The notes below the pieces were generated by a model that ran no database searches, had not been told where the DNA came from, and saw only the letters and a list, made by a program, of their open reading frames with translations. From the NCBI GenBank assembly GCA_017525525.1, contig JAFXSQ010000065.1, forward strand, positions 1 to 58,671: a DNA stretch of 58,671 bases. The letters run 5' to 3'. Origin of the DNA: Lachnospiraceae bacterium. GTDB taxonomy: Bacteria > Bacillota > Clostridia > Lachnospirales > Lachnospiraceae. The position numbers and the translations under genes are program-made. Positions 1-58,671 of the stretch are shown piece after piece; position 1 is the first letter of the stretch, and each line of letters starts with the position of its first letter.

Positions 1-2
1 AA

Positions 3-122
3 CGAGGGGCTGACCAGCTTGGATGGGAATTAGATAAACTACTTATCATGACATTACAGGCGATGGCAGAGAATGAGGATTTGATCAAATCGGAGATGTC
101 TGCTGAAGATGAAAACAAATGA
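3..122 (+). CDS. C-terminal end of an unidentified protein (partial)
   Basis: An open frame enters from the left edge and stops with TGA at 120-122, giving the last 39 residues of a protein. The tail is helical and acidic, ending ...SAEDENK. It contains no motif I recognise. The next gene starts 48 nt downstream on the same strand with no terminator between, so it is probably the preceding member of the sulfite reductase/transport operon. The function cannot be read from this fragment. Confidence 0.5.
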   Translation, partial: RGADQLGWELDKLLIMTLQAMAENEDLIKSEMSAEDENK

Positions 123-170
123 AAGAGATTACAGTTGAACAGTTACACAAAGCTAATTAGGAGGATTGAT

Positions 171-1046
171 ATGGCAAATGACTATGCAACATTAAAAAAA
201 GGTGGTTTTATGAAGCAGAGGCAGAAGAATCTGTTCTCCCTTCGCCTTGCAGTGATCGGCGGACAGGTCACTACGGAACAGCTGGTTGCGATTACTGAGG
301 TTGCAAATGAATTCGGACAAGGTTATATCCACCTGACCAGTAGGCAGGGAATAGAGATTCCTTATATCAAACTGGAGGACATTGATAAAGTGAAGGAAGC
401 ACTCGCTAAGGGAGGAGCAAAGCCCGGCGTGTGTGGCCCGAGGGTTCGAACGATCACAGCATGCCAGGGTTCTTCTGTGTGTCCGAACGGTTGTATTGAA
501 ACGGAGGAACTGGCGAAAGAACTGAATGATCGTTATTTCGGACAGGAGCTTCCTCACAAATTCAAGTTCGGCGTAACCGGATGTCAGAACAATTGTCTGA
601 AAGCGGAAGAAAACGACCTGGGGATCAAGGGAGGCCTTAAAGTTTCCTGGATACCTGAGAAATGCATATCCTGTAAATTGTGCGTAAAGTTATGCAGAGA
701 AGGAGCGATTACCTTTTCGGATGGAACAGTTTCCATAGACAGAGATAAATGCAATTATTGTGGCAGATGTGCATTTGGCTGTCCGACTGATGCTTACAAA
801 ACAACTCCCGGATATCTTCTCAGCTTTGGAGGATTGTTCGGAAATGCCATCAGTAAGGGCGTGACCATCGTGCCCTTTATCGAAGATAAGGAAACTTTAT
901 TTGCCGTATGCGATGCGGCACTTGAATTCTTCAAGGAAAATGCTAACCCGAGTGAGAGATTTAAGTTCACCATAGATCGGGTTGGAAGGGACAAACTGGA
1001 TGAAGCAATTTGGAAAGCTTATAACAAAACAGATACAGAGAATTAA
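171..1046 (+). CDS. Siroheme/4Fe-4S sulfite (or nitrite) reductase-like protein with two ferredoxin clusters
   Basis: A 291-residue cytoplasmic protein. Residues 1-70 look like the nitrite/sulfite reductase ferredoxin-like half domain (HLTSRQGIEIPYI). The siroheme/4Fe-4S site follows as C98-X5-C104 and C138-X3-C142 (GVTGCQNNC). A dicluster ferredoxin domain comes next, with Cys165/168/171/175 and Cys194/197/200/204. The order matches the small monomeric reductases and AsrC-type subunits of anaerobic sulfite reductase, which reduce sulfite with six electrons. Length is near the family norm. The start is ATG 171 because AGGAGG lies at 159-164; an upstream in-frame codon at 135 has no ribosome site. 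The downstream precorrin-2 dehydrogenase, which makes siroheme, supports the call. Sulfite versus nitrite as substrate cannot be settled from sequence alone. Confidence 0.85.
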   Translation: MANDYATLKKGGFMKQRQKNLFSLRLAVIGGQVTTEQLVAITEVANEFGQGYIHLTSRQGIEIPYIKLEDIDKVKEALAKGGAKPGVCGPRVRTITACQGSSVCPNGCIETEELAKELNDRYFGQELPHKFKFGVTGCQNNCLKAEENDLGIKGGLKVSWIPEKCISCKLCVKLCREGAITFSDGTVSIDRDKCNYCGRCAFGCPTDAYKTTPGYLLSFGGLFGNAISKGVTIVPFIEDKETLFAVCDAALEFFKENANPSERFKFTIDRVGRDKLDEAIWKAYNKTDTEN

Positions 1047-1959
1047 ACTGATTCCGATCCTTCTTTTAATGTGTTTGTTTTTCGGAGGCTGTGGGAGTAA
1101 AACGGCTGCAACCTCCCCTGTTACAGAGAAAACTTCGCAGGCAGTTACGGAAGAAGAGAAAAGAAACGGACAGAAGTATGAACGTGTGATCGCGTTATCA
1201 AAATCGAATGCGGAATTATGGATCCTGGCGGGAGGATCATTGATAGCAACATCGGAGGATGCTCTGAAGATTGAAGGCCTGAATCCGGAGGTTGTGTCAC
1301 TGGGGGATATGGATCATGTGAGTCTGGAGGCTGTTACAGCATTGGAGCCGGATCTCCTTATCCTTTTTTCCACGGACCCGGCCCAGAAAGCCCTGGGAGA
1401 GGCGGCAGAGGGAATCGGTATTCAGGTATACTATACGAATATCGACAACTTTGATGATTATGATGCCGTGATGAAAGACTTTGCTGCATATACTGGATAT
1501 TCCGATCATTACACTAAGTATGTTACAGATATCAAGGATCAAATTAAAGAAATATTGGAGCAGGTGCCGGTTGATGCCGAAAAAAAGACTTATCTTCTTC
1601 TGCATGTGTCTGCTACGAAAAGCAAGGTTGAGAAGAATGATTATTTTGCAAGTGAGATTCTGAATGATCTTGGATTGACGAATATTGCATCAGATAACAG
1701 TGCATTTGATGAATTGTCGCTGGAAGCAATCATTTCCGCTGATCCGGATTATATATTTGTTGTTCCTCGAGGAAATGAGAAAAAAGCATTGGAGAGTTTC
1801 GATCAGTTATTTACTTCACAATCGGCCTGGTCTACTCTTTCTGCGGTGAAAAACGGTCAATATCATCTTCTGTCAAAGGATATTTTTGGATTGAAACCGA
1901 ATGATAAATGGGCGGAGGCGTACAGGCAGGCATATGAGATCCTGTACGGAAAAAAATGA
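1000..1959 (+). CDS. ABC uptake substrate-binding lipoprotein (FecB/BtuF type)
   Basis: A 319-residue lipoprotein. It has a basic N-terminus, a hydrophobic stretch and lipobox F28-G29-G30-C31. After a Thr/Ser/Glu linker there is a two-lobe periplasmic-binding domain of the iron-complex/cobalamin class (ERVIALSKSNAELWILAGG near the start, EPDLLILF and DPDYIFVV in the lobes). The start chosen is ATG 1000, 9 nt after GGAAGGG (984-990). This makes the gene overlap the reductase gene by 47 nt; an in-frame TTG at 982 is less likely. It overlaps the permease gene by ATGA, so the products are translationally coupled. This class carries siderophores, heme, B12 or other chelates. The operon suggests an iron or tetrapyrrole ligand, which is inference. 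Confidence 0.88.
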   Translation: MKQFGKLITKQIQRIKLIPILLLMCLFFGGCGSKTAATSPVTEKTSQAVTEEEKRNGQKYERVIALSKSNAELWILAGGSLIATSEDALKIEGLNPEVVSLGDMDHVSLEAVTALEPDLLILFSTDPAQKALGEAAEGIGIQVYYTNIDNFDDYDAVMKDFAAYTGYSDHYTKYVTDIKDQIKEILEQVPVDAEKKTYLLLHVSATKSKVEKNDYFASEILNDLGLTNIASDNSAFDELSLEAIISADPDYIFVVPRGNEKKALESFDQLFTSQSAWSTLSAVKNGQYHLLSKDIFGLKPNDKWAEAYRQAYEILYGKK

Positions 1960-2936
1960 AAAGATACGGTTTCTCGCTTCTGATCCTGATGGCAGTAGTT
2001 GTGTTCGCTGTATTCTGTGGCAATGGCGCTATCGGGACAGAGGATATATTTAAAACATTTTTAGGTGAGGGAAGCCCGTCACAGGAAGTGATATTGTATC
2101 AGGTGCGGCTTCCCAGAGTCTTCGCTGCTCTTTTTTCCGGGGCAGCTCTTTCTGTATCAGGATATATCCTTCAAAATATCCTGAATAACGCAGTAGCTTC
2201 TCCGGGACTTCTCGGGATCAATAACGGAGCAGGTCTATTTGTGCTTCTTTCCGCACTGATCTTTCCATATCAGGCAGGAGTGAAATGTCTTATGGCATTT
2301 TTGGGCGCATTTCTTGTTACGCTGATCGTGTGCCTTCTGGCAGCTGGAGCCGGGATTTCCAAAACATCGGTTATACTTTCCGGAGTGGCAATTTCTGCAG
2401 TCTGTGTATCGGTCATTGATGTGATCATTTCATTGAACCCCGAAACCGTGGCTGATAAGGTGGCGTTTCAGCTGGGAGGCTTCTCCGGAGTTCCGATCAC
2501 ATCTGTGCGGATAGCGGTACCTGTTATTCTGTTGGGGCTCCTGGTTGCACTGGTTCTTGCTCCCGGAATGGATATTCTGGGGCTTGGTGATGATACCGCC
2601 GGGGGCCTGGGGCTGAATGTACGGCTATATCGGATTGGATTTGTGCTTTGTGCATCATTCCTTGCAGGAGCGGCCGTCAGCATGAGCGGACTGATCGGAT
2701 TCGTCGGACTTATGGTTCCGAATCTAATCCGGATGATCTACAGAGGGAAGAGCCGAGGAGGGATTCTTCTGTGTATTCTGAATGGGGCTGCGTTCCTGCT
2801 TTTTTGCGATACGCTGTCCAGGCTTCTGGTTTTCCCATACGAACTTCCGTGTGGTCTGTTGTTGAGCGTGATCGGTGCTCCTTTTTTGATCTGGCTTTTG
2901 ATAAAGAAAAGAAAGAGGTTAGGCAGTAATGATTGA
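1956..2936 (+). CDS. ABC uptake permease, FecCD family
   Basis: A 326-residue polytopic membrane protein, the usual FecCD length. About nine to ten hydrophobic helices are visible. Family motifs are present: LYQVRLPRVFAALFSGAALS near residue 50 and, towards the C-terminus, GLIGFVGLMVPNLIRMI. In the latter, Asn stands where the family commonly has His (VPH). The start ATG overlaps the stop of the binding-protein gene (ATGA at 1956-1959), and its end overlaps the ATPase start by 8 nt. It would act as a homodimer in the membrane with the neighbouring ATPase. Confidence 0.92.
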   Translation: MKRYGFSLLILMAVVVFAVFCGNGAIGTEDIFKTFLGEGSPSQEVILYQVRLPRVFAALFSGAALSVSGYILQNILNNAVASPGLLGINNGAGLFVLLSALIFPYQAGVKCLMAFLGAFLVTLIVCLLAAGAGISKTSVILSGVAISAVCVSVIDVIISLNPETVADKVAFQLGGFSGVPITSVRIAVPVILLGLLVALVLAPGMDILGLGDDTAGGLGLNVRLYRIGFVLCASFLAGAAVSMSGLIGFVGLMVPNLIRMIYRGKSRGGILLCILNGAAFLLFCDTLSRLLVFPYELPCGLLLSVIGAPFLIWLLIKKRKRLGSND

Positions 2937-3690
2937 GATTAAAGACCTGCAGATTTCGTATGCATACGGAGACCCTTTTTCTGTTTCGGACCTTCGACTG
3001 GAAGAAGGGAAGATCACAACAATCATTGGTAAAAACGGTAGTGGAAAATCAACATTGCTAAGGACAATGGCAGGACAGCTTCCTTATCAGGGAAGTATTC
3101 TGATTCATGGAAAGCAATGCAGAGACTTTCATGCAATGGAAAGAGCGAGAGAGATAGCATTCCTTCCGCAGGTGGTGAGGCAGGTGAACATGGATGTCCG
3201 AACGCTGACAGAACATGGAAGATATCCCTACCATGGAAACCTTCGAAGAATGTCTTCTCGTGATGAAGAAATGATAGAACAGGCGCTTCGAATCACGGAG
3301 ATGGGCGCATATCGAAACCGCCTCCTGCAAGAGCTTTCCGGAGGAGAGCGTCAGCGGGCCTATCTGGCGATGGTGGTTGCTCAGGACACCCCTATGATCC
3401 TGCTTGATGAGCCAACGACATTTATGGATGTTTCCTATCAGGCGTCGTTCTTTCAGATTATTCAGAGGTTAAAGGAAAAAGGACATGGGATCGTTATGTC
3501 CTCTCATAATCTGGAACAGAGTTTTGCTTACAGTGATCAGATATGTCTGATGGATCAGAGGCGGATCATAAGTATTGGCAGCCCGGAGGAACTGGCGAAG
3601 GATCCGAATATGTTTCGTTCGATATTCGGAGTGACCGTGAAAAGGATAAATGATCCGGAGATGTTGTATCCCTATGTGATTGTGAGGTGA
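2929..3690 (+). CDS. ABC uptake ATP-binding protein (FecE/FhuC type)
   Basis: A 253-residue ATPase. Walker A is GKNGSGKST at residues 34-42, the signature is LSGGERQRAYLAMVVAQ, Walker B is MILLDEPTTFMDV, and the H-loop is SSHNLEQ. The length and the C-terminal VTVKRINDPE section fit FecE/FhuC/BtuD ATPases that power uptake. The start overlaps the permease gene by 8 nt. The stop (TGA 3688-3690) abuts the next gene, so all five genes are one transcription unit. Confidence 0.93.
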   Translation: MIEIKDLQISYAYGDPFSVSDLRLEEGKITTIIGKNGSGKSTLLRTMAGQLPYQGSILIHGKQCRDFHAMERAREIAFLPQVVRQVNMDVRTLTEHGRYPYHGNLRRMSSRDEEMIEQALRITEMGAYRNRLLQELSGGERQRAYLAMVVAQDTPMILLDEPTTFMDVSYQASFFQIIQRLKEKGHGIVMSSHNLEQSFAYSDQICLMDQRRIISIGSPEELAKDPNMFRSIFGVTVKRINDPEMLYPYVIVR

Positions 3691-3695
3691 TGAGA

Positions 3696-4268
3696 ATGGC
3701 TTTTTTTCCAATGATGGTAAGTACGGAAAATCAAAATGTAATTGTCATAGGAGGAGGAGAAGAGGGACTGAAAAAAATCAGGATACTCAGATCGTTTGGA
3801 GCATTGATCACTCTTGTGGCTCCGGATGCGCTTCCTGAAGCAATACAGCTATCGAATGTTTTTCATAAAAAGAAGTTTTCCTCTGAAGATCTGGAAGTGC
3901 AGGACTATATGCTTGTTGTGTCGGCTACAAATGACCGGGAAGTGAATTCTTTGGTAAGTTCATTGGCCAAGGCAAAAAGAATACCTGTGAATGTAGTTGA
4001 TGATACTGAATTGTGTACATTCATTTTCCCGGCGATAATAAAAGAAAACGATTTGGTATGTGCTGTATCCAGCGCCGGAAAGAGTCCATATGTAGCCCAA
4101 TATGTGAAGGGGTTGATTCAAGAATGTCTTCCTCCTCAGATTGGTATGATAAATGATCAAATGGGAGAATACAGAGAATCGGTTAAGAACGAAATATCGG
4201 ATGTTGTGAAGAGACGAGAGGCATTGAAGAATAAATTGGATTCACTTATAGAAGATCTAAACCATTGA
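3696..4268 (+). CDS. Precorrin-2 dehydrogenase / sirohydrochlorin ferrochelatase (CysG-N/Met8-like)
   Basis: A 190-residue protein with an N-terminal NAD-binding fold (VIGGGEEGLKKIRILRSFGA), then LVVSATNDREVNSLV and NVVDDTELCTFIFPAI, and a helical C-terminal part starting SSAGKSPYVAQYVKGLI. These are the markers of the family that oxidises precorrin-2 to sirohydrochlorin and inserts iron to give siroheme. The start ATG 3696 follows GAGGTGAT at 3684-3691; in-frame ATG 3690 and GTG 3687 are alternatives. There is no uroporphyrinogen methyltransferase domain, so precorrin-2 must come from elsewhere. Its place after the reductase and transporter links siroheme supply to the enzyme that uses it. 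Confidence 0.85.
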   Translation: MAFFPMMVSTENQNVIVIGGGEEGLKKIRILRSFGALITLVAPDALPEAIQLSNVFHKKKFSSEDLEVQDYMLVVSATNDREVNSLVSSLAKAKRIPVNVVDDTELCTFIFPAIIKENDLVCAVSSAGKSPYVAQYVKGLIQECLPPQIGMINDQMGEYRESVKNEISDVVKRREALKNKLDSLIEDLNH

Positions 4269-4356
4269 CGATATGGTATACAGGTTCGACAAGAACGGAA
4301 TCTGCACCACAAATTAATGCGGCACATTTCCAACAAGTAAATAGGAGGATACGAAC

Positions 4357-4584
4357 ATGACAAAAGAAGAATTCCTGAATCTGGCGAAGGACAATAACTG
4401 GGATGAAGAAAAGGACAAAGAGGTTTTAGACATACTGTTTAAGCTGCATGATGCAAGCGAACAGGGCGAAAAAATAACAAATCATCGTGAAAAACACGGT
4501 ATTAATGGTCTTGATATTGTAGTCTTATCGAAAGACCTCCGACAGGGCAGGGTGCTCTGCAGGAGGTCTTTTTTGAGATGCTAA
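4357..4584 (+). CDS. Small acidic protein of unknown function; frame runs through a terminator
   Basis: A 75-codon frame with a good ribosome site (AGGAGG, 10 nt before ATG 4357). Residues 1-45 are helical and charged (MTKEEFLNLAKDNNWDEEKD...), as in a small soluble protein. From codon 58 onward the frame passes through the stem-loop at 4531-4574, so the last residues (KDLRQGRVLCRRSFLRC) are dictated by the hairpin and differ in character from the rest. The gene has probably lost its natural 3' end, or the transcript ends inside the frame. I do not recognise the family. It may be the last gene of the siroheme operon or a separate unit. Confidence 0.45.
   Translation: MTKEEFLNLAKDNNWDEEKDKEVLDILFKLHDASEQGEKITNHREKHGINGLDIVVLSKDLRQGRVLCRRSFLRC
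4531..4574 (+). terminator. Intrinsic terminator, 10-bp stem with T-run
   Basis: AAAGACCTCC at 4531-4540 pairs perfectly with GGAGGTCTTT at 4562-4571 and is followed by six T (4569-4574). An inner GCAG/CTGC pairing tightens the loop. It closes the + strand operon, yet lies inside the open frame of the small gene at 4357. Confidence 0.85.
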
Positions 4585-4651
4585 ACTTTGATTTTTAGCA
4601 CATCCCTGTTTTTCGTAAATAAATATTTTCCGCGGATTACTATAGCGCTTT

Positions 4652-5449
4652 TTACCAGCGGCTCTTAAGTATATCGTCCTTTAAATATAAGTTTCCCATT
4701 ACATCTTTCTTTATCGGGATTAATTGCTGCTTTTTAACCATATATGAGATATTCTGTCTTGAGCACGACAGGATTTCGCCGGTTTCGGAGGTATCCATGA
4801 TGTTATTCCTTGCAAAAGCCTTAAAATCATTTTTCGTTACATTAAGCTTTTCACCGGCACTATATAATACCTGAGCAGGGATATCGATTGAGTCATTGAA
4901 GGTTAGATAGTAACCTCCGGCCCCTAACCGGATAGATCCAAACAGCTTATCATTAGCAATGATCTTGTCTACTCCGTTAACATCCCTTAATTCGTTCAGA
5001 TCAATCCTTCTTGCTGTATCATTTGCGAAAAAACATATGCAGGTTCTGCCTTCTGTTGCAAATGCACCCGAAAGGTTCTTATTCATTCTGCTTTGAACAT
5101 ATCCGGGCAAGGTATCTGTCCTTTTAACAGACATACCGTCCTGAGATGATCTGCCTTCGGATATCTCCATAAACTTCATTTCATCATATTCTAACAGTTT
5201 ATGGTTCTTTAGAATCATGCCAATGTTTTGCCTTCCGCTCGGTATAACTCTTTCCTTTACCCACAAAAAGCTGATATCCCTCGGAATTGTATATATTCCC
5301 TTCTTTACAAAACCGCTGAAAAGAAGCGGTGCGGTCCACTCATCAATCGAGTCTTTAAGCTCAACTATAAAGCATTTGTCCTTTTCGTAATATAGCAGAC
5401 AACCTATCTCAAGCCTGTTATCATTGTCATAGATTTCATAACTTTTCAT
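4652..5449 (-). CDS. HipA-kinase partner protein with DUF2442-like and C-terminal HTH domains
   Basis: A 265-residue soluble protein. Residues about 40-110 (FLWVKERVIPSGRQNIG, then LLEYDEMKFM...GRSSQD) resemble a segment I associate with proteins encoded beside HipA-like kinases in Firmicutes. Residues about 121-190 follow the DUF2442 pattern: a basic/acidic strand pair (RRIDLNEL), then KLFGSIRLGAGGYYLTFND and a LYSAGEKL end. Residues 220-262 (ETGEILSCSRQNISYMVKK, then GNLYLKDDIL) look like an excisionase/MerR-type helix-turn-helix. It is the second gene of a minus-strand pair and overlaps the kinase gene by 14 nt. It probably binds the two repeats in the promoter and may restrain the kinase; both are inferences. 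I know of no named family with this exact domain order. Confidence 0.7.
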   Translation of the reverse strand: MKSYEIYDNDNRLEIGCLLYYEKDKCFIVELKDSIDEWTAPLLFSGFVKKGIYTIPRDISFLWVKERVIPSGRQNIGMILKNHKLLEYDEMKFMEISEGRSSQDGMSVKRTDTLPGYVQSRMNKNLSGAFATEGRTCICFFANDTARRIDLNELRDVNGVDKIIANDKLFGSIRLGAGGYYLTFNDSIDIPAQVLYSAGEKLNVTKNDFKAFARNNIMDTSETGEILSCSRQNISYMVKKQQLIPIKKDVMGNLYLKDDILKSRW

Positions 5450-6272
5450 ATGTTTTATACCTCGAATAAATCATATCCCATAATTTATCGATATGTTGCT
5501 TGGATAAAACTTTATCCAACCCTTCAAATATTGAAGCCTTATCCTTCTTGTTCAGCTTTCCTTCAAATAGATTTCTTTCTTTTATAAGAGAGAGATTATC
5601 GTAACACGAAAACCCTCCGATAAAGTTCTGACAACGCTTATCTTCGCTTATATCATACTGCTCAACTTCCTGTTCCGTTATACAAGAATACATAAGCGAA
5701 AGACCGTGATCAAAGAGCGGTGCCAACCGTATTGTTTTTAACCGCGGATTTCTTAAAACCTCTATATTGGCGCCGTGTCTGTCTCGGTTGAGTATTATAT
5801 AATCAACTGCAAGCATCACATCAATATATTTCTGCCATCCCATTCTTACACAAAAATCGTAATGCGACTCACCTATCAAATGATTAACTGTATAATAATT
5901 GTCCAACGCGGCCTTGCTCTCTCCGGCTTTCTTAAAATCTTCCGAACAACACAGATATGTCGTGTACTCCCTTCCGTCTATTTCTATTACGGCATTTATC
6001 AGTTGGTAGTGAATATGATCGACTTTCAAGATATTTAATAATCTGTCAACAATTATTTCATTCACACATTCATGCCCCACTACGCCATTGATCTGATCAA
6101 AATCAGACAGTTTGTAATATTTCTTGATTCCATCAAGTGTGGATTCTGACTTTAAAAATGTTCCTGCAGTTCCACTGGAGTTCCTGATATGTGACCACTT
6201 AAGGTATGTCAAATCTTGTTCTTCCTGAATAATATCTGTAGTAAACAATAAATAGTCCTCCTCTTGAAACAT
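5436..6272 (-). CDS. HipA-like (CtkA-type) protein kinase
   Basis: A 278-residue kinase of the HipA/PI-kinase-like fold. A loop SSGTAGTFLKS ends in a candidate ATP-contact lysine, K41. The catalytic loop is LNRDRHGAN (residues 161-169, D164 and N169), and the metal-binding motif is LFDHG (D188). It is shorter than E. coli HipA (about 440 residues) because the N-terminal regulatory part is missing, as in CtkA and HipT. Related kinases phosphorylate themselves and translation factors such as GltX. ATG 6272 has no ribosome site. TTG 6248 lies 8 nt after GAGGAGG (6263-6257 on the minus strand) and may be the true start, giving 270 residues. The downstream partner gene overlaps by 14 nt. The promoter with two repeats is just upstream. 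Confidence 0.75.
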   Translation of the reverse strand: MFQEEDYLLFTTDIIQEEQDLTYLKWSHIRNSSGTAGTFLKSESTLDGIKKYYKLSDFDQINGVVGHECVNEIIVDRLLNILKVDHIHYQLINAVIEIDGREYTTYLCCSEDFKKAGESKAALDNYYTVNHLIGESHYDFCVRMGWQKYIDVMLAVDYIILNRDRHGANIEVLRNPRLKTIRLAPLFDHGLSLMYSCITEQEVEQYDISEDKRCQNFIGGFSCYDNLSLIKERNLFEGKLNKKDKASIFEGLDKVLSKQHIDKLWDMIYSRYKTYEKL

Positions 6273-6288
6273 TTGTCGAGCGTCAAAT
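6271..6288. repeat. Operator-like 18-bp repeat, proximal copy
   Basis: ATTTGTCGAGCGTCAAAT, a partial palindrome (ATTTG...CAAAT), differs at two central positions from the copy at 6312-6329. It overlaps the presumed transcript start and ATG 6272. The centre-to-centre distance to the other copy is 41 bp, close to four helical turns, which would put two bound proteins on one face of the DNA. Confidence 0.65.
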
Positions 6289-6298
6289 AATATAATCC

Positions 6299-6327
6299 AT
6301 TGTAATCGATTATTTGTCAGGCGTCAA
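6299..6327 (-). promoter_or_regulatory. Promoter of the HipA-like module
   Basis: Read on the minus strand: -35 TTGACG (6327-6322), 17-bp spacer, -10 TACAAT (6304-6299). Transcription would begin near 6292, about 20 nt before ATG 6272 or 44 nt before TTG 6248. The -35 box is inside one of the two 18-bp repeats, a common plan for autorepression. Confidence 0.75.
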
Positions 6328-6329
6328 AT
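6312..6329. repeat. Operator-like 18-bp repeat, distal copy over the -35 box
   Basis: ATTTGTCAGGCGTCAAAT, with ATTTG...CAAAT ends as in the copy at 6271-6288. It contains the -35 hexamer of the kinase promoter, so a bound protein would block RNA polymerase. Confidence 0.65.
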
Positions 6330-6441
6330 GTTTTTTCTTCGCCGTATTCCTGTATAGATATTTGGGCTTCTCAAAAAAACAAGGTTTGATTATAATTATT
6401 TCGGGTACTTCGACAGGCGACGAAAGGAAGAATAACGAAAA

Positions 6442-7407
6442 ATGATACTTGTATACTATCTGATCATGATCAATGTGCTGGCTTTTTTGCTGTACGGCGC
6501 AGATAAGAAAAGAGCCGAGCGGGGAAAATGGAGGACTCCGGAGGCTGCACTTATATTTGTGGCGGTCATCGGCGGTTCCGTGGGCGCTTTTCTCGGCATG
6601 CATGTGTTTCATCACAAGACGAAAAAAAAGAAGTTCTATGTAACGATCCCGGTATTGATGGCGCTTCTTTTTTGTGCCGTTTGTTTTTGCTTATATCAGA
6701 ATTATCACATCGTCGTGACCACATATGAGTACGAGGCGGATTTCGATATGAAGATAGTGCAGATCTCGGACCTGCATAATCAGATGTTTGGTTTCGGACA
6801 GAAGAAGCTGCTTGGGAAGATTGACGATATCGCACCGGATATCATCGTTGTGACGGGGGACGTCCTGGATTCGAATCATACATCGTACAGGTTGGCGCTT
6901 GACTTCTTTGAGGGTGCGGTGAAGATCGCACCGGTTTACTATGTTACGGGTAATCACGAAATGTGGTTGAAGCGCGACCATCGGGAAAAATACGAAAGCT
7001 TTCTGGCTGAGGCGGAGAGAGTGGGCGTGGTGCTTCTCGATAAAAAGACGGTCTCACTTGAGCATGTGGTTTTGGCCGGGGCCGGAGATGACTCGCATAC
7101 CGTACCGTATGATTGGGAAGCATCAAAGCTTAAGATACTGCTTTCGCATGACCCGGCGCAGTACGAGGCTTACATAGAGAGCGGTGCGGATATTGTCTTT
7201 ACCGGACATGTACACGGCGGACAGATCATCCTTCCCGGAAAGGGCGGAGTGTTCTCCCCGGATTTCACATTTTTTCCGGAAATATATGAGGGTGAACACC
7301 ACTATGGCAGTATGGTGATGTATGTAAGCAGGGGACTCGGGAACAGCGTGCTGCCGGTGAGGATCAACAATTACCCGGAGATTGTAGTGCTTTCAATCCA
7401 TAAGTAG
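6442..7407 (+). CDS. DUF1294-metallophosphoesterase fusion membrane protein
   Basis: A 321-residue protein. Residues 1-65 carry the whole DUF1294 signature (YGADKKRAERGKWRTPE, GGSVGAFLGM, FHHKTKKKKF) with two membrane helices. A third helix (about 67-88) leads to a calcineurin-like phosphoesterase domain from about residue 103. Metal ligands are visible: QISDLHNQ, TGDVLDS, TGNHEMW, LSHDPAQ and GHVHGGQ. The C-terminal domain is most like YkuE/YaeI-type phosphoesterases, which act on lipid or nucleotide phosphates at the membrane. DUF1294 normally stands alone, so the fusion tethers the enzyme to the membrane. It diverges from the kinase module across about 170 bp. The substrate is unknown. Confidence 0.85.
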   Translation: MILVYYLIMINVLAFLLYGADKKRAERGKWRTPEAALIFVAVIGGSVGAFLGMHVFHHKTKKKKFYVTIPVLMALLFCAVCFCLYQNYHIVVTTYEYEADFDMKIVQISDLHNQMFGFGQKKLLGKIDDIAPDIIVVTGDVLDSNHTSYRLALDFFEGAVKIAPVYYVTGNHEMWLKRDHREKYESFLAEAERVGVVLLDKKTVSLEHVVLAGAGDDSHTVPYDWEASKLKILLSHDPAQYEAYIESGADIVFTGHVHGGQIILPGKGGVFSPDFTFFPEIYEGEHHYGSMVMYVSRGLGNSVLPVRINNYPEIVVLSIHK

Positions 7408-7652
7408 GATATGGGCCGGAAGGATTCAGGGCATGGCAGATTATTCTGGTTTATGGTTTTATTGCCACAACCCTTAGCTTATGCGAAAGGGGGTGATCAC
7501 CGGGTTTGTATCGCTTATTTTCCCGAGTGAACTTTGCGGGAAAGGGTGAGACATTTAAGCTTGCCGATCAGAACAAGATTATTTCCTTGTAATTTGCACG
7601 AGATTGATTTACAATGACAATAGTTGCAGACAGTGGAGGTAATTAACGTCTA
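7408..7652 (+). other. Intergenic region with a possible decayed short frame
   Basis: No complete gene is apparent. An anti-SD-like stretch (AAGGGGGTGATCACC, 7486-7500) precedes a frame reading LYRLFSRVNFAGKG... that stops after about 28 codons. It has no recognised homologue and may be a remnant. GGAGGT near 7635 serves the next gene. Confidence 0.3.
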
Positions 7653-8504
7653 ATGACTGAAGAAGAAAATATACATTGGCATCCGGGGTTTTACGGTGGA
7701 GTAGAGCTCGAACTGATAGAGTATAAGGCAGAGCTGACATTTGAAAGTGAGCACAACCTGAGTAAGGAACCGCTTAGAATGGATATGCTCATCATCAAGA
7801 AAAATGCCGATATAGAGATAAAGAACCAGATAGGTGCGATTTTTAGAAAGTACAATATCCTTGAGTACAAGAGTCCCGGAGATGGGCTTACGATAGACGA
7901 TTACATCAAGACAGTCGGCTATGCTTATATCTACAAGGGACTTGGGAAAACGGTAAATGAGATTCCGCTTAATGAATTAACTGTGTCATTATGCAGGGAG
8001 GAATATCCGGATGAGCTGATTAGACTGATAGAGGCATCAGGAGGAAAGGTTGAAGAGAGGTTCCCGGGCATATACTATGTGACAGGCTTGATCGCGATAC
8101 CGTCGCAGATAATAGTCACGAGCCGGCTTAAAGGTGAGGAGCATGCGGCATTAAAGATCCTTTCAAGAAACGCAAAGGAAGAGGATGTACGAAGCTTTCT
8201 TGAGCAATCAAAGTCATTCAAGACACAGGGAGATATAGAGAATGCAAACGCTGTTTTGCAAGTTAGTGTGACTGCAAACAGCAGATTATACAGTATGATA
8301 AGGGGTGATGATGTTATGTGTCAGGCACTAATGGATCTTATGAAGGATGAAATTGAGGAGAGAGAAGAAAAGGCGACCGAAGCCGCCACGGGTATGGCAA
8401 TAAGAAAGATGATGTCATCTTTGAATCTTACAGCGGAAGAGGCTATGGATGCGTTGGAAATACCGCAGGATAAGAGGCAGATTTTTGTTATGTATCTGAA
8501 TTAA
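7653..8504 (+). CDS. Rpn-like PD-(D/E)XK nuclease-family protein
   Basis: A 283-residue protein of a family abundant in Lachnospiraceae and usually labelled Rpn or PD-(D/E)XK transposase-like. The nuclease core is D44 (PLRMDMLII), then E71-Y72-K73 in NILEYKSPGDG, followed by the typical DDYIKTVGYAYIYKGL helix. The C-terminal half is helical and acidic (EIEEREEKATEAATG, then LNLTAEEAMDAL), as in Rpn proteins. Rpn family enzymes cut DNA and are proposed to promote recombination or act in phage defence. A strong terminator follows 64 nt after the stop. The nearest upstream ribosome-like site is GGAGGT at about 7635, slightly far from ATG 7653. Confidence 0.7.
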   Translation: MTEEENIHWHPGFYGGVELELIEYKAELTFESEHNLSKEPLRMDMLIIKKNADIEIKNQIGAIFRKYNILEYKSPGDGLTIDDYIKTVGYAYIYKGLGKTVNEIPLNELTVSLCREEYPDELIRLIEASGGKVEERFPGIYYVTGLIAIPSQIIVTSRLKGEEHAALKILSRNAKEEDVRSFLEQSKSFKTQGDIENANAVLQVSVTANSRLYSMIRGDDVMCQALMDLMKDEIEEREEKATEAATGMAIRKMMSSLNLTAEEAMDALEIPQDKRQIFVMYLN

Positions 8505-8567
8505 ATCTGTATGAGCTGACGGCTTGAGCAAATGCGCATTGTCGGACAAGATGTATAGTTTACAATG

Positions 8568-8608
8568 AAAAAGGAGTTTATGTAGGTCGATGCATAAGCT
8601 CCTTTTTT
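8568..8608 (+). terminator. Intrinsic terminator after the Rpn-like gene
   Basis: A 15-nt arm at 8568-8582 (AAAAAGGAGTTTATG) pairs with 8593-8607 (CATAAGCTCCTTTTT) with one mismatch (a G-T wobble in RNA). The 3' arm ends in six T. Its A-rich 5' arm makes it potentially bidirectional. Confidence 0.85.
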
Positions 8609-8685
8609 AGTGCGATCAGGAAGGGGGTGAAGCATCATGGCAAGCACCTTCCTGTGATAGCGGTCGCAAGAGGGCGCTGTGTGTC

Positions 8686-9093
8686 TTGGAGAAAAAAGAC
8701 TGGGTGAAAAGAAGTAAGGTTCATGCCGGGGGCAATAAGACGTGGAGATGGATAGAAGTTCGCAAGTGTGTGAATTGCGGAAGAAACCATAGGCTGATAC
8801 CTGATAATCAGGTACCGTATAAGCACTACGAGGGAGTGCTTATAGAAAAGGTTGTTGACGGCACCCTTTCTGAAGATGACATGATTGAGATAGAAAACTA
8901 TCCGTGTGACGATACCATGAACGAGAAGAAATATTTAATAAGCAGGTACTTCAAGAAGGGGTACAATCTGTATAAAAGAATGACGGAGGATTTCGATGAT
9001 TATGCGTTATTCCTAAGAGACCTAAAAGTGCAATCCGCAAACAACGAGGTCGGGCGGGCCGGCAGAAAGTTTAAAAGAAAAGCTCGCAGGTGA
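8686..9093 (+). CDS. DUF6431-like zinc-ribbon protein, 5' end degraded
   Basis: A 135-codon frame from TTG 8686. The core C-V-N-C-G-R-N-H-R-L-I-P-D...VPYKHYEGVLIEKVVDG matches the DUF6431 pattern, in which paired Cys and a His precede a conserved PYKxYE. The family accompanies insertion sequences. The frame is open upstream to 8611 (including ...CDSGRKRAL..., which looks like the first zinc half-site) but has no ATG. The only ATG with a ribosome site (8637, after AAGGGGG) is in another frame and stops after six codons. The gene therefore seems to have suffered a frameshift or loss at its 5' end. The C-terminus is very basic (RKFKRKARR). Probably a relic of a mobile element. Confidence 0.5.
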   Translation: MEKKDWVKRSKVHAGGNKTWRWIEVRKCVNCGRNHRLIPDNQVPYKHYEGVLIEKVVDGTLSEDDMIEIENYPCDDTMNEKKYLISRYFKKGYNLYKRMTEDFDDYALFLRDLKVQSANNEVGRAGRKFKRKARR

Positions 9094-9154
9094 TGGCCTT
9101 TAGAAGTGATAAAGGAAAGCCGGATAAGAACGGGGAAGAGGCGCTGCTTTAGAC

Positions 9155-9844
9155 TTAGAGCTCTTTCAGGTGCTTCTTAACCTTTGGTCTGATGGTGATC
9201 TCAGCGCCCGAAAATAAAGGTGGCTTTTGAGGGAGAGGAAAGCCGGCTACTTTAGCGCTTTTGTATTGGTCTATGAAAGCGATATCATTTTCGAGCTCCC
9301 AGATTCTGAGAGTTTTGAAATTGCCCATCCTGGAGTTGACCTGATAGAATTCGCAGTTTCGAAAAGAAACAACAATTTCGCTATCCTTATATGTTTCGCT
9401 TAACAAATCCTTTATTTTCTCAGCAAAAACTGTTATGACAGCAACTCGTTTCTCCGGGTCTTTGACCGGAGATATCTTCCAGTCCAAGAACTTTACATTT
9501 TCACCGACGCAAATATCAGCAGATGCATTCTGCCACATCACACCCATAGCTGTGATGACCAGATAAAATCTGCTTTCCTCTTTGTAGCCTGTGGCATCGT
9601 ATGAATCAAGTTCTTTTACAAGAGTTTCTGCATAAGACTTGAGACAGTTAGGATCTGATTTACCGTTCCAAAGGGTGGTTGCCATCGAGTCGATGTCGTT
9701 ATCGTTTCGGTACTGAGCAACATAGCTATCAACACGTTCCTGTCGTTGACGATACAGCTTTTCGCGATACTGACGCATTTCTGAAATCTTCTGGTTAATC
9801 TGTTGAACGTGTTCTTCTTTTCTCTTCTTTGATCCAAATAGCAT
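9155..9844 (-). CDS. Uncharacterised 229-residue protein with basic coiled N-terminus
   Basis: Start ATG 9844 follows GAGG with an 8-nt spacer on the minus strand. The frame extends further upstream, but that part (beginning MLTGQFSPH) has no ribosome site. Residues 1-40 are a highly charged helix (GSKKRKEEHVQQINQKISEM). The middle has ESRFYLVITAMGVMWQNASADICV and the end PLFSGAEITIRPKVKKH. No signal peptide or membrane helix is visible. I do not recognise a family. It stands alone on the minus strand, converging with the DUF6431 relic. Confidence 0.6.
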   Translation of the reverse strand: MLFGSKKRKEEHVQQINQKISEMRQYREKLYRQRQERVDSYVAQYRNDNDIDSMATTLWNGKSDPNCLKSYAETLVKELDSYDATGYKEESRFYLVITAMGVMWQNASADICVGENVKFLDWKISPVKDPEKRVAVITVFAEKIKDLLSETYKDSEIVVSFRNCEFYQVNSRMGNFKTLRIWELENDIAFIDQYKSAKVAGFPLPQKPPLFSGAEITIRPKVKKHLKEL

Positions 9845-10112
9845 AATCAAAACCTCGTGAAGTATAGTTGGGGATATAGGGAGATTGTACCCCATGCAGG
9901 CGATGATTTCAATAGGGATTTTGTGAGGGGAAAACTGTCCGGTAAGCATGGTTAAAGTGTATAAATGTATGTGTTCGTGCGGGCTTAGATGTGATATAAT
10001 GCTATTAGTTTTGTGTGAGGAAACAGAATGAACAGGCAGAGTGGCATTTCATTACTGGAAGATCATGGGATGGTAACAGATCTGTTAAATCGATTGAGGA
10101 CGGTATAGGCAT

Positions 10113-10193
10113 ATGAAAATTAAAGATAATCGAATAGATTCCGGAAAAGCTTTTGACTGGGGAAAGACTTCGAGGGAAAATAGCTTTTTTTGA
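10113..10193 (+). pseudogene. N-terminal stub of a SAM-dependent methyltransferase
   Basis: A 26-codon frame, MKIKDNRIDSGKAFDWGKTS..., has the start that class I methyltransferases of Lachnospiraceae typically show (NRIDxGKAFDWGxTS). It then runs into TGA at 10191. All catalytic motifs are absent, so a deletion has joined this stub to the acetyltransferase gene that follows. A second short frame at 10028-10108 (MNRQSGISLLEDHG...) precedes it, possibly another fragment. A TATAAT at 9994-9999 has no good -35 box. Confidence 0.5.
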
Positions 10194-10218
10194 AAAGCAG
10201 AAGAATCTTATAGGCAAA

Positions 10219-10761
10219 ATGGTGAAATTGGTTCCGGTCCGGAAAGAGGATATTGAGACCTTATGGAAAATGCAGGTCGAGGCATTCACGGATCTTCTGG
10301 ACAAATATCAGGATTTTGATTTGAATCCCGCTGCTGAAAGCATTGATAAAGTCATAGCCAGATTCGAGCAGCCATGGACAAAGTATTACTTTATTATCGC
10401 AGGCGGAAAAAGAGTTGGAGCCGTTCGAATAGTAGATAAACAGGACGGAAGTAGAAAACGCATCTCACCGATCTGGATCATGCCGGAGTATCGAAATAAA
10501 GGATATGCGCAACAGGCAATCATGCAAGTAGAAAAGATATATGGAACAGATTACTGGTGCTTGGATACGATTCTGCAGGAAGAAGGCAATCTTCATCTCT
10601 ATGAGAAACTTGGCTATCACCAGACGGGCAGGGTTGATAAAATCAATGATAGGATGGATATAGTATTTTATGAAAAAGATGAGAATCGGCAGATGGATTA
10701 TTCGATAAAGAAAGTAGCATCGTATGAGAGAGATCTGCATTCTATGGAAAGCCCAAGATAG
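10219..10761 (+). CDS. GNAT-family N-acetyltransferase
   Basis: A 180-residue acetyltransferase. It starts MVKLVPVRKEDIETLWKMQ, typical of GNAT proteins. Motif A (acetyl-CoA site) is IWIMPEYRNKGYAQQAI, and the end of the fold shows LYEKLGYHQTGRV. The start is taken at ATG 10219 because the fold begins there. A longer frame from TTG 10153 overlaps the methyltransferase stub and is probably not translated. The ribosome site is weak (TAGGCAAA). The substrate is unknown. Confidence 0.75.
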   Translation: MVKLVPVRKEDIETLWKMQVEAFTDLLDKYQDFDLNPAAESIDKVIARFEQPWTKYYFIIAGGKRVGAVRIVDKQDGSRKRISPIWIMPEYRNKGYAQQAIMQVEKIYGTDYWCLDTILQEEGNLHLYEKLGYHQTGRVDKINDRMDIVFYEKDENRQMDYSIKKVASYERDLHSMESPR

Positions 10762-10832
10762 CTCTTGTTGACTTGAGGTGTGATTTGATGGATGTTTATT
10801 TCTATGATCCGCAAAGATTTCACGAACACTAT

Positions 10833-10861
10833 TTGCGTAGAAGACGGGGATATGTTATACT
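10833..10861 (+). promoter_or_regulatory. Orphan sigma-70-type promoter
   Basis: TTGCGT (10833-10838), 17-bp spacer, TATACT (10856-10861). The predicted start near 10868 precedes a TTGCGG/CCGCAA hairpin (10875-10890) and then a terminator 60-70 nt on, with no credible protein gene between. Confidence 0.55.
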
Positions 10862-10867
10862 TTGCAT

Positions 10868-10957
10868 GAAATAATTGCGGATAACCGCAAATAAATCGTG
10901 AGGTGCATTACAAAAGAAAAGTTATTGAAGGAGTCCGATGAAAATCGGGCTCCTTTT
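10868..10957 (+). ncRNA. Candidate small RNA of about 90 nt
   Basis: The stretch between the promoter at 10833-10861 and the terminator ending near 10957. It would fold into a 5' hairpin (TTGCGG-ATAA-CCGCAA), an A-rich single-stranded middle containing GTGAGGTG, and the terminator hairpin. This is inferred only from the promoter-hairpin-terminator layout; no known RNA family is recognised. Confidence 0.35.
10928..10957 (+). terminator. Intrinsic terminator
   Basis: AAGGAGTCCGAT (10928-10939) pairs with ATCGGGCTCCTT (10944-10955), with one G-T wobble, around a GAAA loop, ending in TTTT. It terminates the candidate small RNA or read-through from the acetyltransferase gene. Confidence 0.8.
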
Positions 10958-11052
10958 ACTCTATATGGGGTGGGATTGGCAAGGGAAAGGTCAGGACAAG
11001 AATAAGGGGGTTGATTTTTGTACTGACAAGTGTTAAGATGTCTGACTGGATA

Positions 11053-11068
11053 GTTAGTTTTTACTAAC
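11053..11068. promoter_or_regulatory. Operator palindrome GTTAGT-N4-ACTAAC, copy 1
   Basis: GTTAGTTTTTACTAAC is a perfect 6+6 dyad around TTTT, 5 bp before TATAAT (11074-11079), so it fills the promoter spacer of the first ABC exporter operon. The same dyad occurs at 24835-24850, and a one-mismatch copy is at 11129-11144. The symmetry and length fit a TetR-family site. Confidence 0.65.
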
Positions 11069-11091
11069 CTTATTATAATGCTTCAAATGAG

Positions 11092-11113
11092 TTACTCCGC
11101 ATGTGCGGAGTAA
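11092..11113 (+). repeat. Perfect 10-bp hairpin in the exporter leader
   Basis: TTACTCCGCA-TG-TGCGGAGTAA, followed by seven A. With no T-run on the 3' side on either strand it is not a standard terminator. A similar CCCCGCA...TGCGGGG hairpin (26270-26286) precedes the third exporter pair. Confidence 0.6.
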
Positions 11114-11128
11114 AAAAATGCAAATCAA

Positions 11129-11144
11129 GTTAGCTGTTACTAAC
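11129..11144. promoter_or_regulatory. Operator palindrome GTTAGC-N4-ACTAAC, copy 2
   Basis: GTTAGCTGTTACTAAC differs by one base from the consensus dyad. It lies in the leader, 57 bp before the start codon of the first exporter gene. Together with copy 1 it could allow looping or double occupancy. Confidence 0.55.
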
Positions 11145-11200
11145 CTTGACGCTCGATAGTGCATCATCATTTGAAGTTTATTCATAGGGAGGACAGACAG

Positions 11201-12964
11201 TTGGGAAAGACAGAAAAGTATGATCATATGAAGCTGATCAGGGGATATGCGGGAGGACATGCATCTCTGATAACACTGGGACGGTGTCTGGCTGCGGTGA
11301 GTGCGGTGATGACGCTGATCCCGTATTACGAGCTGTGGAAGATCATCAGCATAGCTGTGGAGGGAGAGGACACCGGCAGGATCACATTTTATGCCTGGAC
11401 TGCGGTTGCCCTGATCGTGGGCGCACTGCTTGTGTATATTGCGGCACTGTTTTGTACGCACATCGCGGCCTTTCGCGTGCAGGCTAATATGCGAAGCTCG
11501 CTGATGCGCAGGATCCTTACCTTGCCGCTCGGCGTGTTTGATGAAGACGGAACCGGAAAGATTCGAAGGATCGTCAACGACTCTACGGCAGCGACGGAAA
11601 CATTTATTGCGCACATCTTGCCCGACAAGATGGTTGCTGCAGTGACGCCGGTGGGACTTCTGGTTCTGGTCTTTGCATTTAATTGGAAGATTGGTCTAAT
11701 CTGCATGATCCCGGCGCTCATCGGGTTTATGTGCATGATGAGCATGATGGGCAAAGGCATGCAGGAGAAGATGAAGGAGTACCAGGACGCACTCGAGACC
11801 ATGAACAGTGAGGCGACGGAATACGTAAGAGGTATCCCCGTGGTGAAGACCTTCGGGCAGACAGTGCATTCATTTAAGCGGTTCAAGGCCTGCATAGACG
11901 GTTACGGGAAATGGACAACGGATTATACGCTGGCTCTGCGGTTTCCCATGACGGGCTTTATGACATGTATCAATGCAATCTTTGCATTTATTGTGATAGC
12001 AGCATTTGTGGTTACGAAGGACGGTGTCGAAAATGCTGACATTTTGAATATCATGTATTACATCATTATAACTCCGCTCATCACTGTGGCACTGACCAAG
12101 ATCGCTTATTCGGGAGAGGCGGAAATGAACCTGATTGATGCGTTAAAGCGTGTGGACAGGATCATGGAGCTTGAACCCCTTGCTGATGGTATGACGGGGC
12201 AGCTTCCGAAGGACAGCGGTATCGAGCTGAAAAGTGTGTCTTACCGCTATCAGGATGCAACCCGTGATGCGGTAAGCAAGGTGTCGCTTTCAATAAAACC
12301 GGGTGAGCATGTGGCACTGGTCGGACCTTCGGGCTCGGGCAAGACAACACTTGCGGAGTTGATGGTACGCTTCTTTGATGTGACGGACGGAGAGATAAAG
12401 ATTGGCGGGGTAAATGTAAAAGACATGAGCCCATCGGAATTGATGAAGCAGGTGTCGTTTGTGTTCCAGGACAGCAGGCTGATCAAGAAGACAATCTTAG
12501 ACAACGTCCGTATGGGCAGGCCGGACGCATCGGAGGATGAGGTGATGAAGGCGCTTGCCAAGGCGCAGTGCATGGATATCATCGACAAGCTTCCCGATGG
12601 GATTCATACGATGCTAGGAGAGAAGGGAACCTACCTCTCGGGAGGAGAGCAGCAACGTATCACGATCGCGCGTGCGGTTCTTAAGGATGCACCGATCCTG
12701 ATCTTGGATGAGGCGACAGCATTTGCGGATCCTGACAACGAGACGAAGGTGCAGGCGGCATTTGAAGAGATTTCCAAGGACAAAACGCTCATCATGATAG
12801 CGCACAGACTGAGCACGGTCATGAATGCGGACAGAATCTTCGTGATGGATGCGGGACGCTGCGTAGAATCCGGGACGCACGAAGAGCTGATGGCGCGCGG
12901 AGGACTGTATAAGCGCATGTTTGACGAGTATACGAGATCCATCGAGTGGAAGGTAGGTGCATAG
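11201..12964 (+). CDS. ABC exporter half-transporter, subunit A of pair 1 (IrtA/YbtP-like)
   Basis: A 587-residue fusion of a six-helix membrane domain and an ATPase. Walker A is GPSGSGKTT, the signature is LSGGEQQRITIARAV, Walker B is ILILDEATAFADPDNE, and the H-loop is IAHRLSTV. The D-loop FADPDNE departs from the usual SALD form, a trait shared by the first subunit of all three pairs here. The tail SIEWKVGA recalls the IrtAB/YbtPQ branch, which moves siderophore complexes or other compounds. TTG 11201 is chosen because AGGGAGGA lies 7 nt before it; ATG 11228 is an alternative. The stop is 2 nt from the next start, so the two gene products should dimerise. Confidence 0.85.
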   Translation: MGKTEKYDHMKLIRGYAGGHASLITLGRCLAAVSAVMTLIPYYELWKIISIAVEGEDTGRITFYAWTAVALIVGALLVYIAALFCTHIAAFRVQANMRSSLMRRILTLPLGVFDEDGTGKIRRIVNDSTAATETFIAHILPDKMVAAVTPVGLLVLVFAFNWKIGLICMIPALIGFMCMMSMMGKGMQEKMKEYQDALETMNSEATEYVRGIPVVKTFGQTVHSFKRFKACIDGYGKWTTDYTLALRFPMTGFMTCINAIFAFIVIAAFVVTKDGVENADILNIMYYIIITPLITVALTKIAYSGEAEMNLIDALKRVDRIMELEPLADGMTGQLPKDSGIELKSVSYRYQDATRDAVSKVSLSIKPGEHVALVGPSGSGKTTLAELMVRFFDVTDGEIKIGGVNVKDMSPSELMKQVSFVFQDSRLIKKTILDNVRMGRPDASEDEVMKALAKAQCMDIIDKLPDGIHTMLGEKGTYLSGGEQQRITIARAVLKDAPILILDEATAFADPDNETKVQAAFEEISKDKTLIMIAHRLSTVMNADRIFVMDAGRCVESGTHEELMARGGLYKRMFDEYTRSIEWKVGA

Positions 12965-12966
12965 AG

Positions 12967-14700
12967 ATGATAGAAAAACTGCAGCATAAGTATGCACTGT
13001 CGAGACAGGGCGCTATAGATATGGTGAAAGCCTGCATCTGTGTAACGATTACGAATATTGCGTTGATGATGCCGGCCGGAATTCTGTACATGTTGATCGA
13101 TGATCTCCTGCACGACGGATTGGATAAAGACAGGATCCCGTTTTACATCATCGCATCAGTCGTTGTGCTGATACTCATCGCGCTTACGAATTTCGTTCAG
13201 TATAACGCAACATTTCTGACAACTTACCGGGAGAGCGGCGTGAGAAGAACGACGATCGCCGAAAAGCTTAGGAAGCTTCCGCTGTCTTACTTCGGAAAGA
13301 AGAATATCGCGGACCTGACTACGAATATCATGGGTGACTGCGCCATGATCGAGACCGCTTCGAGCCACTGGATCCCGGAGCTGATCGGTGCGCTGGCATC
13401 GGTAAGCCTCGTAGGTGTGAGTCTTTTCTTCTTCTTTGACTGGAGGATGGTGCTGGCCAGCTTCTGGGTGATCCCGACCGCATTTATCATTGTGGTTACC
13501 TGCTCCGGTGCGGAGAAAAGGGCGGTACGTAAGAATCAGGCAGTGAAGCTTGCCATGTCCGACGGGATTCAGGAGTGCCTGGAATGCGTTCGCGATCTTC
13601 GCGCAAATAACGCCGAAGGTCAGTACATGGAAGAGCTGGACGGAAAGATCAAAAATGTGGAAAAGTTCGCTCTGTTCACGGAGCTGAAGATGGCAATCTA
13701 TGTGAACTCCGCGGCAATCATACTTAAGATCGGAATCGGAAGCACGGCAGTAGTCGGAGGAGCGCTTTTCGCAAATGGAAAGATAGACATCCTGACATTC
13801 TTCATGTTCCTGATGCTGGTATCCAGGCTCTATGCTCCCATGGAGATCACCCTGCAGAACTTTGCGGCGATCATCGCAACGGGCATTCAGTGCGAGAGGC
13901 TTGATGAGGTGCTGTCGCATGAGATTCAGACCGGATCGGAGAAGCTTGACAACAAAGGGTACGACATTACCTTTGATCACGTGGGCTTCAAGTATGCGGA
14001 CGATACGGATGTATTAAGTGATGTCAGCTTTACCGCAAAGCAGGGAGAGGTGACTGCGCTGATCGGTCCTTCCGGCGGTGGCAAGACTACCATATCCAGA
14101 CTTGCGGCCAGGTTCTGGGATGCTGACAGCGGCCGGATATCTTTAGGCGGCGTGGATGTATCGAAGATTGATCCTGAGACACTGCTTGCAAATTATTCCA
14201 TCGTCTTTCAGGATGTGACGCTTTTCAACAATTCCGTGATGGAGAACATCCGTATCGGCAAGAACGGGGCGACAGATGAGGAAGTGATGGAGGCGGCAAG
14301 GCTCGCAAACTGTGACGAGTTCGTAGACCTCCTGCCAGAGAAGTACAACACGAACATCGGAGAGAACGGATGTGAGCTTTCGGGCGGTGAGCGCCAGAGG
14401 ATATACATCGCAAGAGCATTCTTGAAGGACGCGCCGATCATCTTGCTCGATGAGGCAACGGCATCTCTCGATGCCGAAAATGAAACTGCAATCCAGGAGG
14501 CACTTTCCAGGCTGATCAAGGACAAGACGGTTCTGATCATCGCACACCGCATGCGAACCATTGCCAATGCGGATCATATCGTCGTGCTAAAGGACGGCGT
14601 GGTTGCGGAGGAGGGAAGTCCTGAGAAGTTATCTGCCACAGACAGCATATACAGCCGCATGACGAAGCAACAGCTGATCGCTCAGAATTGGAAGATGTGA
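12967..14700 (+). CDS. ABC exporter half-transporter, subunit B of pair 1
   Basis: A 577-residue membrane-ATPase fusion. Six helices span about residues 20-290. Walker A is GPSGGGKTT, the signature LSGGERQRIYIARAF, Walker B IILLDEATASLDAENE and the H-loop IAHRMRTI. The canonical D-loop (SLDAENE) contrasts with subunit A. The start ATG 12967 follows AGGTAGGTG; an earlier GTG (12946) lies inside the preceding gene. It forms a heterodimer with subunit A. The substrate is unknown; the metal genes immediately downstream hint at metal or metallophore traffic. Confidence 0.87.
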   Translation: MIEKLQHKYALSRQGAIDMVKACICVTITNIALMMPAGILYMLIDDLLHDGLDKDRIPFYIIASVVVLILIALTNFVQYNATFLTTYRESGVRRTTIAEKLRKLPLSYFGKKNIADLTTNIMGDCAMIETASSHWIPELIGALASVSLVGVSLFFFFDWRMVLASFWVIPTAFIIVVTCSGAEKRAVRKNQAVKLAMSDGIQECLECVRDLRANNAEGQYMEELDGKIKNVEKFALFTELKMAIYVNSAAIILKIGIGSTAVVGGALFANGKIDILTFFMFLMLVSRLYAPMEITLQNFAAIIATGIQCERLDEVLSHEIQTGSEKLDNKGYDITFDHVGFKYADDTDVLSDVSFTAKQGEVTALIGPSGGGKTTISRLAARFWDADSGRISLGGVDVSKIDPETLLANYSIVFQDVTLFNNSVMENIRIGKNGATDEEVMEAARLANCDEFVDLLPEKYNTNIGENGCELSGGERQRIYIARAFLKDAPIILLDEATASLDAENETAIQEALSRLIKDKTVLIIAHRMRTIANADHIVVLKDGVVAEEGSPEKLSATDSIYSRMTKQQLIAQNWKM

Positions 14701-14714
14701 TCGGAGGAGATAGC

Positions 14715-15083
14715 ATGGAATTAAATCTTTCAAATGTGATCATAATCATTGTTTTCCTGCTGATCGTTTCGCTCGCTGTCAAGGGCTCCGTATCGCATTT
14801 TAAAGGAGAGGGCGGATGCTGCGGCGGAGGCGGAAAAGACAGACTCATAAAGCCGAAGAAGCTTGACAAAGTGGTTGCCACGAAGGTGATCGGGATCGAT
14901 GGCATGATGTGCGATCATTGCGCCGCGAGGATTCATAACGCCTTAAATTCCATGGAAGGCGTGAATGCGAAGGTGCAGAGGAGCAGAGGACGTGCTGTGG
15001 TAAAACTCGGCAGAGAGATTGATGATTTCGAGTTAGAAAAAGTGATCACTGATCTCGGATATACAGTAACAGGAAACCGGTAA
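14715..15083 (+). CDS. Membrane-anchored heavy-metal-associated (HMA) domain protein
   Basis: A 122-residue protein. Residues 5-25 form one membrane helix (NVIIIIVFLLIVSLAV). A Cys/Gly-rich linker GGCCGGGGK follows, and residues 57-122 are an HMA ferredoxin-like domain with metal site GMMCDHCAARI. The fold is that of copper and heavy-metal chaperones. The start ATG 14715 has the ribosome site CGGAGGAG; 14688 in frame overlaps the exporter. It is followed by DUF6110 and a P1B ATPase, so it probably hands metal to, or receives it from, that pump. The two extra cysteines of the linker may form a second site. Confidence 0.85.
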   Translation: MELNLSNVIIIIVFLLIVSLAVKGSVSHFKGEGGCCGGGGKDRLIKPKKLDKVVATKVIGIDGMMCDHCAARIHNALNSMEGVNAKVQRSRGRAVVKLGREIDDFELEKVITDLGYTVTGNR

Positions 15084-15092
15084 AACCGGACA

Positions 15093-15133
15093 GATGGGCA
15101 GGATTACGAAGTAATCATGACAATACATATTAT
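15093..15133 (+). repeat. GATTAC-hairpin leader element, copy 1
   Basis: GGGCAG, then GATTAC-GAA-GTAATC (15102-15116), then CATATTAT (15126-15133), ending 3 nt before the purine-rich ribosome site of the DUF6110 gene. Three more copies sit in the same position before other genes (15485, 38403, 45190). Confidence 0.7.
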
Positions 15134-15151
15134 TAAGAGGAGGAATTGAAA

Positions 15152-15466
15152 ATGAGTTGGAACAAGGTAGGTATTTTTGCACTCGGAACACTGTTTGGAC
15201 TGGAGGGAGTGAAGCTCCTGTCGTCAAAGGACGCAAAGAAGGTGTATACGCACTGCACCGCAGGCGTGCTTCGCGTGAAGGATGCGGTTCTTGATCAGGT
15301 GACAACCTTACAGGAAAACTGCTCGGACATCTATGCCGAGGCAAAGCAGATTAATGAGGACAGAGCGAAGAAGGAAAAGCTTGAGGAGAAAGCTGTTGCA
15401 GAAGAAACAGAGAATGCTGTCGAGGAAGATACAGTCGAGGGAGGTGCGATTATGACGAAGTCATAA
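15152..15466 (+). CDS. DUF6110 family protein
   Basis: A 104-residue protein beginning MSWNKVGIFALGTLFGLEGVKLLSSKDAKKVYTH, the pattern of DUF6110, a small family found beside P1B metal pumps in Firmicutes. Residues 5-22 form a weak hydrophobic helix. The second half is an acidic coiled coil (KKEKLEEKAVAEETEN). AGGAGG precedes ATG 15152. Its position between the HMA protein and the ATPase supports a role in the same metal transport unit, perhaps as an accessory subunit. The mechanism is unknown. Confidence 0.8.
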   Translation: MSWNKVGIFALGTLFGLEGVKLLSSKDAKKVYTHCTAGVLRVKDAVLDQVTTLQENCSDIYAEAKQINEDRAKKEKLEEKAVAEETENAVEEDTVEGGAIMTKS

Positions 15467-15484
15467 TTTTGCATCGCACCGACC

Positions 15485-15527
15485 GACTGGGCAGGATTGC
15501 TTTAGCAATCGTGCCATTACATATTAT
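15485..15527 (+). repeat. GATTAC-hairpin leader element, copy 2 (compensatory variant)
   Basis: TGGGCAG, then GATTGC-TTTA-GCAATC (15495-15510), TGCC, and CATATTAT (15520-15527), just before the ribosome site of the P-type ATPase gene. The A-T to G-C change on both arms keeps pairing, and GGCA/TGCC makes an outer stem. Confidence 0.7.
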
Positions 15528-15545
15528 ACGAGCGGAGGCTTAGCT

Positions 15546-17618
15546 ATGGATTTTACGATCAAGCATGAGATCAGGTCGAGGATCCGGGTCCATTTTTCCA
15601 TGAAACGCATGAGCTTTTCCGAAGCGGATACTCTTGAGTACTATCTTAAGAGCCAGCCGGAAATCAAAGAAGTCCATGTATATGAAAGGACTGCGGATGC
15701 CGTACTGGTTTATGACGGAGACAGAAAGCAGGTTTTGAGAAAGCTGCGCAGCTTTTCTTTTGATGCGTGCGCGCTTCCGGCAAGTATGGCTGAGAGCTCG
15801 AGCCGGGAGCAATCGGCGGCATACTACGACAAGATTGTGAGCTCAACCATTCTTCACTACGGAAAAAGGCTGCTTCTTCCCACTCCGTTTCGGAAGGTAA
15901 TCGAGACGCTGAAGGCGGTGAAATACATCTGCAGGGGATTGAAAACCCTGCGGAATAAGAAGCTTCAGGTTGAGCTGTTAGATGCTGCGGCAATCACCGC
16001 GGCACTTATCACAGGGGATCACAAGACGGCTTCGAGTGTGATGTTCCTGCTCGGAATCGGAGATACCTTAGAGGAGTGGACACACAAGAGGTCAGTGGAT
16101 GATCTGGCCAGACGCATGTCCCTGAATGTTGACCGGGTATGGCTGGTCACAGAAGACGGAGAAGTACAGACCGAGACAAGCTCGGTTGTTCGCGGAGACC
16201 GCGTGGTAGTGCGAGTGGGTAACATGATTCCCTTCGACGGTGAGGTGTGTGACGGCGAGGCGATGGTCAACCAGTCCTCCATGACGGGTGAATCCGCTGC
16301 TGTCAGAAAGAGCATTGGGACAAGCGTTTTTGCCGGGACTGTTGTGGAGGAAGGAGAAGTGACGATCAGAGTTACGCAGACGGAAGGCTGCGGCCGCTTT
16401 GACCAGATCGTGCGGATGATAGAGGAGTCCGAGAAACTGAAGTCTTCGCTTGAAAGCAAGGCCGAGCGTCTGGCAGACAGGCTGGTTCCCTACACATTTG
16501 CGGCGTCGGCTCTCACATGGTTTTTATCAAGAAATGTGACAAAGGCCGTATCGGTTCTAATGGTGGATTACTCCTGTGCATTAAAAATGGCGATGCCGAT
16601 CTCGGTGCTTTCCGCTATCAGAGAAGCATCGGAGCATGACATAACCGTAAAGGGCGGAAAATTCTTGGAGGCTGTGGCAGATGCGGATACCATAGTGTTT
16701 GATAAAACCGGAACGCTTACGAAAGCACAGCCGACCGTGGTCAGGGTGGTTTCGTTCTGCGATGAGTCGGAGGATGAACTGCTCAGACAGGCAGCCTGCC
16801 TGGAAGAGCATTTTCCGCATTCTGTGGCGCGTGCGGTCGTCGAGGCGGCTGAGCGAAAGGGGCTTCTTCATGATGAGCTTCACACAAAGGTGGAGTACAT
16901 CGTGGCACATGGCGTGTCCAGCACAATCGATGGAGAAAAGGCTGTCATCGGAAGCTATCACTTTGTGTTCGAGGATGAGGCAGTGCAGCTGCCGGATGAA
17001 AAAAGAGAACTGTTTGAGTCGCTTCCGGATGATTATTCGCTTTTGTACTTTGCGAAGGGCGGTAAGCTTGCTGCGTGCATTTTGATCGAGGATCCGTTAA
17101 GGGAAGAGGCAAAGAGTGTGATCGAGCAGCTGCGGGAGCAGGGCTTTAAGCATATTGTGATGATGACGGGCGACAGCGAAAAAACCGCTGCGAGAATTGC
17201 GCAGGAGGTCGGGATTACGGAGTATTACGCAGAAGTGCTGCCGGAGGACAAGTCGGGCTTTATAGAACGCGCGAAGGCGGACGGAAGACGCGTTATCATG
17301 GTCGGTGACGGAATCAACGACTCGCCGGCGCTCTCGGCTTCGGATGCAGGTATCGCCATCAGCGAGGGCGCGGAGATCGCAAGGCAGATCGCGGATATCA
17401 CCATCAGCTCGTCGAATCTTTCAAGTATAGTTACATTAAGAAAACTGAGCACACTCCTGATGAAGCGAATCAGGTTTAACTACAGAACAATTGTCGGGTT
17501 CAATACTTCGCTGATCGCTCTCGGAATAGCGGGATTGCTCTCACCGTCAACCTCTGCCATGCTTCACAACGGTTCCACTGTGGCACTCGGATTAAAGAGC
17601 ATGACGAATCTTTCGTGA
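15546..17618 (+). CDS. P1B-type heavy-metal ATPase with an S-C site instead of CPC
   Basis: A 690-residue cation pump. Residues 1-70 are a ferredoxin-like domain without the CxxC pair. Residues about 140-180 carry two helices, then the actuator loop SSMTGES. The ion-site helix has DYSCALKMAMP where copper/zinc pumps have CPC. Then come phosphorylation site DKTGTLT, EEHFPHSVARAVV (the HP position reads HS), GDSEKTA and GDGINDSPAL. About six helices are visible, two fewer than classical P1B pumps. The S-C site points away from the copper and zinc/cadmium classes, possibly to iron, manganese or another metal. AGCGGAGG precedes ATG 15546. It forms a unit with the HMA and DUF6110 genes. Confidence 0.88.
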   Translation: MDFTIKHEIRSRIRVHFSMKRMSFSEADTLEYYLKSQPEIKEVHVYERTADAVLVYDGDRKQVLRKLRSFSFDACALPASMAESSSREQSAAYYDKIVSSTILHYGKRLLLPTPFRKVIETLKAVKYICRGLKTLRNKKLQVELLDAAAITAALITGDHKTASSVMFLLGIGDTLEEWTHKRSVDDLARRMSLNVDRVWLVTEDGEVQTETSSVVRGDRVVVRVGNMIPFDGEVCDGEAMVNQSSMTGESAAVRKSIGTSVFAGTVVEEGEVTIRVTQTEGCGRFDQIVRMIEESEKLKSSLESKAERLADRLVPYTFAASALTWFLSRNVTKAVSVLMVDYSCALKMAMPISVLSAIREASEHDITVKGGKFLEAVADADTIVFDKTGTLTKAQPTVVRVVSFCDESEDELLRQAACLEEHFPHSVARAVVEAAERKGLLHDELHTKVEYIVAHGVSSTIDGEKAVIGSYHFVFEDEAVQLPDEKRELFESLPDDYSLLYFAKGGKLAACILIEDPLREEAKSVIEQLREQGFKHIVMMTGDSEKTAARIAQEVGITEYYAEVLPEDKSGFIERAKADGRRVIMVGDGINDSPALSASDAGIAISEGAEIARQIADITISSSNLSSIVTLRKLSTLLMKRIRFNYRTIVGFNTSLIALGIAGLLSPSTSAMLHNGSTVALGLKSMTNLS

Positions 17619-17690
17619 AGCGGCAGCCTAAGGCATGGCTTAATAGACGATAATTTAAACATGGAGAAAGCGTATGAATGAGGGTGTGGC

Positions 17691-17736
17691 GGCTAACAAA
17701 AGAGTGAAAAAGGCGGGGATTGTTAGCCGAAAGAGG
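17691..17736 (+). repeat. Inverted-repeat leader unit 1
   Basis: GGCTAACAA (17691-17699) is mirrored by TTGTTAGCC (17720-17728), followed by GAAAGAGG. The unit recurs 74 nt downstream. Its ends contain the CTAAC/GTTAG half-sites seen in the palindromes at 11053 and 24835. A short frame MNEGVAANKRVKKAG... (17674-17739) runs through it and may be a leader peptide. Confidence 0.55.
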
Positions 17737-17764
17737 TGAGAAAGTGCAAGAAGGCAAGTGCGGT

Positions 17765-17811
17765 AGCTAACAAAAGGGCGGAAGAACAGGGGTTTGTTAG
17801 CCGGAAGGAGG
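17765..17811 (+). repeat. Inverted-repeat leader unit 2, abutting the ribosome site
   Basis: AGCTAACAAA and TTTGTTAGCC form arms around about 28 nt. The 3' arm runs directly into GGAAGGAGG, the ribosome site of the next ABC gene. In RNA, the hairpin could influence access to that site. Confidence 0.55.
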
Positions 17812-17820
17812 AAAACAAAA

Positions 17821-18540
17821 ATGATGCAAAGCGGTGCGTCGTCAATCGTGCAATTTGAGAATGTGACCAAAAAATACGGAGAGGGTGATGCAACGCAGCT
17901 TGCAAACGACAACGTATCCTTCTCGATTGATGAAGGTGAGTTCGTTGTGATTCTCGGACAGTCGGGAGCGGGAAAGTCTACTGTGTTAAACATGCTCGGG
18001 GGTATGGATGTGCCTACCTCCGGAAGGGTTACTGTGGCGGGACAGGAGGTCTCGAAGATGAATGACCGCGAGCTTTCGCTGTACCGCGCCGGAACCATAG
18101 GTTTTATCTTCCAGTTTTACAATCTGCTCCCGTCATTGACCGCACTTGAAAATGTTTCCCTTGTCAAAAACATTGTTAAGGATGCGGGAGACGCCGAAGA
18201 GATGCTGGCACAGGTCGGGCTTGCAGAGCATAAGAACAAGTTCCCGGCGCAGATGTCCGGCGGAGAGCAGCAGCGTGTCTCCATCGCGCGAGCTCTCGCC
18301 AAGAATCCGAAGATCATATTGGGCGATGAACCTACAGGCGCGCTCGATTCGGAGACCGGGGTGATCGTGCTTGAACTGTTGCAGAAGCTATGCCGGGAAC
18401 AGAAGAAGACTGTAATCCTGGTTACACATAATGCGGATATCGCGCAGTGCGCGGATAAAGTGATTCGCATGAAAAACGGAAAGGTCAGAGAGATAAAGAT
18501 TAACGATTCTCCCAAGTCTGTAAGGGAGGTTGAGTGGTAA
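17821..18540 (+). CDS. MacB/LolD-type ABC ATPase 1
   Basis: A 239-residue ATPase. Walker A is GQSGAGKST, the signature MSGGEQQRVSIARAL, Walker B IILGDEPTGALDSETG and the H-loop VTHNADI. FIFQFYNLLPSLTALENV is the Q-loop region typical of MacB/LolD/FtsE-like proteins. ATG 17821 has GGAAGGAGG 9 nt upstream; a TTG at 17794 in frame is too early. The stop overlaps the permease start (TAATG). It powers the FtsX-type permease that follows, which would couple ATP use to work at the outer face of the membrane. Confidence 0.9.
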   Translation: MMQSGASSIVQFENVTKKYGEGDATQLANDNVSFSIDEGEFVVILGQSGAGKSTVLNMLGGMDVPTSGRVTVAGQEVSKMNDRELSLYRAGTIGFIFQFYNLLPSLTALENVSLVKNIVKDAGDAEEMLAQVGLAEHKNKFPAQMSGGEQQRVSIARALAKNPKIILGDEPTGALDSETGVIVLELLQKLCREQKKTVILVTHNADIAQCADKVIRMKNGKVREIKINDSPKSVREVEW

Positions 18541-20837
18541 TGCTTTTTCGAAAGATGCTGCGTGAGCTGTTGAAAAACATAGGACAGTTTCTTTCTATCC
18601 TGATCCTCTCGTTTTTGGCAATCTCCCTCTTTGCGGGTTTGAAGGCGAGCAATATCAGTGCCTATAACAAGCTGAATGATCTGTTTGAGAAAACCAATAA
18701 TGCCGATGGCTGGATCTACAGTGAAGGCTTCTCGGACGAGCAGTTAGAAAGCGTTAAGAAGCTTCCGAATGTAAAGGATGCACAGCTTAGAACTCATGTT
18801 ACAGCGAATGCGAAGGAGAATGATCAGGCACAGCTTGAGGTCTATATTTTACCGGAGAATACGGTGTCGAAGCCGCTCGTAACGGAGGGCGCGGAATTTG
18901 ATACAGAGGATGCTGATGGTGTCTGGATCTCCGAAAGCTTCGCAAAGGCATGGGAGATAAAACCCGGTGATAGGTTCGCTATGATCTATAGGGGATTTGA
19001 GGTTGAAAAGACTGTGCGCGGGCTTGCTGTATCCCCGGAGTATCAGTATCTGAAGGCTGATAAGGATCTGGATGTTGTGATTAAAAATATCAGTGTTGTA
19101 TATCTTTCGTCTAAGGGATTAGACAGTCTCCCGAAAACGGAGTTGATCTTTACCACGGACCGGGAAGATGTAAAAGGCATGGAGCAGGAGATTTCTGAAG
19201 CGCTGTCCGGTGATTTTGCTGTTTTTTGCGACAGAGACGACCTGCCCGGAATGAAAGTGATGGCGGATGAGCTTGCGCAGCACGACCAGTTCGCTGTTAC
19301 ATTTCCGGTTGTCTTTATCGCCATAGCGCTTTTGGTCATCATGACGTCCATGAACCGAATGATCGAAAAGCAGAGGGTTCAGATCGGAACCATGAGAGCG
19401 CTCGGCATGAAGCGGCGCAAGATTATCGTCCATTATTTAAGCTACAGCTTTTTCGTCTCCTTGTTAGGTTCCGTTGCGGGATTATATGTCGGAACATACG
19501 GAATCGGCGAGTTTATAGCAAGGATATTCCGGGAGTGGTATTTCATTCCGGGGTGGACGGTGGAGATGGATGCGAGCTTTTTTGTCGTGCTCGTACTGAT
19601 TGTGTTCTGCTGTACGGGAGCCACCTATCTTTCCTGCCGAAAGGTTATGGATGTAAAGCCCGCAGAATCGCTGCGGCCGGCGGCGCCGAAGTCGGGTAAG
19701 AATACCTTGTTTGAAAAGCTGCCGTTTTGGAATAAGCTGGGCTTTTCTTCGCAATACAATTTAAGGGATATATCAAGAGGAAAACTCAGAGCGTTCATGG
19801 GTGTATTCGGAACTGCGGCCGGGATGATGCTCATGGTTGCTGCCTTTGCGTCCTATGTAACGATCAAGGATACCTCAAGCTGGACCTTTGACAAGCTGCA
19901 GAGATATAAGGCGGAAGTCGATTTTTCGGGAGGAACGTCGCTTTCGGAAGCCGAAAAAGTAAGAGGGCTTTTTGAAGGTGAGCTCGTACAGGCGCAGGCT
20001 GTGGAGATCGCTGTAAAAAAGGATGCGACTGCCGGAGAGAAGAGATCCACGACCATGATCGTGACCGAAGGAAAGGGCAATTTTGCTTTGACCGATGTAC
20101 ACCGTGATCCGGTTGCTCTTGCTCCGGGAACCATAGCAATCACACAGAAGCTCGCAAAAGCACTTTCCGTAAAGGAGGGTGATGTGCTCTACTGGCACAT
20201 TTACGATAAGAACACCTGGTATGAGTCGAAAATCGGCCTGATCAATCGTAATCCCAATCTCCAGGGAATAACGATGCTCAGGGCAGATTATGAAGCTTAC
20301 GGACTTGAGTTTGAACCGGGAATGCTGTATACGGATGAGTCTGTTGACTATGATGAAGTGAGCAGGGTGTCCGATAGTGTGTTGGCAGTACATGATGATA
20401 CTGATCTTCGCGAAAGCTTTGACATTATGATGTCCATGATCAATGCGATGATTGGTGTATTTATAGCATTTGCTTTAATCTTGCCGGTGGTAGTGCTTTA
20501 CAACTGCGGGAACCTCTCATTCAACGAGCGTGTGAAAGAATTTGCAACGTTGAAGGTGCTTGGCTTTACGACCGGCCGGATAAGGAAGCTGCTTTCCCTG
20601 CAGAACCTGTGGCTGTCCGTGCTGGGAGTGTTGCTCGGAGCACCGTTTGGGACCGTGCTCTTGCAATATATGTTTGATTCAAACGGAGACAGCATGGACT
20701 ATCAGGTTGGTGCCGGGGTTGTGTCCTATGCGCTGTCAGCGGTTGCCGTTCTGGTAACCTCCGTACTTGTCAGCTATATGTTCAACAAACGGATCAAGAG
20801 ACTGGATATGGTCGAGATCCTGAAGGGAATGGAGTAA
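18540..20837 (+). CDS. FtsX-type ABC permease 1
   Basis: A 765-residue membrane protein. One N-terminal helix (LSILILSFLAISLFAGL) precedes an extracellular domain (about 40-255). The first FtsX three-helix block follows (VFIAIALLVIMTSMNRMIEKQRVQIGTMRALG). A second half repeats the plan, with its own start (KLRAFMGVFGTAAGMMLMVAAF), an extracellular domain and a final FtsX block containing ERVKEFATLKVLGFTTG. The architecture is that of Gram-positive MacB-like exporters of peptides or antimicrobials. Start ATG 18540 shares a base with the ATPase stop codon. Confidence 0.88.
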   Translation: MLFRKMLRELLKNIGQFLSILILSFLAISLFAGLKASNISAYNKLNDLFEKTNNADGWIYSEGFSDEQLESVKKLPNVKDAQLRTHVTANAKENDQAQLEVYILPENTVSKPLVTEGAEFDTEDADGVWISESFAKAWEIKPGDRFAMIYRGFEVEKTVRGLAVSPEYQYLKADKDLDVVIKNISVVYLSSKGLDSLPKTELIFTTDREDVKGMEQEISEALSGDFAVFCDRDDLPGMKVMADELAQHDQFAVTFPVVFIAIALLVIMTSMNRMIEKQRVQIGTMRALGMKRRKIIVHYLSYSFFVSLLGSVAGLYVGTYGIGEFIARIFREWYFIPGWTVEMDASFFVVLVLIVFCCTGATYLSCRKVMDVKPAESLRPAAPKSGKNTLFEKLPFWNKLGFSSQYNLRDISRGKLRAFMGVFGTAAGMMLMVAAFASYVTIKDTSSWTFDKLQRYKAEVDFSGGTSLSEAEKVRGLFEGELVQAQAVEIAVKKDATAGEKRSTTMIVTEGKGNFALTDVHRDPVALAPGTIAITQKLAKALSVKEGDVLYWHIYDKNTWYESKIGLINRNPNLQGITMLRADYEAYGLEFEPGMLYTDESVDYDEVSRVSDSVLAVHDDTDLRESFDIMMSMINAMIGVFIAFALILPVVVLYNCGNLSFNERVKEFATLKVLGFTTGRIRKLLSLQNLWLSVLGVLLGAPFGTVLLQYMFDSNGDSMDYQVGAGVVSYALSAVAVLVTSVLVSYMFNKRIKRLDMVEILKGME

Positions 20838-20842
20838 AACAC

Positions 20843-20879
20843 AATGAGTCCCGTCCTTTTTAGGACGGGGCTCATTTTT
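20843..20879 (+). terminator. Intrinsic terminator after FtsX permease 1
   Basis: AATGAGTCCCGTCC (20843-20856) pairs with GGACGGGGCTCATT (20863-20876), with one G-T wobble, followed by a T-run. It separates the MacB unit from exporter pair 2. Confidence 0.9.
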
Positions 20880-20918
20880 AGGAAAGGCATCATCATAATA
20901 ATAAACGGAGGAAATGAA

Positions 20919-22652
20919 ATGTTTAAGAGAGTAGCTCCTTACATCGGAGAATATAAGAAGTATACCGTATGGGCCACGATCATGATGTCCATAGGCATCA
21001 TTGCAAATATTATGCCGTACTTCTTTCTCTATCAGATCATCTCACCGCTCACACGGGGAGAGAGTATAGATGTTACTTTTATTCTTATAAGGGTTATCGC
21101 GGTTGCTGTATGCGAGATTGTTTTCTCGGTTACTTATGTGCAGGGGCTTCAGTTTTCACATATCAGCGCATACAACACGTTGAAGAACTTAAGAATATCT
21201 CTCCAAGGGAAACTTGAAAAGCAGCCGTTGGGAAGTATAACGCAGCTCGGTACGGGACGAATAAAGAAGGTTTTTACGGATGATATAGATCAGGTTGAGC
21301 TGCTGTTGGCGCATGCAATCCCCGAAGGTATCGCCAACATTGTAATCCCGTTAATTATCATTGTTCTTATGTTTGTGTTTAACTGGAGACTTGGTCTTTT
21401 GTCGCTGGTACCGCTTGTGATAGGAATGTTTGCAATGGGCATGATGATGAAATCCGGACTGGAGAAGATGAATGCATATTACGAATCCGCCGCGAACATG
21501 AACAACACGATCATCGAGTATGTAAACGGTATGGAAGTGGTCAAGGTGTTCAATAAGGACGGGGATTCTTATAAGAGGTTCGGTGATGTCGTAAGAAGCT
21601 ATCGTGACTTTACACTCGATTGGTATAAGGTCTGCTGGCCATGGATGGCAATCTATTCAAGCGTCCTTCCGTGTCTTGTTCTCTTGATGCTGCCGTTTGG
21701 CTCCATGATGGTGCTCGGAGGGACTGTTTCTCTTGATAAGCTGGTTCTGGTATTCTGTATGTCATTTGCAGTGGGACCTTCGGTTTTGAAGGCGCTCAAT
21801 TTTGCCGGCAAGTTTCCTCAGCTTGATTACAAGATTGCGGAGCTTGAGAAGATGATGGAACACCCGCCGCTTAAGGAGGGAACATCTCGGTTTAAGGGAG
21901 CCGGTCTGGATGTAGAATACAAGGATATCCACTTCGGATACGGGGATACAGAGGTGTTTCATGGCGTGAATCTTTCTCTCAAACAGGGAACGACCACTGC
22001 GCTTGTGGGTGAATCGGGAAGCGGAAAGTCGACGCTTGCAAAGCTTCTGGTGCATTATTACGATCTTAACTCGGGAAGCATAACGATAGGAGGTCAGGAT
22101 ATCACTGATATGTCGCTTAAGGCACTTAACGATCAGGTTGCATTTGTTTCGCAGGAGCAGTTTCTGTTTAACACAACTCTCTACGAGAATATCCTGATCG
22201 GGAAACCGGATGCCTCGAGAGAAGAAGTGCTTAAAGCGGCAGAGAGGGCCCAGTGTAATGAGTTTCTTGAAAGACTTCCTGACGGGATACAGACGCAGGC
22301 CGGGGACGGAGGCAAGCAGCTTTCGGGAGGAGAGCGTCAGCGTATTTCACTTGCAAGGGCAATTCTTAAAGATGCACCGATCATAGTCCTTGATGAAGCG
22401 ACAGCATTTATGGATCCCGAGAACGAGGAAAAAATGAATGCGGCTCTTGATGAGATTGTGAAGGATAAGACGGTGCTTGTAATCGCTCACAGGCTTTCCA
22501 CCATAAAGAATGCTGACAGAATCTGTGTGATGAAGGAGGGCGTTTGCATTGCGGCAGATACGCACGACAAACTGCTTTCTTCCTGCGCGGAATATAAGAA
22601 ACTATGGGAAGCATCGGTTTCCGCAAGTACCTGGAAAGTAAGGGAGGCGTAA
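20919..22652 (+). CDS. ABC exporter half-transporter, subunit A of pair 2
   Basis: A 577-residue membrane-ATPase fusion. Six helices are followed by Walker A GESGSGKST, LSGGERQRISLARAI, Walker B IIVLDEATAFMDPENE and IAHRLSTI. The D-loop FMDPENE is the non-canonical form of the A subunits here, and the tail STWKVREA is like that of pair 1. ATG 20919 follows GGAGGAAATGA. The earlier in-frame codons lie within the terminator and are ignored. It probably pairs with the next gene, 4 nt downstream. Confidence 0.87.
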   Translation: MFKRVAPYIGEYKKYTVWATIMMSIGIIANIMPYFFLYQIISPLTRGESIDVTFILIRVIAVAVCEIVFSVTYVQGLQFSHISAYNTLKNLRISLQGKLEKQPLGSITQLGTGRIKKVFTDDIDQVELLLAHAIPEGIANIVIPLIIIVLMFVFNWRLGLLSLVPLVIGMFAMGMMMKSGLEKMNAYYESAANMNNTIIEYVNGMEVVKVFNKDGDSYKRFGDVVRSYRDFTLDWYKVCWPWMAIYSSVLPCLVLLMLPFGSMMVLGGTVSLDKLVLVFCMSFAVGPSVLKALNFAGKFPQLDYKIAELEKMMEHPPLKEGTSRFKGAGLDVEYKDIHFGYGDTEVFHGVNLSLKQGTTTALVGESGSGKSTLAKLLVHYYDLNSGSITIGGQDITDMSLKALNDQVAFVSQEQFLFNTTLYENILIGKPDASREEVLKAAERAQCNEFLERLPDGIQTQAGDGGKQLSGGERQRISLARAILKDAPIIVLDEATAFMDPENEEKMNAALDEIVKDKTVLVIAHRLSTIKNADRICVMKEGVCIAADTHDKLLSSCAEYKKLWEASVSASTWKVREA

Positions 22653-22656
22653 AGTC

Positions 22657-24387
22657 ATGTTGAGGATTATGCATAGATTGATAAATCAAACGGGAAAGTA
22701 CAAAGGAAGGATCCGTGCCTCCTATATTACGGCATTTCTGAAAGGGCTTATGATGAAGGCGCCGCTCATACTGTGCTTTTTGTGTATAAGCTGGTTTATG
22801 CAGGATAAGATGGATAAGAGCAAATGTCTCTTGCTTGGTATTGCGGTTCTTGCAAGTGTAATCCTGCAGGCCGTATTTGAGCATTTATCCAATGTACTTC
22901 AATCGGCGGCCGGATATATGGTATTTGCGGATATGCGACTCCGTCTGGGCGACCATTTAAGGAAGCTGCCCATGGGATATTTTACCGAAGGTAATATGGG
23001 AAAGATCAGTTCGGTCCTGGCTACCGATATGGTGTTTATCGAAGAAAACTGCATGGGCGTATTGTCCGAATTGGTAACGTTTATGATTTCTCAGGGTATC
23101 ATGACGGTTATGATGTTTGTGATGGATATAAGGCTTGGACTGTTATCTCTGTTGATCCTTGCTGCATTTATCATAGTCGGGAATCTGATGCTTAAGACAT
23201 CGGATAAGCATTCGGTAATAAAGCAGGAGGCAAGCGAGTCACTGACAGAGGAGGTGCTTGATTTTGCGGAAGGGATAGGGATCATCAAGTCATATAATAT
23301 GCTGGGTGAAAAGTCCAAAAGACTGACTGACGAATTCGATAAGAGCTGCAAGTCCAGCATAGGATTTGAAGTTGCTTATACACCATGGTCAAGGGCACTG
23401 TACCTGACCTTCGGAATCGGTACCGCCCTTGTGCTTGCGATGAGCGCGTATCTTTTCCACACAGGAGTAATCTCAGATGTATATATGGTCGGTATGGCGC
23501 TTTTCCTGTTTGATATGTTCGTAGCAATCAAGAGCTATTACAGCCAGATGGCAAGACTTACGGTCACGAATGCAAGTCTTGACAGGATAGAAGAAGTCTT
23601 TGTGGCCGAGGAGCTAAAGGACGAAGGAAAGAAAGAACTTGTAAGCGCAGTGGACAGGGGCTCTGATCATACGGAAATTGCTTATGATAATGTCAGCTTC
23701 GCCTATACCGAAAAGGATGTACTTAAGGCTGTTTCCTTTGTTGTAAAGCAGGGGCAGATGACGGCGCTTGTGGGTCCGTCCGGAGGAGGAAAGTCAACTA
23801 TAGCGTCACTGCTGGCTCGCTTCTGGGATGTTAAGAACGGCCGGATCCTTGTAAGGGGAGAGGATATAAGAAATGTATCACTCGGAAGCCTTATGGATCA
23901 AATCAGTATGGTTTTCCAAAGAGTCTACCTGTTTCAGGATACGGTTTACAACAATATAGCTATCGGCCGTCCGGATGCTACAAGAGAAGAAGTGGAAGAT
24001 GCTGCGAAAAAGGCAAGGTGCTATGATTTTATAATGCAGCTTCCCGAAGGCTTTGATACCGTTATAGGAGAAGGCGGAGCGTCGCTGTCGGGTGGCGAAA
24101 AGCAGAGGATATCCATCGCAAGGTGTATCCTGAAAGACTCTCCGATTGTAATACTTGATGAAGCAACCGCAAGCGTAGATGCCGATAATGAAAGAGCTAT
24201 ACAGGAGGCGATATCGGAGCTGTGCCGTAACAAGACGCTTCTGGTTATTGCGCACAGACTTAAGACAATAAAGGATGCAGATCAGATCCTTGTTGTTTCG
24301 GGCGGCGAGATCGTGGAACGGGGAGATCATACATCGCTTATGGATATGAATGGAATGTATGCCCATATGGTTTCGTTGCAGGCATGA
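22657..24387 (+). CDS. ABC exporter half-transporter, subunit B of pair 2
   Basis: A 576-residue membrane-ATPase fusion. Walker A is GPSGGGKST, the signature LSGGEKQRISIARCI, Walker B IVILDEATASVDADNE and the H-loop IAHRLKTI. Canonical D-loop. GGAGG lies 8 nt before ATG 22657. It forms a heterodimer with subunit A. No terminator is obvious after the stop; 65 nt later a truncated TetR frame begins, so this pair probably once had its own regulator. Confidence 0.87.
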   Translation: MLRIMHRLINQTGKYKGRIRASYITAFLKGLMMKAPLILCFLCISWFMQDKMDKSKCLLLGIAVLASVILQAVFEHLSNVLQSAAGYMVFADMRLRLGDHLRKLPMGYFTEGNMGKISSVLATDMVFIEENCMGVLSELVTFMISQGIMTVMMFVMDIRLGLLSLLILAAFIIVGNLMLKTSDKHSVIKQEASESLTEEVLDFAEGIGIIKSYNMLGEKSKRLTDEFDKSCKSSIGFEVAYTPWSRALYLTFGIGTALVLAMSAYLFHTGVISDVYMVGMALFLFDMFVAIKSYYSQMARLTVTNASLDRIEEVFVAEELKDEGKKELVSAVDRGSDHTEIAYDNVSFAYTEKDVLKAVSFVVKQGQMTALVGPSGGGKSTIASLLARFWDVKNGRILVRGEDIRNVSLGSLMDQISMVFQRVYLFQDTVYNNIAIGRPDATREEVEDAAKKARCYDFIMQLPEGFDTVIGEGGASLSGGEKQRISIARCILKDSPIVILDEATASVDADNERAIQEAISELCRNKTLLVIAHRLKTIKDADQILVVSGGEIVERGDHTSLMDMNGMYAHMVSLQA

Positions 24388-24451
24388 CAAATCATACCCA
24401 AAGTGATACTTTATAGCTGTTAGCAAATATTGTTAGCATAAAGGTTAGAAT

Positions 24452-24535
24452 ATGCCAAGAGACAAAACAGTTAATCATATTAAGATAATGGCGGCTGCAA
24501 AAGAAGAATTGCACATTCACCGTCTGGTTCCGTAA
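24452..24535 (+). pseudogene. N-terminal remnant of a TetR-family regulator
   Basis: A 27-residue frame MPRDKTVNHIKIMAAAKEEL... matches the typical first helix of TetR/AcrR regulators, then breaks off and stops at TAA 24533. The HTH and ligand domains are missing. Repeated GTTAGC half-sites lie just upstream. It may once have encoded the binder of the GTTAGT-N4-ACTAAC palindromes; that is inference. Confidence 0.5.
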
Positions 24536-24621
24536 TGGAATCAGGCGGTGATGGCGTTTCAGGGGTAAGCTAACGAAAAACATCGCATGTTAACAAAAAT
24601 AGAAAGGGCAGGAAAAAAACA

Positions 24622-24803
24622 ATGAGTGAAGAAGTAACCAAAGAAGAAAAGAAATGGTTTGGCACGTTGCTCTCTTATGCAAAAGGCAGCGGAGGAAAAC
24701 TGGGGACATCCGTATTTTTTCTATGACCAGCCTTATCGCCGGGCTTGTGCCGTATTATCTTGTGTATCGCATACTGGACAGGTATATAGCCGGGAGCTAT
24801 TGA
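24622..24803 (+). pseudogene. N-terminal remnant of a fourth ABC exporter, frameshifted
   Basis: From ATG 24622, EKKWFGTLLSYAKGSGGKLG then SVFF reads like the start of an IrtA-type exporter. The frame stops at TGA 24728. Moving frame after the T6 run at 24715-24720 continues as SMTSLIAGLVPYYLVYRIL and ends at TGA 24801. The membrane and ATPase domains are gone. One T missing from the run would explain the shift, but the later truncation shows the gene is dead in any case. Confidence 0.6.
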
Positions 24804-24834
24804 TTTATGATGTCAGGTTGTGATATTATGTATG

Positions 24835-24850
24835 GTTAGTATAGACTAAC
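24835..24850. promoter_or_regulatory. Operator palindrome GTTAGT-N4-ACTAAC, copy 3
   Basis: GTTAGTATAGACTAAC, a perfect dyad with the same arms as 11053-11068 and a different centre. It lies 89 bp before the acetyltransferase-methyltransferase fusion gene, beside the TTGTGA-like and TATAGA-like boxes of a possible promoter. Confidence 0.65.
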
Positions 24851-24938
24851 TATACGTTATATTTGATGTGGCACGGCACTTGCCGATTGGATATGTACAT
24901 CGATTCAATAAAATGAACTTGACAAGGAGGAAGAAGAG

Positions 24939-26228
24939 ATGGCAGTTAAAGTCAATTCTTTAAGAGAAGATGAGATACGCGATATAGGTGATGCATTTGC
25001 GGACTTTGAATATGCAGAGTCGGAATTTGGCATGAGTTATCTCGGTAAAGGCAGACAGGCTATTAGTGATTATATTAGTGCCTATGTACGCATGAGTATA
25101 AAGGAACGAGTTCTTTATTCAACGAGTGATGAGCATGAGGCGTTCATTGCATTTAAAAATCCGGGTGTAAACATGAGTCCGGGTTCGGCAGCGGGATTGT
25201 TGAAAACAGTTCCGGGGAGAGTGGATACGGGACATTTGTTTGAAATGGCAAAAGGTATCGGAGGCGCAGGAAAGAGTTACGGATCAATTCTTTCCAAGCT
25301 AAAAATACCGTATATCTATGTAGGATTTTTTGCGGTAAGAAAAGAATACCAGGGAAAAGGATTTATGCGTAAGGTCTTGGAGGTTGCATTTGAAGAGGGA
25401 CGCAGACAAGCGGTTCCGGTGGTTCTGGATACGGATGCCATTCTTAAGAAAGACAAATACGAGCACCTGGGGATGAAGTGTGTAGTTACACAACACTTTA
25501 AGGATGGTGTTGAGCTTTACGGTATGGTATATGAGCCCGATAATATTCCGAAGGAATGGAAAAGTGAAGTTGTTCTGGAGGATATGCGTATACTGAAAGC
25601 AAAAAATGAAAACGTATGGGACCGTTTTGCCTCTGTTTACAACGGTTTTGTTACCGGAACACCGGGAAATAAAAAAGCGTATAACGCAATGTACAAGCGC
25701 ATAAGGTCTGTTGTTAAAGATAAAGAGGTTCTTGAACTTGCCACCGGTCCGGGGGTTATAGCAAAGCAGGTGGCGGAAGAAACTAAAAAAATGATAGCAA
25801 CGGACTATTCCGAAAAAATGCTGGCTGTGGCAAGAAGGGGAATTGTTCCGAGCAATCTGTATTTTGAGAGGGCAGATGCATCAAAACTTCCGTATGATGA
25901 TGAAAGCTTTGATGTGATTATCATAGCAAATGCGTTGCACATAATCCCGCAACCGGAAAAGGTGTTATCTGAGATAAAAAGGGTTTTGAGAAAGGGCGGT
26001 TTGCTGATTGCGCCGAACTTTATACACGATAATTCTAAGAAAACAAGCGAATTTTTCAGCAAGGTGCTTTCCCGGGCCGGTATTGTTTTTGAGGCGAGAT
26101 GGGATGCGGATACATATAAAGCATTTCTTGAAAAAGAGGGATTTAAGATGAAGGCGTCAAAGCAGTTTTCGTCTACAATTCCATTGATGTATGTGGAATG
26201 CATTTCGAAAACGGAGAAGAAACGCTGA
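24939..26228 (+). CDS. GNAT acetyltransferase-SAM methyltransferase fusion protein
   Basis: A 429-residue two-domain enzyme. Residues 1-200 are a GNAT acetyltransferase with acetyl-CoA motif VRKEYQGKGFMRKVLEVAFE and end KYEHLGMKCVVTQ. Residues about 225-425 are a class I methyltransferase with motif I EVLELATGPGVIAKQVA, motif II TDYSEKMLAVAR and FDVIIIANALHIIPQPEKV...LRKGGLLIAPNF. The UbiE/arsM-like methyltransferase half resembles small-molecule or quinone methylases. ATG 24939 follows AAGGAGGAAG. The gene stands between the decayed exporter and exporter pair 3, so it may modify a compound that these pumps export. That link is inference. Confidence 0.82.
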   Translation: MAVKVNSLREDEIRDIGDAFADFEYAESEFGMSYLGKGRQAISDYISAYVRMSIKERVLYSTSDEHEAFIAFKNPGVNMSPGSAAGLLKTVPGRVDTGHLFEMAKGIGGAGKSYGSILSKLKIPYIYVGFFAVRKEYQGKGFMRKVLEVAFEEGRRQAVPVVLDTDAILKKDKYEHLGMKCVVTQHFKDGVELYGMVYEPDNIPKEWKSEVVLEDMRILKAKNENVWDRFASVYNGFVTGTPGNKKAYNAMYKRIRSVVKDKEVLELATGPGVIAKQVAEETKKMIATDYSEKMLAVARRGIVPSNLYFERADASKLPYDDESFDVIIIANALHIIPQPEKVLSEIKRVLRKGGLLIAPNFIHDNSKKTSEFFSKVLSRAGIVFEARWDADTYKAFLEKEGFKMKASKQFSSTIPLMYVECISKTEKKR

Positions 26229-26348
26229 TTCCGGAATGGAAGGAGTTCTTCGGAGTGTAGGATACTAACCCCCGCATTATGCGGGGTATTAAAAACAACT
26301 CAACATTAGGCATAACTAACCGCGAAAACAACAAAATATATGAAAAAG

Positions 26349-26442
26349 GATTCTTCGGGCTAAAGAGGATGTATTGACACGACATAGTTTTGCATAAGTT
26401 CGACTAACGAAATCAAAGATTTCGAGTCTCACTTACGTCGTG
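26349..26442. repeat. 94-bp palindromic dispersed repeat, copy 1
   Basis: Starts GATTCTTCGG and ends ACGTCGTG; 92 of 94 bases match the copy at 48101-48194. Internal arms GACACGAC/GTCGTGTC and CGAAATC-AAA-GATTTCG allow a long multi-step hairpin. No protein is encoded. It resembles a MITE-like element. Confidence 0.8.
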
Positions 26443-26452
26443 TCCTGTCGTC

Positions 26453-26538
26453 GAAACGCATTAATAAAATGACTTCGTCATTTGCGTTTCTCTGCTCAGA
26501 ATGACACGTGTCACTCTGAGCGGAGCGAAGAGTCTTTT
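26453..26538. repeat. REP-like palindromic tail of copy 1
   Basis: Two hairpins in a row. GAAACGC...GCGTTTC encloses AATGAC-TTC-GTCATT (26453-26490). CTCAGAATGACAC is near-mirrored by GTGTCACTCTGAG (26495-26520), followed by GGAGCGAAGAGTCTT, the REP-like end also seen at 48203, 53087 and 58455. Confidence 0.65.
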
Positions 26539-26552
26539 GGAAAGGAAGAAAA

Positions 26553-28304
26553 ATGGAAAGTAAAAAAAAGAAATCTACATTAAGCTGGGTGCTTGAGTTT
26601 GCGGGAATGAACAAAAGCTCATATATCTTGAGCGTGTTATTCGCAATAATAAGCGTTTTGGCGGGTTTTGTGCCGTATTTTTATGTGGCAAAGATTGTGA
26701 AGGCGTTGATTGACGGAGAGAAGGATATGCAGTTTTATCTGATCCAGTGCGGTATCATTTCGTGCTGTTGGCTTGTCAATAAAGCGTTTCACAGCATATC
26801 TACGACACTTTCTCATAGGGCGACATTTGGCGTGCTGGCGGAAATCAGAAGAAGGCTGACGAAGAAGTTGAGCCTTATGCCGCTCGGAGATGTTCTGGAG
26901 GACTCGACAGGCTCTTATAAAAACATAATAGTAGAGCGAGTAGATTCTATAGAGACAACGCTTGCGCATATTGTTCCGGAGCTTATTTCAAATGCTGTAG
27001 TACCGATCGGTATCCTTGTGATCATGTTTGCCGTTAACTGGAAGCTTACGTTGCTTTCGCTTATCAGCGTTCCGATAGGATTGTTCTTCTACAGCCTGAT
27101 GATGGTCGGCTCCGAGGAAAGCTTTAATAATACAATAGTTAAGACCAAGGCGCTTAATGATACAGCGGTTGAGTATATTAACGGTATTGAAGTCATAAAA
27201 GCATTCGGTAAAACAAAGACATCTTATGAGAAGTTCACGGTTGCGGCAAAGGAGGGCGCAGACTGCTTCATCGAATGGATGCGAAGGTGTAATGTATGGC
27301 AGAACTTAGCGCTCACGCTTTTGCCGGCGCAGCTATTGACGTTGCTTCCGTTCGCGGGTCTTTTTTACATGAAGGGAAAGATTGACGGAAGCGAAGCCAT
27401 ACTTCTGATTATTTTGACGCTTGGCCTGGTATCTCCTTTTATGGTGGTTGCCGGACATTTGGACAACCTTAAGAAAACCGGAGCAATCATATCGGAAGCG
27501 ACCTCAATTCTTTTAAAAAGAGAACTGACCCGACCGGAAACCCTGAAGGAAAGACTGCAGGGTAACACGATTGAGTTTAAGGATGTTCACTTCGGATATA
27601 ACGAAATTGAGGTGCTGCACGGGATAAACCTGACAATAAAGGAGGGAACCGTGAATGCTCTTGTCGGACCGTCCGGCTCCGGTAAATCCACTATCGCCAA
27701 GCTGATAGCGTCCTTCTGGGATGCTGATGAAGGCGCAGTTACATACGGCGGCGTAGATATAAAGAATATTCCCTTAAGCGAATATAACAAGAACATTGCT
27801 TATGTATCCCAGGATAATTATCTGTTCGACGAAACCGTTATGGAGAATATCAGAATGGGTAACCCCGATGCCACCGATGAAGAGGTGATGCGCGCCGCAA
27901 AGGCCTGCGGATGTCATGACTTTATCATGAAGCTTGAAAATGGATATGACACCGTCGCAGGAGGCGCGGGAGGACATCTCTCGGGAGGAGAGCGGCAGAG
28001 AATATGTATAGCAAGGGCCATGCTTAAGAATGCGCCCGTAGTGATACTTGATGAGGCTACAGCATATACAGATCCCGAAAATGAAGCGCTGGTTCAGAGA
28101 AGCGTGGCCAAGCTTATCGCGGGAAGAACACTGATAGTCATTGCGCACAGGCTTTCAACCATTGCTTCCGCAGACTGTATTTTTGTAATAAATGACGGAA
28201 GGTTAGAAGCGAAGGGAACACAGGAAGAGCTTCTGGCAGAATCGCCGTTATACAGGGAAATGTGGGAAGCTCATATATTATCCAAGGATTCGGAGGTGGC
28301 ATAA
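26553..28304 (+). CDS. ABC exporter half-transporter, subunit A of pair 3
   Basis: A 583-residue membrane-ATPase fusion with six helices, then Walker A GPSGSGKST, LSGGERQRICIARAM, Walker B VVILDEATAYTDPENE and IAHRLSTI. The YTDPENE D-loop marks it as the A-type subunit. GGAAAGGAAG precedes ATG 26553. The stop codon shares a base with the start of subunit B (TAATG). The substrate is unknown. Confidence 0.87.
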   Translation: MESKKKKSTLSWVLEFAGMNKSSYILSVLFAIISVLAGFVPYFYVAKIVKALIDGEKDMQFYLIQCGIISCCWLVNKAFHSISTTLSHRATFGVLAEIRRRLTKKLSLMPLGDVLEDSTGSYKNIIVERVDSIETTLAHIVPELISNAVVPIGILVIMFAVNWKLTLLSLISVPIGLFFYSLMMVGSEESFNNTIVKTKALNDTAVEYINGIEVIKAFGKTKTSYEKFTVAAKEGADCFIEWMRRCNVWQNLALTLLPAQLLTLLPFAGLFYMKGKIDGSEAILLIILTLGLVSPFMVVAGHLDNLKKTGAIISEATSILLKRELTRPETLKERLQGNTIEFKDVHFGYNEIEVLHGINLTIKEGTVNALVGPSGSGKSTIAKLIASFWDADEGAVTYGGVDIKNIPLSEYNKNIAYVSQDNYLFDETVMENIRMGNPDATDEEVMRAAKACGCHDFIMKLENGYDTVAGGAGGHLSGGERQRICIARAMLKNAPVVILDEATAYTDPENEALVQRSVAKLIAGRTLIVIAHRLSTIASADCIFVINDGRLEAKGTQEELLAESPLYREMWEAHILSKDSEVA

Positions 28305-30040
28305 TGTTTCGTACATTAAAGATGTATTTTGATTTCGCTAATGAGGAAAACAGGAAAAAGCTCATAACCGCAATGGTGTTGGGCGTGTTTAAGGCGATGT
28401 TTGCCATGATGAAGATTCCGGCAATCGCGGTAATCATACAGGGAATATTGGATAACAATATGAGTTCATCGACGATATGGACTTCTTTCGGAATCATGTG
28501 TGTGTCTGTCGCGGGACAGGTACTTATTGGACTAAAAACTACGATGCTTCAGACCGAGGCCGGATATAATACCTGTTCCGGTAAAAGAATAGAGATCGCG
28601 CAGCACTTAAGATACCTTCCTATGGGCTTTTTTAACGCAAACAGTCTCGGAAGGATTACCAATATCACGACCAACACCATGGAACAGCTTGCTGATGTGG
28701 CTACGCTGGTGGTCATGATCACTACACAGGGACTTATGACTACTGCTGTCATTTTCGTATTCATTGCAGTTTTTGATATACGTATAGCGCTTATTCTTCT
28801 GATCGGAATACTTGTGTTTTCTTTTTTCAATACAATGATGCAGCGCGCCACCATTCCTGCGGCTCCCAGAGTAGCGAAAGCGGGGGAGGGCCTTGTAGGC
28901 GCTGTTATTGAGTATATTCAGGGAATCGCCGAGGTCAAGAACTTCAATCTGACCGAGAAGACCGCTAAGAAATTAGAGGAGTCCATTAAAGAAAAACAGG
29001 CAGCAGATACAAAGATGGAATTTACGGTAATACCGTATATGTTCCTGCAGGGACTTGCGACGAAGCTTACGGGAGTATGCATGTGTATTGCGTCGGTTTA
29101 TTTTTATCTTACAGATTCAATGCCGCTTCTGTACACGATAATCATGACGATATCATCGTTTATGATCTATGAAAGCCTTGACATGATGGGCGGGTTCTCG
29201 GCGCTTATGAGAAATGTAAACATTATTGTCGATAAGGCCAATGAGGTTCTTTCCATTCCTCCTATGGATATCGACGGTGCGGATATTACACCTGACAGAA
29301 TGGATATTGAACTTAAAGGTGTCTCTTTTGCATATGAGGACAAAACAATCATTGATGATGTATCCCTGAAAATCCCGGCATGTACGACGACTGCGATAGT
29401 CGGGCCTTCCGGAGGCGGTAAGACGACACTTACGAATCTCATGGCGAGGTTCTGGGATGTTAAGTCAGGCGAGGTTCTTCTGGGTGGGAAAAATGTAAAA
29501 GAGTACAGCTTTGATTCACTTATGAAGAATTTCAGTTTTGTTTTCCAGAGAGTGTATCTATTTGAGGATACGATTGCGAATAATATTCGTTTCGGAGAAC
29601 CTAATGCTTCCATGGACAGGGTTATTGAAGCGGCGAAAAAGGCAAGATGTCATGATTTTATTATGAGCCTTCCCGATGGCTATGAAACTGTTATCGGCGA
29701 GGGCGGAGCTTCTCTTTCGGGCGGAGAGAAGCAGCGCATATCAATCGCGCGCGTCATTATGAAGGACGCGCCAATCATCATACTCGATGAAGCTACGGCA
29801 AACGTGGATCCGGAGAATGAAGCTGAGCTGACAAATGCGATTGAAGAACTTACAAGGGATAAAACAATCATTATGATTGCCCACAGACTTAAGACAGTCA
29901 GACACGCAGATCAGATTCTGGTTGTTGCGGACGGTAAGATCGCACAAAAAGGCACTCACAATAAACTGATGTCAGAGGAAGGCATATACAAGAATTTTGT
30001 GAGTGAGAGAAAAGAAGCGGTTTCCTGGAAAATTGCGTAA
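28304..30040 (+). CDS. ABC exporter half-transporter, subunit B of pair 3
   Basis: A 578-residue membrane-ATPase fusion. Walker A is GPSGGGKTT, the signature LSGGEKQRISIARVI, Walker B IIILDEATANVDPENE and the H-loop IAHRLKTV. ATG 28304 overlaps the previous stop; GGAGG is 7 nt upstream. An in-frame codon at 28262 lies inside the preceding gene. The C-terminal tail AVSWKIA is like those of the other pairs. The TetR promoter starts only 8 bp after the stop. Confidence 0.87.
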   Translation: MFRTLKMYFDFANEENRKKLITAMVLGVFKAMFAMMKIPAIAVIIQGILDNNMSSSTIWTSFGIMCVSVAGQVLIGLKTTMLQTEAGYNTCSGKRIEIAQHLRYLPMGFFNANSLGRITNITTNTMEQLADVATLVVMITTQGLMTTAVIFVFIAVFDIRIALILLIGILVFSFFNTMMQRATIPAAPRVAKAGEGLVGAVIEYIQGIAEVKNFNLTEKTAKKLEESIKEKQAADTKMEFTVIPYMFLQGLATKLTGVCMCIASVYFYLTDSMPLLYTIIMTISSFMIYESLDMMGGFSALMRNVNIIVDKANEVLSIPPMDIDGADITPDRMDIELKGVSFAYEDKTIIDDVSLKIPACTTTAIVGPSGGGKTTLTNLMARFWDVKSGEVLLGGKNVKEYSFDSLMKNFSFVFQRVYLFEDTIANNIRFGEPNASMDRVIEAAKKARCHDFIMSLPDGYETVIGEGGASLSGGEKQRISIARVIMKDAPIIILDEATANVDPENEAELTNAIEELTRDKTIIMIAHRLKTVRHADQILVVADGKIAQKGTHNKLMSEEGIYKNFVSERKEAVSWKIA

Positions 30041-30047
30041 TTTGTGC

Positions 30048-30077
30048 TTGACAAAATAACACTGTTATGTATATAAT
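30048..30077 (+). promoter_or_regulatory. Promoter of the TetR-family gene
   Basis: TTGACA (30048-30053), 18-bp spacer, TATAAT (30072-30077): both boxes are consensus. One 13-bp palindrome is within the spacer and another lies downstream, so the promoter should be tightly repressed, probably by its own product. Confidence 0.88.
30056..30068. promoter_or_regulatory. TetR operator ATAAC-N3-GTTAT, copy 1
   Basis: ATAACACTGTTAT lies between the -35 and -10 boxes of the TetR promoter. The same pattern occurs at 30088-30100 and 30816-30828. Confidence 0.8.
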
Positions 30078-30087
30078 GCGCAGTAAC

Positions 30088-30100
30088 ATAACAGTGTTAT
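30088..30100. promoter_or_regulatory. TetR operator ATAAC-N3-GTTAT, copy 2
   Basis: ATAACAGTGTTAT, 32 bp (three helical turns) from copy 1, spans the early transcribed region of the TetR gene. Confidence 0.8.
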
Positions 30101-30116
30101 TTTTGTGAGGGCGAAA

Positions 30117-30767
30117 ATGGATAATGAAAAAGAAACCAGGAAAAAACTTCTTTCAAGCGCAATAAAGGAGTTTTCCGAAAAGGGATACACGAAGGCGTCA
30201 CTCCGTAATATCTGCAAGGAGGCCGGGGTCACAACCGGAGCGCTGTATTTCTTCTTTGAGGATAAGGACGACTTGTTCGGAAGTCTTGTGGATGAACCAT
30301 TGAAACGGATTGAGGAGATGATCGGAGAGCATTTCAGTGCGGAACTCGATATTTCCAAAGGGCTTGATTTGTCGGAGCTAACTCCGACAAATATTGCGTC
30401 TAAGATGGGACTTCAGGATGATATGGAGGTCGCAAACGGGATTATCCGGTTCATATTCGCAAACAAGACTGCATTTGATCTGTTGCTTACGAGGGCACAG
30501 GGCTCGAGATACGAATCGATATCCGATCACATGGTTGAGCTTGTGGAGGCTCATTACAGCAAGCTTTACGTTGTTATGAAGGGTTATCAGTCAAAAAGGG
30601 AAATGACGAAAGAAGATAAGTTTATCGTTCATTGGATTTCTCACGATCAGATTGACATATTCATACATATTGTCACACATTGCAAGGATGTGAAGGATGC
30701 GGAAAAGCAGATGAAGAATATGATCGCCTATATGATTGGCGGATGGCTCGCTGTGATAAATACATAA
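30117..30767 (+). CDS. TetR/AcrR-family transcriptional regulator
   Basis: A 216-residue repressor. The N-terminal HTH is typical: KKLLSSAIKEFSEKGYTKAS, then ICKEAGVTTGALYFFFEDKDDLF. The C-terminal ligand domain is helical and diverged. ATG 30117 follows GTGAGGGCG. Two ATAAC-N3-GTTAT palindromes lie in its promoter and a third lies before the MacB-type operon that follows, so it very likely represses itself and that operon. The ligand is unknown, but the presence of a ZIP metal transporter gene in the downstream unit makes a metal-linked or antimicrobial signal possible. Confidence 0.88.
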   Translation: MDNEKETRKKLLSSAIKEFSEKGYTKASLRNICKEAGVTTGALYFFFEDKDDLFGSLVDEPLKRIEEMIGEHFSAELDISKGLDLSELTPTNIASKMGLQDDMEVANGIIRFIFANKTAFDLLLTRAQGSRYESISDHMVELVEAHYSKLYVVMKGYQSKREMTKEDKFIVHWISHDQIDIFIHIVTHCKDVKDAEKQMKNMIAYMIGGWLAVINT

Positions 30768-30775
30768 AAAACAAT

Positions 30776-30802
30776 TACAGGTCCGTGAAATCGGGCCTGT
30801 AA
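30776..30802 (+). terminator. Hairpin after the TetR gene (weak terminator)
   Basis: ACAGGTCCG and CGGGCCTGT pair around TGAAAT. There is no T-run on the + side; an A-run upstream would give a T-run on the minus strand. It may slow rather than stop transcription, leaving TetR and the MacB operon partly linked. Confidence 0.45.
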
Positions 30803-30815
30803 ATATGCCTGAAAC

Positions 30816-30828
30816 ATAACGGCGTTAT
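30816..30828. promoter_or_regulatory. TetR operator ATAAC-N3-GTTAT, copy 3, before the MacB operon
   Basis: ATAACGGCGTTAT, extended to a 17-bp palindrome ACATAAC...GTTATGT (30814-30830), 45 bp before the start of the ABC ATPase gene. This ties the regulator to the operon. A clear -35/-10 pair for this operon could not be assigned. Confidence 0.75.
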
Positions 30829-30873
30829 GTGAATGGCGGTTCATATCAAAATAATAAACGGAGGATTATAAAA

Positions 30874-31575
30874 ATGTTTGTGGAAGTATCGAATATCAGA
30901 AAAAGCTACGGAGAGGGCGGAAGCTATGTCCAGGTATTAAAGGGCGTTTCGGTCGGTGTGGAGAAGGGCGATATGTGCGTGATCCAGGGTACTTCGGGTT
31001 CCGGAAAGTCGACCTTGTTAAATTGTATCGGCGGTTTGGATGAGGTGGATGCAGGTTCAATAAAGATTGACGGAGAGGAGATAGTGGGGCTTAAGGGAGA
31101 AAAGCTTTCGGATTACAGAAGAGATGCCTTGGGTTTTATCTTTCAGTTTTATAATCTGGTTCCGAATCTCACTGTCAGGGAGAATATACAGGTGTGTGAA
31201 TATCTGACAAAGGATGCGCTTAACATGGAGGAACTGCTCGACGTGCTCGGGCTGACGGAACATCAGAACAAATTCCCGTCTCAGCTTTCCGGTGGTCAGC
31301 AACAGCGCTGCGCTATTGCAAGGGCACTGATCAAGAATCCCAAGCTTCTGCTCTGTGATGAGCCAACCGGAGCTTTAGACTCAAAAACTTCCCGCGACAT
31401 CCTTGTTTTGATGGAGAGGATAAACAAGGAGTACGGAACCACGATGTTGATCGTAACCCATAACAATTCCATTAAGAATATGGTGGATCATGTGATCTAC
31501 TTAAAGGACGGGGAGATATCGAAAAATTACAGGAATGAGGTTAAGATTCCGGCGAGAGAATTGGAGGATCTGTAA
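30874..31575 (+). CDS. MacB/LolD-type ABC ATPase 2
   Basis: A 233-residue ATPase. Walker A is GTSGSGKST, the Q-loop FIFQFYNLVPNLTVRENIQ, the signature LSGGQQQRCAIARAL, Walker B LLLCDEPTGALDSKTS and the H-loop VTHNNSI. GGAGG is 9 nt before ATG 30874; an earlier GTG lies in the operator. The next gene starts 2 nt after the stop. With the large FtsX-type permease it forms a MacB-like system, and the upstream palindrome places it under TetR control. Confidence 0.9.
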   Translation: MFVEVSNIRKSYGEGGSYVQVLKGVSVGVEKGDMCVIQGTSGSGKSTLLNCIGGLDEVDAGSIKIDGEEIVGLKGEKLSDYRRDALGFIFQFYNLVPNLTVRENIQVCEYLTKDALNMEELLDVLGLTEHQNKFPSQLSGGQQQRCAIARALIKNPKLLLCDEPTGALDSKTSRDILVLMERINKEYGTTMLIVTHNNSIKNMVDHVIYLKDGEISKNYRNEVKIPARELEDL

Positions 31576-31576
31576 G

Positions 31577-34309
31577 ATGCAAAAAGTGCTTAGAAAAAGA
31601 GTGATGCGCGATCTGAAGGCAAACCTGTTCCGTTACATTGCCCTCGGATTGATGATTGCCATGGGAATTTTTCTGGTAGTAACGATCGTCGGTTCCGGAG
31701 AAACTCTGACAAAGGGAACTGAAGATATGGCAGAGGAAACAAATTTAGAGGATGGTGAATTCGAAGTATTTGTCCCGTTGTCAGAGAAGGATGTGAACAA
31801 GCTTGCTGATATGGGAGCGGAAATTGAGGAACAGTTTTACTTTGACTATGTTCTGGATGATGCGGATAAGAGTACGGTCCGGATCTTCCGGGTGCGTGAT
31901 AAGATCAACCGGATCCGCTATATCGAAGGAAATGAGCCTGCTGACAAAACGGAAATTGTGATTGAGAAAAGATATGCCGAGGAACATGGATTGAAGACCG
32001 GTGACAGCTTTGAAGTTGCCGGTGTAACATACCGCATTTCGGGAATCGGAGTTGTGTCTGATTACGACGGTCCGCAGAAGGAACTTACGGACACCGCCTG
32101 CAACTCAAAAGCTTTCGGACCGGTATTTGTGACCGGCGAAGCATATGAGGCGTTTCGGAACTCCGGGAAGGCGCAGAAGTCGGAAACCTATCTTTACTCG
32201 TATAAGCTCGGAAAAAACTTACAAAATGCTGACTTGAAAAAGCAACTGAAGGATTTTACTATCGATGCCTCCGAAGTTGACGATCCGCTTTTTCAGGAGT
32301 ACTGGGACAGAACCGGAGGTGTTGAGGAGAAGCTTGAATCGGCAGCCGATGATCTCTTAAAAGCAACCAAAGATGTGAGAGACGGGTTAAAGGAGCTTTC
32401 AAAGCATAACGCAGGCATTAATGATGCTGCGGAAAGCATTTTTGAAACATATCTTGCGGAGACAAACAAAGCGCTTGAGGACAACGGTATTCATACGGAG
32501 CTTACCGAGGAGAATTATAAGAAAAAACTGGACGAACTGAGTGAATCAAGTGATAACGCAATACTGCAGCTCACGCTCGGGAATACAAAACTGCAGTTGT
32601 CCGAGCTTGAGAAGTATAAGGACGGACTTGCAGATTACACCGAGGGTGTGGACGAGCTCTATGAGGGTACCGATGAAATGGCAGACGGTGTAAGCGAACT
32701 CGATGATGCTGTGACGGATGCGCTTGATGAATTTGATATCAAGCTTTCCAACATGACCATGTTTTTAACCAGAGAGGACAACCCCAGAATATTTGCAACC
32801 AAGAATGACAAACTTGTGGATATTGAGGTGGGTGTCGTTGCGGGCGTGATTCTTTTTATTCTGCTTGCTTATGTAATCTCTGTGTTTGTGGTACACAGTA
32901 TAGAAAGCGAGAGCAGCATCATCGGAACTCTGTACTCTATGGGTGTTACAAGAAACGATCTTTTGACACACTATGTCACGCTCCCTGTTGTGGTAACATT
33001 TATTGCCGGCCTTGCCGGTGCGCTCATTGCATCGACGGGCATTATGGCGCCGATGATCGCTGAGAGCTCATACAGTTATTTCTCAATCCCGAAATTCAGC
33101 TTTAAAATCCCGGGCTATCTCTGGGTGTATTCTCTTGCGGTACCGCCGATTGTTGCGGTAATCGTGAATGTGCTGGTAATCCGGTCAAAGCTTTCGAGAA
33201 GCGCTCTTTCGCTGATCAGAAATGAATCGAAGCAGGGCGGGATTAAAAAGGTCAGTCTGAAGGGCATGTCTTTTGTATCGGCTTTCCGTATACGGCAGAT
33301 GCTTCGGGAACTTCGATCTACGCTGGCGGTTGTTCTCGGAATGTTCCTTGCGCTTCTCATTTTCATGATCGGTGTGGACTGCTTCGTGCTCTGTGATAAT
33401 ATTGCGAAGGACTATGCGGATGACACGAAGTTTGAATATATGTATACATTGAAGTATCCGGAGGAGAAGGTTCCGGAAGGCGCGGAGGCAGCCTATGCCT
33501 ATACCTGCAAGAAGAGTGCCATGGGTTACAATTTCGATGTTACGATTCTCGGAATTGATGATTATAATCCCTACTTCAACGTGAAGCCCGGTGACAGCAA
33601 GGTCGATGTTGTAATCACCTCGTCCTTTGCCGAAAAGTTTGGACTGAAGAAAGGAGAGGAATTTGTAGTCACCGACGACGAAAAGGAAATCAAATACGCC
33701 TTTTCTGTGAAGGAGATCACAGATTATTCGACATCGTTCTACATTTTTATGGACATTGATGTGATGCGTGATATGATGGGAGAGGCGGATGATTATTACA
33801 ATGTGCTGTTTACGAAAAAGAAGCTGGATATCGATCCGGGCAGGGTTTATGCAACAACCTCACGCGATGATGTGGTAAAGGGTGCTTCTGTCTTTTCCGG
33901 TCTGATGATGCCGATGGTTTTCACGCTTTCGTTTGCATCAATCCTGATCTTCTGTGTGGTCATGTACTTGATGGTCAAGGTGATGATTGACAGAAGCGCG
34001 TACAACATTTCGCTGATCAAGGTGTTCGGTTACAGGAGAAAGGAAATCCGGAAGCTGTACTTGGACGGAAACTTTTATATAGTTGCTGTCGGCGCGCTGA
34101 TCTGTATTCCGTTGTCCAAAACGATCATGAACTCCCTGTTCCCGTTTATGATATCAAATGTGTCCTGCGGGCTGAATGTTGAAACACCGTTCTGGTTTTA
34201 TGTGATCACCTATGTGGCCATCCTTCTGCTTTATCTTGCAATCAATACGGTTCTTGTAAAGCGACTGAACAAGTTTACCCCCGCGGAGGTGTTAAAGAAC
34301 AGGGAATAA
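31577..34309 (+). CDS. FtsX-type ABC permease 2 with extracellular coiled coil
   Basis: A 910-residue membrane protein. The N-terminal helix (FRYIALGLMIAMGIFLVVTIV) is followed by an external domain and a long acidic coiled coil (residues about 265-400, with repeated L-x-x-G spacing as in YhgE/Pip-type proteins, for example LADYTEGVDELYEG). Next are the first FtsX block (about 430-560), a second external domain and a C-terminal FtsX block ending LNKFTPAEVLKNRE. It is larger than permease 1 because of the coiled coil, which may reach into the cell wall. GGAGG precedes ATG 31577. Probable role: export of, or resistance to, a peptide or other envelope-active compound. Confidence 0.88.
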   Translation: MQKVLRKRVMRDLKANLFRYIALGLMIAMGIFLVVTIVGSGETLTKGTEDMAEETNLEDGEFEVFVPLSEKDVNKLADMGAEIEEQFYFDYVLDDADKSTVRIFRVRDKINRIRYIEGNEPADKTEIVIEKRYAEEHGLKTGDSFEVAGVTYRISGIGVVSDYDGPQKELTDTACNSKAFGPVFVTGEAYEAFRNSGKAQKSETYLYSYKLGKNLQNADLKKQLKDFTIDASEVDDPLFQEYWDRTGGVEEKLESAADDLLKATKDVRDGLKELSKHNAGINDAAESIFETYLAETNKALEDNGIHTELTEENYKKKLDELSESSDNAILQLTLGNTKLQLSELEKYKDGLADYTEGVDELYEGTDEMADGVSELDDAVTDALDEFDIKLSNMTMFLTREDNPRIFATKNDKLVDIEVGVVAGVILFILLAYVISVFVVHSIESESSIIGTLYSMGVTRNDLLTHYVTLPVVVTFIAGLAGALIASTGIMAPMIAESSYSYFSIPKFSFKIPGYLWVYSLAVPPIVAVIVNVLVIRSKLSRSALSLIRNESKQGGIKKVSLKGMSFVSAFRIRQMLRELRSTLAVVLGMFLALLIFMIGVDCFVLCDNIAKDYADDTKFEYMYTLKYPEEKVPEGAEAAYAYTCKKSAMGYNFDVTILGIDDYNPYFNVKPGDSKVDVVITSSFAEKFGLKKGEEFVVTDDEKEIKYAFSVKEITDYSTSFYIFMDIDVMRDMMGEADDYYNVLFTKKKLDIDPGRVYATTSRDDVVKGASVFSGLMMPMVFTLSFASILIFCVVMYLMVKVMIDRSAYNISLIKVFGYRRKEIRKLYLDGNFYIVAVGALICIPLSKTIMNSLFPFMISNVSCGLNVETPFWFYVITYVAILLLYLAINTVLVKRLNKFTPAEVLKNRE

Positions 34310-34333
34310 TGATGAAAGAGGCGGTGATAGAAA

Positions 34334-35113
34334 ATGAAAATGGTAATCATTGGACTGTTGATTCCGTTCGTCGGGACGGCAGCGGGCGCGGCCTGCGTGT
34401 TCTTTCTGAAAAATGAACTTAAAATCGGTGTTCAACGGGCGCTGAGCGGATTTGCCGCCGGTGTCATGGTGGCGGCATCAATCTGGAGCCTGATTGTCCC
34501 GGCAATCGATCAGTCATCGGATAAGGGGAGATTAGCCTTCCTGCCGGCGTTTATCGGTTTTTGGCTGGGTATATTCTTTTTGCTTTTGCTTGATCACATC
34601 ATACCGCATTTTCATGTGGGAATCGAACAGGCTGAGGGGCCGAAAAGCCATCTGACGAAGATCGTGATGCTGGTGCTGGCGGTTACACTGCACAATATCC
34701 CGGAGGGTATGGCGGTAGGAGTTGTATATGCGGGCTTGGTAGGAGGATCGGAAAAGATCACAGCCGGTGCGGCACTTGCGCTTGCGCTCGGAATTGCAAT
34801 CCAGAACTTTCCCGAGGGTGCTATCATTTCCATGCCTCTTTATGCGGAAGGAAAGAGCAAACCCAAGTCATTTTGGCTCGGCGTGCTGTCAGGAGCGGTT
34901 GAACCCGTATTCGGAGGCCTGACCGTGCTCATCGCCGGGCTCGTGGTACCCGCCATGCCGTATCTTCTTGCTTTTGCGGCAGGCGCCATGCTGTATGTCG
35001 TTGTGGAGGAACTGATCCCGGAGATGTCGGTGGGTGAGCATTCGAATGTCGGAGTTATTGCTTTTGCGACGGGCTTCAGTCTGATGATGGCACTGGATGT
35101 CGCTTTGGGGTAA
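34334..35113 (+). CDS. ZIP-family divalent metal transporter (GufA type)
   Basis: A 259-residue protein with about eight membrane helices. The metal-path helices contain TLHNIPEGMAVG and IQNFPEGAIISM, and a later helix contains VVEELIPE. This is the ZIP pattern with the second site H-to-Q (QNFPEG). A short histidine loop (DHIIPHFHVG) may bind metal. It probably moves zinc, iron or manganese inward. GGCGG precedes ATG 34334, and the gap after permease 2 is only 24 nt, so it should share the TetR-controlled transcript. Confidence 0.88.
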   Translation: MKMVIIGLLIPFVGTAAGAACVFFLKNELKIGVQRALSGFAAGVMVAASIWSLIVPAIDQSSDKGRLAFLPAFIGFWLGIFFLLLLDHIIPHFHVGIEQAEGPKSHLTKIVMLVLAVTLHNIPEGMAVGVVYAGLVGGSEKITAGAALALALGIAIQNFPEGAIISMPLYAEGKSKPKSFWLGVLSGAVEPVFGGLTVLIAGLVVPAMPYLLAFAAGAMLYVVVEELIPEMSVGEHSNVGVIAFATGFSLMMALDVALG

Positions 35114-35120
35114 ATATTGA

Positions 35121-35149
35121 TTGCGGTAAGCTAATACGATTGTTATAAT
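35121..35149 (+). promoter_or_regulatory. Promoter of the DUF4003 gene
   Basis: TTGCGG (35121-35126), 17-bp spacer, TATAAT (35144-35149), about 55 bp before ATG 35205. Confidence 0.65.
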
Positions 35150-35204
35150 ATAATACGATGCTTTGGGATAAGGGAATCTTACAGATTCGGAAAGGACAGG
35201 GGTT

Positions 35205-36185
35205 ATGAACGAGAAAATCAAGGAAAAATGTGATCTGTTCGTGGAGAACAGAAACATCATCAGGAAGGGGTTCAAGTTTGAGAACGACATCGTGACTGTT
35301 GCGGCGGCGAAGGTATTTACGGATGCTGGGAAGACTGCCGATGTGGAGCGCATGAAGGAGTGCAGAGCCGTACTAAAGGAGAAGGTCGGCGCATTCTCCG
35401 GCTTCCGCGGAATGATGGAGCTGATAGTTATCAGCAAGATGGCGCTTGCGGAGAATCCGTCACAGTACTTCGATGATGTGATGAAGGTTACAAAGCTGGC
35501 TCAGAAGGGCAAGATATTTGAATCCTCTTCGGTGGAGCTTGCGGCTATGCATGTTGTCGATCAGGGTAGGATCGGAGATGCCGAGGCCGTAACCCAGAGG
35601 TATCTGGATATCATGAAGCGTATGTCAAAGGAGCACCCGTTCCTTACAAACGACAATGATGCGCCGTTTGCCATGATGCTTGCGCTTACGGATAAGAATA
35701 TAGACAGTATCATAGAGGAGATGGAAGCTATCTTCTCTTATATGAAGGATAATTTCAAAGCAGGAAAGAACGCAATCCAGGGAATAAGCGAGGTGCTTAC
35801 TTTGGTGGACGGCGGAATTGAGAATAAGTCCAACAGGGTTATCGAGATATACAACAGCTTGAAGGAGCGCGGACATAAGTATGGTAAGGATAATGAGTTC
35901 GCATCCCTCGGTGTCCTGGCGGATCTTGATATGGATGTAAATGCAATGACCGAAGAAATCGCAGAGGTTGCGGAATACCTCGGAAGCAATCCGGGCTTTG
36001 GCAACTTCCTTCTTGGAAGAACCGAAAGGCTCATGTTCGCGGGCATGCTTGTTGCGGAGGTTTACGGTCAGGAGGGAGCATCGACAACCGGCACAGCCAT
36101 AGGAAGCGCAGTAGCGGCGATAATCGCGGAGGAAATCATGCTGATGGCGATTGTTGCAATGAATGTAATGATATTGAACAACTGA
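35205..36185 (+). CDS. DUF4003 family protein
   Basis: A 326-residue mostly helical cytoplasmic protein. MNEKIKEKCDLFVENRNIIR and the repeated helix pattern (AAKVFTDAGK, GGIENKSNRVIEIYNSLKE) match DUF4003, a family of unknown role in Firmicutes. The C-terminus (TTGTAIGSAVAAIIAEEIML and MAIVAMNVMIL) is hydrophobic and could insert in the membrane. It has its own promoter and a strong terminator, so it is transcribed alone. Confidence 0.75.
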   Translation: MNEKIKEKCDLFVENRNIIRKGFKFENDIVTVAAAKVFTDAGKTADVERMKECRAVLKEKVGAFSGFRGMMELIVISKMALAENPSQYFDDVMKVTKLAQKGKIFESSSVELAAMHVVDQGRIGDAEAVTQRYLDIMKRMSKEHPFLTNDNDAPFAMMLALTDKNIDSIIEEMEAIFSYMKDNFKAGKNAIQGISEVLTLVDGGIENKSNRVIEIYNSLKERGHKYGKDNEFASLGVLADLDMDVNAMTEEIAEVAEYLGSNPGFGNFLLGRTERLMFAGMLVAEVYGQEGASTTGTAIGSAVAAIIAEEIMLMAIVAMNVMILNN

Positions 36186-36204
36186 TTAAATCGGTTGAAA
36201 CAGC

Positions 36205-36232
36205 AGGCAGGCGGCAACGCCTGCCTTTTTTT
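36205..36232 (+). terminator. Intrinsic terminator after the DUF4003 gene
   Basis: AGGCAGGCG (36205-36213) and CGCCTGCCT (36218-36226) pair around GCAA and are followed by a run of T to 36232. Confidence 0.92.
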
Positions 36233-36282
36233 GCACACGCCCGTGTAAGGTAGAATGTCACTTCGTGACACGTGGGCGGCGC

Positions 36283-36384
36283 GTCGAGCAGGGTGCGACT
36301 GCGTACAATCCCACCATCAATCTCTGCAGAGCGATATGCAAGGTGCTCGGAAAAACTTTAGATGAACTGTTCTGGGAAGAGTGA
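36283..36384 (+). pseudogene. C-terminal remnant of an XRE-family regulator
   Basis: The frame reads VEQGATAYNPTINLCRAI then KVLGKTLDELFWEE and stops at TGA 36382. YNPTINLCxAICKVLGKTLDELFW is the usual end of small Cro/XRE repressors, covering the last helices of the HTH. The recognition part upstream is missing or scrambled by the adjacent hairpin. Confidence 0.55.
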
Positions 36385-36422
36385 GTCAACATCGCCGGGC
36401 AGTCAAATATTAGTTTTTGTGC

Positions 36423-36451
36423 TTGCGTATTTGGTGTGAGTAAAGTAAAAT
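36423..36451 (+). promoter_or_regulatory. Promoter of the coiled-coil protein gene
   Basis: TTGCGT (36423-36428), 17-bp spacer, TAAAAT (36446-36451), 78 bp before ATG 36529. Confidence 0.5.
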
Positions 36452-36528
36452 ATATGTATCTGTAGATAACGGTCAGGGAAGACTGTGTTATATGTATTTC
36501 ATATATATGAACCAAGGAGGGTGATGGT

Positions 36529-37611
36529 ATGAATATTTCTTTTGATACACACTTTAATTCCGGAACAGTAAGAAAAAATAATACTTCGGCTTTTTATGGT
36601 GCTTCGAGCAGGGCTGAGGCGGGGCAGGCTGCTTTGCGTGATGCGGCTGAACAAAGGGAGAAGCTGCGGAATCTGTATAAAGATCAGTCAAAGGAGCAGA
36701 AGGGGCGGAACCCGTATGAAGCCTACTCCAAGGATTCTCTGAGTGATTTCTTTGGTGTACAGAAAACGGATGACAGTAACAAGTACAAGGTCAAAAAGCA
36801 GGTAAACTATAACCCGACGGAGATTTCAAACAGGATACTGAAGGCGAAGAACCCTATAAGCGCCGCGAACGCAGTTCTTTTCGCAAGGCGTAAGGTGGTT
36901 TCGTTAAAGCGGAAACTTGCATCCTGCGATGAAAGTGATTCGGACAAGGTTCAGGAGGCTTTGCTTCACGCTCAGCGCATGGAGCTTGTAGCCAAAAGAA
37001 AGAAGCGTCATCTCGAGCAGGAGGAGCAGGTCAAGATAGTCAGCGAGAGGGACGAGCGCTTTGACAAGGCAGCTGAGGATTCGGATGAGCTGCGCAGGAA
37101 TCAGGTGTTCGCTAAAGAAGAGGAAGTGTACGAGAAGGAAGACGAGATCTACGAGGAGCGTGAAGAAGCTATCGACGAGCTTCGCAAACAGTTTGAGGAA
37201 AGCTCGGAGGAGATAAGCGAGGAAGCGCTTCAGGAGATGAATGCCGAGATTGCCGAGATAGGAGAGGAGCTTATGGCGCAGCTTGATGAGGCTATGCAGG
37301 CATTGGAGGAGATGGAGATATTGAATCCGCATATGAGTGAAGAGAAGCTCGAGGAGGTCAAGAGGAAACACAGAAGCGCCGAGGAAAGAGCAATCCTTAA
37401 AGCAAATATGGACTACATCAAGAACACGATGAAGCATGCCGAAGGTAGCGGAAAGAGCTCCTTTGGCAGCCATGGTTCATCCGGCTCAAATGCAGCTTCG
37501 GGAATCCCGGGGATGTCCCCAGGTTCCGGAGATGTACCATCGGCTGCTGAAGTTGCAGGAGTGGCATCGGACGCGGGCGCAGCGGCTGTGTCCGTTGATA
37601 TTGCGGTGTAG
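36529..37611 (+). CDS. Coiled-coil protein of unknown function
   Basis: A 360-residue soluble protein. Residues 1-85 are polar (MNISFDTHFNSGTVRKN...). A helical block follows (ISNRILKAKNPISAANAVLFARRKVVSLKRKLASC). Residues 145-300 are a long Glu/Lys coiled coil (EEEVYEKEDEIYEEREEAIDE). The tail is Gly/Ser/Ala-rich and flexible. Neither a signal peptide nor a membrane helix is visible. The family is known to me only as a hypothetical of Lachnospiraceae. AAGGAGGGTGATGG precedes ATG 36529. A structural or scaffold role is plausible but unproven. Confidence 0.7.
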   Translation: MNISFDTHFNSGTVRKNNTSAFYGASSRAEAGQAALRDAAEQREKLRNLYKDQSKEQKGRNPYEAYSKDSLSDFFGVQKTDDSNKYKVKKQVNYNPTEISNRILKAKNPISAANAVLFARRKVVSLKRKLASCDESDSDKVQEALLHAQRMELVAKRKKRHLEQEEQVKIVSERDERFDKAAEDSDELRRNQVFAKEEEVYEKEDEIYEEREEAIDELRKQFEESSEEISEEALQEMNAEIAEIGEELMAQLDEAMQALEEMEILNPHMSEEKLEEVKRKHRSAEERAILKANMDYIKNTMKHAEGSGKSSFGSHGSSGSNAASGIPGMSPGSGDVPSAAEVAGVASDAGAAAVSVDIAV

Positions 37612-37671
37612 TCAAATATGACAAGGATAAGGAAGTGTAAAGCAGAATTATAAAAAATTGATGTTATGAAG

Positions 37672-37830
37672 GACCAAAAGTTCAGGCCTTTATCGGTGGA
37701 AGCAGTACCTTCGATAACCTCAAGCTGATACCGAAAAAATACCTCAGGAACCTTCCGAGACTATCTGATTCCGACATAGATGATGTAACCTCCGGGTTCG
37801 AAGACATATTGGAAAAGGAATACATAAAGA
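37672..37830 (+). pseudogene. 3' remnant of an unidentified gene
   Basis: An open frame with no start reads VQAFIGGSSTFDNLKLIPKK then YLRNLPRLSDSDIDDVTSG and continues into the terminator at 37831. It has protein-like composition but no recognised family. A deletion seems to have removed the 5' part. Confidence 0.3.
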
Positions 37831-37880
37831 AAAAACCTCCCGCAAGCCCGTTATTCATAAAGGGTTTGCGGGAGGTTTTT
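37831..37880. terminator. Bidirectional terminator between convergent units
   Basis: AAAAACCTCCCGCAA (37831-37845) pairs perfectly with TTGCGGGAGGTTTTT (37866-37880). The A and T ends make it work on both strands, closing the + strand remnant and the minus-strand secreted protein gene. Confidence 0.9.
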
Positions 37881-37886
37881 GTTATA

Positions 37887-38207
37887 TCACTGCTTCTTGT
37901 TATAGGAATTATCGGTCTTGCCCGGGGCGGCAGCTGTGCGGGAAAGAAGCTTGATCTGCATTCCCTCGAGGCGGTAGCCGTAACCGCACTGCCATTGGTA
38001 GGTAACTTCCGTGCCTGCGGGCAGGTCAGTGTATATTTCCAGATCGTATATACCGCCTGCGTAGATCCTGGTGTCGTAGTTGCCGAGGTAGACGTTGAAG
38101 CTTCCGGCGGCCTTAGTCCCTTCTGCCGGCGCAAGCCCTGTGAACAGAGTGAAAACAAGGGCTGCAATGAGGACAAAGGCTGTCGGCTTTTTTTGTTTTC
38201 CAATCAT
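37887..38207 (-). CDS. Small secreted protein
   Basis: A 106-residue protein with a clear signal peptide (KKPTAFVLIAALVFTLFTGL, cleavage likely near AEGTKAAG). The mature part is about 75 residues, rich in Tyr/Gly (NVYLGNYDTRIYAGGIYDL...VTYQWQCGYGYRLEG). It may fold as a short beta domain, but no family is recognised. GGGGGGT lies 7 nt before the start. A minus-strand promoter is visible at 38249-38278, and the convergent terminator follows the stop. The short length suggests either a small secreted factor or the truncated front of a larger surface protein. Confidence 0.65.
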   Translation of the reverse strand: MIGKQKKPTAFVLIAALVFTLFTGLAPAEGTKAAGSFNVYLGNYDTRIYAGGIYDLEIYTDLPAGTEVTYQWQCGYGYRLEGMQIKLLSRTAAAPGKTDNSYNKKQ

Positions 38208-38248
38208 AAGAGTAACCCCCCTCTTCGTAAAAAAGTTATATAAACGAT

Positions 38249-38278
38249 ATTATATATTGAAAGGTATTTGTTTAACAA
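38249..38278 (-). promoter_or_regulatory. Promoter of the small secreted protein gene
   Basis: Minus strand: TTGTTA (38278-38273), 18-bp spacer, TATAAT (38254-38249), about 42 bp before the start codon. Confidence 0.65.
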
Positions 38279-38327
38279 GCGTTTCGTAAAAAGTATATGT
38301 TTTTCTTCAAAAGGCAATAGCCTTCGA

Positions 38328-38356
38328 TTGAAAAAAATGCGTGATTATGGTATCAT
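38328..38356 (+). promoter_or_regulatory. Promoter of the polyphosphate kinase gene
   Basis: TTGAAA (38328-38333), 17-bp spacer, TATCAT (38351-38356). It diverges from the secreted protein promoter, giving a leader of about 100 nt that contains the GATTAC-hairpin element. Confidence 0.55.
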
Positions 38357-38402
38357 TTGAGTATTCTATGTGACGGAAACAAAGGGGTTTTGGAAACGAT
38401 TA

Positions 38403-38444
38403 GTTTGGGCAAGATTACGAAGTAATCATGCCGGTTCATATTAT
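38403..38444 (+). repeat. GATTAC-hairpin leader element, copy 3
   Basis: GGGCAA, then GATTAC-GAA-GTAATC (38413-38427), TGCC, and CATATTAT (38437-38444), followed by GAGGGGG, the ribosome site of the polyphosphate kinase gene. Confidence 0.7.
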
Positions 38445-38461
38445 ATGAGGGGGTAGATACT

Positions 38462-39940
38462 ATGTTAAAAGAATGGGTTAAAGAGACCAAGCCTTCGGAC
38501 GAAGAGCTTGATGCGGCGCTTGCCGAGGCGAGACTTGAGCTGGCGAAAAAACAGATTGAGGTTAAGGAGAAGAAGCTTCCGGTGCTGGTGGTGCTTGACG
38601 GCTGGGGCGCTGCGGGGAAGGGCAGTGTCTTAGGCAGGGTTATCAAGAACATGGATCCGCGTTTCTTCAAGGTGGAGACCCTGTCGGCGCCTACGCAGGA
38701 GGAGGAGAGAAGGCCCTTCCTGTACAGGTATTTCGTGAAGATTCCGGCAGAGGGCAAGTTCGCTTTCTTCGACGGAAGCTGGATGGGCGAGGTAACCTCC
38801 GACTTCCTGATGGGTGAGACGAGCAAGAAGCAATACAAGGAGCACATCACAAGCATAAAGCGCTTCGAGAGGCAGCTCAACGACAACGGCTATCTTGTGG
38901 TAAAATTCTTCTTCCACATAAGCGAGAAGGAGCAGAAGAAGCGCATAGATCAGCTGTGCGCCGATCCGAACACGAAGTGGCGTGTGAGCGAGAAGGACAA
39001 GTGGCAGAACAAGCATTATGACAAGTGTCTCGAGGTGTTCGACGAGTACATAGAGACCACCAATCAGTTTGTGGCTCCGTGGTATTTCATAGATTCCAAG
39101 AATAAGAAATGGGCCGAGCTTCAGATGACACGCATCCTTATCAGGAGCATAGACACAGCCATAGAGAACCAGGTGAGCGGCAAGTCTGCGCCGCTTCTGC
39201 AGAATACCTTCCAGATGAAGAAGACGGCCAAGCTTTCCGAGATACCGCTTGACAAGAGTCTTACCGACGAGGAGTACAAGGCAGAGCTTGACAGGCTTCA
39301 GAAGAGGCTCGGTGAGCTTCACAACGAGCTTTATAAGAAGCGTGTTCCGGTTGTTATCGCCTACGAGGGCTGGGATGCTGCCGGAAAGGGCGGAAATATT
39401 AAGCGTATCGCCGCGGCGCTTGACCCGCGCGGATACGAGGTTCATCCGATAGCAAGTCCGGAGCCTGCAGAGAAGTCAAGACATTACCTGTGGCGCTTCT
39501 GGAACAGGCTTCCGAAGGACGGACATATTGCTATATTCGACCGTACCTGGTACGGCAGGGTTATGGTTGAGAGGCTTGAAGGCTTCTGCTCGGAGAATGA
39601 CTGGCAGAGAGCTTACAATGAGATAAATGAATTCGAGAAGGAGCTTGATGACTGGGGCGCGGTTATCGTTAAGTTCTGGGTTCAGATTGACAAGGATACC
39701 CAGCTTGCGCGCTTCACCGACAGGCAGAATACGCCGGAGAAGCAGTGGAAGATAACCGATGAAGACTGGCGTAACCGCGAGAAGTGGGATCTGTATGAGG
39801 ACGCTATTAATGAGATGATAGAGAAGACGAACACTTCCTTCGCTCCGTGGACCGTACTCGAGTCCAATGACAAGAAGTACGCGAGAATCAAGGCGCTTAA
39901 GACGGTTATCAAGGCTATAGAGAAAAAACTGGAGAAGTAA
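38462..39940 (+). CDS. Two-domain polyphosphate kinase 2 (polyphosphate:AMP phosphotransferase)
   Basis: A 492-residue protein made of two PPK2 domains. The N-terminal half has Walker A VLDGWGAAGKGSV and a lid region with FDGSWMGEV. The C-terminal half has EGWDAAGKGGNIKRI and the complete FDRTWYGRVMVERLEGF. Duplicated PPK2 enzymes are class II and phosphorylate AMP to ADP with polyphosphate. The FDRxWY motif is kept only in the second half, so that half should be catalytic and the first structural, as in known class II enzymes. GAGGGGG lies 7 nt before ATG 38462. It likely supports energy balance or AMP recycling. Confidence 0.88.
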   Translation: MLKEWVKETKPSDEELDAALAEARLELAKKQIEVKEKKLPVLVVLDGWGAAGKGSVLGRVIKNMDPRFFKVETLSAPTQEEERRPFLYRYFVKIPAEGKFAFFDGSWMGEVTSDFLMGETSKKQYKEHITSIKRFERQLNDNGYLVVKFFFHISEKEQKKRIDQLCADPNTKWRVSEKDKWQNKHYDKCLEVFDEYIETTNQFVAPWYFIDSKNKKWAELQMTRILIRSIDTAIENQVSGKSAPLLQNTFQMKKTAKLSEIPLDKSLTDEEYKAELDRLQKRLGELHNELYKKRVPVVIAYEGWDAAGKGGNIKRIAAALDPRGYEVHPIASPEPAEKSRHYLWRFWNRLPKDGHIAIFDRTWYGRVMVERLEGFCSENDWQRAYNEINEFEKELDDWGAVIVKFWVQIDKDTQLARFTDRQNTPEKQWKITDEDWRNREKWDLYEDAINEMIEKTNTSFAPWTVLESNDKKYARIKALKTVIKAIEKKLEK

Positions 39941-39942
39941 TA

Positions 39943-40968
39943 TTGAAAAGAATTCTGGTGATAGGAGGGACTTACTTTGCAGGTAAGTCCTTTCTGTCTG
40001 ATATAATAGACAAATTGAATAACGGGAATGAAAAGCTCGGGATAACGGTACTGAACCGCGGTACAAAAAGCCTCAAGGAGGTTCTCGGGCAGAGGTATGA
40101 TGTCACGTTGGAAAAAGGAAATGCAGAGTTTTGTGAGCTTCATTGCGACAGGACGGATGAGGAGGCGCTGAAAAGTGTGCTCGGCGGGTGTGACGATGCC
40201 AAAACCGGGAAGGCGGAGGAAAGTGCAGTCCCGTGTATAGATGCTGCGCGCTTTGATGCGGTCGTTGATTTCTGCGCATACAATTCCGGCGATATAGAAA
40301 AAGTGTTTAATGCGTTAGACACATATCCGGAGCAGTACATATTTCTAAGCACCTGTGACGTGTACGAGAGAGGAACGGGGCAGACGCTTGACGAGTCATC
40401 ACCCTTTGAAGAACGTCGCTTTCCGGGTGAGGCGGGCGCCTATATAACAGGTAAGGTCGCTCTTGAGCGGGAGCTTGACAGGCTGTGCGAGGAAACTCAG
40501 ACTGCGAAGACGGTCCTTCGTCCCTCTGTTATCTTCGGAGAGGGAAACTACGCTCCGCGGGAGGGAATGTACTTTAAGTGGATCGAGGGCGCGGGACAGA
40601 TAATTCATCCGTCGGATGCAACCGGAACATGTCAGCTGACCTATGTGGGTGATGTGGCTGAGGCAATATCGCTATGCCTGTTCAATGAGAAGGCATACGG
40701 CAAAGCCTATAACCTGATTGGGACGAAGCCCCTTACATACGATGCATTTGCGGACCTCTTAGAGAGCGCAACGGGAAGAAAGATAGAAAGAGTTCTGCTT
40801 TCCGTATCCGAAATAACAGCCCGCGGCATACCGCTTCCGTTCCCCTTGTATAAAGAGGAGTCGGAGGTGTACGACGGCGGGCTGATAAAAGAGCTTGGGT
40901 TTGATTATTCGGATGCTGTCAAAGCCATGAGTAACACATGGGAATCCTGCTTAAACAACGCTGTTTAA
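39943..40968 (+). CDS. NAD-dependent epimerase/dehydratase-like protein (extended SDR)
   Basis: A 341-residue Rossmann enzyme. The NAD-binding loop is ILVIGGTYFAGKS, a conserved strand end is FLSTCDVYERG, the Tyr-X3-Lys is YITGKVALE, and LRPSVIFGEGNYAPREGM and LTYVGDVAEAI follow. It resembles CSP41/reductase-like extended SDRs. TTG 39943 is the start, 2 nt after the kinase stop, with GGAG in the end of that gene, so the two are cotranscribed. The substrate is unknown. Confidence 0.8.
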   Translation: MKRILVIGGTYFAGKSFLSDIIDKLNNGNEKLGITVLNRGTKSLKEVLGQRYDVTLEKGNAEFCELHCDRTDEEALKSVLGGCDDAKTGKAEESAVPCIDAARFDAVVDFCAYNSGDIEKVFNALDTYPEQYIFLSTCDVYERGTGQTLDESSPFEERRFPGEAGAYITGKVALERELDRLCEETQTAKTVLRPSVIFGEGNYAPREGMYFKWIEGAGQIIHPSDATGTCQLTYVGDVAEAISLCLFNEKAYGKAYNLIGTKPLTYDAFADLLESATGRKIERVLLSVSEITARGIPLPFPLYKEESEVYDGGLIKELGFDYSDAVKAMSNTWESCLNNAV

Positions 40969-41005
40969 CTTAATATATCCGTATAAGCTATTATCATTTG
41001 TTGTA

Positions 41006-41764
41006 TCAGTCAAGCGATCCTAAATACTTTGGTATGCTTGACTCGGCGTAGGCAACGGCTTCCTCTAAGCTCATGCCGTGGAAGTAGCCTGCTCCAAAGC
41101 AGCGTCCTGACTTCTTGTCGTCTACAAAGGCTCCGACAACAACGCCCGGAAGCGCACTTTCGGGCGCGTTAGGCGCGGCGGGACCGCCGAGGTCGGTTCT
41201 GCACCAGCCCGGATCGGTAAGGTTGATCATCACATCCGTGCCCTCGTACACGGTGCCAAGATCCACGGTAACCTTATCGAGCGCGGCCTTGCTTGCGGAG
41301 TAGCCTGCCTGCTGGGGCTCACGCCTTATGCCGCTTGTTGTGTTGACGATGCGTCCGAAGCCTCGCTCAACCATCTTCGGGATGAAGTGGTACACAATCA
41401 TCATCGGTGCGATGGTGTTAATCTTAAAGCTGTCTTCATAGTCCGAGATCGGAGTATCCAGGAATTCGTTCCTGTAGGCAATCTGTATGCCTGCGTTGTT
41501 TAGGACTATATCCACGGTCTTTCCCAAGGCATCAATCTCCTTAAGCATAGCATCGACTGCCGAAAGGTCGGAGAGCTCTGCGGCTACGGGGTAAGCCTCA
41601 ACGCCCAAAGCCTTTGCCTCGCTGACTACCTTCTCAAGGTGCTCGAGCGTCCGTCCCTGAACTATAAGATTGCAACCCATCTTTGCCATGAAGAGCGCCG
41701 CTAAGTAACCTATTCCTCTGCTTGCGCCTGTAATTAAGGCGTAGCGTCCTTTTACATCAACCAT
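41006..41764 (-). CDS. Short-chain dehydrogenase/reductase
   Basis: A 252-residue classical SDR. The cofactor loop is TGASRGIGYLA, then NNAGIQ, the catalytic Ser in NTTSGI and YSASK (Tyr-X3-Lys). GRTLEH after the second strand suggests NADP(H). The C-terminal half has DPGWCRTDLGGPAAPNAPES. It lies downstream of, and on the same strand as, the iron alcohol dehydrogenase, 146 bp away, and may share regulation by the divergent AraC protein. The substrate is unknown. Confidence 0.85.
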   Translation of the reverse strand: MVDVKGRYALITGASRGIGYLAALFMAKMGCNLIVQGRTLEHLEKVVSEAKALGVEAYPVAAELSDLSAVDAMLKEIDALGKTVDIVLNNAGIQIAYRNEFLDTPISDYEDSFKINTIAPMMIVYHFIPKMVERGFGRIVNTTSGIRREPQQAGYSASKAALDKVTVDLGTVYEGTDVMINLTDPGWCRTDLGGPAAPNAPESALPGVVVGAFVDDKKSGRCFGAGYFHGMSLEEAVAYAESSIPKYLGSLD

Positions 41765-41804
41765 TTTCTTGATTCCTTTCTATAAATTGTTTTTCGCCTG
41801 AAAG

Positions 41805-41855
41805 TGTTTTCTTATAGTAAATGTTTTCTTATAGTAAATGTTTTCTTATAGTAAA
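41805..41855. repeat. 17-bp tandem repeat, three copies
   Basis: TGTTTTCTTATAGTAAA occurs three times head to tail, with a degraded further unit (TGCTTTCTTTT). It fills the gap between the alcohol dehydrogenase and the SDR genes and is A/T rich. Function unknown; possible slippage-variable spacer. Confidence 0.85.
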
Positions 41856-41910
41856 TGCTTTCTTTTAAAAATGCTTTTCGTCTGATAAATGCTTTTCACA
41901 AGTAATAATT

Positions 41911-43086
41911 CTATAGCATCATCCTATAAATGTTAGCGCAGTCTTCCTCGTTCAGCTTTACAAAGCCGTAGATATTTCCGTCGCGGCCGTCTCCGCGGCA
42001 GAGCACCTCGACCAATTTCGGGATATCCTCTTCCTTTGTGCCGAGCTCCTCGAAGTTCTTCGGCATGCCTATGGAGATGAGGAAGCTTCTAAATGCCTCG
42101 ATACCTTCGAGAGCCGTAACCTCGGGATGGTCAAAGTCCATCTGGCAGCCCCACACGCGAACCGCAACCTTGGCAAAGCGCATCACATCATGCTTCATGA
42201 CATACTTGAATACCGCGGGCATGGTAACGGCAAGTCCCGCGCCGTGAGCACAGTCGTAGAGAGCCGAGAACTCGTGCTCGATATTGTGGCTGTTCCAGTC
42301 CTGGCTTCGGCCTACGCCGCAGGAGTTGTTGTGAGCCATCATTCCGGCCCACATGATGTTCGCACGGGCCTCGTAATTATTCGGATCGGCGATTACTCGC
42401 GGCCCCTCGTGCTTCATGGTTAAGAGTAATGCTTCGATAAGTCTGTCGGTAACCTCGACCTCCTTGGTGTTGGTCAAATATCTTTCATAAAGATGCGCCA
42501 TGATGTCGGTAATGCCGGCAGCGCTCTGATAAGCCGGAAGGGTCTGGGTAAGAGCCGGATTGAGTATGGAAAAGCGGGGGCGGATCGCATTTCCGCTTGC
42601 GCCTCGCTTGAACATGCCTTCCTCCTTGGTAATCACGGAGTCCGGGCTTCCCTCGCTGCCCGCTGCCGCAATCGTAAGTATTGTTCCGACCGGGAGAGCT
42701 TCCTCTATGGGCTTTCCGCTATAGAAATCCCAGAAGTCTCCGTCATACAAAACGCCCGCCGCTATGGCCTTAGAGGAGTCAATCACGCTTCCTCCGCCAA
42801 CAGCGAGTACAAAGTCTACACCCTCTTTTTTGCAAAGCTCGATACCTTCATATACGAGACCGCTTCTTGGGTTTGGCTTTACGCCGCCGAGAGATACAAA
42901 GGGTATGCCCTCCTTGGTGAGAGAGGCCTCAACCCTGTCCAAAAGCCCCGAGCTCTTGGCGCTCTTTCCGCCGTAGTGGATAAGTACCTTTGTGCCGCCG
43001 AAGCGCTTTACATATTCGCCGGCCTCATTTTCGGTGTCCTTGCCGAAGGCAAAGAATGTCGGTGAGTAGAAAGTAAAATTCTCCAT
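41911..43086 (-). CDS. Iron-containing alcohol dehydrogenase (butanol dehydrogenase type)
   Basis: A 391-residue group III alcohol dehydrogenase. The cofactor site is VLAVGGGSVIDSSKAIA. Metal ligands are in ITDIMAHLYERY (Asp, His), in WNSHNIEHEFSALYDCAHGAGLA (two His) and in the helix between. The sequence resembles YqhD/BdhA-type NADPH-dependent enzymes that reduce aldehydes such as butanal. The minus-strand orientation places its start 354 bp from the divergent AraC gene. It is probably the main target of that regulator. GGGGATT precedes the start codon. Confidence 0.9.
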   Translation of the reverse strand: MENFTFYSPTFFAFGKDTENEAGEYVKRFGGTKVLIHYGGKSAKSSGLLDRVEASLTKEGIPFVSLGGVKPNPRSGLVYEGIELCKKEGVDFVLAVGGGSVIDSSKAIAAGVLYDGDFWDFYSGKPIEEALPVGTILTIAAAGSEGSPDSVITKEEGMFKRGASGNAIRPRFSILNPALTQTLPAYQSAAGITDIMAHLYERYLTNTKEVEVTDRLIEALLLTMKHEGPRVIADPNNYEARANIMWAGMMAHNNSCGVGRSQDWNSHNIEHEFSALYDCAHGAGLAVTMPAVFKYVMKHDVMRFAKVAVRVWGCQMDFDHPEVTALEGIEAFRSFLISIGMPKNFEELGTKEEDIPKLVEVLCRGDGRDGNIYGFVKLNEEDCANIYRMML

Positions 43087-43218
43087 GATTGTAATCCCCT
43101 TTCACTATATAGATAATAGTTATTATACACTTTTGCGCTTGTTTCGGATAGAAAAATGCTATGTAAAAATGCGATAATTGCGACTGCTTGGCAAAGCATT
43201 TTCCTGTTTCATCCTACT

Positions 43219-43290
43219 TTAGGCTGACAGCCTGAGCTGATGATTCTCGTATACATTTGCCTTTATGCTCTTTTCCTTAACAGAATTCAT
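43219..43290 (-). CDS. Possible 23-residue leader peptide
   Basis: A short frame (MNSVKEKSIKANVYENHQL..., 23 residues) has a very strong ribosome site, AAGAAAGGAGATG, 7 nt before its start. It lies between the divergent AraC and alcohol dehydrogenase genes on the latter's strand. It may be a regulatory leader peptide, a real microprotein, or the remnant start of a lost gene. Confidence 0.35.
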   Translation of the reverse strand: MNSVKEKSIKANVYENHQLRLSA

Positions 43291-43440
43291 TTGCTCACAT
43301 CTCCTTTCTTAAGAGCTTGGGTGCATTATAGGAATTTTCCTTTGAAATGTATTATAATTCTGTGGCGTTTTTTGTGATTTTGTGATATAAGTGAAATGTG
43401 ATGCGATGCACCGTGAAACGGTATACAAAAGGAGTTGCCT

Positions 43441-44184
43441 ATGAATACAGAGAAGGAATTGAATTACAGACTTTACATACAAAAAGAGGAGAGCTTTACC
43501 AGGTCGAACATCAAGAGCGAATTCTCCCGATACAACGATATAAAGTACGGAAATGTAAAAAAGGTTCGAGAGAATGTGGAGATTATAAAGAAAACTTTTT
43601 TTGAGGGCAAGGGCAGTCTGTCCGACGATCCGCTCAGGAATACCATGTATCATTTTGTGGTGTCCGCGGGTATCATCGCGCGGGTGTGCATAGATGCGGG
43701 CCTTCCGCACGACGACTCCTACACCCTGAGCGACATATACATTCGCAAGGCTGACAAATGCAAATCTCCGACGGAGATAGTCGATCTTCTGTGTGAGATG
43801 CAGCTTGACTTTGCGACGCGCATGAAGCGCCTGAAAAAGAAGAACGCCATATCGATTCATGTGAGAAATGCGATAGACTACATTTACGACCATCTTCACG
43901 AGCCGATTACCCTGCAGGAGCTGGCAGAGCGCGAAGGGCTTAACCCCAACTACTTTTCAAAGCTTTTTGCAAAGGAAACCGGGAGCACGGCGAAGGCTTA
44001 TATATTGAACGCGAAGATTACAACTGCCAAAAATATGCTGCTTTATTCCGGTCAGTCGCTTTCGAACATCTCGCTTTCGCTGGGGTTTTCGTCGCAGAGC
44101 GCATTTACGGCGGCCTTCAAGGCGGGAACGGGCATGACTCCGGGGCAGTTTCGCAATACGGGAAACTACACTGAACTGATATAA
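43441..44184 (+). CDS. AraC-family transcriptional regulator
   Basis: A 247-residue regulator. The C-terminal 100 residues are the double HTH: DHLHEPITLQELAEREGLN then YFSKLFAKETGSTAKAYI, and LSNISLSLGFSSQSAFTAAF with KAGTGMTPGQFRN. The N-terminal part (residues 1-140) is a helical sensor region of the type found with many Firmicute AraC proteins. GGAG precedes ATG 43441; an upstream TTG is unlikely. It is divergent from the alcohol dehydrogenase and SDR genes, which it probably controls. Confidence 0.87.
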   Translation: MNTEKELNYRLYIQKEESFTRSNIKSEFSRYNDIKYGNVKKVRENVEIIKKTFFEGKGSLSDDPLRNTMYHFVVSAGIIARVCIDAGLPHDDSYTLSDIYIRKADKCKSPTEIVDLLCEMQLDFATRMKRLKKKNAISIHVRNAIDYIYDHLHEPITLQELAEREGLNPNYFSKLFAKETGSTAKAYILNAKITTAKNMLLYSGQSLSNISLSLGFSSQSAFTAAFKAGTGMTPGQFRNTGNYTELI

Positions 44185-44276
44185 AAAAAGTGTTATCTTA
44201 TATATATAAATGTAGACATTTTGACATATTTGTGAGATACTTACCCCAAGTATGCCCTGGGAGGTTTAAGCGGAAG

Positions 44277-45179
44277 ATGAACAAGAAAAAGCTTATTATT
44301 ATAATTTCGAGTGTGGTAGCACTGCTGGGTGTCGCAGCGGCAGTGTTTTTTTTGGTTTTCAACAAGAAAGGATACCGGCTGCTCAAGGTCTATGAGGTCA
44401 AGGGGCAGGCCTCTGTGACGAGGGAGAGCATAGGTGAGATAGAGCCCTATGACAATATGGTCCTTGAGTCCGGAGATGTGGTCGCGCTCGACACGGGCGA
44501 GATGACCCTGAGGGCCGACGAGGACAAGTATATCCAGCTCGAGGAGCACACGAAGCTGAAGCTTGTCGCCACAGGCAGCAGCTCCAAGAGCAAGACAACA
44601 ATCGATCTTATGGAGGGCGCGATAACCAACGACATACAGAACAAGCTGTCCGAGGGTTCGTCCTACGATGTGAACACTCCGAACTCCACGATGTCCGTGC
44701 GCGGAACCATCTTCCGGGTGCAGGTCTACGAGGAGAACGGCGTGAAGTACACCAAGGTTTCCGTGTTCGAGGGCGAGGTGGAGACAAAGCTTGTATACAA
44801 GGACGGAACGATTGCCGAGAAGGCAGTCAGCATACAGAAGGGCAAGGAGGTCATCATCTATGAGGATGACAAGACAACCGATTATGTATCCGAGCCTACG
44901 GATATCGACTTCGATGCTCTTGACGACAAGGTGCTCGATCTGATTAGGGATGCAAACGATAAGGGACGAGACGTGGCCATGGCAGAAGAGGAGTTCGAAG
45001 AGCATATGAAGGATACGGCCCTCGTAACATTTGCTTATAACGGAAATGTATTCGCAACTCAAACCGTGAAGAAGGGCGAGAAGGTTCAGGAGCCGGTACT
45101 GATGCCGGCGCCGAGCGGAAGCTGGGATTACGATTTCAGCAAGCCTGTAACTGAGGATATCACTATCAACTGGAGATAA
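44277..45179 (+). CDS. Membrane-anchored FecR-domain protein
   Basis: A 300-residue protein with an N-terminal membrane helix (residues 4-28, LIIIISSVVALLGVAAAVFF). The outside part is a FecR domain: a VKGQASVTRE strand, LESGDVVALDTGEMTLRADE, IDLMEGAITNDIQNK, NTPNSTMSVRGTIFRVQV and KVSVFEGEVETKLV. A Glu-rich helix and a short beta end (ITINWR) follow. FecR domains sense or scaffold at the envelope. GGGAGG precedes ATG 44277. The next genes are a large surface protein and a CHASE2 adenylate cyclase. FecR and CHASE2 genes are often neighbours. Confidence 0.85.
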   Translation: MNKKKLIIIISSVVALLGVAAAVFFLVFNKKGYRLLKVYEVKGQASVTRESIGEIEPYDNMVLESGDVVALDTGEMTLRADEDKYIQLEEHTKLKLVATGSSSKSKTTIDLMEGAITNDIQNKLSEGSSYDVNTPNSTMSVRGTIFRVQVYEENGVKYTKVSVFEGEVETKLVYKDGTIAEKAVSIQKGKEVIIYEDDKTTDYVSEPTDIDFDALDDKVLDLIRDANDKGRDVAMAEEEFEEHMKDTALVTFAYNGNVFATQTVKKGEKVQEPVLMPAPSGSWDYDFSKPVTEDITINWR

Positions 45180-45189
45180 AGAAGAAAGG

Positions 45190-45229
45190 TTGGCGCAGGA
45201 TTACATAGTAATCGGGCCGTTACATATTA
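45190..45229 (+). repeat. GATTAC-hairpin leader element, copy 4
   Basis: TGGCGCAG, GATTAC-ATA-GTAATC (45199-45213), GGCC, then CATATTA (45223-45229), followed by AAAAAGGAG, the ribosome site of the surface protein gene. The inner stem is kept although the loop has changed. Confidence 0.7.
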
Positions 45230-45246
45230 AAAAGGAGTGTTGCGCG

Positions 45247-48099
45247 ATGAAGGAAAAAAATACCTCGGAAAGGCAGAAAAGAACTAAACACATAAAGAAC
45301 TTTTGGGTCTATGTGCTTGTGTTTGCGCTGGTGGTCGGAACAGCTTTCGCGATTCCGTCAAGATTAACCGGTCATGATGTTAATGAGCATTATGCATACG
45401 GATTGTATGATGTGGAGACCGAGAGAGTAACCATGGAGGAGATGGAGGCCGAAGTACCGGATCCGATAAATGAGGTCGAGGTGGTTCCTGACAATAAGAC
45501 ATACTCGGACGGTGACACCGGCGGGCCCGGGGATACCGGCGATAGCGGCGGAGGCGGTGAGCCTGCCGATACCGAAACTCCGGTTCACACCTACATAACT
45601 CCGTACCTGAATGTGAGCATCAACAGCAGTTATTACTACGGGGAGAGCATAAATCCTTCCGTAAGCACCAATTCCAACGGAACCAAGACAATAGAGTATA
45701 AGGAGAACGGCAAGGCGGATTCGACCTACACGACGACAAAGCCGACCGAGCCCGGAGACTATGTCCTTCGCGTGAAGGTTTCTGGGACTTATACATATTA
45801 CAGCGCTTCGACAACCAAGAAGTTTTCTATACTGAAGATTAAGAATATAAAGGCAAGCGTTACCTGCCCGGACACCGAGGTCGGCGAGACTTATTCTCCG
45901 ACTGTTCAGACGGAGTCGGACAGCACGAGCTATACCTTTGAATACAAGACAAAGGGAGCCGAAGACAGCGCATACGCGAGCACGAAGCCGACCGAAGCCG
46001 GAGAGTATACGGTTAGGGCTACGATAGCCGAAACGGCGCATTACGAGAAGCACACCGCGACCGCTGATTTTACGATAACGAAGAAGAAGGCAACTGCCAC
46101 GGTATCTGTTTCGGATTCCTTCGTGGGAGATGAGTATGAGCCCGTGCTTACCACGGATTCCGACGGTAAGGATAAGGCTGCCTACGAGTACAAAAAGGCA
46201 GGGGATGCAGACAGCGCATACGCGAGCGCAAAGCCGACTGCGGCCGGAGAGTACGTTGTAAGAGCGACCGTTCCGGAGACGGATACATATGAGAAGGCAG
46301 TATGCGAGGGAAGCTTCAAGATAAGCAAGATAACAGGCAGCGCCAAGGTTTTTGTTCCGGATACATATGTCGGAGATGAGTACGCGCCCGAGCTTACCAC
46401 GGATTCCGACGGCAAGGATGCAGCAGAATTCAAATATAGGAAAGCAGGCGGGGATGAGACGGCGTACTCTTCTGCAAAGCCTGTTGCAGCAGGCAGTTAC
46501 GAGGTTTTAGCGAGCGTTCCCGAGACGGACAAATATCTTGAGACCTCCGCAACCTCAAGCTTTACCATAAGCAAAATCAGTACGGGTAAGGCAACCGTGT
46601 CGGTTCCCGATTCATTGGTCGGAGCGACCTATGAGCCGACTCTGACGACAGATTCGGACGGCAAGGACAAGGCGGTTTTCGAATACGCAAAGTCGGGAGA
46701 CGGAATTTATTCCTCCGTTAAGCCTACGGCTGCAGGCAAGTATACGGTTCGCGTTACGATTCCCGAGACGGACAAATATCTCGAGATAACAGCGACATCG
46801 AGCTTTACCATAAGCAAGATATTTACCGGGACAGCGTCTATAGACATATCTGATGTGACGGAGGGCACGGATTACGATCCTATCCTTACCACCGACTCCG
46901 ACGGCAAGGCGCTTGCCTTTATGGAGTACAAGAAGCAGGGCGAGGCTGATTCGGCTTATACAAGAACCAAGCCGACAGAGCCCGGTAGTTACGTGGTTCG
47001 CGCTACGGTTCCCGAGACAGACAAGTATGAGAAGATAGTATGCACGGCAAGCTATGCCATCAATGAGAAAGCGGTAGATCCGACTAACCCGGACGAGCCT
47101 TCGACTACGGAGACACCGACGGATCCCGAGAGTACCGAGGAGCCGGTTAACCCGGTCGATCCGGCAACGGGCAAAAAGGAGATGGTAGTCGATCTTGCGC
47201 ACACAGAGCAGTTCTACTACGGAACGAATTATTCTTTAAGCTTCCGTGTGGTTGACGGAATCGGCAGCTATGTGGCTCCGGACGTGTTCAAGCTCGCAAG
47301 CTCCGAGACAGCATGGTTTTCCGGACTTCCAACGCAGCCGGGTATCTATGACGCAAGGATTTATATCAAAGGGAATGAGACCTATAACGACTTTATGATG
47401 ACGGTTAAGTTCTCGCTAGTTTACCTTCCCGCGCCTTCGGAGGCCTATACATTTACGGGCACGAAGGGCAACAACGATTACTTTACCGGTGATGTGAGCA
47501 TCAACGCGCCGGAAGGTTACGAGATATCCTACAGGCTCGGCGACAGCTACGCCAAGTCTCTTGCCTACACAGGTGATAAGGAATTTGTGTACTTAAGAAG
47601 GATTTCGGACGGCGCGATGACAGGCGCGATACAGATAGTTGAAGAGGTCAAGCAGGACGGCGAGAGTCCTTCGCTTGCGCAGGGAATATACGATGAGAAC
47701 GGCAATGCTTTAAGCGCGAGCGGCCCCATCTACGCAAACCTCCTGAGCTTTGCGATTCAGGACGAGCATCTCTCGGCGGTAAGAGTTGACGGCAAGACTG
47801 TTCCGGTAGTCAACAACAGGGCCGAGATTTCGGTTGAAACCAACGGCGGAGCAAGGACAGTGACGATAGAAGCAGAGGATGAGGCCGGCAATACATTTAC
47901 CACGAACCTAATCTTCATGGCTTCGTGGATGACGGATATGACGATTCCGGCGGGAACTCAGGTGCTTCTGCAGACGGGAAATACATACAACTTAAGCTCG
48001 GGCAAGTGGTCGATGAGCGGCGACTCGAGCATATACACAGGCGGAAATGTGTTCTATGTAAGACAGGATATAGAGGAGACTTTTTCAAAGCTTAACTAA
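45247..48099 (+). CDS. Large secreted surface protein with six tandem Ig-like repeats
   Basis: A 950-residue protein. A basic start and hydrophobic stretch (NFWVYVLVFALVVGTAFAI) export it or anchor it in the membrane. A Gly/Asp-rich linker precedes six repeats of about 82 residues between about residues 115 and 610. Each has the pattern ATVSVPDSxVGxxYEPxLTTDSDGK, then a YKKAGxxDSAY strand, KPTAAGxYVVRATVPETDKY and SSFTISKI. The repeats resemble the MBG/YDG-type Ig folds of bacterial adhesins. A Pro/Thr linker (about 615-655) leads to a C-terminal domain of about 300 residues with Ig-like strands. ATG 45247 is preferred, with AAAGGAG upstream. No LPXTG motif is seen. It may be the ligand-binding surface part of the signalling cluster. 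Confidence 0.82.
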   Translation: MKEKNTSERQKRTKHIKNFWVYVLVFALVVGTAFAIPSRLTGHDVNEHYAYGLYDVETERVTMEEMEAEVPDPINEVEVVPDNKTYSDGDTGGPGDTGDSGGGGEPADTETPVHTYITPYLNVSINSSYYYGESINPSVSTNSNGTKTIEYKENGKADSTYTTTKPTEPGDYVLRVKVSGTYTYYSASTTKKFSILKIKNIKASVTCPDTEVGETYSPTVQTESDSTSYTFEYKTKGAEDSAYASTKPTEAGEYTVRATIAETAHYEKHTATADFTITKKKATATVSVSDSFVGDEYEPVLTTDSDGKDKAAYEYKKAGDADSAYASAKPTAAGEYVVRATVPETDTYEKAVCEGSFKISKITGSAKVFVPDTYVGDEYAPELTTDSDGKDAAEFKYRKAGGDETAYSSAKPVAAGSYEVLASVPETDKYLETSATSSFTISKISTGKATVSVPDSLVGATYEPTLTTDSDGKDKAVFEYAKSGDGIYSSVKPTAAGKYTVRVTIPETDKYLEITATSSFTISKIFTGTASIDISDVTEGTDYDPILTTDSDGKALAFMEYKKQGEADSAYTRTKPTEPGSYVVRATVPETDKYEKIVCTASYAINEKAVDPTNPDEPSTTETPTDPESTEEPVNPVDPATGKKEMVVDLAHTEQFYYGTNYSLSFRVVDGIGSYVAPDVFKLASSETAWFSGLPTQPGIYDARIYIKGNETYNDFMMTVKFSLVYLPAPSEAYTFTGTKGNNDYFTGDVSINAPEGYEISYRLGDSYAKSLAYTGDKEFVYLRRISDGAMTGAIQIVEEVKQDGESPSLAQGIYDENGNALSASGPIYANLLSFAIQDEHLSAVRVDGKTVPVVNNRAEISVETNGGARTVTIEAEDEAGNTFTTNLIFMASWMTDMTIPAGTQVLLQTGNTYNLSSGKWSMSGDSSIYTGGNVFYVRQDIEETFSKLN

Positions 48100-48100
48100 A

Positions 48101-48194
48101 GATTCTTCGGACTAAAGAGGATGTATTGACACGACATAGCTTTGCATAAGTTCGACTAACGAAATCAAAGATTTCGAGTCTCACTTACGTCGTG
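48101..48194. repeat. 94-bp palindromic dispersed repeat, copy 2
   Basis: 92 of 94 bases agree with 26349-26442. It begins 2 nt after the stop of the surface protein gene. With its REP-like end (GCGAAGCGAAGAGTCTT to about 48218) the element is bounded by the inverted ends AAGATTCTTCG and CGAAGAGTCTT. It may also serve as a terminator or mRNA stabiliser. Confidence 0.8.
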
Positions 48195-48237
48195 CCATTA
48201 GGCGAAGCGAAGAGTCTTAAACAAGGTGTAACTGATT

Positions 48238-50040
48238 ATGAAAACCAAGATAAGATATATAATTGAAGCTATTATTGTGGGCGCGCTGGTATTTTTAATG
48301 ACAGTCACGAATTGCCTGCGGTCCTTTAACTACATGGTCAGCGACAAGCTGTATCAGATTCCGAGAGGCATAGACAGCAGCATAAAGATAATAGGGATAG
48401 ATGAGAAGACCCTGACGGAACTCGGCCCCATCCAGACCTGGTCGCGTTCTACCTATGCGGACTTAATCGAGGTTCTGAATAAGGATGAGGCATCAAAACC
48501 GCTTATGATCTGCTTCGATATCCAGTTCTCGGGACATGTGGACGAGGGCGACGATGCATTTGCGGAGGCTGCAAAGAAGAGCGGAAACTGCGTGGTGGTC
48601 AACCAGCTGCTTCACAAGACGAGGGCGCAGATAGATGATGACGGCATGATAACCTATCCGGTAAGCGGGATTGATGAGCCCTATGACGCCTTAAAGGATG
48701 CGACGCTTTCGGGCTACAGCAACATAGCCCAGGATTCCGACGGCGTGGTAAGAAAGATACAAAATAAGGAAGAGTATGAAGGCGTGACCTACACTTCCTT
48801 TGCGCAGGTTATATATAATGAGTATTGCCGTCTGACCGGGACAACACCGGTGTCTATTCCGGTAGACAAATTCGGCCGCAGCCGTATCAACTACTCCGGA
48901 AAGCCCGGGGACTATGAGTGCGTGTCCATGGCGGATGTATTAAGCGGAAAGATAGACACCAGGGCGTTCAAGGGCAGCGTTATCTTCGTCGGCGCATACG
49001 CGCAGGGCCTGCAGGATAGCTTTAAGGTGCCGAACGGCGGCAGCAATCAGATGTACGGTGTGGAGATTCATGCGAACATACTTCAGTCGTATATCGACAA
49101 CCGCTTTGCGGTAACCGGCAACCCGTACATTTTCGGGCTTATCACGGCGGTTATCGCCATGATTTTGCACCTTCTGTTCAGAAAGCTTAAGGTGTGGCAG
49201 TCGCTCATCCTGCTTATAGCTGCTATCGTGACGGAGGGCGTGGTCTGCACCGCCCTTAACAACGGAGGACATGCTTACAACATAATCTACTTCCCGCTGA
49301 TTTTGGTTCTGTCCTTCATCTATTCACTTGCTTTAGGCTATATCTTAGAGCAGGCGAGAAGGAAGAAGGTAATTAGCGCATTTAAGAAGTATGTCGCTCC
49401 GCAGATTGTGGATGAGATCTCGAAGAAGGGAGATTTCTCCATAAAGCTCGGTGGCGAGAACAGGGATATAGCGGTTTTGTTTGTGGATATCCGTGGCTTT
49501 ACGACCATGTCCGAGGCTTTAGAGCCCGAGCAGGTGGTAGCCATACTGAACGAATATCTGGCGCTTACGACCAAGTCGATATTTGATAATCTCGGAACGC
49601 TCGATAAGTTCGTCGGAGATGCGACCATGGCGGTGTTTAATTCACCGTTTGACTTAGATGATTATGAGTACAGGGCTGTGTCCGCCGCGCTTGACATAGT
49701 TCACGGCGGCGAGAAGCTCGAGAAGGTTCTGCTCGAAAAGTACGGGCGCAGCGTGGGCTTCGGTGTGGGAGTGCACTGCGGTCCCGCGGTTGTGGGCAAT
49801 GTGGGCTGCGAGGTCCGCATGGACTACACGGCCATAGGCGACACGGTAAATACATCGGCCCGTCTTGAGGCCAACGCGAAGAAGGGACAGGTGCTTATCA
49901 GTGATGTTCTCTACGAGCGTTTAAAGGACAGGATAGTTGTAAATGAAATAGGTGTGATACCCCTTAAGGGCAAGAGCAACGGTGTCTGCGTATACGAGGT
50001 TAAGGAGCTTATAGGAAAGAAGGAGGCAGCGGATGCTTAG
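48238..50040 (+). CDS. CHASE2-domain class III adenylate cyclase
   Basis: A 600-residue membrane receptor enzyme. An N-terminal helix (residues 8-28) is followed by an external CHASE2 sensor (about 30-290: DSSIKIIGIDEKTLTELG, CFDIQFSG, FVGAYAQGLQD). Three helices follow (about 300-380), then a class III cyclase domain. The catalytic parts are VLFVDIRGFTT (D417), LDKFVGDATMAVF (K457, D461) and YTAIGDTVNTSARLE. The Lys and Thr positions fit ATP rather than GTP. cAMP is the expected product. AACAAGG is 8 nt before ATG 48238. It overlaps the MBL gene by 8 nt. cAMP cyclases are uncommon in Lachnospiraceae, which adds weight to this cluster. Confidence 0.88.
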   Translation: MKTKIRYIIEAIIVGALVFLMTVTNCLRSFNYMVSDKLYQIPRGIDSSIKIIGIDEKTLTELGPIQTWSRSTYADLIEVLNKDEASKPLMICFDIQFSGHVDEGDDAFAEAAKKSGNCVVVNQLLHKTRAQIDDDGMITYPVSGIDEPYDALKDATLSGYSNIAQDSDGVVRKIQNKEEYEGVTYTSFAQVIYNEYCRLTGTTPVSIPVDKFGRSRINYSGKPGDYECVSMADVLSGKIDTRAFKGSVIFVGAYAQGLQDSFKVPNGGSNQMYGVEIHANILQSYIDNRFAVTGNPYIFGLITAVIAMILHLLFRKLKVWQSLILLIAAIVTEGVVCTALNNGGHAYNIIYFPLILVLSFIYSLALGYILEQARRKKVISAFKKYVAPQIVDEISKKGDFSIKLGGENRDIAVLFVDIRGFTTMSEALEPEQVVAILNEYLALTTKSIFDNLGTLDKFVGDATMAVFNSPFDLDDYEYRAVSAALDIVHGGEKLEKVLLEKYGRSVGFGVGVHCGPAVVGNVGCEVRMDYTAIGDTVNTSARLEANAKKGQVLISDVLYERLKDRIVVNEIGVIPLKGKSNGVCVYEVKELIGKKEAADA

Positions 50041-50746
50041 ATTTTTTGGACGGAGATCGGCCTTCAACGAAGAACAGAACAGCGCCTTTTTCGTAGAGGA
50101 TGAAAGGCTGGTCCTGCTTGACTGCGCCATGTTCGCATTTCATGCGGTAAGAAAAACGGGGCTTGAGGGCTTCGGAGATAAGATAAATGAGATAGTGATA
50201 GTGGTCACTCATACACACGGCGACCATATAAGCGGGATTCCGATGATGATACACTATGCGAAGTATGTGTTGTGTATTCCGGTTACCGTGATTGTTCCGA
50301 CCGAAGAGATGAGAACGGATATGAGATTCGCCTGCGAGAGGCTTGACGGCTGTGATCCGGATGCATATACAATGCTCACGGCTGATGAGGCGATATCTGT
50401 GTATAAATGGCTTAAGGCAGCAATACTTACCGAGCATACGCCGCAGCTTGCAGGCAGATGCTTCGGGTACAATCTCAGCGTGGACGGAAGAAATGTGGTC
50501 TACACCGGTGACACTAATACCTTGGAGCCGTTCCTTCCATATCTGGAGAAGGGGTCGGTGCTTTATACCGAGACTTCGTATAACGATTCGGGGGTGCATC
50601 TGCATGTGAAGAAGCTGATGGAGTATGCTGAGCTTTTTAAGGAGCGGGAGATTGAAGTATACCTGATGCACATGGATGACGAGAGAGCGGTTTTAGAGCA
50701 GGTTAAGGGGCGCGGCTTCGCGCCTGCGCCGCTGTTTTCAGAGTAA
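50033..50746 (+). CDS. MBL-fold metallohydrolase
   Basis: A 237-residue metallo-beta-lactamase-fold enzyme. The metal motif HTHGDH is at residues 60-65, with a later Asp in VVYTGDTNTL and His in YLMHMDDE. The shape of the fold (SAFFVEDERLVLLDCA, then the metal site) is that of RNase Z-like and phosphodiesterase-like hydrolases. AGGAGG precedes ATG 50033. The 8-nt overlap with the adenylate cyclase gene argues for a joint role, such as breaking down a cyclic nucleotide; that is inference. Confidence 0.82.
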   Translation: MLRFFGRRSAFNEEQNSAFFVEDERLVLLDCAMFAFHAVRKTGLEGFGDKINEIVIVVTHTHGDHISGIPMMIHYAKYVLCIPVTVIVPTEEMRTDMRFACERLDGCDPDAYTMLTADEAISVYKWLKAAILTEHTPQLAGRCFGYNLSVDGRNVVYTGDTNTLEPFLPYLEKGSVLYTETSYNDSGVHLHVKKLMEYAELFKEREIEVYLMHMDDERAVLEQVKGRGFAPAPLFSE

Positions 50747-50769
50747 TGTCTTAAGCGAAGAGTCTTAAT
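50746..50769. repeat. Short REP-like fragment
   Basis: TGTCTTAAGCGAAGAGTCTT resembles the end of the palindromic repeats at 26538 and 48218. It lies between the MBL and GGDEF genes. Confidence 0.4.
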
Positions 50770-50785
50770 AATAAGGAGGATAAAA

Positions 50786-51805
50786 ATGGCAGCAGAGATT
50801 TTGACTAACATATTCGACATAAGTGACAAGCTGTACCGTGAGATGTGCAGCAACAAGGATCATGACCATGCAACCTTATTCAGTTATCTGACTGAACTCG
50901 GGCGCAGCATGACGGATTCAGACAGAGCGAGCTTCTGGAAGTGGGACAAGAGGAAGAGGCAGCTGTGGACCACATCCGCAACCGGCGTGGACAAGATTGT
51001 GATTCCGGATGACACGGGGCTTGTGGGCAAGGCCTTGAAGGAGCAGCGCGTGGTGGTTACCAACGATCCCTACAACGATCCGAACTTTAATTCGGCGGTT
51101 GACAAGAAGACAGGATATGTGACCAAGTCTGTGCTGGTTATGCCGGTTGCGAACATTAACGGTGAGTACATCGGCGCATTTCAGATTATAAATAAGAACG
51201 ATGACAGCGGCTTTGATGAGGTGGAGGATGTGAGGAAGCTTTCGCTTGCGGCTCTTATCTGCGGTATCGCGCTTGAGTCCGAGACCTTCCTCGAGGATTC
51301 ACATCACGACAAGCTGACCAAGCTCAAGAACCGTATGGGTTTCTACAGCGACTTCTCGAGAAAATACACAAAGCTGCTTGAGAAGGGCGAGCCCCTGAGC
51401 ATGTACATCTCCGATATTGATAAGTTCAAGAGGGTAAATGATACCTACGGCCACAACGCAGGTGATGATGTGCTCTCGTCGGTAGCGCAAATTATGTCCG
51501 ATGCGTGCGAAGAGAACCAGTGCGTGTACAGATGGGGCGGTGAGGAGTTCATCATGATCATGACGAACACCACTCTCGACCAGTGTATAGCGAAGGCTGA
51601 GTCGATAAGGAAGACTATAGAGAGCACGCCGATGAACGCCGACGGTACCATCATCGATGTGACCATGAGCTTCGGCTGCAGGCAGTTCGACCCCGAGCTT
51701 ACGATAGAGGAGAATGTGAGCGTGGCGGACGGCTACCTCTACACTGCAAAGGAGAGCGGAAGGAATTGCGTTATATCCGAGAAGGATCTTAATAATGGAG
51801 TGTAA
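50786..51805 (+). CDS. GAF-GGDEF diguanylate cyclase
   Basis: A 339-residue soluble protein. Residues about 20-165 are a GAF domain (SFWKWDKRKRQLWTTSATGV, LVGKALKEQRVVV, PVANINGEYIGAFQIINK). Residues about 170-335 form a GGDEF domain with MYISDIDKFKRVNDTYGH and the active site RWGGEEF. No RxxD inhibitory site stands at the usual place before GGEEF, so product inhibition is probably absent. GAF domains bind cyclic nucleotides or other small ligands, so this enzyme could respond to the cAMP made by the gene two positions upstream; that is inference. AAGGAGG precedes ATG 50786. Confidence 0.88.
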   Translation: MAAEILTNIFDISDKLYREMCSNKDHDHATLFSYLTELGRSMTDSDRASFWKWDKRKRQLWTTSATGVDKIVIPDDTGLVGKALKEQRVVVTNDPYNDPNFNSAVDKKTGYVTKSVLVMPVANINGEYIGAFQIINKNDDSGFDEVEDVRKLSLAALICGIALESETFLEDSHHDKLTKLKNRMGFYSDFSRKYTKLLEKGEPLSMYISDIDKFKRVNDTYGHNAGDDVLSSVAQIMSDACEENQCVYRWGGEEFIMIMTNTTLDQCIAKAESIRKTIESTPMNADGTIIDVTMSFGCRQFDPELTIEENVSVADGYLYTAKESGRNCVISEKDLNNGV

Positions 51806-51807
51806 AT

Positions 51808-53001
51808 ATGAGATACAGAAAAGATAAACACGGTGAAGATATATCGTTGCTCGGTTACGGCTGTATGCGCTTTACCAAAAACGGCAGGAGCATAGACCTT
51901 GACAAGGCCGAGAAGGAGATTATGGCAGCGTACAAGGCCGGGGTGAATTACTACGATACGGCGTACATTTACCCGGGCAGTGAGGTGGCGCTCGGTGAGA
52001 TCCTCAAGAGGAACGGTATCCGTGAGAAGGTTAAGATAGCCACTAAGCTGCCGCAGTACTACATAAGCAGCCGCAAGGCAATCGACAAGTACTTTGATGA
52101 GCAGCTCGAGAGGTTGCAGACGGACTATATAGATTACTACCTGATGCACATGCTTACCGATGTGGTGGCGTGGGACAACTTAAAGAAGAACGGTATCTTA
52201 GAGTGGATAGAGGACAAGAAGGCTTCCGGGCAGATCAGGAACATCGGATTTTCCTACCACGGAGATACCGCGAAGTTTATAGAGATACTGAATGACTATG
52301 ACTGGGAGTTCTGCCAGATACAGTATAATTACCTGGACGAGCACACCCAGGCAGGAAGAAAGGGACTCGATGCGGCCTACGAGAAGGGCATACCGGTTAT
52401 AATCATGGAGCCTTTGCGCGGCGGCAAGCTGGTCGACCTTATGCCGGACGCCGGCAAGAAGCTGATCGCGTCCAATGAACGAGGCTGGACTGCAGCTGAG
52501 TGGGCATTTCGCTGGCTTATGCAGCAGCCTGCGGTAACCTGCGTGCTTTCGGGTATGAACTCCGTTGCCATGGTTGAGGAGAATTGCCGCATAGCGTCTA
52601 ATGTATCAGACAATGAGTTTACAGAGGCGGACTACGAGCTCATCGCGAAGGTCAAGGCTTCGATGGAGGAGAAGACCAAGGTGGGCTGTACAGCGTGTGC
52701 TTACTGCATGCCCTGCCCGAAGGGAGTGGACATCCCGGGCATATTCCGTTGTTACAATCATATGTACACGGAAAGCAAGTCCGAAGGAAGATTCGAGTAC
52801 GCGCAGACCGTAGCGCTTACAAAGGAGCCTACCTTTGCAAGCCAGTGCATAGAATGCGGCAAGTGCGAGAAGCACTGCCCACAGCACATACCGATCAGGG
52901 AGAAGCTTAAAGAGGCGGATAAGAAGCTCAGGCCGCTACCTTATAAGATAGGGATAAATATAGCGAGAAAGTACGTATTGAATAAGAAACATAAGAAGTG
53001 A
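51808..53001 (+). CDS. Aldo/keto reductase with C-terminal 4Fe-4S ferredoxin domain
   Basis: A 397-residue enzyme. Residues 1-290 are the aldo/keto reductase barrel: LGYGCMRF, NYYDTAYIYPGSE (catalytic Asp and Tyr), IATKLP (Lys) and YYLMHM (His). Residues about 290-365 carry two cluster sites, CTACAYCMPCPKGVDIPG and CIECGKCEKHCPQHIPI. The combination is a familiar clostridial oxidoreductase class. The stop of the GGDEF gene is 2 nt before ATG 51808, so it is co-transcribed with the signalling genes. The substrate is unknown. Confidence 0.88.
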   Translation: MRYRKDKHGEDISLLGYGCMRFTKNGRSIDLDKAEKEIMAAYKAGVNYYDTAYIYPGSEVALGEILKRNGIREKVKIATKLPQYYISSRKAIDKYFDEQLERLQTDYIDYYLMHMLTDVVAWDNLKKNGILEWIEDKKASGQIRNIGFSYHGDTAKFIEILNDYDWEFCQIQYNYLDEHTQAGRKGLDAAYEKGIPVIIMEPLRGGKLVDLMPDAGKKLIASNERGWTAAEWAFRWLMQQPAVTCVLSGMNSVAMVEENCRIASNVSDNEFTEADYELIAKVKASMEEKTKVGCTACAYCMPCPKGVDIPGIFRCYNHMYTESKSEGRFEYAQTVALTKEPTFASQCIECGKCEKHCPQHIPIREKLKEADKKLRPLPYKIGINIARKYVLNKKHKK

Positions 53002-53019
53002 TTTAATAAATGATTTTAT

Positions 53020-53100
53020 AAGATCCTTCTCTACGCTCAGGATGATGCGGATTTCGTTATGACAAAATTTGTGTCATTCTGAGCGAAGCGAAGAATCTTT
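53020..53100. repeat. REP-like palindromic element with T-run
   Basis: AAGATCCTTCTCTACGCTCA near the left end and TGAGCGAAGCGAAGAATCTT at the right end form inverted arms, with GTCAT repeats between. T7 follows. It probably doubles as the terminator of the signalling operon. Confidence 0.75.
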
Positions 53101-53139
53101 TTTTATGCACACGGTAAGCGTAATGGAATTTTTTTTGCT

Positions 53140-53156
53140 AAGGTTCGCTTAAGGTT
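53140..53156 (+). promoter_or_regulatory. Direct-repeat regulator site
   Basis: AAGGTT at 53140-53145 and again at 53151-53156, 11 bp apart, just before and into the -35 box. One-turn direct repeats are typical of OmpR/PhoB-type response regulators. No matching regulator is encoded in this window. Confidence 0.45.
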
Positions 53157-53183
53157 GACATGTTAAAGTGTGGCACATAGAAA
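53155..53183 (+). promoter_or_regulatory. Promoter of the Cthe_2159-like lipoprotein gene
   Basis: TTGACA (53155-53160), 17-bp spacer, TAGAAA (53178-53183). The weak -10 and direct-repeat site suggest an activator-dependent promoter. Confidence 0.55.
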
Positions 53184-53225
53184 ATAAATGGCACCCATAA
53201 GGTGAACCTGAAAGGAGAGATTATT

Positions 53226-54824
53226 ATGAGGAAGAAGATCAATACATTTATTATCATAGCGATGATGGCGGGAGCGCTTACCGCATGCGGTACCAAGACA
53301 GGGAATGCGAATGAGAACGGTACAGCCACAAAGGGCGACACCGCGGCAGTGACAAGTGAAGTGGCAGAGGATGATGTCAATACAACCGAGAAGTCCGACA
53401 AGGACAGCGATAAAGAAAGTGAGAAGAACAGCGACAGCAGCACTGCATCCGCAGCTGACAGCTCAAGCTCTAACGGTGTGATAGATACATCAGACATTTT
53501 CAGTAACAGGGACTTAAAGCAGGAAGCGGACCTTGAGGGCGCAACCTCTTACACCGTGGCTGACGGGCAGGACATTACCATAACATCTGAGGGCGTGTAT
53601 GTGATAAGCGGAACAGCATCGAATATGTCTATCGTAGTAGACGCAGGCGATGAGGATAAGGTTCAGCTCGTGCTTGACGGCGTGAGCATAACAAATACCG
53701 ACAGCCCGTGTATATATGTAAAGAATGCCGACAAGGTCTTCGTTACGACGTCGGCTTCGTCGGAGAACAGTCTTACCGTCAGCGGTACATTTACTGCAGA
53801 CGGAGATACGAATACAGATGCGGTTATCTTCGCTAAGGATGACCTGACGGTTAACGGAATGGGAACACTGAACATCTCATCAACCGATAACGGCATTACC
53901 TGCAAGGACGACCTTAAGGTGACCGGCGGAACCATCAACATAAGCTGTGAGGGCAGCGCGCTTGAGTCCAAGGATTCCGTATCCGTAGCGGATGGCGTGA
54001 TAAATGTGACAAAGTCCAACGACGGCATCCACGCTGAGGACAGCGACGACGATACCAAGGGTTATGTGTATATCAGCGGCGGAACTCTTAACATAACGGC
54101 AGCGGATGACGGCATACACGCGACTACCATAGCACAGATTGACGGTGGAAATATCGATATAACTTCGGCTGAGGGCATAGAGGCAACTGAAGTCCAGATC
54201 AACGATGGAACAATCAACATATCGGCGAGCGATGACGGTATAAATGCAGCCGCAAAGTCAAAGTCCATGGACATCTGGGTTGAGATTAACGGCGGCACAA
54301 CCACTATAAAGATGGGCCAGGGCGACACCGACGGCATCGACTCAAATGGTGACATAAGAGTTACAGGCGGAACCGTGGATGTAACCGGACAGTCAACCTT
54401 TGATTACGACGGTACCGCGACCCATACAGGCGGAACGGTCATCGTGAACGGCGAAGAGACAGATGAGTTCCCGAACCAGTTCGGAGGAGGCTTCCCGGGT
54501 GGCGGCGGAAAGGGCGGCTTTAACGGAGGAAACTTTGATGGAAGCTTTGACGGGCAATTCCCGGGCGGAGACATGAACGGGGAAGGCGACGGAAATTTTA
54601 GGCAGAGGCCTGACGGAGAAAACGGCTTCTCGGAGCCGCCGGAGGGCTTTGACAAGAATTTTAATGGCGAGAGACCTGAGATGCCTGAAGGCTTCGACAA
54701 AGACAACTTGCCTGAGGACTTTGATAAAGGAAACTTCAACAAGGATTTCAAGAACGGCGGTAAGGGAAAGAAGGGTGAGAATACAACCACAGAAATATCT
54801 ACAGAAGAAGCAACTGAGATGTAA
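53226..54824 (+). CDS. Carbohydrate-binding beta-helix lipoprotein (DUF4353, Cthe_2159-like)
   Basis: A 532-residue lipoprotein. The lipobox is LTAC (residues 18-21 of MRKKINTFIIIAMMAGALTACG). A Ser/Asp/Glu-rich linker (20-90) leads to a beta-helix of short repeats (GGTINISCEGSALESKDSV, then SNDGIHAEDSDD and GGTLNITAADDGIHATT) from about 100 to 400. Such proteins bind plant polysaccharides and calcium at Asp-rich turns. The tail from about 420 is very Gly/Asn/Asp-rich (GGFPGGGGKGGFNGG) and ends in a Lys/Glu stretch. AAAGGAGA precedes ATG 53226. Probable role: holding polysaccharide near the cell wall. Confidence 0.85.
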   Translation: MRKKINTFIIIAMMAGALTACGTKTGNANENGTATKGDTAAVTSEVAEDDVNTTEKSDKDSDKESEKNSDSSTASAADSSSSNGVIDTSDIFSNRDLKQEADLEGATSYTVADGQDITITSEGVYVISGTASNMSIVVDAGDEDKVQLVLDGVSITNTDSPCIYVKNADKVFVTTSASSENSLTVSGTFTADGDTNTDAVIFAKDDLTVNGMGTLNISSTDNGITCKDDLKVTGGTINISCEGSALESKDSVSVADGVINVTKSNDGIHAEDSDDDTKGYVYISGGTLNITAADDGIHATTIAQIDGGNIDITSAEGIEATEVQINDGTINISASDDGINAAAKSKSMDIWVEINGGTTTIKMGQGDTDGIDSNGDIRVTGGTVDVTGQSTFDYDGTATHTGGTVIVNGEETDEFPNQFGGGFPGGGGKGGFNGGNFDGSFDGQFPGGDMNGEGDGNFRQRPDGENGFSEPPEGFDKNFNGERPEMPEGFDKDNLPEDFDKGNFNKDFKNGGKGKKGENTTTEISTEEATEM

Positions 54825-54836
54825 TGGGAAAATCGT

Positions 54837-54867
54837 AAAAAGACAGGGGCCTGGCCCCTGTCTTTTT
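54837..54867 (+). terminator. Intrinsic terminator after the lipoprotein gene
   Basis: AAAAAGACAGGGGCC and GGCCCCTGTCTTTTT form a nearly perfect palindrome with T-runs on both strands, so it can end transcription in both directions. Confidence 0.93.
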
Positions 54868-54885
54868 ATGCAGTGCGCCCGCGTA

Positions 54886-54924
54886 AATCGAGCAGGGAAG
54901 ACTATGTCTTCCCTGCTCGATTTG
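54886..54924. repeat. 18-bp perfect hairpin at the end of the recombinase gene
   Basis: AAATCGAGCAGGGAAGAC (54886-54903) is followed by TAT and its exact reverse complement (54907-54924). It ends 1 nt before the recombinase stop codon region. It has no T-run beyond TTT on either side. It could be a transcription stop for the recombinase or a recombination site. Confidence 0.75.
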
Positions 54925-54925
54925 T

Positions 54926-55957
54926 TTATAGCTTTGACATCACGTCGAGCACCAGCAGTTCATCATCCTTAAAGCAGTGCGAGTAGCGGGAGAGTATGGT
55001 GGCCTGGGTGTCGCCGCTTACCTTTTCGATTACGGGGAGGGGAAGGCCGGCCTTTACAAGATTGGAGATGAAGGTGTGGCGGAAATCGTGACAACGAAGA
55101 GGCGAGATGTCTGAGAGAGTGTATGCCGAGTGGAGTATCTGGCTGACAAAGCTTTGAGAATAAGGGAAGATTCGGTCGTCCGGTGAGCCTCCTGCTTTCT
55201 TGTGGTCTTCGATAGCCGGTGAAAGCAGATCGTACACGGTGTCGGTCAGCGGTACATGTCTCAGCTTGTAATTCTTGGTGGTCTTGATGAGCTTTAGCGC
55301 TGAGTCGAAGCTTTTGCTGATACTGACCACGTGTGTGGAACAGTAACCTTCTTCAGTCCGGCAGGACAGCTCGACGATGTCGTCGTAGGTCAGCGCGAGC
55401 GCTTCGCCTATTCTGAGGCCGGTGTAGTATAGGAGGTTTATAAGCTGCCGGTGTCGGTTCTTGAAGTGGGTATTAAGGGTTTCGTCCAAGCGCTGCATCT
55501 CTTCGGGTTCGACGACACGGTATTCCTTCTTACGTCCTATCTTAACCCGGTCGCAATGCCTAAGCAGGCTGTCACCGACGAGCTTCTTGCGCTCGGCCAG
55601 ATTCAGGAATTTCCTAAGTGTCGTGTTCACATCGCGTATGGTCTCCTCAGAGTAGCCGTGGCTTCGGCAGTCGGATATGAGCTTGTAGTAACGGTTCTCA
55701 TCCAACTCCGAAAGCAAGGTATCTCCGGGGATAAAGCGGCAGATGCGCTTGAAGCTGTTCTCGGTGTTCCTCAGGGATACGGGGCTCAAGTCCTTTGCCA
55801 CAGCTATCTCACGCCATAGACGATGAATGTCAGCTAAGGTTGTATGTGCTTCGCCGTTGGATAGTTCCGTCGCAACTGTTGAAGTAATGTCGGCCGCCTC
55901 AGGTGTTGCGCATAGAGTTGATTTGTTTGCTGTGTTCTTTGTCATTTCATCTGTCAT
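54926..55957 (-). CDS. Tyrosine recombinase/phage-type integrase
   Basis: A 343-residue recombinase. Residues about 40-130 form the core-binding domain (WREIAVAKDLSPVSLRN). The catalytic domain shows TGLRIGEAL (Arg), TTKNYKLRHVPL (Lys), CHDFRHTF (His-X2-Arg) and RYSH (the nucleophile Tyr). The usual LGH before the Tyr is replaced by SGD (VSGDTQATILSRYSH), so the third catalytic His is Asp. The N-terminus is long and Thr/Ala-rich. GAAAGGAG precedes the start. No excisionase or phage genes are nearby, so it could be a solitary or decayed mobile element. Confidence 0.88.
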   Translation of the reverse strand: MTDEMTKNTANKSTLCATPEAADITSTVATELSNGEAHTTLADIHRLWREIAVAKDLSPVSLRNTENSFKRICRFIPGDTLLSELDENRYYKLISDCRSHGYSEETIRDVNTTLRKFLNLAERKKLVGDSLLRHCDRVKIGRKKEYRVVEPEEMQRLDETLNTHFKNRHRQLINLLYYTGLRIGEALALTYDDIVELSCRTEEGYCSTHVVSISKSFDSALKLIKTTKNYKLRHVPLTDTVYDLLSPAIEDHKKAGGSPDDRIFPYSQSFVSQILHSAYTLSDISPLRCHDFRHTFISNLVKAGLPLPVIEKVSGDTQATILSRYSHCFKDDELLVLDVMSKL

Positions 55958-56101
55958 AATAAAATGCTCCTTTCATTTTTGGTATTCATTTGTTTATCAC
56001 AGGTTCAATCTTAACAAAATAAGCAAACTACGATGATTGTCGGTGGAACCGCAGTCTTTTTGCAATATACCTTGTAAACCGTACTAAAATTAAAATACCG
56101 A

Positions 56102-56130
56102 TTGAAAGTTCGGTTTAGAAAGGGTATAAT
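56102..56130 (+). promoter_or_regulatory. Promoter of the AAA/DUF4143 ATPase gene
   Basis: TTGAAA (56102-56107), 17-bp spacer, TATAAT (56125-56130). ACCGA and TCGGT flank the -35 box, a small possible operator. Confidence 0.8.
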
Positions 56131-56177
56131 GCGAATGTGAAAGGATTTGTATCACAATCTATTTTTGGAGGTTATAC

Positions 56178-57437
56178 ATGAAAAAGCTGTATAAACGTGA
56201 AATGTATTTAAATAAAATACGCGGGTTTTATGATGAATCGGAAATAATCAAAGTGATAACCGGAGTCAGAAGATGTGGGAAGTCATCATTACTCGAGATT
56301 ATAATTGAAGAGATTAGAGAAAAGGGCGTTAGGGATGATAATATCATTGTTATACATCTTGATAAACGACCTTTCAAAAGCGTTAAAACCCCTGAGGATC
56401 TAGAAAAAGTTATTGATAAATATGCAAGAGATGTGGAAGGATTGAAATACTTGTTTGTTGATGAGATACAGAATGTAAGGGGGTTTGAAGAAACTATAAA
56501 TGCATATCGTGAAGAAGGAGATTATTCTATTTTTTTGACCGGAAGTAACAGCTATTTATTGTCGGGTGAGCTAGCTACAAAACTCACAGGGAGGTATATC
56601 GAGTTTGAACTCACAACCCTTTCATTTGATGAGTATCTGGGATTAAAAGAACTATTGGGTAAGGAGATTAGTGTTAATCCCGAGGATGAATTTGACAAGT
56701 ATATGCTTGAGGGCGGTTTTCCCTATGCTGTCGGTTTGGATTCCTTTGCGGATAAACGCCTATATACTAAAAGTGTAATATCCGAGATTTATGAAAAGGA
56801 TATTAAGAGAAATAAGCGGATTAAGAATAAGATGCTTTTTGAAACAATACAAACATATATTATCAATAATTTTGGGGCGACAATGTCTATCAAGGGACTT
56901 TGTGAATATTTGGAGAATACTACTAAATCAACTGTTAGGAAAGAAACGGTGTATAATTATCTTTCTATTCTTGAAAATGCTAAAATTGTGAGTAAGTGTA
57001 CAAGGTTTGATATGAAGAGCAGAAAAAGTCTTAAGGGCGAGGAAAAGTATTATTTGTCAGACCTAAGCTTTTATTTCGCAAATAACACGGACAACAGGAT
57101 AGAGTACGGACCTGTTTTGGAAAACATTATCTATAATTATGCAAAGGGCAGAGGGTATGAAATTAGTGTCGGTAGGATTGGAAAGCTGGAAGTAGACTTT
57201 ATTCTAAGGGACATGGATATGAATTATTCATATGTTCAGGTTGCAAGGTATATAGACAATGGTAATATAGATGAAAATGGAAAGAATCTTACAGAAGAGC
57301 GTGAGTACAGGCCGTTAGAGCAGGCAAGAGACGGATATCCCAAATATGTAATGACGTTGGATCGATTACTGCAAAAAAGGAGCGGTATTCATCATAAAAA
57401 TATTATAACATTTATAAGAAATGGGGAAATGTTTTGA
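56178..57437 (+). CDS. AAA ATPase with DUF4143 domain
   Basis: A 419-residue ATPase. Walker A is ITGVRRCGKSSL (residues 28-39), Walker B YLFVDEIQN, the sensor is LTGSNSYLLSGE and LTGRYIEFEL follows. The C-terminal half is DUF4143, with a winged-helix region (LCEYLENTTKSTVRKETVY) and a PD-(D/E)XK-like end (GRIGKLEVDFIL). Members are common in bacteria and archaea, often on mobile regions; their function is not settled. GGAGG precedes ATG 56178. Its stop overlaps the next gene (TGATG). Confidence 0.85.
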   Translation: MKKLYKREMYLNKIRGFYDESEIIKVITGVRRCGKSSLLEIIIEEIREKGVRDDNIIVIHLDKRPFKSVKTPEDLEKVIDKYARDVEGLKYLFVDEIQNVRGFEETINAYREEGDYSIFLTGSNSYLLSGELATKLTGRYIEFELTTLSFDEYLGLKELLGKEISVNPEDEFDKYMLEGGFPYAVGLDSFADKRLYTKSVISEIYEKDIKRNKRIKNKMLFETIQTYIINNFGATMSIKGLCEYLENTTKSTVRKETVYNYLSILENAKIVSKCTRFDMKSRKSLKGEEKYYLSDLSFYFANNTDNRIEYGPVLENIIYNYAKGRGYEISVGRIGKLEVDFILRDMDMNYSYVQVARYIDNGNIDENGKNLTEEREYRPLEQARDGYPKYVMTLDRLLQKRSGIHHKNIITFIRNGEMF

Positions 57438-57703
57438 TGATTTCGGACATGAGCGATAATGTAGTAATGAGCGTATCCGCAATAGTTCCGGTGAACGGTA
57501 AGAAAGCCGCCTTCGTTCATTTCAGCGATAAGGACAAGGAGGCCGAGTTTGTCTTGCCGGAATGCAGGCAGGTAAGCAGCGCCGGCTTCATGGAAGAAGA
57601 GCTGAAGCAGCTGTTAGCGTATGTGACCCGCGAGAAGGACACATTGATGGATATGGCGAAAAGGGTGGACCCTCTGGGGAGGTTTATGAAGGAGAGGGTG
57701 TAA
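57437..57703 (+). CDS. Small conserved protein of unknown function
   Basis: An 88-residue soluble protein. A beta-rich half (VNGKKAAFVHFSDKDKEAEF, VLPECRQVSS) is followed by a helical half (EEELKQLLAYVTREKDTLMD). I recall similar small hypotheticals from Lachnospiraceae but no function. ATG 57437 overlaps the ATPase stop, so it is translated with it. Its end lies 13 nt into the open frame of the truncated HigB-like toxin. Confidence 0.6.
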   Translation: MISDMSDNVVMSVSAIVPVNGKKAAFVHFSDKDKEAEFVLPECRQVSSAGFMEEELKQLLAYVTREKDTLMDMAKRVDPLGRFMKERV

Positions 57704-57956
57704 GGTTTGGGAATGGGATCTGACATGCTTGTTAGCTCGAGAACCTTTGTCTAAAGAATTGGAGGATGGGATATTTGAACTCCGAACAATAGAGGGTAGC
57801 GACATAGTAAGAATTCTGTATTTTTTTGATAAGGGGAAAATCATCATTGCAACAAATGGGTTTGTAAAAAAGCAACAGAAGACACCACGAAATGAGATAG
57901 AATTGGCAAAGAAACGCAGAACTGACTATCATAAGAAAGGAGGCAGGCACGTATGA
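57690..57956 (+). pseudogene. HigB-like (Gp49/RelE superfamily) toxin, 5'-truncated
   Basis: The frame is open from 57690. From TTG 57729 it reads LSKELEDGIFELRTIEGSDI, then RILYFF, GKIIIATNGFVKKQQKTP and EIELAKKRRTDY. This is the C-terminal two thirds of HigB/Gp49-type mRNA interferases. The first 35-40 residues are missing and no ATG is available; the 88-residue gene occupies that place. The toxin is therefore probably inactive. Its end overlaps the antitoxin start by ATGA, the normal layout of such pairs. Confidence 0.65.
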
Positions 57957-58237
57957 GTGATTTGCAGGAATTGACAAATGAATTGATGCTTGATCCGGAA
58001 TTCAGAAGGGAATACGAAGCTTTACAACCTGAGATGGATATAACAAGAGCGATACTTGACGCTCGTATTCATGCAGGTATGACACAGACGGAATTATCTG
58101 AAAAGAGTGGTATCAGTCAGGCGGATATAAGCAGGCTGGAAAAAGGAACAAGAAATCCAAGTATAGCACTGTTAAAGAGACTTGCTGAAGCAATGGATAG
58201 TACACTTAGGATAGAATTTGTTCCTAAGAAAATATAA
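57953..58237 (+). CDS. HigA-like XRE-family antitoxin
   Basis: A 94-residue Cro/XRE protein. The helical N-terminus (ELTNELMLDPEFRREYEALQ) may contact the toxin. The HTH is MTQTELSEKSGISQADISRL, then GTRNPSIALLKRLAEAM. GGAGG precedes ATG 57953, which overlaps the toxin stop. The antitoxin looks intact while the toxin is not, which is the expected order of decay. It may still act as a regulator. Confidence 0.85.
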   Translation: MSDLQELTNELMLDPEFRREYEALQPEMDITRAILDARIHAGMTQTELSEKSGISQADISRLEKGTRNPSIALLKRLAEAMDSTLRIEFVPKKI

Positions 58238-58290
58238 GCACTATAGATTACGATAGTGAGCATTAAGAATTGATGATAGGAATAATGCGA

Positions 58291-58332
58291 AAGAAGGCCG
58301 GAGAATAACAGCTTCGGTCTTCTTGTTTTTTT
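58291..58332 (+). terminator. Intrinsic terminator after the HigA-like gene
   Basis: AAGAAGGCCGGAG (58291-58303) pairs with CTTCGGTCTTCTT (58312-58324) with two G-T wobbles, followed by a run of T (58326-58332). Confidence 0.88.
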
Positions 58333-58446
58333 GGAGGTATCGATGGTTTTGAAAATTCCCGGCGCCCAACCCCCATTTTATTTGTAGTTAAACCCGAAAA
58401 GAATAACATGAGGGAGGTGCGATGGTGTCATTCATCGCACAGAAGT

Positions 58447-58472
58447 GTCATTCTGAGCGAAGCGAAGAATCT
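58447..58472. repeat. REP-like element
   Basis: GTCATTCTGAGCGAAGCGAA followed by GAATCT, the same as 53073-53098. This motif occurs in the intergenic DNA of many bacteria. Confidence 0.6.
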
Positions 58473-58489
58473 TTCTCTCCAAAAAACTC

Positions 58490-58518
58490 TTGCATTACAC
58501 AAAAAAATGTGTTATACA
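58490..58518 (+). promoter_or_regulatory. Promoter at the right edge
   Basis: TTGCAT (58490-58495), 17-bp spacer, TATACA (58513-58518). ACAC/GTGT arms lie in the spacer. It probably drives a gene that lies beyond the window, or the short frame at 58593. Confidence 0.5.
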
Positions 58519-58671
58519 AGGTTTCGGTAATTTAGTTATGATTAGTACTTATAATCATAAGTGAATTCAAAGGTGGAAAAATACGATTGTACATGCTGAA
58601 AAGCCTTGATATACAAGGGCTGAAAGGACTTTGCAACGCAGAGAAAATAAGCATTGAAATCGAATCATGAA

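Follow-up and report, generated by a model that had tools for sequence, protein, structure and literature searches.

A conserved kinase–HipS gene pair in Lachnospiraceae with a probable composite antitoxin–repressor

Analysis of a 58,671-nt stretch of Lachnospiraceae DNA (the window) revealed a kinase–partner gene pair that is real, conserved and probably functional, and in which a short HipA-family kinase is followed by a probable composite antitoxin–repressor. We regard it as likely that this is a two-gene HipS-type (type II) toxin–antitoxin module with neutraliser and autorepressor in one polypeptide. Both folds, the intact catalytic motifs, the gene pair, its overlap, and the operator with its tie to the three-domain partner form were computed here. 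The first-pass annotation had suspected a regulator and a possible neutraliser in a single protein, and fold, homologues and operator all support this.

The kinase gene (5436–6248, reverse strand, as are all features of the module) encodes 270 residues from a TTG start at 6248. The longest open reading frame (5436–6272, 278 residues) extends up to an ATG at 6272, but TTG 6248 is probably the start and the ATG the less likely one, because a ribosome-binding site adjoins the TTG directly on its 5' side (GAGGAGG, 6257–6263, placed by sequence and homologue comparison), homologue alignments begin late, at residues 7–20 of the longer form, and, in the near-identical copy L002, the upstream ATG does not share the kinase reading frame. 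The catalytic motif NRDRHGAN (5766–5789, residues 154–161) and the metal-binding motif LFDHG (5703–5717, residues 178–182) are intact, as had been noticed for a short HipA-like kinase carrying LNRDRHGAN and LFDHG; N154, D156, R157, H158, G159 and N161 are invariant in 35/35 kinases, as are F179 and D180. A Gly-rich-loop candidate, SSGTAGTFLK (6150–6179, residues 24–33 of the 270-residue form), has invariant G29 and K33 and at least 90% conservation of S24, S25 and G26 across the 35. By analogy with HipT and HipA, as covered in the accessible part of PMC10627512, S24 and S25 are candidate autophosphorylation sites.

HipA_C matches all 35 aligned kinases at E<=1 (best 6.4e-8); the window kinase itself scores 16.9 bits, under the curated cutoff of 30.5, and has no NCBIfam match. 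Structure comparison of its model gives a HipA-type kinase fold that aligns to HipA only from about residue 120 of HipA onward; in the ranking of structural matches PI4KII comes before HipA and HipT, and the model is weak at 156–182, where the catalytic loop is poorly modelled. N-subdomain 1 of full-length HipA is absent from the kinase, and fold comparison places that N-terminal fold in the partner. Named close homologues belong to Lachnospiraceae, Butyrivibrio and an uncultured Clostridiales, and the source genome (3.19 Mb, 75 contigs) holds one kinase match at E<=0.001.

The partner gene (4652–5449) encodes 265 residues and overlaps the kinase gene by 14 nt with the kinase stop codon counted, exactly as first described. 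It comprises a HipS-like domain (residues 1–112, 5114–5449), a DUF2442 domain (residues 121–204, 4838–5089) and a MerR/HTH_17-type winged helix–turn–helix (wHTH; residues 216–265, 4655–4804). The earlier assignment of a HipA-associated N-terminus, a DUF2442-like domain and a C-terminal HTH held for all three by fold comparison, and for the last two also by homologue sequence. The window partner itself does not reach the threshold of the Pfam DUF2442 model, which is matched at E<=1 by 12 of the 35 aligned family members (best 4.3e-9); HTH_17 is matched by 23 (best 7.3e-8), and three of the 35 are HipS-only and therefore could match neither. HIRAN is not among 25 of the 27 Pfam families listed at E<=1 for the 35 members, and a family missing from the match lists of aligned members is not thereby excluded. 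NCBIfam gives only weak, unlikely matches for the window partner, and the commonest family across partners is 'excisionase family DNA-binding protein' (11/35 at E<=1).

The link of the HipS-like domain to HipS rests on fold, because no sequence-level match to HipS or HipA was found in searches that included PDB chains; weak PDB-chain matches to a viral protein were taken as chance. Foldseek alone returned no row for the partner at E<=0.001. No residue-level alignment of the partner to HipS was obtained, and HipS Trp65 has no demonstrated counterpart; that R73 stands in its place is a guess from the HipS motif. The motif P-x-x-R-Q-N (P70, R73, Q74, N75) is invariant in 35 partner rows and is the obvious contact candidate for kinase inhibition. 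DUF2442 is the fastest-changing part of the module, with a mean identity of 31% versus 57% for the kinase, 50% for HipS and 41% for the HTH (32 loci). Distance correlations among the module parts within the clade are 0.71–0.80 (32 loci), values that shared descent alone could give.

The same pair, which the first-pass annotation had proposed to look for in other genomes, recurs more often than chance would allow: a HipS-bearing partner lies directly downstream of the kinase in 51/51 non-redundant kinase loci examined, with the architecture HipS–DUF2442–HTH in 43 and HipS alone in 8. Hits of <150 profile positions and near-duplicates (>93% shared 4-mers) were removed before counting, and the near-copy L002 stands in for the window kinase in this count. 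A kinase-based search also matched 44 of the 51; the other 7 were found only via the partner profile and so could not have been partnerless. Orphan kinases were absent from the 51 loci. The two genes overlap by 14–32 nt in 35/36 loci and by exactly 14 nt in 17 (starts chosen by script, with manual correction of five), and adjacent, overlapping genes, a trait of type II toxin–antitoxin modules, are thus present here.

Of 397 sampled family genomes, 33, the window's included, match the kinase below E 1e-30; another 101 have weaker matches only (E above 1e-30), many in frames near 400 residues, and lie outside the partner count. Within the genus, 16/37 genomes have a kinase match at E<=0.001, 10 of these below 1e-40; one member, G180, is without the kinase. 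The partner is matched at E<=0.001 in 16/150 family genomes, in some only partially, and 8/391 genomes of a class sample match most of it; one of these 8 matches contains an internal stop, and two lie in genomes that do not belong to the window's family. The pair is carried by plasmid pNP95 of Pseudobutyrivibrio xylanivorans, where both genes bear the annotation 'hypothetical' and a single operator site precedes them. The partner there is an open frame without the first residues; it is annotated from an internal start at 5030, although the open frame continues upstream as far as 4832. A flanking ORF is common to only 17/1275 locus pairs, many loci having short flanks, and this rarity of shared flanking ORFs suggests that the kinase–partner pair travels as a unit.

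In the window, the next ORFs, both on the opposite strand, encode 321 residues (6442–7407, metallophosphoesterase-like by eye) and 75 residues (4357–4584); among these ORFs there is no separate HipB gene with an HTH. A 2.9-kb block (4481–7423) containing the pair and the 321-residue ORF recurs at 98.4% identity in L002 and in genome G799, which are possibly one organism. Beyond the block, the sequence retrieved does not match the window DNA next to it, which would fit a relocated block or a rearranged neighbourhood.

Upstream of the kinase, a promoter is recognisable in the sequence (TTGACG-17-TACAAT, 6299–6327), together with two palindromes. The first, ATTTGACGCCTGACAAAT (6312–6329), supplies the -35 element with its TTGACG; the second, ATTTGACGCTCGACAAAT (6271–6288), lies between the -10 element and the TTG start. 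At <=2 mismatches the 18-bp palindrome has only two matches in the genome, both upstream of the window kinase, and a reversed-pattern control has none. A 14-mer scan of the window alone at <=2 mismatches found 2 sites versus 2.1 expected, which is not significant, so the argument for an operator rests on the genome-wide and cross-species results. The first, stricter operator pattern was found in 39/43 three-domain loci versus 0/8 HipS-only loci. A looser core, TTGWCNNNNGWCAA (TTGWC-N4-GWCAA), chosen after seeing 4/43 loci fail the stricter pattern, is present at <=1 mismatch in 42/43 three-domain loci within 130 bp upstream and in 43/43 within 200 bp, and in 0/8 HipS-only loci within either distance. 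Across 226,656 bp elsewhere in these loci it occurs 28 times, which corresponds to 0.016 expected sites per 133 bp.

The left half of the site coincides with a -35 hexamer that has a -10 element at 16–18 bp in 40/43 loci, against a background of 9.5% of sampled positions; the other 3 are without a -10 element at the right spacing. Two operator sites are present in 30/43 loci, and 17 of these 30 have them spaced 41–43 bp apart, about four helical turns. We describe the palindromes as a putative operator tied to the three-domain partner form, at which autoregulation of the kind known from type II toxin–antitoxin modules would take place. Three loci of the window's genus (L095–L097) carry a variant, TTGACA-NN-TGTCAA, in two close copies that combine into one longer, perfect inverted repeat.

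In the kinase tree, the 43 three-domain loci lie on one side of one branch and the HipS-only loci branch outside; support for the branch is moderate (93/78), and it is present in 92% of 200 bootstrap trees. The tree is rooted at its midpoint, the root not being inferred, and it has long branches that join among the HipS-only rows; gain versus loss of the extra domains is thus not proven. The simplest story that these sequences suggest is that a HipS-only module captured a DUF2442–HTH cassette once, the operator arising in step. A Fisher test of operator against architecture gives P 8e-7 but ignores kinship; because operator and HTH are both confined to one side of one branch, their tie amounts to roughly one evolutionary event, and the P value is therefore not to be read as many independent cases.

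The earlier comparison with known systems was incomplete, since two-gene modules described in the accessible text of PMC8262856 had been missed. There, Gerdes et al. (2021) list ten gene organisations, including hipJS (HipS alone) and hipIN (HipS–HIRAN), both with two genes, a short kinase first and then a HipS-bearing partner; as described in that text, none of the ten has DUF2442 or a HipS–HTH fusion. Like the window module, hipJS begins with a short kinase that lacks N-subdomain 1, and its second gene encodes a putative antitoxin bearing HipS. The hipJS partner is HipS alone with no DNA-binding part, whereas the window partner adds DUF2442 and a wHTH, plus an operator; the 8 HipS-only relatives, which are without the operator, resemble hipJS. 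In hipIN, the kinase also comes first and the putative antitoxin has an N-terminal HipS-like part, but this partner carries HIRAN where the window partner has DUF2442 (121–204) and the wHTH (216–265). The claim of an undescribed architecture thus stands in part. No published description of a HipS–DUF2442–wHTH partner module was found in literature searched largely without subscription papers, and within that scope the fused DUF2442–wHTH and the operator appear new; the module is nevertheless a variant within the described two-gene HipS-type kind, because hipJS and hipIN, as far as the accessible text describes them, already have the gene order and the HipS partner.

The hipBST modules of E. 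coli O127:H6 and Legionella have, like the window module, a short kinase, a separate HipS fold (here a putative neutraliser) and an HTH (here a putative regulator), and in both kinds of module the HipS fold is encoded apart from the kinase. hipBST, however, has three genes in the order B-S-T with a HipB homologous to that of hipBA, whereas the window module has two genes, kinase first, and a MerR-type wHTH fused to the HipS part. In hipBA, full-length HipA has its own N-subdomain 1, unlike the window kinase. NE0471 (PDB 2auw) shares the DUF2442-type fold with the partner but has no HipS part; two stand-alone proteins (L072, L023) likewise have DUF2442 followed by an HTH, as in the partner, and no HipS part. 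The two stand-alone DUF2442–HTH proteins tested belong to other HTH classes, HTH_59 and HTH_3. DUF2442 also occurs with DUF4160 in a toxin–antitoxin pair listed in the accessible part of PMC12654330, where the other member is DUF4160 and no kinase is described. The gut-phage HipA-family kinases of PMC8008677 have, in the text available to us, no partner resembling HipS–DUF2442–wHTH.

A mechanism is proposed in which the kinase is the toxin and probably phosphorylates a cellular target, halting growth; by analogy, this target may be an aminoacyl-tRNA synthetase. The HipS-like domain of the partner would dock on the kinase beside the Gly-rich loop and block ATP use, as HipS does on HipT. The accessible parts of two reports explain such inhibition by HipS Trp65, beside the Gly-rich loop, in E. 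coli (PMC10627512) and by a P-loop shift in Legionella (PMC9325769). The C-terminal wHTH, probably dimeric, would bind TTGAC-N4-GTCAA over the -35 element and repress the operon, with a second copy of the palindrome nearby also bound in most relatives, and DUF2442 would link the neutralising and repressing functions through dimerisation or sensing. If the partner level fell, the kinase would be freed and the operon derepressed together. For this module, we infer that the kinase is toxic, which target it acts on, and that the partner neutralises it, binds DNA and represses the operon.

A bolder joint reading, which we hold only tentatively and think rather unlikely, treats the partner as a one-polypeptide control unit with DUF2442 as its sensor, in a module that arose once. 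Kinase inhibition and operator repression would be lifted at once when DUF2442 responds to a signal, for example a metabolite or a phage product, and the HipS of a hipJS-type module would have captured a DUF2442–HTH cassette while the promoter gained a matching operator. Should the composite antitoxin–repressor prove true, it would show how a HipS neutraliser that lacks a DNA-binding part can, by capturing domains, turn into a repressor of its own operon, with the tasks of HipB and HipS, two genes on the antitoxin side, merged into one. Through the operator, regulation can be tested directly and cheaply in a family of rumen and gut bacteria. For DUF2442, which has no known function and is also in the pair listed in the accessible text of PMC12654330, the module would provide a concrete setting for study.

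The module could also serve in phage defence by abortive infection, with the same build and with DUF2442 or the HTH sensing infection and releasing the kinase; Gerdes et al. proposed infection sensing with kinase release for hipIN and hipL in the accessible text of PMC8262856. This is a possibility that we rate well below an even chance, and it is compatible with the toxin–antitoxin reading. The closest defence-library model of the kinase is PADLOC PDC-M03A, itself a HipA-like kinase, with a weak 1.7e-8. PDC-M03B models match some HipS-only partners over the first ~115 positions and are matched at E<=0.01 by 4/6 HipS-only partners and by the single three-domain relative that was compared; the L044 partner scores 7.5e-4. 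The window partner has no PADLOC match, PDC-M03B included, at E<=1. PDC-M03 is a candidate and is not known to be a tested system. The patchy distribution of the kinase (33/397 family genomes below E 1e-30) favours defence, as do the presence of the pair on one viral contig and, at the end of another (L057, 47–5862), a partner that adjoins terminase-like and transposition-like ORFs (by eye). Against it, a phage collection has no match to the partner and matches the kinase weakly at best, the genes that surround the pair in the window resemble housekeeping genes by eye, and DUF2442 as a sensor is unsupported.

A non-toxic kinase–repressor pair, in which the kinase phosphorylates the partner and so sets its DNA binding or oligomerisation, seems improbable, since HipS neutralises a toxic kinase in the characterised systems, as described in the accessible parts of PMC10627512 and PMC9325769, and since none of the 51 loci has a partnerless kinase. 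DNA binding by the partner is predicted, which leaves room for another regulator at the palindrome while the partner HTH acts elsewhere; the restriction of the genome's only two sites to the kinase promoter and the presence of a site in 43/43 loci with the HTH but 0/8 without it make this very unlikely. Least credible of all is a decayed remnant without function. Decayed copies do exist, such as an orphan, decaying partner gene (L067, genome G153) that is interrupted by a stop codon and has no kinase match in the sequence retrieved around it, and a shortened partner-like ORF (L024), but the window genes are intact, the catalytic residues are invariant across 35 kinases, and two operators and the promoter are retained. 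The toxin–antitoxin reading, with neutraliser and repressor in one protein, is preferred.

A three-gene split into kinase, HipS and separate HTH was considered and rejected: the stand-alone HTH proteins L070 and L071 adjoin endolysin-like or other ORFs (by eye), not kinases. No HipB-like gene was seen by eye adjoining the pair in the 8 HipS-only loci; one of them, L079, has an excisionase-like ORF of 71 residues upstream. The HipS-only pair of L021/L053 is followed within ~120 bp by ORFs that resemble a HicA/HicB pair by eye. In one three-domain partner (L048, 546–1505, the same gene as in L020), an insertion of ~43 residues, repetitive and low-complexity by eye, lies between HipS and DUF2442, which suggests a flexible linker between these domains.
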